NCBI GenBank assembly: GCA_002682825.1
Contig: NOKP01000002.1
Location: 3,103,378-3,167,377, forward strand
Length of the DNA stretch: 64,000 bases
Direction: 5' to 3'
Source of the DNA: Neonectria sp. B-13
Lineage: Eukaryota > Ascomycota > Sordariomycetes > Hypocreales > Nectriaceae
This document shows positions 1 through 64,000 of the stretch, one piece after another. Position 1 is the first letter of the stretch; the number at the start of each line of letters is the position of its first letter. The notes under the pieces are model-generated. The model was not told where the DNA came from, did no database searches, and saw only the letters and a program-made list of their open reading frames with translations. The position numbers and the translations under genes were made by a program.

Positions 1-57
1 GTGTGTGTGTGTGTTTCTGTGTGTGTATGTGTGTATGTACCGTGTGTGGTGCAGTGT
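1..57. repeat. GT-rich microsatellite
   Basis: The window opens in a run of GT dinucleotides with a few interruptions. It is simple-sequence DNA with no coding signal. Confidence 0.8.
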
Positions 58-947
58 TTGTTTGGTGTGCATCGTCTTGCTAGATGCGCGATGCGATCCA
101 GATGGATGCCAGAGGAATGACTCGCCCTTTGCTATGTACTCCGTATGCATGCACCACAAACCCCAAGTGCACGAGCAGTTCTACGGCATTTGCGCTTTGA
201 CACGCAGACGCAATGCAAGATGCAAAGCAAGATGGCCCGTCGGGCGTGCGTCCACCTACACATGCACGAATATGCAAGTCTTTGGCATCTTCTGTGGGCT
301 TTTGCCCCAAGTCCCCGACCTGTCATGACGGGATGAGTGCGACTCGGCACTTTTACAGAGGCCGACGCCTCTCCGCGTGTGTGCACGTTGTGCTCCTGTG
401 TCCCAGCAAACATCTCGATACCTCGTCCACGCGACGTTCCGTTCCGCTTACGCCAGAACTGCCCTCTCCACCGGAATGCAGCGCCTGCACGGTCCGTCAC
501 TCACCCAGAGTCAGCCATCGAGTCAGTCGGCGTGTCTCAGGGCAACACGAGCTGAAAGCGGGCGTCGCGTCCGAGACAACGACGCGCAGAGTCGCCGAGG
601 CGCAACGGTGCAGATCCTCCGGTCCGTTAAGATAACCAGCGGCGGTGCCCAGCGCCGCGGATGTCGCTTGGTCAACAAGACAAGATCAGAGGATCTCTCA
701 AGAGGAAATTACTCCATGTCACTCTAAGATTCTAGTCTGTAGTTGGGCAACAAGCGTGGAAGAGTCTGGCAGTGTTATTCATGCCTGGCTGCTGGCCTCT
801 CTCTGCTGCCCAATGGAGTCGGCCATGGGTTTCCACGCAGGGTCATCCCGCCTTGGATCGACATGTCTGCATGCTATATACCACATCCTGGGTAACTAAC
901 CCCCCGTTGGTTGATTCCTCTAGGCAGAATGATTGAATGGGCTTACT
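58..947. other. Spacer without recognised gene
   Basis: Several short overlapping reading frames exist on both strands, but none has protein-like composition, conserved motifs or credible splice structure. I see no RNA gene in it. Confidence 0.5.
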
Positions 948-1060
948 TGCAGCAGATACTGCAGGAGATACTGCAGCAGATACTGCAGGAGATACTGCAG
1001 CAGATACTGCAGTAGATAATGCAGCCAATATTGCAGCAGATAATGCAGCCAATATTGCTC
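948..1060. repeat. 12-base tandem repeat (GCAGATACTGCA-type units)
   Basis: About five near-perfect alternating 12-base units (AGCAGATACTGC / AGGAGATACTGC) are followed by drifted copies reading GCAGATAATGCA and GCCAATATTGCA. The period is a multiple of three, so the minus strand reads as an Ala/Val/Ser repeat, but nothing around it looks coding. It is best taken as a minisatellite just beyond the 3' side of the tRNA-Ile gene. Confidence 0.8.
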
Positions 1061-1226
1061 CGTGCAGACTCCCGGACCTGCGGTATGCATAAACACACAG
1101 CTGACCCAGCCAACCCAGCTAAGAGCCAACCAACAACACAACAACGGGCAAAACAAAAGCAACAAATCGTCAAAAAATCGTCAAAAAATGCAAAAAAAAG
1201 AAACTGGATGGCGACGTGGGCAATCT

Positions 1227-1322
1227 TGCTCCCGGCAGGGCTTGAACCTGCGACCTTCGCATCACCAACACTTGCAAGTTGAAGTATTAGTACGAAGCTC
1301 TAACCAACTGAGCTACGGAAGC
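1227..1322 (-). tRNA. tRNA-Ile(AAT) with a canonical 37/38 intron
   Basis: Read on the minus strand, the acceptor arms GCTTCCG and CGGGAGC pair, the D-stem is GCTC/GAGC and the T-arm is GCAGG/CCTGC around TTCAAGC. The anticodon stem TCGTA/TGCGA closes a loop with CT before AAT, giving an isoleucine AAT anticodon. A 22-base intron sits one base 3' of the anticodon, the standard position for fungal tRNA introns removed by the tRNA-splicing endonuclease. A T-rich run (minus strand, near 1192-1199) about 30 bases downstream could terminate RNA polymerase III. It contrasts with the tRNA-Arg genes at 14.5-18 kb, whose insertions lie in the D-loop. Confidence 0.95.
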
Positions 1323-2258
1323 CGTCCAGTTGCTGTGAGTGGTTGACCCGCTCTTGGATGTTCCGGGGTGTCTCAATCAGGGAGTAAGAACATAGTTCGA
1401 CAGTAGAGACGGTGTTGCAAGCTGTTGAGAACGTGTTAGTCCTTGAATTATTCTTCCGCCTTTCTATACGTACGACACTCAAGGTAGCTCGATTGTAGAT
1501 TCTGCCCTCTATCTACACCCTGAAGCTGATCCACAACATATCTCCTCGTTTCCGGTCATGTCGACTACAGACGACGCTCGGAATGTTCAATCGCCTGGGT
1601 GGAAGAAGGGAGGGCGGCGCAAGTCAAGGGAGTGGCCATATGGAGGTGCACCATGACAAGAGCGATAGCTAAACGTGTCCTACCATGGATAATTCATTTT
1701 CCAAAATAGATTGAACTAATACCATGGATGAACGACAATGATTGCTGGCTTATACGATCCCAGGTTGGCCTAGTAAACTAGCACTTGCATGTCGACAAAG
1801 AGCCATCTGCGGATCTCCTAAGAGATGCTGGTCTTTTTCTGGTACTGTACTGCCAGCCTCGATTGGCACTTAATCCTTTTTTACTTGATCCAATCGTAAG
1901 GACGTAGTTATCCAATAAAGACAATCAAAAGCCGTTGCATTCATAGATACTTGTTTCGCGTGTCGTGCATCCACATTGGGATGGTCCCACGACGATCGGC
2001 GACGTTGAACCAACTCGGCGCCGGTTGCGTCATAGCACCGAGTGTCTGGTCCAAGGTCGCCAAACGCGCTTACATGGCTCAGGCATCCAACTACTTCCAC
2101 GGCCTCTATCGCGCGCTCTCTCCAGCCTTCACCGAAACAAACTCATCACAACAGCCCAAAACACTTCGCCCGCGCTGTCGGGAACCCCCATGTGGTCGAC
2201 CCCACGCGTCAAGCTCCTACGCGCCTTCGGAAGGCCAACTCAGCCAAACTATCGCACG
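1323..2258. other. Spacer and probable leader of the MscL-like gene
   Basis: No gene is recognised between the tRNA-Ile gene and the channel gene. The reading frame of the channel's first exon stays open upstream to about 1965 and contains another in-frame ATG at 2190, so the leader boundary is uncertain. Confidence 0.5.
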
Positions 2259-2969
2259 ATGCCTGATGAGGAGACCGGCGCGAGCGAGTCCGACTCTCTC
2301 CTGGGGAGGGGCCACCAGAAGGTGAAGCGCTTCTGGGATGGCTTCATCGACTTTGCCTTCCAGGGAAACATTCTGCAGATTGCCTTTGGTCTCATGTACG
2401 TCTTCGCTTTGATGCCTTCGGTTCGGGGCTTTGGGACTGACGTAGTGGTAGTCTCGCCGCCGCCTTCACCGACTTGGTCAAGTCGTTTGTCAGCGACGCG
2501 CTGATGCCGCCTGTTTCCGTCATTCTGCCCCTCAACAAGAACATGGAGGAGAAGTTTGCGGTGCTGCGCGCCGGGCCCAACTTCAACTCCTCAACTGGAT
2601 ACAACACGCTCCATCAAGCGCAGGATGACGGCGCCGTGGTCATGGCCTACGGGTGAGTGCCCAAGTCATCGTCCAAGGTTGAGTTCCGAGATGTTGACGA
2701 CAGTGACAGGTCATTCGTCAGCCACGTGATATCCTTCGCCATGCTTGGATTTGCGCTCTACGGGCTGGCGCACTTTTACACCATGGTGTCGCATGACCCG
2801 ATCATCAAGCACACGAAGAAGTGCAAGTACTGCAGACAGAGGATCAACGAAAAGGTAACCAAACACCCGATTCGGAAAAGATGCATCGTGTGCTAACGGG
2901 GGACAGGCTGCGCGCTGCATTCACTGCACCAGCTGGCTTGATGGTAGAGAGGACGGGACTCGGTCGTAG
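2259..2969 (+). CDS. MscL-like large-conductance mechanosensitive channel protein
   Basis: Four exons: 2259-2395, 2452-2652, 2710-2854, 2907-2969 (181 aa). Introns of 56, 57 and 52 bases have GTACGT, GTGAGT and GTAACC donors and restore one clean frame. An acidic N-terminus is followed by an MscL-type first helix (FIDFAFQGNILQIAFGLIL, then AAAFTDLVKSFVSDALMPP), a loop, a second membrane helix (about VISFAMLGFALYGLAHFY) and a short basic tail. The family, known from bacteria and present in fungi, opens a wide pore under membrane tension. The tail carries C-x2-C-x11-C-x2-C (CKYC ... CIHC), a likely metal-binding knuckle not typical of bacterial MscL. The start at 2259 is chosen because the conserved part follows soon after; an in-frame ATG at 2190 would add 23 residues. 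Membrane location in the cell cannot be read from the sequence. Confidence 0.88.
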
Positions 2970-3212
2970 AGCAGGAACGCTCATTTGATACCCGAGTATT
3001 TTCAAGACGAGTCGATGACCACGGGAACGCTACAAACCGAGCTGGACTCGGGTGGGAATAAGAATGACAGGGACTGGCTTTGGGATGATTGCACAACACA
3101 TAAGGAAGCGGGCTAATATATCATGCATTTCATTCAACAATATTGTGCGCCAATGCCGTTCTTACTGCCGGTTGGCTACCATTCAACAAAATGGCAGCTC
3201 CTATGGTAGCAA

Positions 3213-3569
3213 TTAGAGCGCGAAGTCGGTTTTTGAGTTGCTCACTCCAGGACTATTGGGCATTGGTTCGTAAACTGGCAGAAAGGGTGGTCGTCTGCGG
3301 CCAGGCCTCATGTAGATGACGAGAATGGCATAGATGAAGGCAACCATGATTCCTCCCGAAACAAGGTCCATGTTCGGATCGATGTTGCAGAAGAGGAACT
3401 TGTATGTATGTGGATGTTGTAGATCGGAAGATGTGTAAACCAGCATGGTCACCAACACTCTCTTATAGACAATCGAAGTCGGTGCATCAATCAACGCTGG
3501 CCTCTGCTCAAATCACTGGTTGGCCTTTGTGTCACACCAGATGAACGCAATCACGTAGCCCGGAATCAT
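3213..3569 (-). pseudogene. Broken small membrane-protein-like reading frame
   Basis: A single minus-strand frame of 119 codons runs from an ATG at 3569 to a stop at 3213, interrupted only by a TGA at 3513-3515. Both sides read like protein: a short hydrophobic N-terminus before the stop, and after it a segment with one clear membrane helix (GGIMVAFIYAILVIYM) followed by a basic, proline-rich tail. TAA and TAG lie directly upstream of the ATG. No family is recognised. Removing the TGA needs either an unusually short (34-base) intron or a weak GTGATT donor giving 52 bases. A shorter intact frame could start at 3494. It may be a recent pseudogene, a misplaced exon set or a chance frame. Confidence 0.35.
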
Positions 3570-3650
3570 CTATTAGGCGCTATTGCACCGCGTATGTGCG
3601 AGTCCTCCGGGACATCTCTATCAACAATCCAAAATTGGCCCAACGGCCCC

Positions 3651-4455
3651 TTACAGCAGCATGGCACCACCAGCCAGGACGGCAACACCGGCCAGGATAG
3701 CGTTCTGGGTGATCATGGCGCCGGCAGCGTTGTCGGAGGCGGTGGCGGGGGTGGACGCAGCGTCCGATGCAGACGCGGAACCGGAGGCAGACTCGGAGGC
3801 GGATCCGGAGGCGGACCCGGTGGCGGTGGTGTCGGTGGCGCCTGAGGTGGAGGCGGGAGCGGCGGCAGTAGTCTCGGCATCGGTCCCGGTGGCGGTCACG
3901 TCCTCGCCGCGGAGCTTGTTGGCGCCGGCGGTGACGGTCACGGGCAGCACCAGCTCGAGGTAGCCGGACGTGGAGGTGGCGGTGACCGAGTCGATGGTCG
4001 AGCCGTCGATATCCTGCGAGACGCTCACGGTGCAGGTTGCCAGGTCCTTCTTGGGCTGGAACTCACACGCAATGTCCTCGGCGCTACACGGGTGTTGTTG
4101 TTAGCAGGTGTTTGTTTTATTGGAGCCGCTGATCTTTCTCGGGGACAAGAGAATCCAGAGGGGAATCTTTAGGCACGTACTAGGAACCGTAGTTGGAACC
4201 ACCGTCGTAGGAGTAGACCATGGAGAAGGTCTCAGGGCCGTAGATGACGATCTGGCCACCGTCGGCCAGGCCACAGTCGTTCGAGTCGGCGCCAGTCGGG
4301 CACGAGATGGCAAAGGTGGTCTTGTCGGCGTCGACACCGACGATGGACGCGTCGAGCTCCTGCTTGTCGAACATGGGCATGAAGACGCTGACGGTAGTGG
4401 ACTGAGCAGCAACAGCGGCAGCGCCGAGGGCGAGAAGGGCGAGAGAACGAGCCAT
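3651..4455 (-). CDS. Secreted GPI-anchor-type cell-surface protein (paralogue A)
   Basis: Two exons on the minus strand, 4455-4181 and 4083-3651, separated by a 97-base GTACGT...TAG intron; 235 aa. The N-terminus (MARSLALLALGAAAVAAQ) is a signal peptide. Residues about 20-150 form a beta-rich cysteine-containing domain with TTFAISCP and GPETFSMVYSY. The C-terminal part is rich in Ala, Ser and Thr, with GSASGSASESASGSASASD-type repeats, and ends in a hydrophobic tail (about AILAGVAVLAGGAMLL), the layout of a GPI-anchored wall protein. It shares domain pattern and cysteine placement with the gene at 6725-7534. The alternating GGAG/GGCG pattern in the DNA reflects the Ser/Ala repeats. Biochemical function is not known. 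Confidence 0.85.
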
Positions 4456-6724
4456 TTTGGAGGATTTTGTAAAGAGAGTGTCTGTTTTGTTGTCGTGGAA
4501 AATGAGTGTATCTGGTCGGCGAAGCGGGTTGGAGTTACGTTGAGTAGAAACGAAGGACTGACGTAGAAGCAACGGCGACAAAGAGGGATGGAAGAGTCAA
4601 GCGCGTTGATGGTGAGGGCTGGGCATGCTATTTGAAGGATTTCTCATCCACGTCAAACCAAGACGCTACGCTAGGTCCATGATTACATTCAATACTGGCT
4701 ATACTATTGCGGGATGCGTCCCCCCAGCACACATCTCCCGAAGAGAACTCGGTCATTTCTTCTTTCGGAATTAACCAGGAAATGGGCGAATGGCAACCGC
4801 ACGAGGTGCCGCGAGAACCGGCCGATTGGACTGTGAAACCCCAAATCTCAGCAGGGCAGCATCGCATCGCGTCAGGGGGAAGACCCTTTTAATGGAGCGG
4901 GCTAGCAGGTTAGCGCCTGTGGAAGGGGGGGGGGGCGACTCGCCTGAGGGACAAAGGAGGGCAGGAAGATGAAGAGATGAGTTGAGACGTTGAAGTAGAC
5001 TTAGACAAGAACCGTGTTGATAGAGACGGGGAGGCGTCTTAGATTTGGGAGGCGAACCAACAAGTGAACACGGACGGGGCTTGGAGATGGCGGCGGGTGT
5101 GGCTGCGGGGGAGGCATCTTCAATCCTAAATCCATCATGCACTCACAGCCTTAGCCTGGTTTTCAGTCTCAACCGTGGCGCATCGGACGGGATGTGAGAG
5201 GCAAATAGGGAGACATGTTGAACAATGGGAGACGGATGTGGCGTGCCGGGGAGGCGGGAGGCGTGATTATTCCGCGTATTCCGTCCAGTCGGTAACATCT
5301 TCTCCAGTCCCGGTTCCAGCTGCACCCATGGCAAAGCGATGGATATTGCATACAGGCGGCGTGGGGATCGTACGAGCCACGAGATTGGATGTTGAAGCGA
5401 CGCGCCTGTGCTCTGCGAGAATATGCTCTCGGAATCGTGTAGGGCTGTTTTTGGCTGCAGAGCAATCTTCAAGGATTTACTTACCCGAGTTAGGCCGCAC
5501 CTTAATTAAGGGCTTGGCCGCAAGCCTCACCTTGGCCACCCACTTCTTGGCGATACTCCTACAACACCTGTGAGGGACCCTTTTACCGCATCACAGGATG
5601 CCAGTAAATACCACAAAGAGCCGGACGCTTTTCCATCCCTCCCCATCATTGGCCACGATGCCGTGCTTTCAGAGTGTCTTCGCACGTGCCAAGGAGGTCG
5701 GAGCCGGATCGGTGCCACCGTGACCGAGAGGGCCTCTTGGCAAGAGACGCGGAACCGGGTATTGCGGAAGTGCACATTCACATTGATGATTGCGGTGGGC
5801 AATTGGGGATCAGGCTAGCAAGTAGCTTCCTCTTGGAGTTTCTGCTAGCCGGGGCTCGATAATGACAAGAGAGAGAGTGGGAAGAGACGAGGGGAATCCG
5901 TTTTTGAGAGGCTTGGGAATGGGTCTTGGCGGTGGGGCCTGAGATCTTCGGCCCGTCTAATAAGTTCTCGATAAATAATAGCATATTCGTAATTACTGTA
6001 AAATCCCGACCCGCCGAGGACCAGCTTTCAGTTCCAATCGACGAGGGAAGAGAGGAAGAGAGGAAGAGAGGTGAGAAGAGAGGCGGTTGTGGAAAGCCGT
6101 GACGAGAAGAGGAGAGCCAACAGCCAAGAGCCAAGGCCAAGCGAGACAAATGAGAGACATTCCCATGTCTTTCTTCTCCTCTCCTCTGCCACCGGCACAC
6201 ACACACATACCTGGTAATCTAAGCTCAGGAAACTGGCGCCATTCTCGACCGTCTGGGCTGGGCTTGGCACCAGTCGAGGTCTTGGCCCGGAGTTGTCATC
6301 TTGTGCCGGCAACATAAAAAAAGGCCGACAAACGGGCAAACGCGAAATGTCCAAAATGTCGCCCAGACCTTGGCATTGCGTCGTCGACGGCGCAACGGCA
6401 CAACCAGTCCGGGCTTGGCTCCCTTTTCGCCGTGCAACTGCCGTTGGGTTGGGGAGCTCATAAGCTCGCGCCTTCGCCTCTTTGCAGCTTCGGTTTGGTC
6501 GTTGTCGGTTTCCTGTCTCCTGGGTCATGTTCGCGCCCATCATCAACGCCCGAGTCCATCGCCGTTCCGGCCCTCATGCCGGTCGTCACACCCGAGCTGC
6601 CATACGACAATTCCCAATATTCGACGACGACGACGACAACAACAACGAATAAAGCCGGGGTTCCACCCTTTCTGCCGGTGACTGGCCGTCGCTTGCTGGT
6701 ATTCCATTCGGCACCGCCCGCTCC
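4456..6724. other. Divergent intergenic region between the two GPI-type genes
   Basis: The two paralogous surface-protein genes face away from each other across these 2.3 kb, so both promoters should lie here. It contains a run of nine or more G near 4926, a purine-rich GGAAGAGA repeat near 6045-6085, a small (ACG)n/(ACA)n tract near 6626-6650, and scattered short frames with no recognisable protein. Confidence 0.55.
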
Positions 6725-7534
6725 ATGTTCCACCTCCGCTTCCCGTCGCCGTCGCCGGCCCTGCTGGCTCTGGCTCTGGCTCTGGCTCTGTGTACGGTTG
6801 CCTCCGCCGGCGACCAAGAGGATGCCATCACTACGGCGCCCATCTACCTGCCTTACTACAACCAGGAATCGTGGTCTCTGGTGCGCGGCAGCGTCATCGC
6901 AAGAGTAGGCAATTCCGCTTCCGATCGACCTTGCAGTAGGGTGGTGCATGACGCTAATTGGCCGTCCGCATAGAACCCCGACAGGCAGCAAACCACTTAC
7001 ACCATCTTCTGCCTCAACGAGGATCCACCCGTCTGTGATATATCCCTAGAGTTTCCCTTTGAGCTGGTTGAGGGGCCTGATAGGGTGGAATTCCACGGGA
7101 CGTACACATCTACGTAGTATGTCGTCCAGCCGCCAGGAGTGCGAGGTGCCAGAACTAACATCGTGTGAAGCATCGCCAACCTCGAATGCGCACTCGACGG
7201 GACGACCGCGGCGACATGTTCGGGATACTCGAGTTTCAAGGCCGGCTACACCAACGGCCTCCACACGGGCCCGACTGAGGTGTCGTGGACGTCGACCTAC
7301 TCCGGCACCGAGGTGGAATGGGGCGTCCTGACCATGGCCGAGGTGCCCGTGGAAACGGACGACTCGTATGAGATGACGGCAAATGCCCAGATGACGCCCA
7401 CGACGGGGTCGGGGTACGTGAACGTCCCTTTATCGACAGCCAACGAAGGTGCGGGCGCAATTCTACGAGTGAACAGCAGGATTGCCGTACTCGGGGTGCT
7501 GGCAAGTACCGCTTTGGCCGTATTCCTATTTTGA
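6725..7534 (+). CDS. Secreted GPI-anchor-type cell-surface protein (paralogue B)
   Basis: Three exons: 6725-6904, 6974-7116, 7171-7534 (228 aa). Introns are 69 bases (GTAGGC...TAG) and 54 bases (GTATGT...ACTAAC...AAG). A Leu/Ala-rich signal peptide (LLALALALALCTVASA) comes first, then a domain with IYLPYYNQES, TTYTIFCL, VEGPDRVEFHGTYTST and NLECALDGTTAATCSG, and a final hydrophobic stretch (IAVLGVLASTALAVFLF) typical of a GPI attachment signal. The same elements in the same order (P-x-Y/F-D/N-x-Q/K-E, TT-x-x-I-x-C, GP-x-x-x-F, then EC/AC and TC) occur in the minus-strand gene at 3651-4455, so I take them as paralogues. This copy has a much shorter Ser/Thr spacer before the anchor signal. Role unknown beyond probable cell-surface location. 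Confidence 0.85.
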
Positions 7535-9172
7535 TACCATAACGATGGTCAGACGACGACGATGACGACGACGACGATATGGCGCGATTTCATTTTCGGG
7601 ACTTGAGATACCACGGGAGTCCAGGGTCGACGGAGTCAAGAGATAAGAAGCTTGGTGTTTTTGTTCGAGGATATGTACGAGAGTCTCATACCAAGAAAGG
7701 ATGAGAATAGCCGAAAGGGAGAGGACAACGCACCAGGGCTTGTTGCCATTGTTGTTTCTGGGATGAGGGAATTGTACCCCAAATCCGCTTCCGCTTTTTG
7801 GGTTGGGTTTTACTCCTGTTTTCCTTGGTGTTGGGTTCAGGCAAGAGGCGTTCTTGGCTTTGGCAGAGGTGTGGGCGTGGGAATGAGTGAGCAAAGGACG
7901 CGCAGCATGCTGAATGGTTGAAGATAGAAGCAGGACACATGTGGCTTCTTTGATGTCTTTCAACTTAGAAGACAGGTCTTTCCCCGTAACAACTCGGATC
8001 CGTCCTTGGACCGGTTTCTGCTTCGCCAATTGGCTATGAGTCGAACATCTTGCGTGCAGATGACGCGGACAGGGTGAGGAATTTGTCTGGTGATTCATTG
8101 AGTGCTTGATATCTCCCTGAGGCAAGACATGGAGCCTGAGACCATGGCGTCCAATCGGCCAGGGACGTTGGAAGGCGCCATCCTTCCCAGATGATGACGT
8201 TAAACGAGTCGTAAATCCGTTGCCCAAGTTGAACAATAGAAATCATTTTTATTCATTAGCGCAGACACGTCAAGTGCAGCAGCAGCCAGACTCGACTAAG
8301 ACGCGAGCCATGCAAGGCCGTGGCGCGCCGTGTGCATGTCAGAGGGCGGTCAGCGTTGTAAAGAAAGAAGCAAATGGGCTGACGCAGGGTGATGCGAGGG
8401 ACAAACGGGCAGGCAGAGGGACAGACACGGCGGATAGACTAATAATGTACGAAGATTTGCTCAGCTCGGCTCGAGGCAGATACGAAGTACCAAGACAGCC
8501 GAAATGGCGGGCCAGACTCCCCATATCCGCATACGAGCTGAGGCTTATTAGTCCTCGGATGGCGAATGGACAAGATGTGATATGTGTGTGCGTGGGGGTC
8601 TAGACGAGACAAAATTTTGGCATTTCCACTGCCAAGGTACAGTAGGTAGGGAGGTATGCATCTCGTCTGTTTGTTTTTTCCTTTTTTTTCCCCTTTAGAT
8701 CGGGTCCTTTATCTGGTTTCTTTCTTGACTCTATTGGTGACCTCGGTAGGTAGCTGACAGCCCAGATCTCGTAGTCGGGTAAGCAGCGAGCAATCCCTGC
8801 CACCTTTCGCTTGGTGTCACTCTCACGGGTAGCCTGGAAGGTGACGATGGACTGGAAAGACAGGGCTGCCAGAGGGCGGACAGACCAGGGGCAGCAATGG
8901 CAGCATCGTGTTGAGGCGGCCGCCATTCCACGTGTCTGACTCAGCGGTGCGCACACCACCACTAGAGGGACATTTGCATGACACCCTCCCAGCTCGCAGC
9001 AAACAAGTCGGGAACCAAAAGGGGGAACCGGGAAACAATCAAGCCCGAACGGATAGGATTTTTCGGTGCCACGGCCCCCTTTTCGTCGTGAGGCTTCCCC
9101 CTGGAACGATCAACCAACCTGCGGCAGGTTTCATGTTTCATCCCCCTTCCCGTCTGTCTCGCGCGGCGGCTC

Positions 9173-9203
<31 letters not shown>

Positions 9204-10689
9204 TCTATGTAGAAACACCACGACTGCCACGTACTGTTTGGGCAGCTGTCGTCCAACCGTGGCAGTTGAGGGGGAACGCAATCGTGGGTCAGGTCGTGGG
9301 GAAAACTGGGCACGTATCAATCAATCCTTCCATCGTGGACCAACAACTGGCGCGCGGTCGGTCTGCTCCGTAACCAAGCGACGGATCCCGGCAGCCTGTG
9401 AAGTAAGATGGGCGATTAAGGCGATACAGCTTCTGGCAGCCTGGCTCTGTACCTGGCACACGTTTTGCTCCAGCCCTAAAAGGGCCCGGCGGTGGATCCT
9501 CCCAAGCGTTCCTAGGCCTTGTCAAGTAAGCCTTTATTTAGCTTGGGTTTAGAGGCGCGAGGCGCTCTCTGGCGGGCGGGCGGCGGGCGGCAATGGAGCC
9601 CGGAGGCTGAGCTGAGAGCGAAGCGTTGAACGATGGATATCAGCTTCCTCTTTGCTTTCTTTCTTCCTTTCCTGATTCTTAGTTTGGCGCGCGGCCAGGC
9701 GAAACACTCGGGCGGCCGATCTGGAGGGTATCCGTTGGACGACAGCGACGGACGACGGCGAATGGACGACGCATGGATGGGATGGAGATCGTGGGCCTGG
9801 GAACTGGGGAATGGGTTTCAGGGGTTGTCGAGGCGAAAGACGGGCCAGCCAATCGCGGCCACCGTGTCTGTCTGTGCCATGCAATTCAGGGAGGGACCCG
9901 ACGGCTGTTCCTGGTTTCTCTGCCCGTCTGACAGTTCTTTTGTGCCTGGGCGTTTGCATTGCATCTGCCAAAAGAGGGTTCGTTTTTCGCTGGATTCACG
10001 CCCGGTTGTGTCAGTCATCAGTCATGAGGGAGGGACTGAGTGACAGTGAGCGACTGACTGACTGACTGTGAGACTCGCAAGAGGGATGAATGGATGGATG
10101 GATGGATGGATGGATTTTGCCCGATATTAATAGCCCGCGTCTATCCCGTCCTGTCCCCGTCCGCTCCTGTCCCCGTCCTGCTCTGTCTGTCTGTCCTGTC
10201 CGCCAAGGTCGTCGTCGAACCTCAGCTTATTTCCCCGTCGCGAGCCAGCACCTCGTATTCCCTCCTCAGTGTTATCTAGGCGCACCCGGACCCCGGACCC
10301 TCTTTGCTTTCCTTTTTCGTACTTCTACTCGCTACCTTCGCTTCCGTCCAGCTGGGGCTTGGTTCCATTGCTTCTCTATTCTCTATTTTATGCCCTCAGT
10401 GTCCCGCCTTGTCTGCCTCTGGCTCTGGTTCTGCTCAAACTAGGTTCTCTCTTATCTGTCAGAATCCGCCTCCGTACATTGGCTTAGGGCTTCACTCGCT
10501 TTATCATCTACCATCCACCATTCGTTTTCCGTTGGTGTAACATTCATTCATTCACTCACTCTGCGAACACCTCAACTCCGGTCGGCTTTGTCGCGGCTTC
10601 CAACCCACAACGTCGCTGTGCGACAACAACAACAACAACAACAACAACAACACCTCCACCTCCACCAACATCACACAACATAAACCACG
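7535..10689. other. Long spacer and probable 5' region of the GH76 gene
   Basis: No gene is recognised in about 3.1 kb. It holds simple repeats: (GT)n near 9175-9203, a GACT tract near 10044-10068, (TGGA)n at 10087-10115, pyrimidine-rich DNA at 10130-10440 and a (CAA)n tract at 10623-10651 directly before the GH76 start. The CT-rich stretch and CAA-rich leader are common upstream of strongly expressed fungal genes. A 236-codon minus-strand frame at 7526-8236 has no protein-like features. Confidence 0.5.
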
Positions 10690-12162
10690 ATGAAGTGGCT
10701 ACCCGTAGTCGCCGCGGTCTCAGTTGCAGCAGCCAACAACGCTGTCAAGACCTTTCCCGCTGATCTGGATAACACCGATCCCCGTAAGTACTCGCTCATC
10801 CTTCTTCGTCTTGATGCCGTGCCTGAGCTCACACAGCCCGCAGAATCCATTCGAGATGTCGCAGCCAGCTTGGCATTCGACGCCATGTCCTACTACAAGG
10901 GTAACTACTCCGACTATCCCAAGGATCTCGGTGATCTCCAAGACCCGTATTACTGGTGGGTCGCCGGCGCCCTCTGGGGAGCCATGCTCGACTATTATCA
11001 CTTCACAAACGATGCCACGTACAATGACGTGGTCATCGAGGCTCTCCTGGGCCCGACCAACCTCGGCAAGAACGAGGACTACATGCCTGAAGAGCACCGC
11101 GACGAGGAGGGCAACGATGACCTCTTCTTCTGGGGCTCCGCCGTCATCTCCGCCGCCGAGCGCAACTTCCCCCAGCCCAACAAGGACCTCCCGTCGTGGC
11201 TCCAGATCGGAGAGAACGTCTTCAACGAGCTCGTCGATCGCTGGAACACGACCCACTGCGGCGGTGGCCTCCTGTGGCAGATCTATCCCGAGAACCCCAA
11301 CGGCATGAACTACAAGAACTCGGTCAGCAACGGCGGCTTCTTCCAGATCGCCGCCCGCCTGGCCCGCGCCACTGGCAACGACACCTACCTCGACTGGGCC
11401 GAGAAGATCTGGGACTGGTCCGACAGCGTTGGCTTCATCGACCCCAAGACGTGGCACGTCTACGACGGCGCCGACTCCAGCGACAACTGCGCCAAGACCA
11501 ACAAGTACTCCTTCTCTTACACCAGCGGCATCTACCTGTACGGCGCCGCCGTTATGGCCAACTACACCAAGAAGGCCGAGTGGACGACACGCACCGAGGG
11601 CCTCTTCAAGGGCACCGACTGGTTCTTCTCCCCCTACTCGAACTCCACCAACGTCATGTACGAGTCCGCCTGCGAAAAGGTCAACCGCTGTAACTACGAC
11701 ATGTCCACCTTCAAGGGGTACCTGTCCCGCTTCCTGTACCAGTCCACCCAGCTCGTCGCCTCGCTCCGTGAGCCCGTCGAGGCCCTCATGCTCCCCACCT
11801 CCGAGGCCGCGGCCAAGTCCTGCTCGGGCGGCGAGTACGGCCGCTCTTGCGGCATGCGCTGGTACGTCGGCGGCTACGACAACAACACCGGCCTCGGCCA
11901 GCAGATGTGCGCCCTCGAGGCCGTCCAGGGCCTGCTCATCGACAGCGCCCCTGCGCCGCTGCAGGGCGACGACATCAAGGTCATCCGCGAAACCAAATGG
12001 AACCCGAAGATCAAGGTCAAGAGCACGCCCACCACCACGTCCCAGGCTGCACCCACCGAGACCGAGACCAAGCCTACCGAGAGCGAAGATGCCGCCAACA
12101 TGGTCCGGGGCAACCTGGTCATGGCTTCGCTGACCGTCCTGCTCATCCTGGGACTGGCCTGA
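10690..12162 (+). CDS. GH76 endo-1,6-alpha-mannosidase, Dfg5/Dcw1 type, GPI-anchored
   Basis: Two exons, 10690-10783 and 10844-12162, 470 aa. The 60-base intron (GTAAGT...CAG) happens to be open in frame, so an unspliced reading would wrongly add 20 residues near position 31. A signal peptide (about 1-16) precedes a GH76 catalytic domain with the expected Asp-Asp pair in GNDDLFFWG (D123, D124), the tryptophan-rich YYWWVAGALWG and the SNGGFFQIAARLAR motif. A Thr/Ser/Pro linker and a hydrophobic tail (NLVMASLTVLLILGLA) indicate GPI anchoring. Family members act at the plasma membrane and wall and are thought to transfer GPI-anchored glycoproteins into the wall by cutting the GPI mannan core. 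Codons are strongly C-ending, consistent with good expression. Confidence 0.94.
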   Translation: MKWLPVVAAVSVAAANNAVKTFPADLDNTDPRKYSLILLRLDAVPELTQPAESIRDVAASLAFDAMSYYKGNYSDYPKDLGDLQDPYYWWVAGALWGAMLDYYHFTNDATYNDVVIEALLGPTNLGKNEDYMPEEHRDEEGNDDLFFWGSAVISAAERNFPQPNKDLPSWLQIGENVFNELVDRWNTTHCGGGLLWQIYPENPNGMNYKNSVSNGGFFQIAARLARATGNDTYLDWAEKIWDWSDSVGFIDPKTWHVYDGADSSDNCAKTNKYSFSYTSGIYLYGAAVMANYTKKAEWTTRTEGLFKGTDWFFSPYSNSTNVMYESACEKVNRCNYDMSTFKGYLSRFLYQSTQLVASLREPVEALMLPTSEAAAKSCSGGEYGRSCGMRWYVGGYDNNTGLGQQMCALEAVQGLLIDSAPAPLQGDDIKVIRETKWNPKIKVKSTPTTTSQAAPTETETKPTESEDAANMVRGNLVMASLTVLLILGLA

Positions 12163-12459
12163 GAATAGGGGGAAGAAGGAGAAAAGAACACGATGATACC
12201 CTCTCTTTATGTACATTTTTTACTCTAGAGGTTGGCACACGCAATGAGCTTGTGCCAGAGAGGCGTTTCACTTAGAACACATATTACTAGGCCCATATCA
12301 GGGAGCACGCGCACCAAAATACATAGACTTGGGCCGTACCTTGACCATTGTTTCTATAATTTACGAGATTATGTCTAGAGGAAACTAGACCTATGCTAGA
12401 ACGCCTTTTTTTTGTCTTCCCTCTCTTCTGCTCTATTCCCCCTTTGTATTTGCCGTATT

Positions 12460-13726
12460 CTATGAGCCTCTCACCTCGTTAAGTGTCGTCCGCAGCTCTT
12501 CCAGAAATCGCGTCACCTCAGGTTCGGTGCCAATGGTGATGCGCAGACATCCTAGACAACCGTGCTCCTTGCCTCTGAACCGAACGACAACGCCCTTGGT
12601 CTCAGCCAGCTTCTCGTACACGGCCAGCGCAGTCGCATTGTCCGGGGCGCCTGCTGCATTGAGCATCTCAAAGAGCAGGAAGTTGCTCTCAGTGCCACCA
12701 CGCAGGCGGCCGACGCCAGGGATCTTGGACAGCTCTGCGAGGATGCGGTCCCGCTGGCGGATGATCTTGGCGCGGTTGTCGCGCATCACGGCCAGACCCT
12801 TGTCGGAGACGGCGTAGGATGCGAGGGCGCTGGTAGGGCTGGAGATGTTGTAGGGGGCCTTGAGGCTGTTGAGGAGGGCGGCGATGGGGGGCGAGGTGAA
12901 GGCGGCGCCGAGGCGGATGCCAGCCATACCAAAGGCCTTGGAGAGGGTCTGCATGACTACGAGGTTGGGGAACTCGGTCACCCACTCGGCGAGGGAGGCA
13001 TCCTCGAAGGCGAAGTCGATGTAGGCCTCGTCGAGAACAACGACGCCGTTCCACGTGGGGTGGTTGAGGATCTGCTGGACGTCGGATTTGGCGAGAAGCG
13101 AGCCGGTGGGGTTTCCGGGCGAGCACAGATACACGAGCTTGATGTTGTCCTCGTTGGTGAGCGCATCGAGGATCGCAGGGACATCCAGGGCGAAGGTCGG
13201 GGCCGGCAGCAGGGGCACCTTGACGATGGCGACGTCGTTGACCTGGGCGGACACGGCGTACATGCCGTAGGTGGGCGGGCAGGTGAGGATGCGGTCGCGG
13301 CCGGGGACGCAGAAGCAGCGCAGGAGGGCGTCGATGGCCTCATCGCTGCCCACGCCGACGAAGAGGTTGTCGGGCGTGAGCGTCTTGGGCGTGTGGGCGT
13401 GGGTGTTGCGGAGCGCGCAGAGCTGCTGCTTCAGGACGGCCTGGTGGGGGTCGGGATAGCGGTGCAGGCCGAGGAAGTCGACGTCGACGCCGGTGCTGGC
13501 GACGTCGGGCGAGATGGACGGCCCGTAGGCATTCTCGTTGGCGTCGAGGAGGATGTTGGTGCCGTCATCCTTGTAGTCGCTGTGGTGGTTGTTGGTCAGT
13601 TGTGGTGGTCGCGGGGCAGATATCTTCAAGGCGGGGGAGGGGCAAAACTTGCTCTCGCGCGCAGCGGTAGGGTTGGAGGGCGAGGATGTTGGGCCGGGCA
13701 CAGGCCTGGAGGTTAAAGGGGGACAT
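12460..13726 (-). CDS. HIS5: Histidinol-phosphate aminotransferase
   Basis: Minus strand, exons 13726-13653 and 13579-12460, 397 aa. The PLP-dependent class II aminotransferase makes L-histidinol phosphate from imidazole-acetol phosphate and glutamate in histidine synthesis. Visible motifs are LLDANENAYGP near residue 35, SPGNPTG (178-184), the DEAYIDF strand and the TLSKAFG motif with the PLP lysine at K239. The exon join gives a well-formed N-terminus (CARPNILALQPYRCAR then DDYKDDG) only if the first intron starts GCAAGT and ends CAG (73 bases), so a GC-AG intron is proposed. An unspliced reading from an ATG at 13788 is possible but gives a low-complexity N-terminus. The 3' ends of this gene and the GH76 gene converge about 300 bases apart. 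Confidence 0.93.
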
Positions 13727-14535
13727 TGCAGCTCGAGAGGATGAATTGAGAGGAATTGAATGGGCGATGGTCGACTTGGTTTGCTCAATCGGTTGAAGTT
13801 GGCGCGTCGGGCTCGACTTAAGCGTTCTTGATGCCCCGCCGACGCCGGAGGGGAGAGTCATCCGCTTTGGTGGGTCGCTGATAGGGAGGGAACTGCAAAT
13901 TCAATCTAGCCGGGGAGCGGGAGTGGACTGGCTACATGAGGATGACTGCATCGTCGTGGATTTCCCAGTCACAGATGCCTGTATCTGCAATTTGATCCGG
14001 CTGCTCGAGGCTTAGCCGCACACAGTTGACTCACTGGCTCGCGATGCGTCAGTCTGTGGTATTCGCGATGGGGTTGGAAGACGCGGGTGACTACCCTGCA
14101 CACTAGGAAATTGATCACATTTGCTCCGGTTCTCGTATCTCACAACGCCGATATGATATTTCCATTGGAGAAGTAGGTGGAACAGCTGTTGGCTAACTAC
14201 CATCTCTCTTTTTTCTGTGTGACATTTCCTGACGTGGATATATGCTTTGGTTTTATGCGGCGGGGTGAGGGGTTCCTTCAAGCATTTTATCTAGGTTGGT
14301 GAGTGTTGTGTTAACGAAAGAAGACACTGGATAATGCCATTACGCCACATGGCTGGAGACAAGAAATAGAGCCAAGAAATGCTAAGAGAGCACCGTAGTA
14401 CTAGTGCATAGAATTAGCAGTGGATTGATGGCATGCTCCTAAGTCTTGCTGAAACAGCATTGCCCGGATCGTACATATTGTGCCATGTTCAGACGATATA
14501 TAGGAAAATAAAGCCTCTCAACCCCATCAAACATC
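13727..14535. other. Spacer between HIS5 and the first tRNA-Arg
   Basis: No gene is recognised. HIS5 transcription should start in the proximal part. The distal part is AT-richer than the neighbouring genic DNA. Confidence 0.5.
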
Positions 14536-14663
14536 GGTCGCGTGGCCCAATGGGTAAGCATTATCATATATCTTGGATACCAACCAACATTTAACTAACA
14601 GCATCTTCAGCAAGGCGTCTGACTACGAATCAGGAGATCGTGGGTTCGAGCCCCACCGTGACC
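14536..14663 (+). tRNA. tRNA-Arg(ACG) with a D-loop spliceosomal-type intron, copy A
   Basis: 5' part 14536-14553, insertion 14554-14610 (57 bases), 3' part 14611-14663. Joined, the 71-base RNA folds cleanly: acceptor GGTCGCG/CGTGACC, D-stem GCC/GGC, anticodon stem TCTGA/TCAGG with loop CTACGAA (anticodon ACG), T-stem GTGGG/CCCAC around TTCGAGC. There is no intron at the usual 37/38 site. The insertion falls after the GG of the D-loop, starts GTAAGC, contains AACTAAC and ends CAG 11 bases later, the pattern of the mRNA introns in neighbouring genes. The A box (TGGCCCAATGG) ends exactly at the insertion and the B box (GGTTCGAGCCC) is intact. A T4 terminator lies at 14669-14672. The tRNA call is firm; the splicing mechanism is inferred. 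Confidence 0.93.
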
Positions 14664-15258
14664 TAAACTTTTGACCTTGCAGGCAACTGTGAGATTTAAT
14701 TTTTGCTGCTTATGGTACCTCTGTTTAATGTAGAGAGTCTGGCATCTTATCGTTTCAGCACGAACATTGACGGGATTCTATTGATTTTCTTCCTAGGTGG
14801 ACTTCAATCTGCTTGAGCATATTGAACTTCGCCGTCGGCAGTCAACAGGCCTTACTTAACAAGCTAGTTAATGCGTTGTAACTGTAAATCATAGTCCTCA
14901 TTGTTTAAACCGACGACCAGAGCAATGCAGTGAGTGACAAGCGGAAAGCAATGGTCCAGTCGGACTGGAATTTTAGATTTACTAACCCGCCAATGTCATT
15001 GATCTGCGTTAGAGGTTACCAGGGGCCGAGGTCCTTCTAAAGCGACTCTTGGGGTCGGAAGGGATTGACGTAGAAAGTCGTCTTCAGGGCTAAAAAGTCT
15101 GCTATTCACTTCTAATATACCCTTTCCCACTAGGATCGAAAACAGCAACTAGGTTTTCAGCATGAGTGGGGATGGAGATCGACAACGCAGCGAACGTCCT
15201 TGTGGATGAGAGAATGAGGAATGAGCAAAATGGTGAGAACGTTCAACAAAAAAGTGAA
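14664..15258. other. Spacer between tRNA-Arg copies A and B
   Basis: AT-rich DNA holding the RNA polymerase III terminators of both flanking, convergent tRNA genes and no recognisable coding sequence. Confidence 0.6.
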
Positions 15259-15383
15259 GGTCACGGTGGGGCTCGAACCCACGATCTCCTGATTCGTAGT
15301 CAGACGCCTTGCTGGAGGTTTGTTAGTTGATTGTTGCAGATGTGATAAGTTGTAGTGTGACATACCCATTGGGCCACGCGACC
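15259..15383 (-). tRNA. tRNA-Arg(ACG) with a D-loop spliceosomal-type intron, copy B
   Basis: Minus strand: 5' part 15383-15366, insertion 15365-15312 (54 bases), 3' part 15311-15259. Both tRNA parts are identical base for base to copy A. The insertion has a different body sequence but begins GTATGT (the commonest fungal mRNA donor), has AACTAAC and ends CAG 10 bases after that motif. A run of six T on the minus strand (15253-15248) follows the gene as a terminator. This copy points toward copy A. Confidence 0.93.
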
Positions 15384-17523
15384 GTGTGGTTGTTGTTGGT
15401 GCCGTCGTTACTTTAGTATAGTGACCTTAGTGACCCCACCATGAAGACACCAAACCGGCCCAAATCGGAGGAGCCCGTATTGCTAACGTGACAGCAGCAG
15501 TCTCCGTGCTCGAAAGGAGAAGTATTAATTGAGCGAAGATATCGCGCTCCTAAGATGCAGATGACTCGGATGACGACGTAAGGGAACATGCGGAGGAGGA
15601 AAAGTACAGGAGGAGTGAGTGGATGTGGAAGCTGACTTCACTAAGAGGTGAAATGGACCAGCCGACAGCGCATGGCTAAACATGAACGACCTTGCTGTAA
15701 ACGAATCAATCCACCGAAGCCCGTGATGCCTAGTCTTCTGCTGACAACTAAGGCGGAGGAGACTGCCAATGTTTTCTTCCGGCAAATTATACCCAAATCA
15801 AGTCTTACACCACCTCGCTCCTCGAGATCGCCTCTGCTGTCCCATCTGGCTCTGGGATATAATTGCCCCGAGAGGAGACGTAATCATCCCAGACTGTTAA
15901 TGGATTTGTACTCATTGTTGTACCGTGGGCTGTTACTAATTTCTTATTCATTGGAGCCGCGAGAAGATATCCCACATCGAAAGTAGCAACGCCTTCTTAA
16001 GAATACACTGACAAGAAACCATTTCTTCCTTCGCTCTTATAATTGCATTCCCTTGTTCTACGACAAAAAGCACCTTCTATTCAAGAGATAATAAGAGAGT
16101 AAGTCGAAAGCAGAAAAAAAACACAGCAAGTACAGGTTAGTGACACCCCTTCCTCTGGATGATGATGATTATGATAATGATGATGAAGTTACTTAATTGA
16201 CTTCCTAGAACCTTGACACCAAGCCCAGATAAAGCTCGCAATAGCCTTCCCCAAAACCTCCAAAGTGGTCTCTGGCTCAGTCTGATGATATTTCGCTGGT
16301 GAAGAATCACCTCACAGACAGTCTTATTCAGACTATTTCAACAAAATTGTTCGAATATGATACAAGCCTTAGCGGGAAACTTGCCTCGTACCTAGTAAAG
16401 GCTCTGTGTAATTTTCTGGAACTGCTGCGTTGGAAGTCATGGGAAATTATCCAACATTTTGCACTGATACGTCTGAATATGGTGAGTGTGCGGATCCGAC
16501 ATATCCGTGGATAAGAATGCCCCCCAAGAAAGGCTTACAGGCAAATCATAACAAAGTCATCGACATGTGGGATCGATGGCACCAGCGAGAACACACAGCT
16601 GATCGCAACCGTTTGCGGCGTGACAAGTACGTATGGTGGCAATCCTCCGCGGGCATTAAGAAGCTGCACGACCAACATACCGACAACACCCTGATGTTAC
16701 CTCACCTGCTGGTGGTTCTGGCTGTCTGTACACCGGCATAGAAATGGATTGCTCGGAAAGAAACCTTTATGTATTCCTTGATGGTTGGAAGCATCCAAGT
16801 GCAGGCTCACCTCAACAATGGAGAAATAGAGAGGCTCGTAGTTGGCTGCCCTCGCCTCGAGACCATGTTTTCCCCACACCCCGCATTCTATGTACAGACG
16901 ACCCATGGACGAGGCCATCAACTTCGTCGTTGAAATTTCAGGTCCGACGGATGTGCTCATCCTGGATTATTATCTTATCCGCAGGGGAATTGACAAGGAG
17001 AACCCGGCGGGACAATGTCATCTCCGTGGCCACGAGAGCCGTGTGGTTCTTGTCGCAAGGACGAGGAACTTTGGAAAGGAGACCGGTGTGCAGCTGGACA
17101 TGGCCAGATCCCCAAGGTCATCACAAAGATATACGCCGTTAATTTGAGCGTTAGCCATTCGCCTATAGATATTCCACTGAAGTGAGCCAGACAGTCCCCA
17201 GACACCCCAGAGTCGTAGTGGGCTTTCGAAGCATTAAATACACATGCGGAGTTGGAGGGCTGGAGTCTCTGACAGCGTATCGAAAAGAAAGTACAAGATG
17301 ACGGAGGATACTGCAGCTAATTCAAGGGCTCACCAGACCTGATTGACCACAACGTGTGCCTTGTGATTGCATTGAGCTGATTGATGAAGGTAAGTTGCCA
17401 GGTTCGCACTTCGGGAGCCAGACCACGTGATAAGCCCCGCAGACGCCTCGAATATCTCCACACTAAGCGCATGCCCACAATATAGAGCACAGAATCGAGC
17501 CGTTTAACTCATCAAAACTACAC
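15384..17523. other. Spacer with unassigned short reading frames
   Basis: No confident gene. It has a GAT-rich tract near 16159-16187. Between about 16300 and 17150 several plus-strand frames have fairly protein-like composition, for example 16430-16741 (with YGECADPTYPWIRMPPKK) and 16842-17147 (with MDEAINFVVEISGPTDVLIL), but they lie in different frames and no set of introns I can see joins them. They may belong to an unrecognised spliced gene or a decayed one. Confidence 0.35.
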
Positions 17524-17646
17524 GGTCGCGTGGCCCAATGGGTAAGCATTTCTAAAGCTGTCAATGATGATTTCATAACTAACAATCCTCAAGCAAGGCG
17601 TCTGACTACGAATCAGGAGATCGTGGGTTCGAGCCCCACCGTGACC
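17524..17646 (+). tRNA. tRNA-Arg(ACG) with a D-loop spliceosomal-type intron, copy C
   Basis: 5' part 17524-17541, insertion 17542-17593 (52 bases, the shortest of the four), 3' part 17594-17646. The tRNA parts are identical to copies A, B and D. The insertion begins GTAAGC, contains AACTAAC and ends AAG 10 bases later, so it is the only copy with an AAG rather than CAG acceptor. A T5 terminator follows at 17652-17656. Confidence 0.93.
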
Positions 17647-17789
17647 TTCTCTTTTTGCTCTACCATCTGAATACTTCATTCACTTTTTGTTAACATCGGA
17701 CCAATTCGACATTAGAACAGCATGGCAAGCAAGGTGATCTAACAAGCAATTCCCAATTTATTTGACTATGAACTGATAACTAAACTTGT

Positions 17790-17842
17790 CTAGTAAGTTG
17801 TTGGAGTGTGAACTATGAGGTTGTGGGTTCCCTGCTGTGACT
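17790..17842 (+). pseudogene. Decayed 3' half of a tRNA-Arg(ACG) gene
   Basis: The stretch aligns by eye to the 3' part of the neighbouring tRNA-Arg genes: it keeps a TAAG-like start, GTGAA where the others have ACGAA, a nearly intact GTGGGTTC of the T-arm and a damaged TGTGAC acceptor end, then a T-run at about 17846. Directly before it is AACTAAAC followed by CTAG, which looks like the branch and acceptor of a degenerated D-loop intron. The 5' half is not clearly recognisable and the T-stem no longer pairs fully. It sits between copies C and D, as expected for a dead member of the same family. Confidence 0.6.
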
Positions 17843-17921
17843 GTTGTTTTTGCTTTGTTCAGGATGCTTGGCTTCCACAATATGGTACGCAAAATCAAGA
17901 AAAATTCCAATGAAACCACCC

Positions 17922-18047
17922 GGTCGCGTGGCCCAATGGGTAAGCAGCATTCACAAACACTCGCCATGAAACAAGCAACTAACACACAATCCAGCAAGGC
18001 GTCTGACTACGAATCAGGAGATCGTGGGTTCGAGCCCCACCGTGACC
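17922..18047 (+). tRNA. tRNA-Arg(ACG) with a D-loop spliceosomal-type intron, copy D
   Basis: 5' part 17922-17939, insertion 17940-17994 (55 bases), 3' part 17995-18047. The tRNA parts again match the other three copies exactly. The insertion starts GTAAGC, contains AACTAAC and ends CAG 11 bases later. Its body is AC-rich and does not resemble the other three beyond the first few bases and these signals. A T5 terminator lies at 18053-18057. Same orientation as copies A and C. Confidence 0.93.
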
Positions 18048-19137
18048 TTTACTTTTTGCTCTTTCTTTCTGCTGTTGTTCACGATATGAGTCGATTCGAC
18101 GTGTTTAACTAAGGTCGACATGACATACTGTACACCAGGACACGGCTTCCAAGTAAACGTGTCTAAAGCCTGGGCGTTACCAGTTGTGGCCTCTCAATTT
18201 AAGGCATTGATGTACCTACCTTGTACTTTGTAGGCTACCGGTTGTTATGGTGCTCTTGGATAGGCTAGCGCTGTTAGATGAAGAAGAAAATTTCCCAGCC
18301 GTTACCAAAGCGCGAGCCTCATCTTTTGCCAACACAACAAAACGAAACAGTGATAGTGTCGGCCAACTGTGACTACGTTTGACCGTACGAATAAACGCGT
18401 TCACCGCTCGACAGCCGCTTGTCTCACTCTAGCCGCGCTGCCCTGGTACGATCCATTGCCCGTGGTCAATCGTCATTGCTGTTCGACCCCCGTCAAACGG
18501 TCAAATCAAACTATTGCGACCCCCAGGTCGAGACGGTCGCACGCCACCATCCTCGGACCAGGCAGGCCACCTAAATCCTGATCATACCCTGGGACCAGGA
18601 CTCAGGAGCGTCAACCCGGTACTTGTTCCCCTGTGCTTTGTGCTTGTGCTTTGTGCTCTGTCCAGTCAAGCATCAACCGGCCGCCGAGATATACTTGATA
18701 CGCTGCATGCAGGGCGGCACCTGGTCGCACACAGTCCGCGTCCGCGGCGTCGAATAGCCGTGACGGAAGCGGTCAACCTCCGGCCACCTCGCCCCACACA
18801 ACCTCGCTCAACGTCGTCTCTCAGCTCTGCGATTCCAATCCCGGCCCGCGTCCACAGCCTCCAGGCCTTCGCCCGTTGTCTGAGCGTGTCTGCCCAGCCC
18901 GATCCCGACCCCGACCGACCCATAGCCCGCCCAGTGCCATCGACCGACCGAGTCGCGCCCATCGCGCCCATCCATCGAACCGTCCGTCGCCTGTCGCCTG
19001 TCGCCTGTCGCCTGCCGCCTGTCGCCTGCCGCAGCGAGCACGCCCTTGGACGCCCTGCCGCTGCCACTGACGCCCTCCGCTCCGCCTCCCCTTCCGCTGC
19101 TACCGCTCCCGCCGCGATCAAGCGCCGCCCTGCCGCC
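18048..19137. other. Spacer and probable leader of the SS18/Snf11-like gene
   Basis: No gene is recognised in the first part. The final 300 bases are C/T-rich with direct repeats of CCTGTCG/CCTGCCG near 18985-19035 and carry the promoter and leader of the following gene. The frame of its first exon is open upstream to 18514, but the composition there is not protein-like. Confidence 0.5.
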
Positions 19138-20748
19138 ATGTACTCCGCCGGCTATGGCTTTGCCAACAATGCTGCTCCCTCCTTCAACAACGCCGCCCCA
19201 CAGCAGCCCGGAGCCCAGTCGACCGGCCAGCAGGTCATGTACAACCAGCAGCAACAGTTCGCCGGCATGGCTCCTTCTTTTGCCCCTGGCGCGAACCCTC
19301 AGATGATTCCCGGCGGTCCTGCAGGAATGATGCCGAACGCCGCCATGCCTCACATCGCGGCCAATGGCCAGAGTAAGTCGCTCTCTTTGTCCTGGTTCCA
19401 TGCCCATCCCAGCGCGCTTCAACACGCCTAGGCCTTGGTCGAGTCGTTACATCGACTCTGCCACACAGGTGTTTGATTGATACCAGCTTCCCTCCACACG
19501 GGGGGAATGCCTGGCGCCGAGCGCGTCGTGGGACAAACACGCGACCGGTTTGCGCCAAACCCCACCGTCACCCCCCCTCGTGAAGTCGACACCTGACTTA
19601 CTGGTGAAAGTGGCAGGATACCAACAGCAATTCCCTGGTGCGCCCTACGGCCAAGTCGTTCCCTCGACGGTCGGTCCTCAGGGCTTTGGCCCCAACTACA
19701 TGATGGCTGGCGGCATGCAAGGCTTTCCTATGAATCAGGCGGGAATGCCTCAGCAACCTCAGATGATGCACCGCTTGCCTCAGCAGCCGCAACAGCAGCA
19801 GCCACCTCCAAACCCGGCGGCAATGGGCCAAGTCGGAACCCCCCAACGACCCCCAAGCGCGGCCCAGGGCACGCCTAATAATGCGGTACCTTCGCAACCA
19901 GGACAGTTCTCAACACCGCAGCCCCCTTCACAAGGCCAGACCCCGACGAGCCAGCAGCAACCGTCGGCTGGCATGTCCACACCGCAGACCCCGACATTCT
20001 CCATGAACCAGGGCGTGGCCGTTAACGGAGGCTCAGCCGTGGGAACTCCTCTGAGCCCGGGGACGGAATCACGGGACAAGGAGCGTTTTGCTCTGTTACT
20101 GGACATCAATCACGAACTGCTGTACGAGTCGATCCAGATCCAGGCGACGCAACAAGAGTTGAAAAAGGAACATGCCGCGGAGGGCAATGGCAATGGCAAT
20201 GGCAATGGAGGGGACAAGAAGCCAACAGAGGAAGAGACTTTGTTCCAACAAGATTATCTTCAGTACGTCGATTTCCACGCAGACTGCAGAACGATACTAA
20301 TATGTGATGTAGATGTATGCGGCGGCTACAAGCCAATCTTTCATACATGGCAGCCTTGGCGGATAGGAAACCCGAGGTCAAGGCGCCTCCTTGCCCGGCG
20401 TATCTCAGCGCCCCTCCTCTGAATCTCTCGCTGAAGCTGCGGCCCTTGCCGGCGGGTCCTGATGGCTCCGAGAACAACATTGACCCCGTGGCGGACCGAG
20501 ACGAGCGCGACAGGAGCATCAAGGATCTGTACACGAGGTTACAGGCCGTGTTCCCTGGGTTCGACTCCAAGAAAGAGCCGCTCTACCGCATGCCTCCACA
20601 GACAGGCGGACCGCAAGGCCAGAAGCCCGGCGGCGCGATGGGCGCGATGGGCGCAATGGCGAATCAGGCCAGCCCGACAGGCCAGAGGACGCCTCAAATG
20701 ACGAACATGCCAGCCCCGCCGATGCATCACCCTGGCATGCCCTCATAG
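19138..20748 (+). CDS. SS18/Snf11-like (SSXT-domain) chromatin-remodelling subunit
   Basis: Three exons: 19138-19372, 19617-20262, 20313-20748 (438 aa); introns of 244 (GTAAGT...CAG) and 50 bases (GTACGT...TAG). The protein is rich in Gln, Pro, Met and Gly. A conserved block begins near residue 230 (DKERFALLLDINHELLYESI), continues through a Gly/Asn insertion, and ends across the second intron in FQQDYLQCMRRLQANLSYMA followed by ALADRK. This pattern matches the SSXT domain of human SS18 and yeast Snf11, small subunits of SWI/SNF complexes that act in the nucleus. The C-terminus repeats GAMGAMGAM and ends in Pro/Met-rich sequence. The first intron is long for this window, and low-complexity flanks make the N-terminal exon less certain than the domain. 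Confidence 0.8.
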
Positions 20749-22700
20749 TCGATGTGCCTCTTCAACTCCGAGGCCGAGGCCGAGGCCGCATGTATATAAG
20801 ATGGGATCGTCCACAGACGCCGCGACTCAGGGAGCTTGAAGGGCGTGAAGCCATGAGGCTTGTACTCCGTGACTACTTTTAGCTTGGGAGATGGATGTTG
20901 GTTTGCATGTGCCATGTTTCAAATGATAAGTATCAGTGTCAGCCAGGCCCAGGCCCAGGCCTCGGTGTTGGAATCTAGGCCTACTGCATGAATTCTAGAC
21001 ATAGTGGGTGGGCGTGAGAAGGCGAAGTGAGGCGATGCGCTGTGTTGTGTTGTATTATGTTGGATACCAGAGAATGGGAAAACGGCGCTTGCAGAAAGTA
21101 CTATTCCGGAGAGGGGACAGGTTGAGTGGCGTTTACGGGAGCGGACTTTTGTCCAGTCATGACTAAACTAAATTAAATACCAAAACAAATTATTGCCCAT
21201 GCGCTGGATTCGTACTGTACTGCACTGTCCCATCTTATTTGGCATGGAGTCGTGTGTGGACGTGTAGGGCTATGAATCATATGCAATATTGGTGACTGGC
21301 AACGCAGGGACACGCAGGGACACGCAGACGGCTGGCTCGCGTGACATGCCAAAGAGAATTGCCGCTGATGCCTCATCCCCTCTGCGCCTCTGCACCTGGC
21401 GCATGTATCTCCGCCTTGGCCTCCCCACGCGGCACTATAAACTTCAGATGATGCTTGTCAAGAGCGTCAATGGAGGATCGGCCATTGGCCCACAAGAGGG
21501 AGAGAAAGAAAAAACTTCTCTGCAGCGCAGCGTCGAACGGGGAGCGATTTTTCCCTTAGTAGGTGCGCCTATAGCTTTTAGTTGGAGAGGATGGACGTAA
21601 TGGATCCATTCCTTAGAGGACCCGGCGCCGGCAGGCTTCTCAACGGCAACGGGCATTGCTGATGACTTGCCTGGATTGCGATGTGCCGCCGCAGGTCAGC
21701 CCGCAGGCTTTGCCGAATGAAGAATGAAGCCTGCGGTTGTGGATGGGAATCTTACTTATTACAGATGTGGTGGCTCGCGGAAGGGTTCACGGGCAGTTTT
21801 CAGACTACAATACACCACACACAGAGGGAGAATGTGACAGGCAGCCTGCATCTCACAACTCACCTCTCGCTCTCACGGAAGCTCCCTGCTCCCTGCTCCC
21901 TACGGACATCACTCTCGCCCTTACCTCCCACTATCCCAGCCTCCTCGTACTGAATTCTCTCCTCCGCCACCGCCGCCGTATCCCTTTCAGTCTCGGTGAC
22001 CAAAGCCGTCCATCCATATCCATGACCCTGGCTGGCCGGACTGGTACCGGCCCTGACCGCCGATCTCGTCGCCCACTGTACTCGCCCACCCCTCCTGTTA
22101 CAGCAGGGTCAGCAGCCCACCCACCCTCTACAGCACGGCGTCTCACTCATCATTGTGCGTACCAACTTCGTACCTTTCGTACCGCCTCCAGATCATCGAA
22201 GCCGTGGAGAGGTTCGGCCAAGGCGTTTGGCGGGGCGCCTTAGTGTCCTGCAAGAGTCCCCTGAACCCCTCGGATTGGACGCACTGGGGCGAGCCTACCA
22301 GCCATTGACCAATGGTAGTGCTCTGTGAGCCAGTGCCAACAGCGGCGGGGAGCACCCTAGGTGCACCCTAGGTACCTCGACGTAGTAGGCCGAGAAAAAA
22401 AAAAAAAAGACAAGCCGCATTCGTCGTCGACGTCTGCGGTCTCTTTCATCTTTTCCTCCTCCAACACTCGCCGCTCCTCACCAACAATCCCTCTCCCCTC
22501 AATTGCTGTTGAGGCAGATGATTGCGAGGTAGCTTCTGACCTGATCAGGGGAGCTCTGAGAACGAGTTTTCTTGCCGGCCGTCGCTCGCAACCTCTGCCT
22601 TCTTCGCAACTCCAACAACATCCACCCTTGTCTTCTGCCCCGCGCTGCGTCTCTCGGGCCTCGTGCCTGTGTGCAGAAGCTTCACCCTCCTACCATCACA
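20749..22700. other. Spacer and URA2 upstream region
   Basis: No gene is recognised in about 2 kb. The part close to URA2 has a direct repeat of CACCCTAGGT (22353 and 22364), an A-run at about 22395-22408, and pyrimidine-rich sequence with short upstream ATGs, as is common for fungal leaders. Confidence 0.5.
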
Positions 22701-25700
22701 ATGTCCCCCGTCTCTCAGCCGCCGGCGTCGGCTCGCCTCGTGGGCTCCGACGACGATGGCCTCACCTGCCTCGAGCTTCAGGACGGCTCCTCCTACCAGG
22801 GCTACAGCTTCGGCGCCCCGAAGAGCATTGCTGGAGAGCTGGTCTTCCAGACGGGCATGGTGGGGTACACCGAGTCCGTCACTGACCCTTCATACCGCGG
22901 CCAGATTCTCGTCATCACCTTCCCTCTGGTCGGCAACTATGGTGTCCCCTCGCGCGAGACCGTGGATGAACTCCTCGGCGACCTGCCCGCCTACTTCGAG
23001 TCGTCCCAGATCCACATTGCTGGTCTGGTCACGGCCTCGTACTCCGGCGAGGACTATTCCCACTTCCTGGCCACCTCCTCGCTGGGAACCTGGCTCAAGG
23101 AGCAGGGCATCCCCGCCATGTACGGTGTCGATACCCGAGCCCTGACCAAGAAGATCCGCGAGAAGGGCAGCATGCTTGGCAAGATGCGCCTCGAGTCCAA
23201 GACTCTGACCAACGGCTCCGCCCGCCAGATCGAGGGCCCGCTGGCCCCCGCTCCCATCGAGAACTTTGAGCAGCTCGACTGGGTCGACCCCAATACCAAG
23301 AACCTTGTGGCCGAGGGTGAGTTTCCCCATGACTTCAGATTCGAAGGCATGCTCATCGTCGTGTAGTGTCCATCAAAGCGCCTAAACTGTATAAGCCTCC
23401 CCCGTCGGTGGTTGCTCGCAAGCACTCCTCGGGCCGCACCATCCGTGTTCTGTGTCTTGATGTCGGTATGAAGTACAACCAGCTACGGTGCTTCCTCAAG
23501 CGCGGCGTCGAGGTCCTCGTCTGCCCCTGGGACTATGACCTGGCCAACGCCGCCGACGAGTACGATGGCCTCTTCCTATCCAACGGTCCCGGTGACCCCT
23601 CCGTACTCGAAAATACCGTAAAGAACATTGCCGCCGTCATTGAGAAGAACAAGACACCGGTATTTGGTATCTGCCTCGGTCACCAGCTGCTGGCCCGCGC
23701 CTCGGGTGCCCAGACGACCAAGATGAAGTTTGGTAACCGCGGTCACAACATTCCCTGCACCAGCATGATCACTGGCAAATGCCACATCACCTCGCAGAAC
23801 CACGGTTTCGCCGTTGACACCGCGTCTCTGACTACGGGCTGGAAGGAGCTCTTTGTCAACGCCAACGACGGTAGCAACGAGGGTATCATGCACGCCGAGA
23901 AGCCCTACTTCTCCGTCCAGTTCCACCCCGAGAGCACTCCGGGTCCCCGCGACACTGAGTTCCTCTTCGACGTCTTCATTGACACCATTGCCAACTGTGC
24001 CGAGAACCCGGCCATGCTCCAGGCCCCCGTCAGCTTCCCCGGCGGCACCATCGAGGAGAACGAGCGCCTCAACCCTCGTGTCTCCGTTCGCAAGGTCCTC
24101 GTCCTCGGTAGCGGTGGTCTGAGCATTGGCCAGGCCGGCGAGTTCGACTACTCTGGTAGCCAGGCCATCAAGGCCTTGAAGGAGGAGGGCATCTATACCG
24201 TTCTTATCAACCCCAACATCGCCACTATCCAGACCTCCAAGGGCCTGGCGGACAAGGTCTACTTCCTTCCCGTCAACGCCGACTTTGTCCGCAAGGTCAT
24301 TCAGTATGAGCGACCCGACTCCATCTACGTCACCTTTGGCGGACAGACCGCTCTCCAGGTCGGTATCCAGCTCAAGGACGAGTTTGAGGAGCTCGGAGTC
24401 AGGGTCCTCGGTACCCCCATCGACACCATCATCACCACCGAGGACCGAGAGCTGTTCGCTCGCAGCATGGACTCCATCGGCGAGAAGTGTGCCAAGTCAG
24501 CCTCCGCCAACAACATTGACGAGGCCATGCAAGCCGTCAAGGGCATTGGGTTCCCCGTCATCGTCCGCGCTGCCTACGCCCTGGGTGGTCTCGGCAGTGG
24601 CTTCGCAAACAACGATCAGGAGCTCCGCGATCTTTGCAACAAGGCCTTTGCCGCCAGTCCTCAGGTGCTTATCGAGCGCAGCATGAAGGGCTGGAAGGAG
24701 ATTGAGTACGAGGTCGTCCGAGATGCCCAGGACAACTGCATCACAGTTTGTAACATGGAGAACTTTGACCCCCTCGGCATCCACACTGGTGACTCCATCG
24801 TTGTCGCCCCCTCCCAGACCCTATCTGACGAGGACTACAACATGCTGCGTACCACAGCCGTCAATGTCATCAGGCATCTGGGCGTTGTGGGAGAGTGCAA
24901 CATTCAGTATGCTCTGAACCCCTTCTCCCAGGAGTACTGCATCATCGAAGTCAACGCCCGATTGTCTCGATCTTCTGCTCTCGCCTCCAAGGCCACTGGC
25001 TATCCCTTGGCCTTCATCGCTGCCAAGCTCGGTCTCGGAATTCCCCTCAAGGAAATCTCTAACTCCGTCACCAAGGTCACTTGCGCCTGCTTCGAGCCGT
25101 CGCTCGATTACGTCGTGGTCAAGATGCCTCGATGGGATCTCAAGAAGTTCACTCGCGTGTCCACTCAGCTCGGCTCTTCCATGAAGAGTGTCGGCGAGGT
25201 CATGAGTATTGGCCGATCTTTCGAAGAGGCCATCCAGAAGGCCATCCGAGCCATTGACTTCCACAACCTGGGCTTTGGTGAAACCCCGGCCTTGATGAGC
25301 ATTGACGATGAGCTTCAGACTCCCTCTGATCAGCGCCTGTTTGCCATCGCCAACGCCATGCATGAGGGCTACACCGTTGACAAGATCTGGGAGCTGACCA
25401 AGATCGACAAGTGGTTCCTGCGCAAGCTCAAAGGGTTGAGCAACTTTGCCAAGAACATGCCCATCTACAGCACCACCGACATCATAAAGAGCCCCGGCAT
25501 CCTGCTGCAGGCCAAGCGACTTGGTTTCTGCGATCGACAGCTGGCCAAGTTCTGGAGCTCCAACGAGATTGCCATCCGCCGTATGCGACTCGATGCTGGT
25601 ATCCAGCCTTTTGTTAAGCAGATCGACACCGTCGCTGCAGAGTTCCCGGCCTTTACCAACTACCTCTACATGACCTACAATGCCTCAGAGCATGATATAG

Positions 25701-28700
25701 ACTTTGAAGACCACGGTGTCATGGTCCTAGGCTCTGGTGTCTACCGAATCGGTTCCTCGGTCGAGTTCGATTGGTGCTCGGTTCGTGCCATCCGAACTCT
25801 GCGTGCCACTGGTTTCAAGACCATCATGGTCAATTACAATCCCGAGACGGTCAGCACCGATTACGATGAGGCTGACAAGCTCTACTTCGAGAACATCAAT
25901 CTGGAGACCGTTCTGGACATTTATCAGCTGGAGAACTCGAGCGGTGTCCTGGGTGCCATGGGTGGCCAGACCCCCAACAACATTGCGCTGCCCCTGCACC
26001 GTGCCGGTGTTAAGGTCCTGGGTACCTCTCCTGAGATGATTGACAACGCCGAGAACCGATACAAGTTCTCTCGCATGCTCGATCGCATCGAGGTCGATCA
26101 GCCTACCTGGAAGGAGCTCACCAGCTTCGAGGAGGCCCAGTCCTTCTGCAACAAGGTCTCGTACCCTGTTCTGGTCCGACCCTCGTACGTCCTCTCTGGT
26201 GCTGCCATGAACACGGTCTACTCCGAGAAAGATCTCGAGGCCTATTTGGCCCAGGCCGCTGAGGTTTCTCGCGAGCACCCCGTGGTCATTACCAAGTACA
26301 TTGAGAATGCCAAGGAGATCGAGATGGACGCCGTTGCCAAGGATGGCAAGGTCGTTGGCCACTTCATCTCCGAGCACGTCGAGAACGCCGGTGTCCACTC
26401 TGGTGATGCCACCTTGATCCTGCCTCCCCAGGATCTGGAGCTCACCACGATCCGCCGTATCGAGGAGGCCACCCGCAAGATTGGTGCCGCCCTCAATGTG
26501 ACGGGCCCCTTCAACATTCAGTTCATCGCCAAGGACAACGATATCAAGGTCATCGAGTGCAACGTCCGTGCCTCTCGATCATTCCCCTTTGTGTCCAAGG
26601 TCATGGGTGTTGATCTGATTGAGATGGCCACCAAGGCCATCATGGGCCAGCCCTTCCAGGCATATCCTCCTACCGACCTTGCCCCCAATTGCGTTGGTGT
26701 CAAGGTTCCCCAGTTCAGCTTCTCGCGTCTCTCAGGCGCCGATCCCGTCCTTGGTGTGGAGATGGCCTCCACTGGTGAGGTTGCTTGCTTTGGTATCGAC
26801 AAGAACGAAGCCTACCTCAAGGCTCTCATGTCGACCGGCTTCAAGATTCCTAAGAAGAACATTCTTCTGTCCATTGGTTCCTACAAGGATAAGAAGGAGA
26901 TGCTGCCGGCGGTTCATAAGCTGGTGAAGCTTGGTTACAAGATCTTTGCTACTTCCGGTACTGCCGACTTCCTCCAGGAGCACGGCATCCAGGTTCAGTA
27001 CCTGGAGGTCCTCGGCAAGATGGAGGACACTAATTCGGAGTTCTCGCTCACTCAACATCTGGCCAAGAACACCATCGATCTGTACATCAACCTGCCCTCC
27101 AACAACAAGTACCGACGACCTGCCAACTACATGAGCAAGGGATACCAGACCCGACGTATGGCTGTGGACTACCAAATTCCTCTCGTCACCAACGTCAAGA
27201 ACGCCAAGATCCTCATCGAGGCCATTGCCCGCCACTTTGAGCTCAACGTATCCAAGCGCGACTACCAGACTAGCCACCGCACCGTTGTCCTTCCCGGACT
27301 GATCAACATTGCGGCCTTTGTCCCTGGTATTGCCTCCACTGACAGCAAGGACCTGCAGGCCGTCACCAAGGCCTCCATCTCGGCTGGCTTTAGCATGATC
27401 CGCGTCATGCCGCTTGGCCTGGACGGCTCCATCACCGATGCCCTTACACTGAGCACTGCGCAGCAGAACTCCAAGCGCGGCGGCTACTGTGATTACAACT
27501 TCTCTGTGTCGGCGACCTCTGACAACGCCGACCAGATCAGCCACGTTACCGGGGAGGTGGGTTCCCTCTTTATCCCCTTCAACCACCTCTCAGGCAACAT
27601 CAGCAAGGTTGCGGCTGTCACTGCCCACTTTGATGCCTGGCCCGTTCACAAGCCTATTGTGACTGATGCCAAGCTGACGGACCTGGCCTCGATTCTTCTC
27701 CTGGCCAGCCTGCACAACCGCCGCATCCACGTCACTTCAATCACCAACAAGGACGACATCAAGCTCATTGCCCTCAGCAAAGAGAAGGGCCTGCAGGTCA
27801 CTTGCGACGTTTCCATCTACTCGCTGTATCTCTCGCAGAAGGACTTCCCCGACTGCGACCGCCTGCCTACGCAGGCCGACCAGGAGGCTCTCTGGGAGCA
27901 CATGAGCACCATCGACGTCTTCTCGATCGGTTCTCTACCTTACCAGCTTGCCACCTCCATGGGCCACAAGGGGGACCCTTCGATGGGAATTTCCGATGCC
28001 CTGCCTCTGCTATTGACCTCGGTTGCCGAGGGCAAGTTGACGGTCGAAGACATCGAGGCTCGTCTCTACACCAACCCCATGGAGATCTTCGAGCTTCACG
28101 AACAGATTGGTACCACCATTGAGGCTGAGATTGATCGCCCTTACACCATCGCTTCTGGCTCCTCCTGGTCGCCTTTCGAGGGCCGCCGCATGCGCGCCTC
28201 GGTGCAGCGCGTCACTTTCCAGAACACGACCGTCTGCCTGGATGGTGAGGTTCTGCAGGTGCCGCCCCTGGGCAAGGATATGTCATCGCACATTATCCCC
28301 CCCACGTCCCCACCCATGAAGCCGACGGTTGCTTCCCTCGCGCAGGTCACCGAATCTCCTCAGGCCCGCCGTCTGTCGATGCTGGGTGGAATCAAGCCCA
28401 TGAATCGTCTTCGGGCCGCCGAGGGTACCGCCACCACGGACGAGCTCGCCCCGCCCCTGCACCTGCAACCCAGCTCGTCGATCCATCAGTTGCTGTCGCG
28501 GTCTTCGTCGTTCAAGAACACCCACGTGCTGTCGGTCAAGTCGTACTCTCGCGCCGATCTGCACCTGCTCTTCACCGTGGCCCAGGAGATGCGCCTCGGC
28601 GTTCAGCGTGAGGGCGTTCTCAACATCCTCCCAGGTCGCGTTCTCACCTCGCTCTTCTACGAGCCGTCAACCCGCACTTCGGCCTCGTTTGACGCTGCTA

Positions 28701-29463
28701 TGCAGCGTCTAGGTGGACGAACTATCAACGTCTCCACGGCCCACTCGTCGGTGCAAAAGGGAGAGTCCCTGCAGGACACTATCCGAACACTGGCCTGTTA
28801 CGGCGACGCCGTGGTTCTCCGTCACCCCGACGAGAACAGCGTCGCAGTGGCCCAGAAGTACAGTCCGGTGCCGGTGATTAACGCTGGCAACGGTAGCAAG
28901 GAGCACCCCACCCAGGCGTTCCTGGATCTCTTCACCATCCGCGAGGAACTTGGTACGGTCCAGGGACTTACCATCACATTCCTGGGTGATCTCCTGTACG
29001 GCCGACCTGTCCACTCGCTGGTGTACCTGCTCCGTCACTACCAGGTCCAGGTCCAGCTGGTGGCCCCCAAGAGCCTGCAGCTGCCTGCCAAGGTTCGGGA
29101 GCAGCTGATTGCCTCTGGACAGCTCCTGTGCGAGTCTGAGACTTTGACTCCCGAGATCGTCGCTCGCAGCGATGTTCTCTACTGCACTCGCGTCCAGAAG
29201 GAGCGCTTCCCCAGCGAGGAGGAGTACGAGCGCGTCAAGAACTCGTACCGAGTGGACAACGCCTCCCTCAAGCATGCCAAGGGCTCGATGGTGGTCATGC
29301 ACCCCCTTCCCCGCAACGAGGAGGTTGCTGAGGAGGTCGATTTTGACCAGCGCGCAGCCTATTTCCGCCAGGTAAGTTTCAGTTATGACATGGGCAAAAC
29401 ACAACTAACAGACTCTAGATGCGATATGGCCTGTACTGCCGCATGGCTCTGTTGGCGTTGGTA
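22701..29463 (+). CDS. URA2: Multifunctional carbamoyl-phosphate synthetase / aspartate carbamoyltransferase
   Basis: Three exons: 22701-23316, 23367-29371, 29419-29463; introns of 50 and 47 bases; 2,221 aa, the usual length. It catalyses the first two steps of pyrimidine synthesis. Order: glutamine amidotransferase (about 1-400; nucleophile C308 in GICLGHQ, H392 and E394 in QFHPES), the two ATP-grasp halves of carbamoyl-phosphate synthetase (about 440-1500; [18 protein letters not shown] and [20 protein letters not shown]), a dihydroorotase-like region (about 1510-1860) and aspartate carbamoyltransferase (about 1910-2221; [11 protein letters not shown] near 1970, [14 protein letters not shown]). 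The dihydroorotase-like region reads [13 protein letters not shown] where active enzymes have a His-x-His metal site, so it should be inactive and a separate enzyme must do step three. The C-terminal region of the synthetase is where UTP normally inhibits. The last exon encodes only 14 residues ([14 protein letters not shown]). Confidence 0.97.
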
Positions 29464-30120
29464 ATGGGCGACTCTTAAAATGGTGGAGGATCTGGATAAA
29501 CAAAAAGGCATCATTACGGGACTGAAAGAAGTTTGTATTTTGGCCGGATAGATATGGTGGTGCTTAGCAAGTATTTCATGATGAGGTTAAATGCCCGGTG
29601 CACGTATTATGAGTATAGATGTGTAATCCGACGACTCGCGTTGTCGTATCCGTATATGTATGTATAGACTGTATATAATGTATGTTTCATCTGTGTGTCC
29701 GTCGCGTGTGTGTTGTGTGTTGTGTGTATGTGTGTGTTCTGTATGTCGTTCGTCTGCCGGGTTGTGGCGTGAAGGTCAGTCGTTGGGCCCCACCGCCTTT
29801 GGTGGAAGATCTTCATCACCTGATAGATGAGGGTATCTACGAAAAAGGTCCCTGAAGCAGTGCCGCTTTTTGGACTGAGGGTGAGAGACGAGAACCATTT
29901 CACTGGTCTGGGTTTGACGCAAGCTGGTGCATGAAAGCCCGAAGTCGTGTCGGAGCGGCAAAGGCGCTAGACCGTATGCGTCACTCATAAAAAAAGGTCA
30001 CCCCACCAGAGATGGATGATGATGACATGAGACTCTATGAGTCTTTTCGACTTATAAGTCGCTCCTTTGCGTCACAAAGCTCAACCCGTCGCGTTTTGAC
30101 TAACTCTCCTCCGACAGTCG
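29464..30120. other. Spacer between URA2 and PDX3
   Basis: It contains the URA2 3' end and a GT-rich stretch (about 29690-29745). Just before the PDX3 start there is a branch-acceptor-like pair (GACTAAC then CGACAG ending at 30117), which suggests that the PDX3 leader may be spliced; I found no clear matching donor. Confidence 0.4.
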
Positions 30121-31077
30121 ATGCACCCGAGTCTCCGAAACTGTTTACTGGCGACCGCGAGAATGGCCCTTCACCCGCCGACGAAGGCTTCCAAGCTCAT
30201 CTGTATGTGACTGTCATGCTGGTGGTTTTACCCCTCCAAGTTCTCCAACCTTTCCCCCGCGATCCGACCCTGGCACGCCATGCCGTGACATGTCGACGGC
30301 CGTGACATGTCGTTACTGGCTGGTCTTCTACCTATCACTTCTATAAGTTCAGCTGGACCTCTGCTAACTGATTGATCTCAAGTCGCCCCCGCGGGCTCCA
30401 GCACCAACGCCCAGGCCGAGCAGTTCACCAAGGGCAGCCTCACGCGCGGCGAGCTCGACGCCTCGCCCATCACGCAGTACCACTCGTGGTTCTCTGAGGC
30501 CCAGAAGTCCAACTCGGGCGTCGCCCACCCGGAGGCCTGCACGCTGTCCACGGCGTCGCTGCCGTCGGGCCGGGTCTCATCCCGTACCGTCTACCTCAAG
30601 GAGCTCGACCCGCGCGGCTTCGTGGTTTACTCCAACCTCGGCACCTCGCGCAAGGCCGACGACATTGCCTCCAACCCGCGCGCCGCCCTGCTCTTCTTCT
30701 GGGAGGCCATGCAGCGCCAGGTACACGTCGAGGGCCGCGTCGAGCGCGTGACCCGCGAGGAGAGCCAGAAGTACTTCTCCACGCGCGTGCGCGGCAGTCG
30801 CATCGGCGCCTGGGCCAGCCGCCAGAGCCAGGTGTTGGAGCCGCAGGACGACAGCAACGACGACGGCCGCGCCCAGCTCGAGGGCTGGGTGCGCGAGGCC
30901 GAGGAGCGCTTCGATGGCACCGACGACATCGCCGTGCCCGAGTTCTGGGGCGGCTTGAGGATCGTGCCGGACCGCATCGAGTTTTGGCAGGGGAGGGAGA
31001 GCAGGTTGCATGATCGCTTCGTGTTTGAGCGTGAGGGTGAGGATGACGAGTGGAAGCTGAAGCGCTTAAGCCCGTGA
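30121..31077 (+). CDS. PDX3: Pyridoxamine 5'-phosphate oxidase
   Basis: Two exons: 30121-30202 and 30383-31077 (258 aa), with a 180-base GTATGT...CTAACTGAT...AAG intron. The FMN enzyme oxidises pyridoxamine and pyridoxine 5'-phosphate to pyridoxal 5'-phosphate. Conserved segments are KLIFAPAG across the intron, EQFTKGSLTR, LDASPITQYHSWFSEAQ, STASLPSGRVSSRTVYLKEL, FVVYSNLGTSRKADD (FMN and phosphate contacts), RGSRIGAWASRQS and the C-terminal WGGLRIVPDRIEFWQGRESR/LHDRF signature. The intron placement is supported because it yields the family-typical KLIFAP. The first 14 residues before an internal Met are basic and hydrophobic, so start choice could affect mitochondrial versus cytosolic location. 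Confidence 0.93.
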
Positions 31078-34000
31078 TGGATATCGACGTGGTTGGATGG
31101 TCATGGCGGGATGGCGGTTGAGATTCTCGACTCTACTCTACTCAGTTGTCTCTGAAGACGTGCCATTGGACATTGTTTCGTTGTGCTCAATCCCAACATG
31201 TCTGAGTAGGTTCTCCTGGTGGGCATTGCCGGTGTCTGTGAACTTAAGAGCTGCTGTAAGAAGGGCTTGATGATATAGCTTCAGTATCAGACGACGCAAA
31301 CCTCTTCAAAGAGTGTTATGGGCCCAGTCTCTGATCTAGGGCTTGTCACCCTCGATGATGCTGATGAGTGAGTCTACCTCCAGGAGTTGCCTCATCTCCT
31401 TGAGGTAGATGGGATTCAACGGTTAGGGAGAACCCCTGGTTGAGTGGATGAGTTTCATTCTGTCTGAGGTCCCTTGTCGAATGACATGGCTGGCTGGTAT
31501 GGATGAGTTAGGTGTTCGGACTGCAGTGAATGGCTAATCAAAGAAGTCGGTGCCAACTGACCGATCCAAAGGGCCCTTGACGACCGTCTCTCTCAATGAC
31601 GGATTAAGCTACTACTAAAAGCGGATGTGCCCTAAGTGCGTTCTAGACTTCGATCTCAGCATTCCTCGGGCCTGCCTTTGAGCCCGGCATGGATGCTATT
31701 TCGGCCGGGATCCGAGTCAACCAGAGAAGGCACTTAGCAACAATTGGACGGGCAAACGTCTAGACCTTCACAGAATGTCCAAGATCCACAAAAGTAGACG
31801 CCCCTGCTCAGAAACTCGAAACCTAGAAGGCTCGACCTGAAGTGCCCTTCGGGAGGTTCAGTTTCCGGGCCTGCAGAGTAATAAGTAGAGTAAGCCATCG
31901 AGATCGTTCAGATGCAACATCGAACAACCACAGCCAATTACACGTAAAGTCAGCTCCTGTCGGCATGATGCATCCCACTCGGATTAGCATGGTGATCGCC
32001 GGCCAGATCGGCAACCCCGCAATGCTAATACCAATTGACGCGAGGCTGTTTTGACCGACGACAATCCGAGTCCATGTCGGAAGTACACGCGCGCGCTCGG
32101 AGCCCTGGGAGTAGGACGTGTGTGACGACGTCTCTTGTGTCAATATCTATACGTGGTTCCGTCATAGCACCACTCGCTACGTAGATGAGGACCACACCAA
32201 ACCGACAGCTTATTAAAAGCGTCCGTGCCTTGTGTGTGCGCACCCTTCTGCGCCGCTTGAGGGAAATACCTTACCTCCATGACATCTCTCTGACGGGTCC
32301 TAGAGAGAGGCTGGCAACAAGCGGCTCGTTGAATGCGTAATCTCAGACGAAGAGGCTGGAAGAGGAGAGGAGGAGAGTAGCCAATTTGATGAGTAGAGTC
32401 CGGGCACCTCTCCGAACCTGCATCTTCTCTTAGGCGCCGGGCTGTCTACTGCGTGGATAAACACGAATGACCTGGCGTTTTACGGTGGCGGATTTGGTGG
32501 GTTGGCTTGCGTGTGAGGACGCAGGGACGTCCACGAGCACATTGTGGTTTCTGGAGCAGCGGTGAGATGAAGTTGCCGGAATTGGCAAGTTAGCGCACTG
32601 TCAGGGTCTTATTAGATCTCCTAGGTGTCTGCTAGTTGGGCGTACCGGCACGGCTGGGACTGAGATGAACACCGGGCGGAGTCGTTCATGACGAAAGAGG
32701 GAAGGGCGGTTCAATACCTACAAATACAGCGAAGAAGAAGAAAAATAGTAAAAGAGGTGAGTTCTGGTTGTTGTTGAAGTGAACACGACGGGAGTGACGT
32801 CAGGCCATGCATGTCTCGGACACTGGACTCGGATAAGTATGGACTCCCAAAGCCAAGAGGGCAATCTACCAAAGGGACAATACAGTGGGAGTAGCAATGA
32901 GACACCACGGATATAGATGATGACATCCAAATGGCAACGCCATCATCGCATCGCTTCATCAGCTCAGGCCCGTCCCATGATCCCTACCGGTAAGATCTTG
33001 GCCAGATCGCCATTTCAGGCGCCCCACGCCAGTTAGCCCGGCCCCCTTATGACAGCAGCCTGAACGAAGTAATTAATTGCCATTCGGAGCACCGACCTTG
33101 GGGTTGTTGCACAGGCCGGCGCTAGCTCAAGCCTCTGGGGCATGCTCCGCGTCCGTGAAATGCCATGGAACAAGAGTCTACATAGCATGTACACCCGCGT
33201 ATTCTGATAATCCATGCAAACGATCCTCGGCTGGGAATCCGTAAATTGTGGGCGAGGAGGGAAAAGGGGGTCTTTTTCGGCGATGTGCTCGGCATAAGGT
33301 AGGAGGTTACGTACGTCCGGAGCACGCGACTTGTGCAGGATACAGGATACGACATCGACAGGGTTGCGTGCATATCTCGATTGAGCCGTTGTGGATGGAA
33401 ATTCCCCGATGGTATGATGATGTCCTGCACTCCGGAGTCTTGAGGCCAGCAATGACCATCCAACTTTACTTTTGTTTGTGTATCCACGGCTGGTCTGGCA
33501 TTATTAGTGGTGTACTAGATATGTAGTCTATGCTGTGCATGCGCCCCCCCCCAAAAAAAAAGAAAGAAAAAGAGACAAACCTGAGCCGCTTGTTAGCCTG
33601 TGGCGTCGGTCTTGGGCGAATGATGGAAGCCCACAGACACAAGCCCAATCCAGTCCACGGGGCAGTGCTATGAACCCAAGGCCAGCGCACTGGGTCACCT
33701 AGAAGAGGCTGCAATACTGTGTTGCTCGACGCCGGAATGATTGGGAGGCTACTGAGAGCAGGGTGTTTCACCGCAAACAGGCCATGTCACCACTCAAGCC
33801 GACCACACGGACCGAGTTCGAGGCGGGCGGGCGCTTGCACATGCGGCATAATAACAGGGCTTTGTTCCCGGCTCTTGTGACCCCGACCCCGATCCGCTTC
33901 CGATCGTGATCCCACGAGAGGGATGCCAGCTCTGCCTCAGGGGCCGCAACGTTGGAGGCGTCTGCCTTTCAGTGCCCGTGCTACCAAATGCCTTCGATTC

Positions 34001-35894
34001 TCCATGCCTTCAATTCTCCATTCTTCAACTCGCCTGCTTCAACTCGACTGCTTCGTTGCAATCCTGTCATGCGTAGATCTACTGGATCTGCACTGTTGAC
34101 GTACGTACTTATGGACCATGTCTGAAATCGCCCTTGGCACTTTTCATAGCCAGGAACCTGGAAACCCGGTGCTGCTCCTGTGCATCCATTTCCAATAATT
34201 GGCGTCGGGCGTGTCATCACAGCATCGTCCAGAACCAGCCCAAAAGTCAGCAGTCAGCGGTCAGCAGTCAGCCACACTCCTTCAAACAAGCCTCATGAGC
34301 CCGCGACAAATCCAATCAGCCTGAGCAAGCAATCACAGTTCAGCCTTGGCTGAAAGCGAGGATGACACAGCCTGACATTGACTTCACGTCATACCACAAG
34401 GAAAGGCAAAGAAAACAATGAATGAATCGCTGCGGCCAAACCAGCCCGGCCGGCATCTCGGAACTCTGCAAGTCCCGATATCTCGTGTTTATGCTACGTT
34501 ATGTTATGGATGTTATGAGCGACAACAAGAACTTCCTCGTCGGCCGTCCCCGAAGTGTTGTTTGCCACTCCCCCAAGCCAAGCATTGGACGTCTCCACTT
34601 GATGCCAGCCCCTGATGATGTCTTTGCTCATTTCTGACTTGTCCTGTTTTCTTGTGTCTGACACCCGTGCACAATAAATGACGCCAACAACGCGAACGCG
34701 GCACACACAGCTAGGGCACAGAGCAGAGCAGAGCCAGTTGCCAGGCTTCCCAGCTGGAGAGCTGAAACCTCGAGGCAAAGAAACTGGGGGGGATCAGCGG
34801 GCAATCAACAAACTTGGAGGGAGGGAGGGAGGTCACTCTCACAAGCTCCCGAGGCGGAACCAGGCGAAGGCGGCGCCACAAACCAATATCACTCATTCCT
34901 CACTCCTCCTCACTCAGACACAACCCGCAGCTTCATTGAATCTACCGGCATCCATCACGATCACGATCACGACACGAAAGCACAGCACAGCAGAGCTCAG
35001 CACAGCACGGCACGGCTTACTCGGTGTGTGCAGCGCTTCCCCTTTCAAAGGGAACCCAGGCAGGTCGTCCTAGGCCAGGCAAGCCTGAGCAGTAGCACCG
35101 CAGCACCCAAGCAAGGGCCCGCTCCAGTGCGTTTGTTGGCGATAATTGAGGTGCCGGGCCCCCTGGCGGGCCCCTGTCCTGGCGCTGGGCGTCCACCACA
35201 CAAGGCCTTACCCAGACTAATAAGCGGGCTACCTGCTTCTTCCCACCGCTCCTACGTTGGAGACCTGTCTGGACCCTGTGCTGGCACTGCTGTGAGTACC
35301 TAGGGGAGGTACCTACCTACCCTCAGCGCTGTCGGGTGCTAAGGGTTTCCCAGCTTGGGCTCGTCCTGTTCCCAGCTAGCACCGCGACTCAGCCTTATTC
35401 TGGCCAACCTGGGCCAACTTTTGCTCCACCCGCTCGCTCGCTGGCTTTGCGCTCGTTCGTTCGTGTTGCACTTGCACACTTGCACCTTGCACCTGGCACC
35501 TTGCACACGGCCTCGGGTCTATATATATACACTCGGCCGCTTTGTATATATAGTCTCCCTCCCCCATCCTCTCCTGCATCCCCAAATCTTCACCCTGTTG
35601 CTGTGGTTGCTGTCGTGTGTGTGCTCGCGTGATCACCGTCATTCACTCGCCAACTCCCCCTCTCTCCCATTCCCCCCCTTTAGAGCCGCCTCGTAAGAAA
35701 CAGAGAGAGAAAAACGACGCTGCTGCGAAGAATAAAACGCACAACAAACACCCATAACGTGAGGGACGGCCATTGCGTCTAGATTACCACTCGCTGCTGC
35801 TTGTGGATTCGAGGACTGGACGACGTCGTGCTGCTGTTGCTGCTGCTACTACTACCACCACCACCACCATCACTGCCACCGAAAACACGACACA
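31078..35894. other. Long gene-poor spacer and cyclin-gene upstream region
   Basis: About 4.8 kb without a supported gene. A minus-strand frame at 31823-32143 has a hydrophobic, somewhat protein-like middle (IAGLPIWPAITMLIRVGCIM) but no gene structure, and one at 33033-33452 is weaker still. An A-rich run follows a C-run near 33545-33565. The last kilobase is rich in short CA, CT and CAGCA repeats and holds TATATATA-like DNA near 35520, CTC tracts and a CCA/CTG-rich leader before the cyclin-domain gene. Confidence 0.45.
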
Positions 35895-36921
35895 ATGCGG
35901 CGAGATACTAAGCGGGTTGAGGCCGACGACGGCAACGACGACGACGGAGACTGCCACCTCGAAGGCTACTTTACGTACCGGCCGCTGTCCAACCTCCCCA
36001 CACCGCCCCCGAGCTCCCGCAACTCGTCGGCCGCGCAGTCACCGCGGACGACGCTGAAAGATGGCGAGCCGTTGATGCCTCGATTCCGAGGTGAGCACAT
36101 ATCAGGAACCAATGCCTCCTTCAATGGACTGACTAACTAACCACTCTTCTCTCTTCCCAGGCCCCGCCATTCACCTCGTCAACCTCATTCCCTCGTCCGC
36201 TTCGCTGGCCACCGCCTCCGTCCCCCTCGTCCAAGCCATCCTCAGCCGCGCCAACATCCCCATCGAGACCGTCGCCCTCGCCGTCTGCATCCTCGACAGC
36301 CTCGACTCCCGCTTCGCCCGCCGCTGGCGCCTCTCGTGCCCCCTCCTCTCCGACTACTTCTCCCCGTCCTCCAAGCGCCACACCCTCCCGCCCGCGCCCT
36401 CCCACTCCCAGCGCCAGCAGCTGCACATTGACTCGGTCAACCCCGAGCTCATCATCTTCGCCGCCCTCGTCATCGCCGTCAAGTTCACCGAGGACCCCCA
36501 GGAGCACTCGCAGTACTACTGCCAGGCCTGGGGCCGCGGCATGTGGTCCCACCAGCAGCTCAACCTCACCGAGCGCTGCATCATGGAGAACCTCAACTAC
36601 CGCATCATGCCCCTGTGCACCGAGGACTGCCTGTCCAGTGCCATGGTCGACATGCAGCTCGCCGCCCAGCAGCCCAGCTGGGACCTCCGCGACTACAGCC
36701 ACCAGGACAGCGGCTCCAGCGATGACGATGACGACGCCGCCAACTACGTGCCGTGCCACACCCGCTCCAAGACGCTCGGCGGCGGCAAAGCAACCCTAGG
36801 ATTGGGTCTGGGGATGGCGCTGACGCCCGTCGACACCCCCGCAGCCGACGCAACATCCCAGGCCGTGACCCCGCGACCCTCGGCTCTCTCTGACGATTAT
36901 TTCCACCACTTTCAAGCATGA
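35895..36921 (+). CDS. Cyclin-domain protein (PHO80-like)
   Basis: Two exons, 35895-36090 and 36161-36921, 318 aa; a 70-base GTGAGC...GACTAACTAA...CAG intron. An acidic, Ser/Pro-rich N-terminus is followed by a cyclin box (from about AIHLVNLIPSSASLATASVP to NLTERCIMENLNYRI) with the usual hydrophobic helices, an AALVIAVKFTED segment and EMENLNYRI-type end of the fifth helix. Such proteins bind a Pho85-type cyclin-dependent kinase in yeast. The C-terminal part has an acidic Asp run (SSDDDDDAANY), no further domain, and ends FHHFQA. Which cyclin subfamily it belongs to, and therefore its process (phosphate, glycogen, polarity), cannot be decided from this sequence alone. Confidence 0.8.
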
Positions 36922-39185
36922 GATGACTAAAAGAAAAAGAAAAAGAAAAAGCGACAATCTGGCGTTCTTACCCATAGGCTTAGGCTTTGGCCTTGGGGTG
37001 GTTTTCGGTTTCGGCATCGGCAAAGGCGTTCTTCACACTCACACATACTCACACATACGCACAAATACGCACACATGTAATGGCCATATTTTGTAATGGG
37101 CCCGCCTGCAGCGGCTTGATCTGGCATCATTTGGCATCAGCATCGGTTTGCTTTTCTGGGATGCTCCCTCCACGATGAGGGAGGGGATCGACACACGTGT
37201 CTGGCCATGACCGTGGTCCATGTTTTGTTCTTCTTTGACTGGGTTTGGTTTGCGTTACCCGTGTAAATCCAGCGTCTTGTTCAGGGTTAGGGTCTTGCTC
37301 GGTGTTTGCTTTCTCTTGCGTTGTTTGCACGGCATGGGATCACAATACCTTGCTCTGGCCTGGTCTGGTTCGGTTTGGGCTCATTTTCGGCATGGGAGAC
37401 CAGGGTTACACATACCCCTTATCGTATCTTCTGGTCAATAGTGTTCTTTTAATGGCTCGCTACGCTTCTTCTCCCTGTACGCTTGCTTCACCGTTCTTGT
37501 ATGCTACACCGTTCTTGCGTGATGTTAGTCCTCCCCAACTCCATTCTGCCACCGCCCCGACTGATTTAATCGCAAGCCGCGTTGTCCTGGTCGAACTTAG
37601 GGAGCTTGCTCCGCCCCTTTGCATGCGTATTATCGTTATCTTTTCTCAATTCAGCAATCGGGAGTGTCTGTTGGGATTCGCTAACGATACCCATGGCCAT
37701 CGCTTCGGGAGATCCACGGTGATATGCGTGATATGCCGACTTAACGCATAGCATTGCATAGGTACTTGACCATCCACGCGAGAAACACAACTTGGCATAA
37801 CTCATGGATAAACTGTCCCTTGGACCCTGTCAACGAGGGTATAACTTTAATGTTTCATGTTTCTTATTACCGCCGTCTGGTCTCATTCTTAGCACTGATT
37901 GTCACCTGCGAACTTACATCTCCTGGCTGCTCCATAATCAAAAATAGTAAACGGGCAGTGAGGCTAACTGTCTCTTTCTTCATATTGATTTCGAACCGGC
38001 AAGGACATGCGGCCTTATTTTAGTTGCTTTAGTCGTGCTGACAAATGATGGTGTTGATAGAAGCACCGGTGACAGTGAACAAAAACAAGCGAAGAAGTGG
38101 TGGAGCTTGTATTCCTCGGAGGCTCGCTATATGAAGGCGGCCCGATGCCACTCAGTCTGGAATGAGAAACCGATGCAGCAAGGCGGAAATGGTGTTGGGG
38201 CTCATGAAGGGTGCGAAAAAGAGATTCCATTAATAAGACACAGTGAGGCGATCGACATGAATAACTCCTCCTCGTTGGCACATTCAGAAGTATTTCGTAG
38301 CGCTTACTCTCAACTTGAGAATTCTCCTGACTGAGCAATTCACATCCCTTCTGGCCATCTACACGCTTGGTCCCCTATCTGGTTTCCTTCCCTTGAATGT
38401 CACCAGCAGCTGCGTTGTGTTAGCGTGATGCTGCTCGAGCCGTAGCATTATACATAACCAGTACTTGGTTCCGAGTTGACGATCAATAATTAGATGGCAG
38501 GAGTAGACAAATATCCATGGACTTGCTTTACCGGAGTGGCCAACTTGTCGTTTCTTCGATCTTATATGTACGAGGAAACTTCGTGGGTGGTTTTGAAATA
38601 TGGCTGGAGTTGAAATCATATTTGGGACGAAGTCGTAGTAAATAAAATTAACCAAATAACTTATGTTTAGAATGGCTGGTTGTTGGCGCCTAGGATCTTT
38701 TCACTTATCACATAAATGCGTCCCGCTCATCAGCCAGATACTTACATCTTCGACTCCATTTTTCGAAGAAAATTGAACATCCGTCATAGTTTAGTACGCG
38801 AAAATACAAGGAGACAAGCAGGGTGGATGAACCCAGCGTACTCAAACATAGCGGATTGGCCCGGATTTCTGGCGGGCTAGAACTGCGGAAGTTGACATGT
38901 AATAGCAGACAGGCAGGCATCAGAATCACATCCTTTGTTCACCATATATTGCTCGCTTCCCTCGACCAGTCGTTGGGTTAGTGGACGTGGGGGATACATT
39001 AGCAACTTGGGACTTTGCCTCCAGAAGCATTCTGGCCTGTGATATGGTGAAAGAACTCGGCGCTAGGATTCGTATAGAAATAGTACCACCAACGGGCTAC
39101 AGATCAACCCGCGCGGATCATCCTTAATAATTCTTGATATCATAGTTGTGTAGCAGCAAAATCCCCATTTGTTCGAAAACTCTGG
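36922..39185. other. Gene-poor spacer
   Basis: The cyclin gene's 3' region has GGCTTTGG-like and ACACATACGC-type short repeats. Minus-strand frames near 38359-38929 are AT-richer and not convincing as genes. No RNA gene is seen. Confidence 0.4.
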
Positions 39186-40831
39186 TCATTTCAGTAGTAT
39201 TCGGCATTCCCCCGGACAAGCCACCACTGGTGAGATTCTCCACGAACGTCGAGGATTGGGCTCCGGACATGGGGAAATGGAGGATGACATTTGGTAGCTT
39301 GGCGACTTTCTATTTCTCCTAGTGAACCCTTCGGGATCCCACGATTTCCCCTCTAGGTCAACGAAAATAATGGCAGCTGGCACTGCTAGGTTGAAAGGTA
39401 CCAAATCCTCTAGGTACCTATTTATGCAAAACAAACCCTTCAACATGTCAAGGACCTCAACAGGGACCATGAGGACTCCACGGGGGATCTCAGCATCAAG
39501 TCGTTATCACCCATGTTGCGTGTATAATTGAAATGCGTATTGGAATGAGGTTCGCGTTCTTTGTCTCGTGGAGGTGGGTAGGTCGTCGAGATGTTGAAGG
39601 TGTTTCTGCAGAAGCACCCGGAGGATTTGGCCCAGATTCTCCAACGAGTAAGCGCCAATAAGCAATAACTGAGGGCATTGCTTCTATCATAACCTCTTTT
39701 GACTGTCACAACTAGTATATCACTTGACGGGCAGTTCTCTTACCCATCTAGTGAAGTATATCCATGCGGGGTTCATCCCTAAGTATATATTCAAAGATGC
39801 CCAAGGTCTCCGTGCTTTAGTCAGGATGAAAGGGTCTCATAATGTAGGTCTGAGAGGACCTACCAGACGAGGGTATTCATTCGCGATCTTTTTCACGTCA
39901 TATTGGAGTTTATCCATTGCACATTGCATGTCCCCCTGGGTTTCCCTGATTCCCCCAATCTCATCTTGGATTGGCTTATGGTCGCTCTTCACTTGATTGG
40001 TCATTGCGCCTGCTATTGCCTGTAGGTCTGCCATGGATGCGTCTCCCATCTCACCCGAATACATCCGAGGAGAAAACCTGGGATCATCGGAAATTGTATT
40101 GAGTCTTGGATACACAATCCAGAACCCTCCCATGCATTGGGATAACCTCATGTCCGGTTTGTTCCCTCAAGTACACTGGCATTTCGAGACGGGACTTGCG
40201 AGTCCATGTCGGCAAGGAAGCCCACCAAGTTCACCACCTCTGCCATATCAGATGGTCTTGCAGCCCCAAGGGGTTAGTATGGTGGTTTGGAACCGCAGCC
40301 CACTCCCGTGTTTTTGTTTATCTTGTTCTAGCTCAGGAAACCCGGGTAAATAACCTTCACTCTTGATCCAAACCGCTCTGAACAAGGCCGCAATAGGAAG
40401 TGTAGTGTATTTTGCGAAATAAAGCTTGTGAGATATGGTGACGAGGTAGGTCTCAAGGGACAACGACAACAGACACAGTGCAAGGTGGCGGAGACCTCAG
40501 CACAAGACAGATGATTTGAAGGCACATGAATATGAGAAACGGTAAAACGGTTGTACTCAGAGTCTCTCAGTTACTTCGTTTCCACCAGCACTAGGTGCTT
40601 GAGTAGCTCGGCGGTTACATAGCCGGGCAGTTGACATGCATGTTCAAGGAGTATAGCTGCACGCGTTGGTGTGTGACGCGTTCCTGACTGATCTTCTACA
40701 AAATAACAACAGAGACACCTTCCTCCGTCTTCAAGTTTCAACCCTCCCAGGAGAAACAAGCATACCGAGGGTGTGGCCCAAGATGGTCCTAAGTGAGGCG
40801 GGAGATACGTGAAGACAGGGGGGAGCAGCAT
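39186..40831 (-). pseudogene. Decayed minus-strand protein gene, family not recognised
   Basis: Successive minus-strand stretches read like protein but lie in different frames or are broken by stops. Examples, from 5' to 3': 40831-40571 (LFLLGGLKLEDGG, ILLEHACQLPGYVTAELLKH), 40469-40248 (YFAKYTTLPIAALFRAVWIK), 40151-39837 (coiled-coil-like, ADLQAIAGAMTNQVKS ... DKLQYDVKKIANEY), about 39670-39510 (AYSLENLGQILRVLLQKHLQ) and 39503-39186 (VPVEVLDMLKGLFCINRYLE). The last two share one frame, separated by tandem TGA TAA at 39509-39504. Introns might explain some frame changes but not these tandem stops. It may be an old regulatory or NLR-like gene; I cannot name a family. Confidence 0.4.
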
Positions 40832-41262
40832 GTAATGGCGCGCTTCGGATCCAACAATTCCCGAAGTATCCAGCTCAGTGTGATTTCCGATTTCATTGGG
40901 ACTGGGCGATATCCACCGAAAGGGTGCTATCGAAGCTCAAACACTACCAATTTCCCGGTCGGGGGCTTGCTTTCCTGGAGAGGCAAATGTTGCATTGCGA
41001 ATTACTTTGTCCATGCATTGGTAAGCAGCCACGCAATTGTGAAGCGCTGGGTTGCTTCGGGGCTGCCAAACAATGCAGAAGTGTAAATACGGACATCGAG
41101 GACCAAGCAAATTATTAAGGACACGGCATCAGTCAGAGCGCGATGCTGTCGGCATGTTATTCGCCGGGGATTTTTGTTGACTTGTTGGCCAGTGTCGAAG
41201 GCATGGAATCGTTCGATAGAGGCCAGCGCGCTGGTAGGGGATGCCGGCGTTGGGGCGTACGG

Positions 41263-41545
41263 TCATATCGTTATGCTCTGATTTTCCGACATGGCTGACT
41301 CCTGAGCTACGCACGCCCCGGCCACAGAGACATGGTAATGGGGCCATGGGACTTACACTACGTATTTCCGACGCGGTGGAGGAAATGGCATTGTTTACTT
41401 TCTGAGCGAGATGGTTTTTGACGGCGGTGTCGCTAAGGGAGGGGGGGAGCAAGGCTAGAGCTGCCGATTGCGGAATAATTGCCTCGGGAGGAGGACAGAG
41501 AGAGCCCGAAGATGCATGATCCAGAAAGGCATTCTGCATGCCCAT
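41263..41545 (-). CDS. Possible small two-exon gene, unknown product
   Basis: A tentative model: exons 41545-41357 and 41301-41263 with a 55-base GTAAGT...CAG intron, giving 75 aa. The first exon is protein-like (SGSLCPPPEAIIPQSAALAL, then LLPPSLSDTAVKNHLAQKVN) and ends exactly at a strong donor. The intron lacks a clear CTAAC branch motif, and the second exon is only 13 codons. It could instead be an exon of the decayed gene just downstream on the same strand. Low confidence. Confidence 0.2.
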
Positions 41546-43290
41546 GGTACGAAGTACCTTGGTACGCGAGGGGGATAAGGTCGATGAATACCCTGGTCTT
41601 GTCACCGTTACCAAGATCGAAGGCGGCACTGACACGAGCCCGCACGGCCATCGACATCGGCATCGGTATCGGTATCGGAAGCTGGTAGCCAACGGAGTAC
41701 GGATACGGAGGACGGAGTACTGTCTACCTACTAGGCGACTCCACCAAAAAAGAGAAGCACGGAAGGAAGGGAAGGCCATGAGGGCGAATCTCCAGGTGAT
41801 GAGATGATGGGTGAGGGGCCGATGGCTACTATTAGCGAGTCTACGACGTGGGGTAACTAGACCTACTAGTAGATGCCCGATATTACTGGGCAAATGCGTG
41901 GTCTGTCTGTCTGTCTGTCCGGTGGACGGAGTGGATGGCAGAGAAGTGGAATCAGTGGATTGGCGGCGCATTTTCCTATATCACATGAAAGAAAAAGGGC
42001 AAAAACGGTCGCAAATGCGGTCCGTCATGGGAGGGAATTCCACGAATCCACTCGCATTGCAGCCCGCCCTAAACCGCCCCCGGCTGGGTCGTGCTCCCGT
42101 TGGTTGGCCGTTCTTTCCTGGTTCCTTTTCTGGTCTATTGCTGGCGCCGCTTTGAAGCATTTGCGTCTCCTTCTGGTGACGTACCCGTTCTTTGCTTGGG
42201 TCTCTGGGATCGCAGGGGTTCTGCGTTTAGTCGCCGCCGACCGTGCAGCAAGCCAGCCAGTCAGTCAGTCCAGCAACGAGCAAGCAAGTGGCATCAAGCA
42301 TCGCATCACGAGGCGCCGACGACTCATCCCATTGCCCAACGGCCCCGAACTGCCTGATTCATGCCTCCTCCAAGGACCTTACCGTAGCTGGGTTATTCCG
42401 CCTGACCACGACCCGGGAAGCTAGGCCCGTGGCCACCACCATTCTAGACTCGTCATCATTCCAGGCCCTCCACTCCCATCATTCCTTGGCTTCCTTCTAC
42501 CGGTATTCCGTCTCGCTCCCGTCGCGTGAATGTGAAGAAGCTTTGTTCCTTCCACCTTCTTCAGAAGTTCTACCCCGCAACGGTCGCCCCCTCTCCGTCC
42601 CGGACAGTCTCTTGAGTTTCCTTGCTGCTTGCCTCCATCACTCACTCGCCGGGTTGCTTCCGTTCCTTCCCCCAGACAACATCACCAAACCCTCTCCCCA
42701 TCTCGCCCCCTCCCTCTCCTCACGTCTTGGCTCCTCCCCGCACCTTGCAAGCCGTGGACTCTCGGGTTATTATTAAACTTCCCCTCTCCTGCCTCCTCCA
42801 CAAGCTGAACCCTTTTTACCTTCACTTCCCTCCCTCCCTCTCTTCCATCTCTTCCCTCTTGACACTCTCCCACTCTTGCCCACCAAACTTCTCCCCTCCC
42901 GTCAAGACCCCTTTTCCATTCCATTTTCCAGGCTCTCTTTCTCTTGCCACTGCCGGGCCCTGGCCATCATCCGCACCGAGCGTGCCCGTTCGCGCTGCGC
43001 AGCTCAGCTCAGCTCAGGCGGCAAATCGCCCGAAACAACCCTGGCGGCATCCTGGAACCATCCGAGTAGCGGAGCTGCCCCAGCTCCCTTGCCGCACGGC
43101 GTACGCCCAAGACCAAGTACGAAGTACACGCATACTTGTCTGAACCATCCAATCCTCCCCGGCCCCCCGGCCACCTGAGTCGCCCAGGGTCGTTCCAGAA
43201 ATTACTTGAACCTCCCATCGCATCCTCGTCCTCGTCCTCGTCCTCCTCCTTGGACAAACCCTTTCCAAACTTCGTGTGCTCGCTGTCATC
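41546..43290. other. Spacer and leader of the histidine-phosphatase gene
   Basis: No supported gene. There is a GGTATC/GGCATC repeat near 41655-41678, TCTG and CAGT tracts (41900-41920 and 42255-42270), and a long C/T-rich block from about 42440 to 42950 typical of a fungal promoter and leader. Confidence 0.5.
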
Positions 43291-45559
43291 ATGCGCGGCA
43301 CTCCGGCCTACATCTTTGTCGTCAGGTTGGTGTGGATCCCCCCTTCGCGACCATGCGCCCTCCCATCGCATAATAGCATCACATAGCATCACATGCACAT
43401 GTCATTGCATGCGACGGCATGCAAGCGCATCGCCATCATCGCGCTCCTCAACATTTCTCGACTAACTTTCTCGCAGACACGGCAATCGCCTCGACGCCGC
43501 CGACAAAAAGTGGCATCTCTCCTCTCCCACCCCATACGACCCTCCTCTCACCTACGGCGGTTTCCTCCAGTCGCGACAAGTCGGCAACCAGATAGCTAGC
43601 ATCCTCGAGCAGGCCAAGATCGAACACGAGGCTTCCGCCGCCGGCTCCAAAAAGCGAAGGCGGTTCAAGATCGTCATTCATAGCTCTCCTTTTCTTCGAT
43701 GCGTCCAAACCTCCATCGGAATCAGCTCCGGCCTCGCCCAGACTCCCCCTGAGTCCCCGAATCAGCCCTCCGATGTCATCGTCTCCGCCACCAGCACCAC
43801 ATCCAAGCCCAACCAGTTCAAGTCGGCCGTCCTACGCCTGGACTCTTTTCTGGGAGAATGGCTTTCGCCCGAATACTTCGAGATGATAACCCCTCCACCT
43901 GGCGCTGCCCTCATGGTCGGTAGCGCAAAGGCGGAACTGCTGAGACGGGAAGACTACAGCTCCTTGATTACCACTGCCACCACCCACACCCACACCCACC
44001 AAAGCTCGTCTGGCTCCTTGTGGAATGGCTCCCCTAGCGCAAGCCCTTCTATCCGCGCAATGGCAGCACCTCCTTCCGCTTCATCAGACAAGGATGCCTC
44101 TGGCCCGGCCTCGAGTTCGGCCATGGCCGCGGCTCTCTCAGGGCAACTCTCCGGGCAACTTGCAGGACACCCCGGCCAGAAGAACGGCTACGCTGCCCCA
44201 ATACCAGAGTACTCCATCTCAGGCTCCCGCAAGATCCCCGAGGGCTTCGTGGCACATGCGCGGGACGAGTGTGTCGTTGTAGACTATCAATGGGATTCAA
44301 TGAGACCTCCACTGGATTTCGGAGACGGCGGTGAATTTGGCGAGGAATGGACGTCGATGCACCAGCGATTCCGCAGGGGACTTAGGAAGATGGTGGACTG
44401 GTATTCTATTACCGAGTCTCCCACTGAGATGGTGACCCGGGGCGTGCAGGACAGCGATGACCATCATTCTGCATCTGCAGACGACGAAGAGGTCGAGAAC
44501 GTTATCATTATCGTGTCGCACGGCGCCGGCTGCAATGCCTTGATCGGCGCCATCACGCACCAGCCCGTTTTGATGGATGTCGGAATCGCCTCGATTACCA
44601 TGGCTCTACGAAAGCCAAATGTCAAATACAATGACCTCGTCGCCGCTTCCCAAAACGAGGGTTCCGAAATGGAGCCCCACGTATCACCTCATCAGCTGTA
44701 TGATATCCGGCTGTCTGCGAGCACCGACCATCTACGATCGACAAATTCAACACCCGTGTCTGCTCGATCAACGTCCACAGACATGTTCCCGGCCCCTGCA
44801 GGCAGTCGTGGTCGCCGCCCAAGCATGGGCAATACCACTGGCGCCGTCATTGGGTCATTCGTCTACTCATCAGAACCCCTCATGTGCAGCGGTAGCCGCA
44901 GCACATCTGCCAGCGCGGCCTTGGGATCATCGATATATCGATCCTCGGGTTCCCAACGCCCAACACCTCGGGCGGCGGCACTTGGAACGGGCGGCGCCGG
45001 GCCGAGGAACATTTCGCCTGGATCGGGTAGCCCCTCTTTTGGGCTGTGGGCGCCAGCGCCTTCATCTCTAAGGCTGGTGGATGACGGCGGAGATGATGAA
45101 AAGGACGACTTTGATACTCTGCTGCCGGACTTTGGTCGTACCCGATTCATGGCTGCGAACAAGGAGAATAAGACTTCGGTCTCTATTCCCGTTTCCGCGC
45201 CAGCCTTTAGTGAACCCGACCCTCCGGCACCGGAATTCTTGATGTCTCATTCAGTGCCATTATCGATCTTGTCAACAGAGCTTCCACCCCCTGCAGTTCC
45301 TACCTTTAGCTTGTACTCAGTGTCGTCGAATCCCGGGGATTCGACGCCCAAGAGCAGGCCCAGAGGGCCGGTTCTCTCCGGCCCCATCAGGATCAGGACT
45401 GACGTTGATTTCGAGAAGCCCGCCCAGGACCTCTCTATTGGACATCTCGGAGACAGCCTTGGCGGATTGTGGGGTGTCCCTCTACCTCCTGGCGAGGCCG
45501 AGCGGCTCCGCGATTTGAGCTTCTCGAAGAGACGCTGGACGACTACCGAGCGTGCGTGA
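43291..45559 (+). CDS. Histidine-phosphatase (phosphoglycerate-mutase) family protein with long disordered C-terminus
   Basis: Two exons, 43291-43325 and 43477-45559, 705 aa; a 151-base GTTGGT...GACTAACT...CAG intron falls inside the catalytic motif, so that VVRHGNRLD (R12, H13, G14) is completed only after splicing. Other expected elements are SSPFLRCVQT and a late SHGAG with the second catalytic His. Between them are Ser/Thr-rich insertions (THTHTHQSSSGS). After about residue 430 the chain is mostly low-complexity Ser/Pro/Gly with no domain, until a conserved-looking end (DLSIGHLGDSLGGLWGVPLP). Related fungal proteins are annotated as phosphoglycerate mutase family, but substrate is unknown. 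Confidence 0.85.
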
Positions 45560-46309
45560 GTGAATTCGAACTAAAGAGTTCACCATACAGTCATGACGCT
45601 GGTAGGGGACGATTCAGATGTCCTCATGCGATGGGAGAAATTGGACGAAACCCGAGGAACATCTCTTCTCACCTTGTTACTTCTAGCGCGCGTTGCTTCC
45701 TGTTTGGTCGTATTTTTTAATTCACGACAGACAGGTCTGTTCATCTAGGTACTCATGGCATCGGCGAAAGGGGCAAGGATCAAGATTAAAAACAACCCGG
45801 AATGAATATTCGAATACTCGGACCAATATTCATTAATATGGGGGGGATTGGGCGGTGTTATGTATTTTGATTGTTTTGGGGGACACGGCAAAGGGAACGA
45901 AATGATATCCTCCTGTACTTGGGGCTTGATGCACACTCCGAACAGGGAGTGAAAACGGGCCATGGGAAAGGGGGACCAAACGAAGATTGTCCAACATGTG
46001 TGGATGTAATTTTACATGCTCATGTAGCCTATGCTGTACCCTTTCTCTTGACATCCTACTCTTGAATGTCGCTCTTGAAATCATCTATGGGATATATATG
46101 GTTTAAAAAAAAATACATGGCTTGGTTATGCGACTTCTAAAGGCGCATCATCCAGATACGCTCGTGATCGGGAGGCGCGACAAGGAACGCCATCCGTCAG
46201 TACCTTCGACTTCCAACTCGACTTGGAAACTTTTGCGGTTGTTTGTGTGGTGGTTTTGAGAATTGATTGATTTTCGGGGAGTGTTGGGTCTCTCTCTCTC
46301 TCTCTCTCT
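45560..46309. other. Spacer with CT microsatellite
   Basis: Contains the 3' regions of two convergent genes, a G-run near 45840 and a (CT)n tract at about 46289-46309 touching the carrier stop codon. No gene is recognised. Confidence 0.6.
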
Positions 46310-47361
46310 TCAGTTAAAGGCCTTGTTCATGGCCTGGTGGGCCAGTTCGACACCGAGGAAGGTGGCGGCATTGGCGGGCACGGCACGGGCGAGCGCAGGG
46401 CCGAAGCCGGGGAAGAAGGCGCGGTAGCCACCCTTGCTCCAGAGCCCGCGAATGACTCCGCCAAGGGTGACGTTGCCCTCGGCGGTCTGCATACGGGACT
46501 TGACGGTGTCGATGGGGAAGACGGGGATCCACATGGCGACACCGGCAGCGGCACCGGCGCAGGTGATGGCACCCAGGCTGATCTGGCCGCTGGGCTTGCC
46601 GGTGACGGGGTCGAGGGGCGTGAGCTTGCGCTTGATGTACTCGTAGGCGGCGAAGTAGGCGGCGGAGCCAGGTCCGTCACGGGCGAGGGTGGGGACGCTG
46701 CCGCGGAAGACGGAGCGGATGCCGCCCTCACGGTAGAGCTGGCGGGCAACGTCGACGGCGCCCGAGTACTTGGGCTTCTCGCCAGGGCCGAGCTGCTTCT
46801 GGCCCTGGACCTGGAGGATGACCTTGATGCGCTCGAACGGGGCGGTGATGGCGGTCATGGGGATGGCGGAGAGGAAGCCGGCGGCCGAGATCTGGGCGAT
46901 GGTGAGGCCTTCGGCGGGGACTTCGGAGACGCCGCGAACGATTTGCTTTCCGAGATCGTAACCCCAGAAAGAGACGGCGACTGCGGGGTGGTCAGCTACA
47001 GAGGAGGCATTGGGGGTGGCAAAAAGAAAAAAAGACTGTACGTACACATGGGAGTGACACCGACGAGCGGCGCGCTCACACCGGCGTAGAGACCTCTCCG
47101 GAGGCCATCACGCGCGATGCTCTTGCGGACGACGTCGACGGCGGACGAATAGACGCCGCGCTCGGCCGTCTGGAGGCGGACCTTGACGAGATCGAAGGGG
47201 TGGCCGACGACAACGGCGCAAATGCCACCGAAGCCGCCAGCGGCGAGGGCGCGGACCTGCTGGGCGAGGGCGGACGAGGCGGCCTTGGGCTCTTCCTGCT
47301 TGAGCGACAGCTTGTCGACGACGGGCGCGAGAGCGACGTCGGGGGAGTCGGCGGCGGACAT
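46310..47361 (-). CDS. Mitochondrial carnitine/acylcarnitine carrier
   Basis: Minus strand, exons 47361-47046 and 46980-46310 with a 65-base GTACGT...CAG intron; 328 aa. It has three tandem mitochondrial-carrier repeats, each with a P-x-D/E-x-x-K/R element: HPFDLVKVRLQ (first), APFERIKVILQVQ (second) and FPIDTVKSRMQ (third), along with GLYAGVSAPLVGVTP and FRGSVPTLARDGPGSAAYF. The pattern is closest to the fungal carnitine/acylcarnitine carrier (Crc1 / AcuH), which imports acylcarnitine across the inner mitochondrial membrane for fat and acetate use. The start at 47361 is preferred; an open frame continues upstream but is low-complexity leader. Confidence 0.9.
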
Positions 47362-49312
47362 GATGGCGGGCTGGAGAGGGGAAGGTGAAGAACGGCGACT
47401 TGGAGAGGAGAAGGAGGAGAGAGGAGAGGAGCGGCAAAGGGGAAAAGAAGGAGGGGGGAGGAAGGAAGGGCAAGGAGAGCTTATGAGGAGTGGAGGGGCC
47501 CTGGAGGGAAGGGAATGCGGAGTGTGGCGGCGGAGAGTGTGGGGGTGGTTTCGGCCGAGGGGAGAGGCGGCTGTTGTCAGCTTCGGTAGCGACTGCGCGT
47601 GCGCGATCGATGGAATAATCGCAACTGCGACTGCTTTACCCCGTGGTCTAGTAGTTGCCGTTTTTTTCCTTTTGCGCCGTGGATCCAAGGAAAAGGCGCC
47701 GCTGGTGGACGGAATCCCTCTCAGCTGATACGTCACTGCCCTGAACTCTGCGGTATCCTTGCGCCCGGGTCCGTGCCTCGACAGAGATCTAAGTATCTGG
47801 GCGGCGGGAACCTTTATAACTATGCGGCAGGGAAGAGAAGAAAGTAATTAGAGGAGATGGTCTCAGAGAGGCGGAGGGAATGGTTAGGCGGGCGGGCAAC
47901 AGCGCAGTCATGTACAGATAAATCATTCAGTCTAATTACCTGCCCTCCTCACCTACGAAATCAATGCGCATCAACAACATCCGATGGAACGAGATATCCC
48001 GGCCTGGGAAGGCAGTCCGGTACGCAGACCACCTCCGGCCCCGGCCCGCCGCGCGCCATCTCTTTCGTGCTTCTTGCCTCGGCTTCGGCTCGCGGAGAGA
48101 CCCGCTTTCTCCTCGTCCTGCCCCTCCACATCCACCATCGCCATCAGCATCACCGACCGACCGAGGCCGTTTTCGTTTTCCCCCCATTGAACAATAATCC
48201 CAGCAGCCTCCACCCTTTTGTCTTTCTTTCTCCTTTCTTGCTACTTGTCCTTCTCCGCACTGGTCTTGCGCAGAGACCACCACAGCCCTTCCCCCCCCGT
48301 GGAGAAAACCGGGTCTCTCTCTCCCCCCCGTCGTGGGGTTGTAAGCTGGACGAACCCCGAGAACGCTCCGGAGGAGGGGGGTGCGCGCACCTTTTTGGCG
48401 GTGGTTCAGTCGTCGCGGGTGTAGGCGCGCTGCATGGCTGCTGTTCGTTCTGGCAACGGGTGCGGCGCGGCCGGGCAGGCGGATCTAGCCGGGCGCCGGA
48501 TGCTCGGGACTCGGGACTTGGAGGACGGAGCCGTTGTGATTGGCGTTTTCCGGCCAGTGCTGCGCTCGACAGGTTACAGACGCGTATGTCATCCCTCCAA
48601 CCCAGAGCACCGGGCTGAAGGGTACCATCGGCCCTTCCTGCCATGCTTGTTGGCTGCAGGCACGCCGCAGGATCTCATCGCAGATCATGCCCTGCAGTGA
48701 TGACAAGCCACGAGGGAGGCATTCGCGCCTGACCTCCTAGGCTTACGTGTGATGGTGTTGCGGCTCTAGCCCCATCATCAGCCGACTAAACCAACAAGCG
48801 CCTTTCCGTCTCCAAGACTCCAAACAAGGACCCACAGCAGCTTGCTCCCCGTTCGTCTCACTCAGTTAGATCCTCACAATCACATGCAAAAACTGCAACT
48901 TCGTTCTTAGACACATGTGGATGCATCGTGGTTCGAGGACCCTCTATAATTCCGTATGCACTGGCCTCCAAATCTACGTACAGGCAAAGGCTCCATGTAA
49001 CACTAACAGAGTCATATACATGTGGTACAAAGGCAAAGTGGGTTCGAGGCCTCCACGATGCTTCTATTCCCCCTCCTCCTCATCTCTTCCGATATAATAT
49101 TCCCGCTACACCACGTAGCCCTCCTGAACATCAATCCAAGTCCCCGACCACGACACCCGCTCTCCAAAGAGGTCCTTGTCGTTACCGTGTATCCCAATCT
49201 TCCTGCGCTTTTGTTCAGAGAGCGCAAACTGTACTCGTCGCCCCAGTGTCTTGGTAGTCCCCATCTCCAAGTCAGCCCCCCTCCTCACCGAAAGTAGCAA
49301 CAGCCTCCTCCT
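47362..49312. other. Spacer: carrier promoter and MSC2 3' region
   Basis: Upstream of the carrier gene the minus strand is pyrimidine-rich (47380-47500). The 47850-48700 stretch has several C/T-rich open frames on both strands with biased composition and no domain. No gene is recognised. Confidence 0.5.
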
Positions 49313-51155
49313 CTAGAATGCCTTCACCGCTGCCAGTGACGTTGGTGTCGGTGCCGACGTCGACCCCCCTCGCCTAACACACCAGCAGGTATTATCTCCT
49401 TCTCTTTCCACTTGAACAAGCACTTCCATGCCTTCGTTCAGGAAATAGCTGCGCACCCGATCCCGTACATCCTCGAGAGCCGCTCCACGGGCCGCCACCA
49501 CGTGCACAACCCCAAGCAGCTTGCCTTTGGTAGTACTTGCGCTGTGGTCGTCTTGCCAGAACTTTGGTGTCGCATAACCCACGACTCCTCGCTGGTTGAG
49601 AATTCCGCCCAAGATGTTTCGCAAGTTGTATTCGGTGTCCTCGGGGATGCTCAGCAATAGGCGCCTTGCCGAGGAATATACCAGAGGCTTGGACGAGAGG
49701 AAGATGAGAATGGCGATGAAGCATGACGCCAGCGGATCCCATCCAGCCCATCCCCAAAAGTGCGTCAAAACGGTAGACACGATGACAGAGACACTGCCAA
49801 GGGTATCTGCCAGGATGTGGAGGTAGATGCCGTGCATGTTCTCGTTGTCATGGCCATGGCTGTGTCCTGCGTGGCCGCCGCAAGAATGGGTCTCTTTTGA
49901 AGGGGAACCTTCGTGTGCGTGATCGTGCCCGTGATCATGCCCGTGGTCGTGGTCGTGCCCATGGTGGTGGTGGCCGAATGCCATCATTCCGACCAAGTTC
50001 ACGACCAGGCCAAGCGTGCTGACAACGAAAAGCTCGCCAAGTCGCTTTGTCTCTGTTCCCTCCCATAACCGTTCAAACGCCTCTACGGCGATCTCTAGGC
50101 TGAGCAGCCTTGAGTGGTGGATTAGTACGTTGTCCAGTCCGATGCTCTGGGGAAGCGACTTACATGAGAAGAATACCATTGGCGAACCCGCTCAATGTCT
50201 CAATCTTGCCAAAGCCATACGGAAACCGCTGGCTCCGAGGCCACTTGCTTAGCACTGCAGCCAACAGCCCTACCATCAGCGCTACACAATCGAAGAACAT
50301 GTGAATGCTATCACTGAGCAGCCCGAGCGAATCCGTCACATAGCCATAGAAGGCCTGTACGGCCATAAAGCAGAAGTTGAGTCTGCAAAAACCGTTCTCG
50401 TTAGCATGCGGGAGCAGGGGGCATTCAGTTAGAACATACGTCATAAAATAGAATATTCGCCTTGAATCCTTCTCGATCATAATTGCGTTGAGGATCGGGA
50501 AGCGAACAGTGTAGGGAAGCAACATCCTGGTAACGAGTGACCTATTGGCATTATTCTCGTGGGAGTGGGAGTGCGAATGGGCATGTCCAGCGTCGTGGCT
50601 ATGGTCGTGGTCATGGTCGTGGTCATGATTGTGATGGTCATGATCGTGATGGTCGTGGTCGTGGTCGTCAGGCGGCGAATACAGCATTGTTGCTGTGTCG
50701 GGGCCTGGGGTTATTACACTCTTGCCTCCCGGGGTCTTTTCTTGTGTCCAACCATCCAGGGTATTGAGCGCGGGCGGAGGCATCTTCTCTCGGTTGAGCA
50801 ATGTGCTCGAGTTGGACAGGTACGGGCGTGTGTGCCCGCGCGAGTGCCCCCGTGTGTGCACACGGTGTTGTTTCGGTTGCCCAAACCCGTGGGCATGATC
50901 GTGATCGTGATCGTGGTCATGATCGTGGTTGTGGCTATTGTCGTGCTCGTGGGCGTGGTCGTGATCGTGGTCGTGCTCATGGTCGTGGCCGTGCTCGTGG
51001 GAATCAACGTCCAGTCGCGATGGAATGCTACCGTTGGACATGTTCGTTCTCAAGGCGTTGAGTGACGACTGTGAGTGAGTTCGCGAGTGCGAATGGATGT
51101 GGTTCTGGTGTACATGGGGCAGAGCAGCCGACGGCAGGGCATAGGAAGAAGCCAT
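49313..51155 (-). CDS. MSC2: Cation-diffusion-facilitator zinc transporter, Msc2 type
   Basis: Minus strand, exons 51155-50440, 50382-50164, 50108-49313; introns of 57 and 55 bases; 576 aa. The N-terminal 220 residues carry two long His-Asp tracts (HDHDHDHD-type, about 54-90 and 163-195) expected to bind zinc. The membrane part follows, with the CDF metal site in helix two (SDSIHMFFD, H266 and D270) and helix five (HILAD). Between helices four and five is another His-rich loop (HHHHGHDHDHGHDHGHDHAH). This layout matches yeast Msc2 and the animal ZnT5/ZnT7 group, which move zinc into the ER and early secretory pathway. Codon choice in the repeats alternates CAC/CAT with GAC/GAT, so the DNA is a coding minisatellite. 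Yeast Msc2 works with Zrg17; that partner is not in this window. Confidence 0.92.
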
Positions 51156-52775
51156 GGTGGCCGCCGAGTCGAGTTTGATACGAGGTTGTTTGGCCGCAAG
51201 CGGATTTGATGGCGCAGGTCGGATGGTTTATCGGCGCAAAAGCGGTTGATGAAGCGAGAGTGCCAGAGCCTCCCCGCAAGCCAATCGCAACGTCATCAGC
51301 TGAAAAGAGCAGTGAAGATCTCGAGCGACGCGTCCTGCGATTCCGAATGCGCGGTGAAAACGAGGAGATGGAGGACGGAGGAGATGGAAGCCGTGGGACG
51401 TCACACGCCGTTCGGAAGTCGACAATGGGGAGTGGCGCGCAGACGAGGGCGTGGGCATGGGCATGGGCGTTGGCTGGAGCGGCGGCGGCCTAGGGACAGG
51501 AGAGATTGGGAGACGCCAGCACGTGGAGCTGGGACGACCAACCCTAAGCAGCAGCGATCGTCTGGGCGCGGCGTGCTTCGTACTGCGTAGTAGTGGCCTG
51601 TAGGCTCGAGCGGTCAGGGCAGCGTCCAGGGGGTCGGTCTTTCGAGGCTGGCAGGCTGGCAGGCTGGCAGGCTGGCAGGCTGGCAAGCTGGATGGATACC
51701 TTGGATAGAAGGGACTGAAACAACCCGGATCTGAGATGCAAAAGGAGGAGAAGATCAGAGACAGGATGACACAACGGACAGACGGGTCGTAGATCGAGGT
51801 CGAATCGAGGTCGGACTCGTTCATTCCTCTCGACTCCGGAACTTCCACTGGTTCCTCCACTGACTCCTCTGGCTCCTCCTATTCCGATTGCATGCCTCGT
51901 ACCTCTCGTCCAGCTCCTTGCTCGCCACTGAGGATTCCCCCTGCATGCGGTCCGCTAGCCACTTGCCCACTAAACTTTAGTGCTCCTAGCGCCCCTGGTC
52001 CGCCGTAGCACCCCGCGGCACAAGGTCAAGACGCCGTCGGCACCCAATGGACGCCCGCTGTCAGTCGGGGCCACTTGGGGCGGCGATCCATCCATCCATC
52101 TGGGGACACCCCTGACATCAGACAAATCTCCAATCTCCTGTGAGGCTGTGACCAAAGGTGGCAGGGTCTTTGAGTCGAGTGGCTGTCACGATGGCCCAGC
52201 CCAGCTGTGTTTCAATGGTACCCGGGTACCTTACTTGACGCATCATGCATGTCCGTTCCATCAGCACTGATCGGGCAGGTCGGCCAGTGCTGTGAATATA
52301 GTTCTTGGTTGTGGCTCGGAAAATCCGTCCCTGCAGACGAGAAGCTTAACATGTAGGTTCGAGCGGCTGTGCGGCCAGCCTCAGCAATCTTCCCGAACCT
52401 CCCGCCCGTCTGGGAAGGTCATTAACCACACCCGCCGCTTTGTGTCTGATTATGCCGTGGAGGCATTGCGTAGGCATCGTATCGTGCGACGTGGTTTGAT
52501 AGGTTTAATTCATTTCGCGTTGTTGCTGCTTCTCGGGGCCTTTTGCGGATATTTATTCCTATGAACAGGCAATTAACTTGTGGTCACTCACTGTGTCATT
52601 GTGTCACTGTGCCGCCTGGTCTGGTGCAACGCGTGTGGAACCTCGTCTGCGCAAGGACACCTACCTAAGATCCTGATAGCTCCGGCATCTCATCTACTTT
52701 GTACCTTGCCAACCACACGTCAACCCGCACACTGTCGTCTTAGTGTCCACGGCGCCGCACTTCCCTCAGACAAGC
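51156..52775. other. Divergent spacer between MSC2-like gene and ALG1
   Basis: The two genes are transcribed away from each other, so both promoters lie here. It contains the GGCTGGCA tandem repeat listed below. A 210-codon minus-strand frame at 51228-51860 runs across that repeat and lacks protein-like features. No separate gene is recognised. Confidence 0.5.
51646..51685. repeat. 8-base tandem repeat GGCTGGCA
   Basis: About five head-to-tail copies of an eight-base unit lie in the divergent promoter region between the zinc transporter and ALG1. The last copy has one changed base. Confidence 0.8.
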
Positions 52776-54302
52776 ATGTCGCCCGCATTCATCCTCTCCG
52801 TCATCGCGGGCGGCCTCAGCGTCGTTGCGCTTGTCTACGGGCTGAAGGGCTTTGCCTGGGCCTTCAGATGTCTCGCCGCCGCCATCCCCACTCGCTATCA
52901 TCCTGCTGAGAGGCCCGAGGATGAGCGCATCCAGATCCTCGTCGTCGGCGACGTCGGTCGGAGTCCTCGCATGCAGTACCATGCGATGAGCGTTGCCAAG
53001 CATGGAAGAAACGTCGACATCGTCGGCTACAAGGGTTGGTGTTTGCTTTGGCGTGCTTCCAATTCTTTGACTGATGCTTATAACTCTTAGAGACGGCCAG
53101 GCATCCCGATCTCATTGGGAACCCACGAGTCACCATGCATGCACTCCCACCGCAACCCGAAGTGCTGCAATGGGGAACTCTGCCATTTTTCCTAAGTATC
53201 CCATGCAAGGTCATCTGGCAATTCTGGGGTCTCTTCTCCACATTGATGTATTCTGCGCCTGCAGCCCAATGGATCATCATCCAGGTGAGCCTCGTTGGCA
53301 TATCCCAAAACGCACTGAGCCTGACAGAACCAACGATAGAACCCTCCCTCTATACCTACCTTTCATGTTGTGCTTCTTGTTTCCCTCATCCGGGGTAGTA
53401 AGCTCGTCGTGGACTGGCACAACTATGGATACACCATCTTGGCCCAGAACAAGTGGTATAGGCCTCTCGTTCCCATCTACAAGTGGTACGAGACCTTCTT
53501 TGGGCGTTTCCTCGGCAATGCCAACCTTTCCGTCACCGATGCCATGGCCCGTCAGCTCAAGCAGAGGCCGTTCAATGTCAAGAATCCAGTATACACGCTG
53601 CACGACCGACCGGCTGAGGTCTTCCAACCTATGAAGTCACCAGAGGACCGAAGGGCATTCCTATCAAGACTCCCAGAGACGAGGGCCGATGCCAAGAACA
53701 TCATGGATTCGACGGTACGCCTGATTGTCAGCAGCACTTCGTGGACAGCAGACGAGGACTTTGGCCTGCTCCTGGATGCCCTAGTGTCGTATGCCAATTC
53801 CTACGAAGGCACCATCGGCGATACGCCGTTGCCAATTCTCGCCATCATTACTGGAAAGGGTCCCCAGAAGGAACAATATTTGGAGCGGATCAAGAAGCTT
53901 CAAGAAGAGAGCAAACTCCCGGGCATCCGTGTCATCACGGCCTGGCTCTCCACACGCGACTACGCCTCATTACTCGCTTGTGCCGACCTTGGCATCTCCC
54001 TGCACAAGTCTAGCTCAGGAGTCGACCTCCCCATGAAAGTTGTGGATATGTTTGGTGCAGGCCTTCCCGTCGCGGCCTACTCGGCTTTCGAAAGCTTCGG
54101 AGAGCTCATCAAAGAGGGACAAAACGGCTGCGGGTTCGAAACCTCGTCTGAACTGACGGCCATTCTCCGGAGGCTGCTCGGCGTGACGGGGGAGAAGGAG
54201 CTGGCCCTGTTGAAGCACGGCGCGGTCCAGGAGGGGTCCTTGCGATGGGACGAGGAGTGGGATCGAGTTGTAGGAAAAGTGATTGGAGTTGTGGATCAGT
54301 AA
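52776..54302 (+). CDS. ALG1: Chitobiosyldiphosphodolichol beta-1,4-mannosyltransferase
   Basis: Three exons: 52776-53034, 53091-53284, 53340-54302 (471 aa), introns of 56 and 55 bases. The enzyme adds the first mannose to GlcNAc2-PP-dolichol on the cytosolic face of the ER. An N-terminal membrane anchor ([18 protein letters not shown]) precedes [49 protein letters not shown] (joined at the second acceptor), [13 protein letters not shown] and the late [20 protein letters not shown] signature of glycosyltransferase family 33. For the second intron I chose the acceptor at 53339 because an earlier CAG at 53327 leads directly into a stop. Confidence 0.95.
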
Positions 54303-54541
54303 GGAATTAATCACGGCCATCGAAATGGATCACTCGAGGTATGCGCCTTGCCCGGCCATGGCGCCACCTTTGAGAACCTTGAGAGCACAGCCTCTTCCTC
54401 AATGTTGGTGAATTCGAAATACGCAATATTCCAGGACGCCACCCGAATCTTGATCAGATAATTACATCGTCGCCAATCTCGTCGTTCAAGTCAACAACCA
54501 ACGCCATGACACAGTGACCTGCCTAAGGATGCGGCGTTCCC

Positions 54542-55122
54542 CTAGTCCTCCCCCAAGCTCTCCCTGACGCACTTGCGGCACCGCCTCCGGAAGTCCTTGT
54601 GCTTTCCCTCGCGCTCCTCTCGCAGCGTCCGCGCAGCTTCGACGTTGGCGGGGCTCTCGTCGTTGGGGCTGTGGAACAGGCTGATGGTGCTGAGCAGGAT
54701 GGTCTCGGGGGTTTGGACGGGGCTCCAGCGCTCCGAGGCGGCCTCGTAGCCGTACTCGTCTTCCTCGGGCGGGTGCAGGATCGAGATGCACAGCTTGCCG
54801 TTCTCGTAGATGTTGGGGTGGAAGGGGATCGGGTCTTGGAAGGTGAGCGACGGAGGCATGTGCGGATAGCTGGATGGGAAGACGAGGCGAGCGCGGAAGT
54901 TTCCTCCTACGAAGAGTTAGCCACGGATGGATGGTGGAGAGAAGAACGGGCCGCACCGCCGTAGTATTTGCAGTCGTCGCTAATCATGAGCATCACCTCC
55001 CACTCGAAAATGTTGTTGTCATTGACCAGGCCACACGAGATGCCGGGCATGTCCTTGCCCGTCTGCATCTCTTTGAGTTGTCGCTTCAGCAGCGACGCGG
55101 CCGGGGCGGAGCTCGCAGCCAT
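54542..55122 (-). CDS. E2 ubiquitin-conjugating enzyme, UBE2G1/Ubc15-like
   Basis: Minus strand, exons 55122-54957 and 54906-54542; 176 aa, with a 50-base GTGCGG...CTAAC...TAG intron. It takes ubiquitin from E1 and passes it to substrates with an E3. The core shows IFEWEVMLMISD, HPNIYENGKLCISILHPPEE (catalytic Cys in LCISIL) and the acidic loop after it followed by ERWSPVQTPETILLSTISL, the long-loop class that includes UBE2G1, Ubc7 and Cdc34. The end (RRCRKCVRESLGED) and start (LLKRQLKEM) best resemble UBE2G1. Two in-frame acceptors, TAG and GAG three bases apart, would give GGG or GG before NFRARL; I used the first. It converges with ALG1. Confidence 0.85.
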
Positions 55123-55713
55123 GTTGAGGGGACGGAAGGCTGTGATGGGGGCAGACTACAGGAGTCGTGGCCGTGGAGGAGACGAGATGGATTGCGACGT
55201 GTGCGTGTGCGAGTGCAGCCTGTTAGGTCGCTTTGGTGAGGACGTCCCGGAGTCGTGGAGGTGTGCTAGCTGTGGTGGTGCTGTTCGTGGGGGACTCGGG
55301 CTACAGGTCACAGGCGGGGCGCGCACTCGGCCGGCCCCGCCAACCGTGACGGATCGCGGCTGGGGGCGGATTGGTTCCCCCAGTCCCATGCCAGGAATAG
55401 AGGCAAAATGGACTGAACGAGATGCAGTACGTGCTGCAGCCGTGACCGGGATTGGGTGTGTTTCCATGTACCGAGGCTGCAGGTTGGGCCTTGCACCAGT
55501 CTGCCACAGGGATGCTCTCACGGGGTGGATGGCATCCGTCTACACCGACCTTTGTGCAGCACGCGAAGCGAATCGCTGGACTGCTAGGCAATGCCATCGT
55601 ATCAACAGCATCGCTATCCGTTCAATCGATCAATGCACACAATATCATTACATCGCCACGTTGAAATACGGGTATCATGGATTTTGTCCAACATGCTCGC
55701 CCCTCCTGGCCCA
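55123..55713. other. Spacer upstream of the E2 gene
   Basis: The short region between the E2 start and the SNU23 stop shows only overlapping low-quality frames. The E2 promoter should be at its left end. Confidence 0.6.
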
Positions 55714-56427
55714 TTACTTCTTTGAAGTGCCAAACCCGACGATGCCCATCTGCGCCATCATGTCGTCCTCGTCGTGCTCGCCCTCGATCCGCACGTCCTC
55801 GCCATACTCCGTCTTGACCTTGGCTGCCTCCTCCTGCTTCACCCGCTTCTTCTCGGCCTCCCCCTTGCGCTTCTGCCGTCGCTCCTCCGCCTCCTTCTGA
55901 TCCTCCTCCTCCCGCAGCTGCAGCCGCTCATGGAGGCTCGTTGCCTTCTCCTTCTCCAGGTCTTCCCGCCGCCGGATGTAGTGCTCGATTCGCGCGTGGA
56001 CCTCCTCGGCCGTCGCCCTCTTCACCTCCGACGTCTGGCCCGTGTTGATCAGATGCTGCGGCGTGTTTAGATGCTCCACGAATTGCTTGTTGTCCTTGAA
56101 CGTCAGGTCGCAGGCCTCGCAGTAGAATCCCGCGCTGCGCCCGCGCTTTCCCACGCCCGCGCCCGCGGGGACGAGCTGCGTCTTGCCCACTTGCGCGGTG
56201 AGGTCGATGATGTGACGTCTCGCCGATGTGTACGTCTCGTTGCCGGTCAGCGGCTGGTGGTATTTCTTGCCCGCGAGCTTCGCCTCGTAGCGAGCCTTCG
56301 CTTCCACCTTCTCCTTCGCCTCGCGCTCCTTGCCCTTGGCGGCATACTCCTCGAGGTCGTAGGTTTTTCGAAAGTCGGTGTCGCCGGCGGGCGCGCCATA
56401 CGCGCCGCCCTTCTTTGAGTCGGACAT
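55714..56427 (-). CDS. SNU23: U4/U6.U5 tri-snRNP component Snu23 (ZMAT2)
   Basis: Single exon, minus strand, 237 aa. A charged N-terminus leads to a U1-type C2H2 finger (FYCEACDLTFKDNKQFVEHL; C103, C106, H119, H125) followed by TPQHL, the signature of Snu23/ZMAT2. The C-terminal half is a long charged helix (RIEHYIRRREDLEKEK) and an acidic tail ending in DEDDMMAQMGIVGFGTSKK. The protein joins the spliceosome before activation and works near the 5' splice site in a nuclear complex. It is transcribed divergently from DPH5 with only 224 bases between starts. Confidence 0.92.
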   Translation of the reverse strand: MSDSKKGGAYGAPAGDTDFRKTYDLEEYAAKGKEREAKEKVEAKARYEAKLAGKKYHQPLTGNETYTSARRHIIDLTAQVGKTQLVPAGAGVGKRGRSAGFYCEACDLTFKDNKQFVEHLNTPQHLINTGQTSEVKRATAEEVHARIEHYIRRREDLEKEKATSLHERLQLREEEDQKEAEERRQKRKGEAEKKRVKQEEAAKVKTEYGEDVRIEGEHDEDDMMAQMGIVGFGTSKK

Positions 56428-56651
56428 TGTAGGCGTGGAATTGAAGATGCAAGGTTGGTTAGCAACTGCTCCGACGCAAAAAAGTCGGGATTGCCATGGC
56501 GCCCAGGCTCATCGACAGGGGTACTTGGCATGACGTTGTAGGTGCGGAGCGCTAAAAGTACCCCGCCGCGGGGCATCCTTTTCTCGACTGACAGTGGCCG
56601 GCGACTCGAATTTTCAACTCGCGATCTCAAGCAATACGCGACATCGTCAAC
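56428..56651. promoter_or_regulatory. Bidirectional promoter region SNU23-DPH5
   Basis: The 224 bases between the two divergent start codons must serve both genes. No classical TATA element is obvious; the region has a short GC-rich palindromic patch (CCCCGCCGCGGGG near 56560-56573). Confidence 0.6.
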
Positions 56652-57609
56652 ATGTTGTACCTGGTGGGCCTTGGACTTTCCGACGAGACGGACATTACCG
56701 TCAAGGGACTCGAGGTGGTCAAGAAGGCCTCAAGAGTCTACCTCGAGGCCTACACCAGCATTCTGCTTGTGGACCAGTCCGTCCTGGTATGAGCAAGCCA
56801 TTCGACCCCTGTAACTAAAGCTGACGGCTACTAGGAATCTTACTATGGACGGTCTATCACGGTAGCCGACCGTGAGATGGTCGAGTCGAACAGTGAGGAG
56901 ATTCTGCGAAATGCGCAGAACGAGGACGTAGCGTTCCTTGTTGTCGGAGATCCCTTCGGGTAGGTCGAGAGTTAGGCCTCAATACCCCAGTTGCTAACTT
57001 TGCACCAGTGCGACAACCCATACCGATCTCGTTTTGCGCGCCCGAGAACTCGAAATTCCCGTCCGAACCGTGCCCAATGCCTCCATCTTGTCCGGTATCG
57101 GTGCCTGCGGCCTGCAGCTCTACAACTTTGGACAGACGGTGTCCATGGTCTTCTTCACGGAAACGTGGAAGCCCGCGTCCTTCTACGACCGGATAAAAGA
57201 GAATCGTTCCATTGGTCTGCACACCCTGGTTCTGGTCGACATCAAGGTCAAGGAGGCCAGCTTGGAGAACCTCGCCCGGGGCAGGAAGATTTACGAGCCG
57301 CCTCGCTACATGACCGTGGGTCAATGTGCTCAGCAGATGCTGGAGATTGAGGACGAGCGCAAGGAGGGAGTTTACACCAAGGACAGCTTGGCCATTGGCG
57401 CCGCGAGGGTTGGAGGTTTGACGGAGAAGTTTGTTGCCGGTACCCTGGAGGAGCTATGTTCCACTGACGAGCTGCTTGGCCCCCCGTTGCACAGCTTGGT
57501 GCTGCTCGGCAGAAGGGCACACGAGTTGGAGAATGATTATGTGCGACAGTTTGCAGTGGACAAGGAGAAGTGGGACAGGATGTGGAAGGTTGAATATGGG
57601 CAGCAGTAG
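56652..57609 (+). CDS. DPH5: Diphthine methyl ester synthase
   Basis: Three exons: 56652-56786, 56835-56959, 57009-57609 (286 aa); 48- and 49-base introns. The SAM-dependent methyltransferase acts in diphthamide synthesis on a histidine of elongation factor 2 in the cytosol. Typical segments are [55 protein letters not shown] (across the second intron), [20 protein letters not shown], and [10 protein letters not shown] at the end. Length and motif order match the family. The gene converges with the bli-3-like gene; stop codons are 77 bases apart. Confidence 0.95.
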
Positions 57610-57686
57610 ACCGCAACGCCAATTTGACGAAAATTCATGCTGCTATTATGAAATGCTACAGTACAAATTGATTATTAACCCTTCAT

Positions 57687-58366
57687 TTACGTCGTGTTGG
57701 CGGTGCGCCAGGCCTGAACATCAGCTTCTGTAATCTCCCGAAGGCTGTTGACCTGAGCTGGTTTGCCCGTGACAGCGCTCGTGGCCACCTCGGCGGCACG
57801 GCTGAAGATGTTCTTGGACACCAAGCTGTACGTCGCCGAGACCATCTTGACCCGAATCATGCCAATGCGGGGATCGTTCTCGGAGCCGTCATGCTTCCCA
57901 TCGCCCAAGTCGCCGAGCCATGCCTTCAATGTCGGTGTGTAGTGCTTTGATACCAAGCTGCGGTCTGTGTTGATGGAAGCATTTCCAGCAATGGACGCCC
58001 ATTCGCCTGAACCATTGACGAAGGAAATGTTGACGTGTGGGTCGGCGGCGAGGTCTTCAGTCTTGCCGGATTCCGTGTTGGTATGGAATAGAAGGTCAAT
58101 GCCTTCAGTCTCCTGTCGTAATATTAGCATGTGGTCAGGGTGGGAGTGAACGGGAATTGGGAAAGACCCACGGTAGCGGCCAGCGCCATGCATCGAGAAA
58201 CGAGATTGCCGGATTCAGAGCCACGAGTGGTCATCATGCCAAACTTGCACTTGTTGATAAATTCTACCAGGTCATCGACCTTGGTCTTGAGGGGAATATC
58301 CTCCCGGTTGGCCTTCTTGTAAGGGTCGGCGGGCGCATCGCCTGTGGTGGTGTTTGAGAAAGACAT
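57687..58366 (-). CDS. bli-3: bli-3-like protein, pyridoxamine-phosphate-oxidase-related flavin-binding fold
   Basis: Minus strand, exons 58366-58172 and 58112-57687; 206 aa; a 59-base GTGGGT...CAG intron. It matches the fungal BLI-3 family (blue-light-induced in Neurospora): MSFSNTTTGDAPADPYKKAN, VDDLVEFINKCKFGMMTTRG, ETEGIDLLFHTNTESGK, DPHVNISFVN and SGEWASIAGNASI. The split-barrel fold usually binds FMN. It is much smaller than PDX3 and lacks that enzyme's C-terminal pyridoxal-phosphate signature, so it is probably not a PNP oxidase. Light regulation is known for the Neurospora gene but cannot be read here. Confidence 0.9.
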
Positions 58367-59952
58367 GGCCTAAGATGGAAGATTCTGATGAAGTCTTCGT
58401 AACTGATTTGGGTCAGAATACAATTTACAGAGCATGAAGCAATAATGCTTTTATAGTCCTCCTCCTCTCGTCATTCTTGCTCCCCCACTCGTTGGTTTGT
58501 AAAGCCGTCGTCACTCATTCATCATAGACATACAAACGTCGTGGTGGGGAGTTGCATCATGACGTCAGCAAGATGTCTCGCGGCCATCGTGGAGCTGCAT
58601 GCCTCTCACCAGCGACGGAATCGATGGTGCCAGTTAGCCCAGTCCTAACGAAAGCCAAGCCCCATCGAAAATCGATCGGGGATGGCAACATCGAGCAGAT
58701 CACCTCGGTAGTGGAAAGGAAGCACCAAGAGAAGAATCGCATGACGCCTGGTTACCGAATTGGAGAATCTGAGCAGAGGCAACTCAAGCTGCAAAGCGAC
58801 GAAATAATGTCTCAGGCAAGTACCTTACAGCCACGAATAAGGCAGTGAAGGATGGATGATCCCTTGCTTTCCTGTTGGTTTGAGTTCGGATCTGCTGCAA
58901 CTTTAACAAGCTGCAGTTTGGACAAGGGCAAGGGCAACAGAGAGTGATGGAGCAATCTGATTTGCTAGAACGGCCTACCAAACAGTTTGTAGGTAGTAAA
59001 AAGCATGGCCATCAAATCGTTTACTGGTGCTATTCATCATTTGAAGAATGTCCGGTGATGGGACCTTGCGAGCAGAGGACCGAAGGGAAGGTACTTAGTA
59101 CATAACTAACTTTCCGGGATCGAGATCGGCGCTGGGGTCTCCCATCATGCCATTCACGCCAGGGGCTTTCATTCCGTTGTAGGCAGGCAGGCATGAGGCA
59201 AGCAGGGCAGGCACGGGCAAGCTCCGGCTTCCGCTCTCCTTCCCGTCCTGCCCCGCGTGTCTTTCACACCCAGCAAGCTCCGGCACCCAGCTCCTTCCCA
59301 TGCTGGCGTCCAAGCTTTTCGCTGAGCTCATCACGTCACACGAGAGTGAGGCACCGGCTAAGACGGCTCCACCAACCTTCATACAACCTCTCTTCTTGAC
59401 TCTACAACTCAAACACATCGTCGTTGTCCATCACCAAGAACGAAACAAGTTGCCTGGTGGGCGCTATTCAATCGCCCCTTTGTGGCCCTCGCCTCCAATC
59501 GACAAACGGGGCCGTCAAACCGTGGGTGCCTTCCGCAACTGTCGCAGACGCTGTGAGCGTTTTTGCCCACCCAGCACAGCATCCCGAGTGTTTGACCACC
59601 ATTTTGATTCACTGTCGGCAGCACAGGCTGCGGCATATTTATTCGCCTGTCCTCCGAGTCTCTCTATGTAAAACCGGCATTTCCCCCCTCTTCTCAATTC
59701 TTTTTTCCCTTCTCCATCTTCAGTCGCGACGGCGATTCAGCAGTTGTCCGTCGACTTTGTTCGTTCTCCACTCACCAACTGGCAGTCAACCAGTCGGTCT
59801 TATCTCTCTGCTGCCCGGTTTCCGTGGCCACATACCATTAGGTTCTCTGTCCGGTCTCTCGCACCCTTCGTACTTGCCCTTGACAACCATCTTGTTCGGA
59901 AACCGTCACACGACCCACTGTCCCACGCCACCTGTGACCCTCTCCTCGATCC
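58367..59952. other. Divergent spacer between bli-3 and the F-box-like gene
   Basis: No gene is supported in about 1.6 kb. It should hold promoters for both flanking genes and ends in C/T-rich DNA (59690-59950). Short plus-strand frames at 58552-58848 and 59424-59984 have no protein-like features. Confidence 0.5.
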
Positions 59953-61419
59953 ATGATGGCGACCAACGGTTCAGTGAGTATTAGCCAAGATCCTGCAGCT
60001 GCCACAGCGGACTTACACAAACAGACCGTCTTCCCGTGGGAATGCCGAGACAGAGAGGACCAGGCGAAGGTTGCCTACAACAGCCCCCTTCGCCGTGCCA
60101 ACCAGTCTCTCGCCGAGGAAAACATGAGACTCAAGCGAATCTTGCGCGACAATGGAATTTCCTGGTCCCCAGTCGCCCTGAATCACATGAAGCAACTCGA
60201 CCCCAGTGCCCGCAAGACTCGGTCTTCCATGACGGCCCAAGATCTGGGCCATCCGTACCTCCCTATGGAGGTCCTTCTGCGAATTCTCAAGTTTGCCATG
60301 AAGAGTCCATATCCCATCACTGATCCGTTGTCACCAATCACATCTGAAAATCTTTCCGACAAGGAGAAAGTAAGAGGCAACCAGATTGCCATCCACTTCT
60401 TGTCGACCTGCAGAGCCCTTCACGTCGAGGGAACCCGTTATCTTTGGGAATCCAATGAGTTTGTCTTCACTACCCCTCAGGCTGTGCGCAACTTTGCCGA
60501 GCTGCCCTTCAAGTTCCGCCAAAGCTTGAACCATATCAGCTTCCGCATTATCGCCCGGTACTATGATGATTCACGCAGCCGCCGACACAAACTTGATCGC
60601 TGCTATCACTCCGACTTGAAGAAGGATCAGCTTCTCAAGGTTCAGCTTCGGCCAACCGAGACACCTCTTATTCGCGGGGGTTTCCGATGCTATACCTGGA
60701 ACCAGATTGTCGACTTTTTGGAGGGTCTTCGTGCTCCCTATGATCCCACCTTCAAAAGCAGGAAGCAACCCCGCCCCAGACTTTTGCCATCCCTCACCTC
60801 GTTGCGGATCGATCTCGTCAACTTCTCTGACACCCTGCTTCCATTCTCGGGATCAGAGTTGCACGACATTACGTCCCACGAACTCGGGTGCACTCTCAAT
60901 GAGCTCCAGGTCACAGGAATGCCGTTTGATGACACAGGCATGAAAGCCTCGGCTGAATTGAGTGGGATGCTGAAGGACGAAGGGTTGTACCTTGACGGAC
61001 CCGCCTCGTACATCGCCCAATCCCGATACCTGCAACCCCTATCTGGGAAAAGATGGTGTGCCAGAGTTATCCGCTCTTGGAAGGCCAAGGAAAACCACGA
61101 TGAGGACACGGACGATGACTCTATCCCCCATGCCTCCGCGAATCACAACCACGCCGGATTAGGGGCTCTCCCTCCTGCACCAAGAGAAGAGGGCCATCCT
61201 CCCTCGAGTCGCGATGAGGAGACCGTCATCTGGAAACGTGTCCCATCCTCTCGTGATGACGCAGAGCGTGAATGGATCCAGTTTTCTCGATTTAGTGGCT
61301 ATGAGATGAATGATTTGGACTGGGATAGTGAAGAAGAGGGCATCTGCCCCTGCTGTGGAGAATCTCATCCAGGCTCGTCCTTCCTCGAATTTCTGCTGGA
61401 CGAGGACATCGCTGACTGA
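59953..61419 (+). CDS. F-box-like protein of unknown function
   Basis: Single exon, 488 aa. The N-terminal part has a basic/Leu-rich stretch (SLAEENMRLKRILRDNGISW) and then an F-box-like element (DLGHPYLPMEVLLRILKFAM) followed by IHFLSTCRALHVEGTRYLWE, the usual layout of fungal F-box proteins that bring substrates to SCF ubiquitin ligases. The middle has no named repeat. The C-terminus is acidic with a Cys/His cluster (GICPCCGESHPG). Start chosen at the first Met after a pyrimidine-rich leader; the next codon is also Met. Substrate unknown. Confidence 0.75.
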   Translation: MMATNGSVSISQDPAAATADLHKQTVFPWECRDREDQAKVAYNSPLRRANQSLAEENMRLKRILRDNGISWSPVALNHMKQLDPSARKTRSSMTAQDLGHPYLPMEVLLRILKFAMKSPYPITDPLSPITSENLSDKEKVRGNQIAIHFLSTCRALHVEGTRYLWESNEFVFTTPQAVRNFAELPFKFRQSLNHISFRIIARYYDDSRSRRHKLDRCYHSDLKKDQLLKVQLRPTETPLIRGGFRCYTWNQIVDFLEGLRAPYDPTFKSRKQPRPRLLPSLTSLRIDLVNFSDTLLPFSGSELHDITSHELGCTLNELQVTGMPFDDTGMKASAELSGMLKDEGLYLDGPASYIAQSRYLQPLSGKRWCARVIRSWKAKENHDEDTDDDSIPHASANHNHAGLGALPPAPREEGHPPSSRDEETVIWKRVPSSRDDAEREWIQFSRFSGYEMNDLDWDSEEEGICPCCGESHPGSSFLEFLLDEDIAD

Positions 61420-62287
61420 GCATCAGTGTAATGCACGGATACCCGGTATCATGAGAGATGATGATGATGAAAACGATCATGTGGTGTGTTTTTGGTCTTT
61501 GTATGCTTAGATACCCCTGCTAGCTAAGAAATTGCTGATTCGGATTTGGAAGGACAGGAAGGGGATGGACCGGAGGATGACGATTTTACGCGCTCAATAA
61601 AGGCCTTGTCTGTTAAGTTGATCTTTTAGACAGCAGAACCAAATTTCTTGTCGAGCTATTTTAGAATCCTCCTCTCGCAAATTGTGCTTAGCACAAATTG
61701 AAGCTGCCAAGCATGAACCGGGTTACGTCATGGAAACTGTATTGTCAACAGCAGCCCAAATCCAGACAATAAGCAGAGTCTTGGGTAGTAATGCAATGTT
61801 TAGATGATTCTAGAAGTATTCCGGCCGTAATTATGTTCCTCAAAGCAACAAGGTAGCGAGATGGGATTCCGTGTCGTCGTGCGGAAGTGAAAGTCCCCCG
61901 CGACGCTGTGTCACCTGACATCGCGATTCGCATTGACGATGCTCCTTCCCCGACGCGAGATAGACAAGGCATGTCAACCTCAACGAATCGAACACCCCAC
62001 CTCTCTCCGACGTCTTTCCCTCGCGAAACCCGACACGAACAAGCCAAATTCCGCAGTCGCCTTCGTTTTCGTCCGTATGGTTGCCGCCGTCAGGCGCAAG
62101 AGCTCAGCATCCTTTCGCGCCACCGTTCAGGAGTTGTTGTCGAACCGCGCCCGCCTTAAGCCATCGATCTACGAATGCCCCATCCCCGCAACCGAAACCG
62201 ACCATCGCATCGAAACTTGGAGCTGTCCAGACGCTTGAGTCGATCGCTTTCTCACCAACCGATCCCCAAAACCTATCCACACCCAGG
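61420..62287. other. Spacer before the Ecm11-domain gene
   Basis: No separate gene is recognised. The reading frame of the next gene is open upstream to about 62081 with an extra ATG there, but the added 69 residues are low-complexity and likely leader. Confidence 0.5.
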
Positions 62288-63649
62288 ATGCCGCTGAGCT
62301 TCAAGGACAGAGGCGGTCGACTCCAGGCTTTTGCGCGGAACAAGTCCGACTCGAACATTAGCCACACCAACGGGGTTCAGCTTCAGGTGTCCGAGAAGCG
62401 CATGGATCAGCCTCTACCGGCCCCGATTCCAACGCAGCAGGTGGAGGATACCCGGGCGCCTACCCCGGTGAACCGATATTCAGCGCCACCACGTGAAAAT
62501 GGGTTTCTTCGGCCGTCGCTACGCTCACCACAACTCCCACCCACAAACAATCAACCTCAAGCCAATTCGGATGATCGCCGTGGAGACCTCTTCTCTGGGT
62601 CACAACTCGGCGAGAGCTTCATGAACTCGGGTCTAACAACTCCCCAAAATGAGCCGGCGGAGCCGGTCGAGCTTAACCCGGAGTTGACTCGGGATCTTAA
62701 GAAGAATATCCCGTCACATCACTTTCCGGATCGTAACCAGCCTTCTCGACCCACCCAGGCTTCCTTTATGTTAGGGAACGATGGCTTTTTGTCCGTGGTT
62801 GATAGGCCCACACGACACGATGTTGCCCATATGGAGGACGGTTTCCGAGACAACGCGACTAATGGTCATCGAAACACCAATGGATACTACGAAAGTGAAC
62901 AAATTCGCCCTGGCTCGCCGCTAAGGCAGGAATCCAAGCTGCCGATGCGCGAGGTCAGAATCCGAAGGTCTCATGCTGGTGGCCATCCAAGGAGCGCATC
63001 TCCCACTGTTCAGCCCACTGTCCAGCAACCACAATGGACACGATACAAGGAGGATTTGCGCCAGCTCACAGTGCGCGTCGACGAAGATGTGGAGTCGGTT
63101 ACACAGGAAGAAGAACGTACGCCAAAGGCAAGGAAGCCAAAGTCGGTGACCCAGAGAGTCCTTATGGAGAGCTCCATGCCAGCTGTCCCAGTCATGAACA
63201 AGTATCCCAGAGACAAGAAGCGGCGCCATCCGAGCCCTGAGTATGACGACATGGTTCTCACTTCGATGACCTTTACAGAGTTACAGAAGCAGCCATTCGA
63301 CTTTGATCCATCCAAAGAAGAAGAGAAACCTCTCAGCACCAACGCCGATAACCTAATTGCCAGGCTGAATCAATTCCGCCATCTCGGTGAGAGGGAACAA
63401 CAGAGCCTATTCTCGACCATGTCCATCGACGATTGGGAGGCGTCTGGCGAATGGTTTGTGAGCGAGTTTGCCGGATTTGTACAAGACTTGACGGAGGCGA
63501 GGAGAAACAAGCGCCGGGTGGTCCAGGAGTTTGAGTATGAAGCTGCCAGCCGCGAGGAAGCCGTGCGTCTCAAGACCGAGACAATTGACCGAAAGCTGGG
63601 TAAGATGAAGCAGGATGGTCAGCGAGTGGTAGAGGACAGAGCCCTGTAG
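62288..63649 (+). CDS. ECM11: Ecm11-domain protein
   Basis: Single exon, 453 aa from the ATG at 62288. The N-terminal 300 residues are Ser/Pro/Asn-rich and without a fold. The C-terminal 130 residues hold the conserved Ecm11 domain: DDMVLTSMTFTELQKQPFDF, SIDDWEASGEWFVSEFAGFV, LTEARRNKRRVVQEFEYEAA and a final charged coil (ETIDRKLGKMKQDGQRVVED). In budding yeast Ecm11 works with Gmc2 in synaptonemal-complex assembly in meiosis; in filamentous fungi the role of this family is largely assumed. An in-frame ATG at 62081 could add a Pro/Ser-rich extension. Confidence 0.82.
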   Translation: MPLSFKDRGGRLQAFARNKSDSNISHTNGVQLQVSEKRMDQPLPAPIPTQQVEDTRAPTPVNRYSAPPRENGFLRPSLRSPQLPPTNNQPQANSDDRRGDLFSGSQLGESFMNSGLTTPQNEPAEPVELNPELTRDLKKNIPSHHFPDRNQPSRPTQASFMLGNDGFLSVVDRPTRHDVAHMEDGFRDNATNGHRNTNGYYESEQIRPGSPLRQESKLPMREVRIRRSHAGGHPRSASPTVQPTVQQPQWTRYKEDLRQLTVRVDEDVESVTQEEERTPKARKPKSVTQRVLMESSMPAVPVMNKYPRDKKRRHPSPEYDDMVLTSMTFTELQKQPFDFDPSKEEEKPLSTNADNLIARLNQFRHLGEREQQSLFSTMSIDDWEASGEWFVSEFAGFVQDLTEARRNKRRVVQEFEYEAASREEAVRLKTETIDRKLGKMKQDGQRVVEDRAL

Positions 63650-63859
63650 AGCTGATGGGACCATGACTGCATTTGCCGGAGTTGGAGGTTGCTTGCTTGA
63701 TGTCAGGGGCATCCGAGGCGTTTGGCGAGAAGTAAGCGATACCAGGTCACCTGTGGTACCTAGGCATGAGAACCGCTACGATAATTCACGATTTGTTGCA
63801 CGATATGGCTTCTGGGGTTGACATGGTATCTTAATTAGTGGTTTCCCAACATGTGTGCG

Positions 63860-64000
63860 TTAGATTCGTAGAACACGTTTCACTTTCCTGTCGCGGCCGA
63901 CAACCATCCTCAACTGATGTCCTTTTTGGTTGGGGAGGACACCTTTTCGCAGGCCTTCGGTGTAGAGCTCGTAGGCGGGATAGTAGCCGTCGACAAAGCG
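63860..64000 (-). CDS. 3' end of a minus-strand gene, product not recognised
   Basis: The last 46 codons and stop of a gene that enters from beyond the window. The residues are well ordered and protein-like (RFVDGYYPAYELYTEGLRKG, then VLPNQKGHQLRMVVGRDRKV and KRVLRI). The frame is phase 0 at base 64000. The Tyr-rich start and basic end do not identify a family to me. It converges with the Ecm11-domain gene. Confidence 0.6.
   Translation of the reverse strand, partial: RFVDGYYPAYELYTEGLRKGVLPNQKGHQLRMVVGRDRKVKRVLRI

Follow-up and report, generated by a model that had tools for sequence, protein, structure and literature searches.

Which machinery removes the sequences that interrupt four tRNA-Arg(ACG) genes in the genome of the ascomycete Neonectria sp. 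B-13? Nuclear tRNA introns are, by textbook, the task of a dedicated endonuclease and ligase, and their usual position in eukaryotes is 37/38. In the stretch of 64,000 nucleotides analysed here (contig NOKP01000002.1, referred to below as the window), the interruptions lie in the D-loop, and an earlier note on this DNA proposed that they are removed by the spliceosome. The window also encodes a histidinol-phosphate aminotransferase with 96% identity to the Neonectria punicea enzyme over 87% of the query, which points to a Neonectria-like host, probably one of the Nectriaceae.

The split tRNA-Arg(ACG) family

The four genes lie where the earlier note had placed them, with inserts of 57, 54, 52 and 55 bases as it had described (Table 1), and the 18-base 5' part and the 53-base 3' part are the same in all four. 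The signals that it listed were likewise recovered: AACTAAC in each insert, GTAAGC at the start of three and GTATGT at the start of one, CAG at the end of three and AAG at the end of one (the copy at 17524). In a correction to that account, the discriminator is U73, which makes the spliced tRNA 72 nt long; the cloverleaf, described there as perfect, is a good one but has a C13/A22 mismatch and G-U wobbles (hand count).

Table 1. Split tRNA-Arg(ACG) genes and a contrasting tRNA gene (window positions unless a contig is named)
Feature	Position	Strand	Remarks
Copy 1, whole	14536..14663	+	
Copy 1, 5' exon	14536..14553	+	acceptor 5' strand, intact A box TGGCCCAATGG, D-loop to G19
Copy 1, intron	14554..14610	+	57 nt, GTAAGC...AACTAAC...CAG
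Copy 1, 3' exon	14611..14663	+	anticodon ACG, B box GGTTCGAGCCC; U73 at 14664, T4 run at 14669-14672
Copy 2, whole	15259..15383	-	
Copy 2, 5' exon	15366..15383	-	
Copy 2, intron	15312..15365	-	54 nt, GTATGT...AACTAAC...CAG
Copy 2, 3' exon	15259..15311	-	T6 run immediately past gene
Copy 3, whole	17524..17646	+	
Copy 3, 5' exon	17524..17541	+	
Copy 3, intron	17542..17593	+	52 nt, GTAAGC...AACTAAC...AAG
Copy 3, 3' exon	17594..17646	+	T5 run immediately past gene
Copy 4, whole	17922..18047	+	
Copy 4, 5' exon	17922..17939	+	
Copy 4, intron	17940..17994	+	55 nt, GTAAGC...AACTAAC...CAG
Copy 4, 3' exon	17995..18047	+	T5 run immediately past gene
Copy C1a	contig C1, 4239857		outside window
Copy C1b	contig C1, 4239649		outside window; 208 bases from C1a
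Copy C51	contig C51		outside window
tRNA-Ile(AAT), by hand reading	1227..1322	-	contrast, outside the family; 22-nt intron at 37/38, passes the bulge-helix-bulge test

A scan of the genome (60.9 Mb, 123 contigs) showed that the family is real and larger than the window suggested, comprising seven genes, with three copies elsewhere in addition to the four described. The insert occupies the same point in all seven; a hand count puts it after D-loop position 19 and before position 20. Six of the genes share exactly the same exons, and the copy on contig C51 has two differing bases, both outside the stems. The earlier note had pointed to intact tRNA-Arg(ACG) genes elsewhere as a possible source of all the tRNA. 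Genome-wide, no uninterrupted gene was found by the exact 5' part (seven matches), by the anticodon arm when as many as two mismatches were allowed (seven matches), by BLAST with the spliced tRNA as query (seven places) or by a loose CTACGNA...GTTCRA pattern (eight matches, seven of them the family and one not tRNA-like; seven in the backward control), searches that could miss a gene absent from the assembly or one that has diverged strongly and has a variable loop of another length.

Signals of the inserts and the type of intron

The inserts of the seven genes, 52-57 bases long, all carry a donor, a branch site and an acceptor. The donor core GTRNG is present throughout, as GTAAG or GTATG (the full starts being GTAAGC in four, GTATGC in two and GTATGT in one); CTAAC occurs in every insert, its branch A lying 11-12 nt before the intron ends; and every insert ends in AG (YAG in six, AAG in one). 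The copies at 4239649 on contig C1 (ATCTAAC) and on contig C51 (TACTAAC) lack the leading AA before CTAAC. When the inserts were shuffled base by base 200,000 times, the layout GTRWG...CTAAC...AG never reappeared. The bodies between donor and branch, which had been called unrelated, deserve that description in 15 of the 21 pairs formed by the seven copies (P > 0.05, similarity no higher than that of shuffles), but the other six pairs, for example C1a with the copies at 17922 and 17524, retain traces of common descent. Exons and splice signals that are held while the bodies drift fit spliceosomal introns in old duplicate genes.

According to the excerpt of PMC5677156, Fusarium mRNA introns are 42-529 nt long, a range that includes the Arg(ACG) inserts; 93% of the Fusarium introns have G at +5 and 91% have a CTRAY branch. 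Two features count against the spliceosomal reading by the same excerpt: six of the seven donors have C at +6, which is found in 16% of Fusarium introns (the usual base is T, 66%), and one acceptor, AAG|C, belongs to the RAG|Y class, which is rare there (2.18%). The likeness to introns of the flanking genes, another claim of the earlier note, holds to the extent that five candidate mRNA introns of 50-87 nt were obtained in the window by bridging open frames; it is weaker than claimed and partly circular because the filter itself accepted only lengths of 46-89 nt with a GTRNG donor and a CTRAY branch. Also to be counted against the reading, an 18-nt 5' exon and a precursor that would be uncapped are both unusual for the spliceosome.

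An alternative is that the tRNA-splicing endonuclease excises the inserts as ectopic tRNA introns. The model for this is the red alga Cyanidioschyzon merolae, for which the accessible part of PMC3978253 describes junctions and introns in the D-loop that adopt bulge-helix-bulge folds. When the best of nine offsets was taken for each insert, the seven Arg(ACG) inserts formed 2-3 of 4 pairs in the central helix and 0-2 of 3 in the outer helix, and none passed the bulge-helix-bulge test, whereas the introns of tRNA-Ile(AAT) and tRNA-His(GTG) from the same genome, with boundaries set by hand, formed 4/4 and 3/3 and both passed. The mostly unrelated bodies argue in the same direction, given that such a fold would require pairing with the exon, and cleavage by the endonuclease leaves the presence of GTAWG, CTAAC and AG in all seven inserts unexplained; we consider this alternative extremely unlikely. 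At D-loop 19/20, the inserts also do not occupy the 37/38 position, at or adjoining which ARAGORN places introns in other tRNAs of the genome, including those for Ser, Val, Thr and Glu. As to self-splicing introns, no Rfam match in the window exceeded the cut-off for a group I or II catalytic core, the one match above cut-off being the tRNA at 1227-1322, and 52-57 nt is too short for either core. Because all seven genes carry start, branch and end signals of the mRNA type, the spliceosome, rather than the usual tRNA-splicing enzyme, is the likely agent of removal.

Transcription, maturation and decoding

The A box TGGCCCAATGG stops exactly where the intron begins, and all seven genes have a B box as well as U73. 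Each gene is followed by a run of T4-T6, with the T4+ run starting 5-22 nt past the acceptor stem; a T4+ run that starts within 30 nt follows 32 of 40 ordinary tRNA genes compared to 7% of random window stretches. The motif CTTTTTGC lies downstream of four of the seven genes and is found at ordinary tRNA genes as well. Transcription by polymerase III is likely, judging from these T4-T6 runs, which follow all seven genes as they do most other tRNA genes examined.

The same spliceosomal step could also take place on a longer, capped polymerase II RNA. In favour of this, the spliceosome acts mostly on RNA of this kind, and two pairs of copies have members about 400 bases or less apart; the intact A and B boxes, the T4-T6 run that soon follows every gene, a trait shared with most of the ordinary tRNA genes examined, and the opposite strand of one window copy all speak against a polymerase II origin, which we consider very unlikely. 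The inference made in the earlier note thus gains support from the splice signals in all seven genes, the missing bulge-helix-bulge, the failure to find an uninterrupted gene and the terminators of the polymerase III type. On these sequence features, the spliceosome very probably removes the inserts, and the precursor on which it acts is likely a polymerase III product. In such a pathway, polymerase III would transcribe the gene from an A box intact up to G19 and an intact B box to the T-run terminator, U1 would recognise GTAWG and U2 would recognise CTAAC, and removal of the insert as a lariat would join GG to CAAGG, giving ...CCCAATGG/CAAGGCG.... Trimming of the ends would come after splicing because the insert would disturb the contact between D-loop and T-loop.

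After in silico removal of the insert, ARAGORN recognised all seven genes as a 72-nt tRNA-Arg(ACG). With the insert left in, it recognised none; when longer introns were allowed, it took the C51 copy for an Arg(TCT) gene interrupted by a 428-nt intron and did not report the other six. The unspliced window copies were reported neither by ARAGORN nor by the Rfam tRNA model, for which the unspliced C51 copy scored 24.2 bits (cut-off 29). Since ARAGORN misses or miscalls the unspliced copies, standard annotation may overlook genes of this class. The spliced D-arm, GGCCCAATGGCAAGGC, is equal in length to the D-arm of tRNA-Thr(CGT) from the same genome, GGCCCAGTGGTAAGGC. The minimum-energy fold of the spliced RNA counts against the reading: a different structure reaches -26.8 kcal/mol against -23.1 kcal/mol for the cloverleaf, a gap of 3.7. 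An unmodified tRNA often prefers a minimum-energy fold other than the cloverleaf.

The failure of both programs to report the unspliced window copies, together with the C51 score below the cut-off, would also be expected if the seven loci were pseudogenes or decayed mobile copies and CGU and CGC were read by another tRNA. Such loci would hardly have kept identical exons in six of seven copies while their introns diverged, or a T run and U73 in all seven, and the four genome searches found no other tRNA-Arg(ACG) gene; this is the least probable of the readings weighed here.

If the genes are functional and spliced by the spliceosome, as we favour, their product would be in wide use. Eukaryotic CGU and CGC are decoded by the ACG tRNA, with A34 edited to inosine, and CGT, CGC and CGA account for 142 of the 190 arginine codons in six window ORFs chosen by the analyst; the tRNA-Arg(ACG) is expected to decode the majority of the arginine codons of this fungus. 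With CGU and CGC decoded by this tRNA, translation in the fungus would depend on spliceosomal tRNA splicing. We regard it as probable that a whole nuclear tRNA isoacceptor class, on which the decoding of CGU and CGC rests entirely, no longer follows the endonuclease and ligase route, and that its maturation from a polymerase III transcript takes place through the spliceosome only.

Further cases, precedents and meaning

The patterns used to look for further cases covered donors right after the D-loop GG and CTAAC branch sites before a GGTTCGANNCC box. For an A box directly followed by a donor, 13 genome matches were obtained (10 in the backward control), of which seven are the Arg(ACG) genes and six are not tRNA-like; when one D-loop base was added there were again 13 matches (13 in the backward control), none with a B box within the next 260 bases. 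The branch-to-B-box pattern gave 28 matches (backward control, 23), seven of them from the Arg(ACG) family. Another 10 were rejected as tRNA-Glu(CTC) genes with ordinary introns, the D-loop of which reads GGCTAAC by chance (two loci inspected, eight judged from the matched letters), and the remaining 11 comprise five in four inspected loci without a tRNA, two repeats of an inspected one and four uninspected. As far as tested, and among the patterns covered, the spliceosome-type tRNA intron is confined to Arg(ACG). The parallel family searches covered 63 of 1,967 tRNA candidates and 47 of 3,129 U6 candidates; both U6 matches reported in the genome lack an intron, their alignments (103 and 106 bases) being full length. 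Scans of viral and prokaryotic contigs returned nothing useful, and nine matches from one viral-contig scan had no B box nearby.

The earlier note knew of no described tRNA family of this kind, and none of the matches listed in the openly licensed PMC literature, as represented by titles and the starts of abstracts, describes a tRNA with a spliceosomal intron. Within the literature covered, the introns of fungal U6 and U3 RNAs come closest. Spliceosomal introns of U6 snRNA in S. pombe and other fungi (Tani and Ohshima 1989, 1991; Canzler et al. 2016; as cited in excerpts of PMC10484740 and PMC5832005) similarly place an mRNA-type intron inside a short, structured polymerase III RNA; U6, however, is a component of the spliceosome with the intron near its catalytic bases, whereas here the RNA is a tRNA and the intron is in the D-loop. 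The U3 snoRNA of fungi is another structured non-coding RNA with an ordinary spliceosomal intron; it is not a tRNA, and the excerpt of PMC5832005 gives direct evidence in two fungi, whereas the splicing of Arg(ACG) is predicted from sequence. The mRNA-type introns in fungal rDNA (Rogers et al. 1993, as cited in the excerpt of PMC11782384) also interrupt a gene not transcribed by polymerase II, but in polymerase I ribosomal RNA rather than in a tRNA. The introns at 37/38 that the Sen endonuclease and tRNA ligase process, and that occur in other tRNAs here, share with the Arg(ACG) inserts only the setting of a nuclear tRNA gene, the latter differing in position, in the lack of a bulge-helix-bulge and in the presence of splice-site and branch signals. 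The ectopic introns of C. merolae share the D-loop of a nuclear tRNA and, according to the part of PMC3978253 noted above, form the bulge-helix-bulge that the Arg(ACG) inserts do not.

How introns enter polymerase III genes is an old question that can now be dated on the tree of Nectriaceae. We speculate that the D-loop may offer a ready-made site for intron origin because fungal D-loops such as GGTAAGGC resemble a donor (G|GTAAGG). If the reading is true, this would be, within the literature covered, the first tRNA class that cannot be made without the spliceosome, and a short RNA that has no cap and a first exon of 18 nt would prove to be a workable substrate for this machinery. It would also give a reason why tRNA finders can overlook the Arg(ACG) gene. 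For the fungus itself, translation would be tied directly to the capacity of the spliceosome, and inhibitors of the spliceosome would be direct inhibitors of translation.

Donor position +6 and surroundings of the tRNA-Arg(ACG) cluster

Six of the seven D-loop introns of the tRNA-Arg(ACG) genes have a C at position +6 of the donor, in contrast to the usual T, and five of the seven read GTAWGCAT there. No open reading frame of at least 200 amino acids was found across the ~4.7 kb (window ~13800-18500) that holds the four tRNA-Arg(ACG) genes of the window.

Mirror-image contigs

Two contigs of the same genome outside the window, C114 and C60, look like palindromes over their whole length because the places paired as mirror images sum to the contig size plus one. 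These palindromes are perhaps fold-back assembly artefacts, which would double gene counts; among the tRNA-Arg(ACG) matches in the genome, no mirror pairs of this kind were found.

Coordinates of mirror pairs and of tRNA genes with canonical introns
Feature	Contig	Position
Mirror pair	C114 (size 1576192)	177372 with 1398821
Mirror pair	C114	422208 with 1153985
Mirror pair	C60 (size 296632)	54067 with 242566
Mirror pair	C60	92271 with 204362
tRNA-Glu(CTC) gene cluster	C34	861526-876129
	C2	1187813-1188521
tRNA-Ile(AAT), four copies, read by hand	C37 and C39	window 1227-1322; loci L055, L062, L063 outside the window

Canonical introns of other tRNA genes

The canonical introns (at or beside 37/38) of the clustered tRNA-Glu(CTC) genes vary by copy in length and sequence, as judged from two fetched genes and, for the others, from the printed pattern match. 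ARAGORN labels the three tRNA-Ile(AAT) loci outside the window Thr(AGT), whereas hand reading gives Ile(AAT). Among the four hand-read copies, the 22-nt canonical introns are almost identical, unlike the diverged D-loop introns of tRNA-Arg(ACG).
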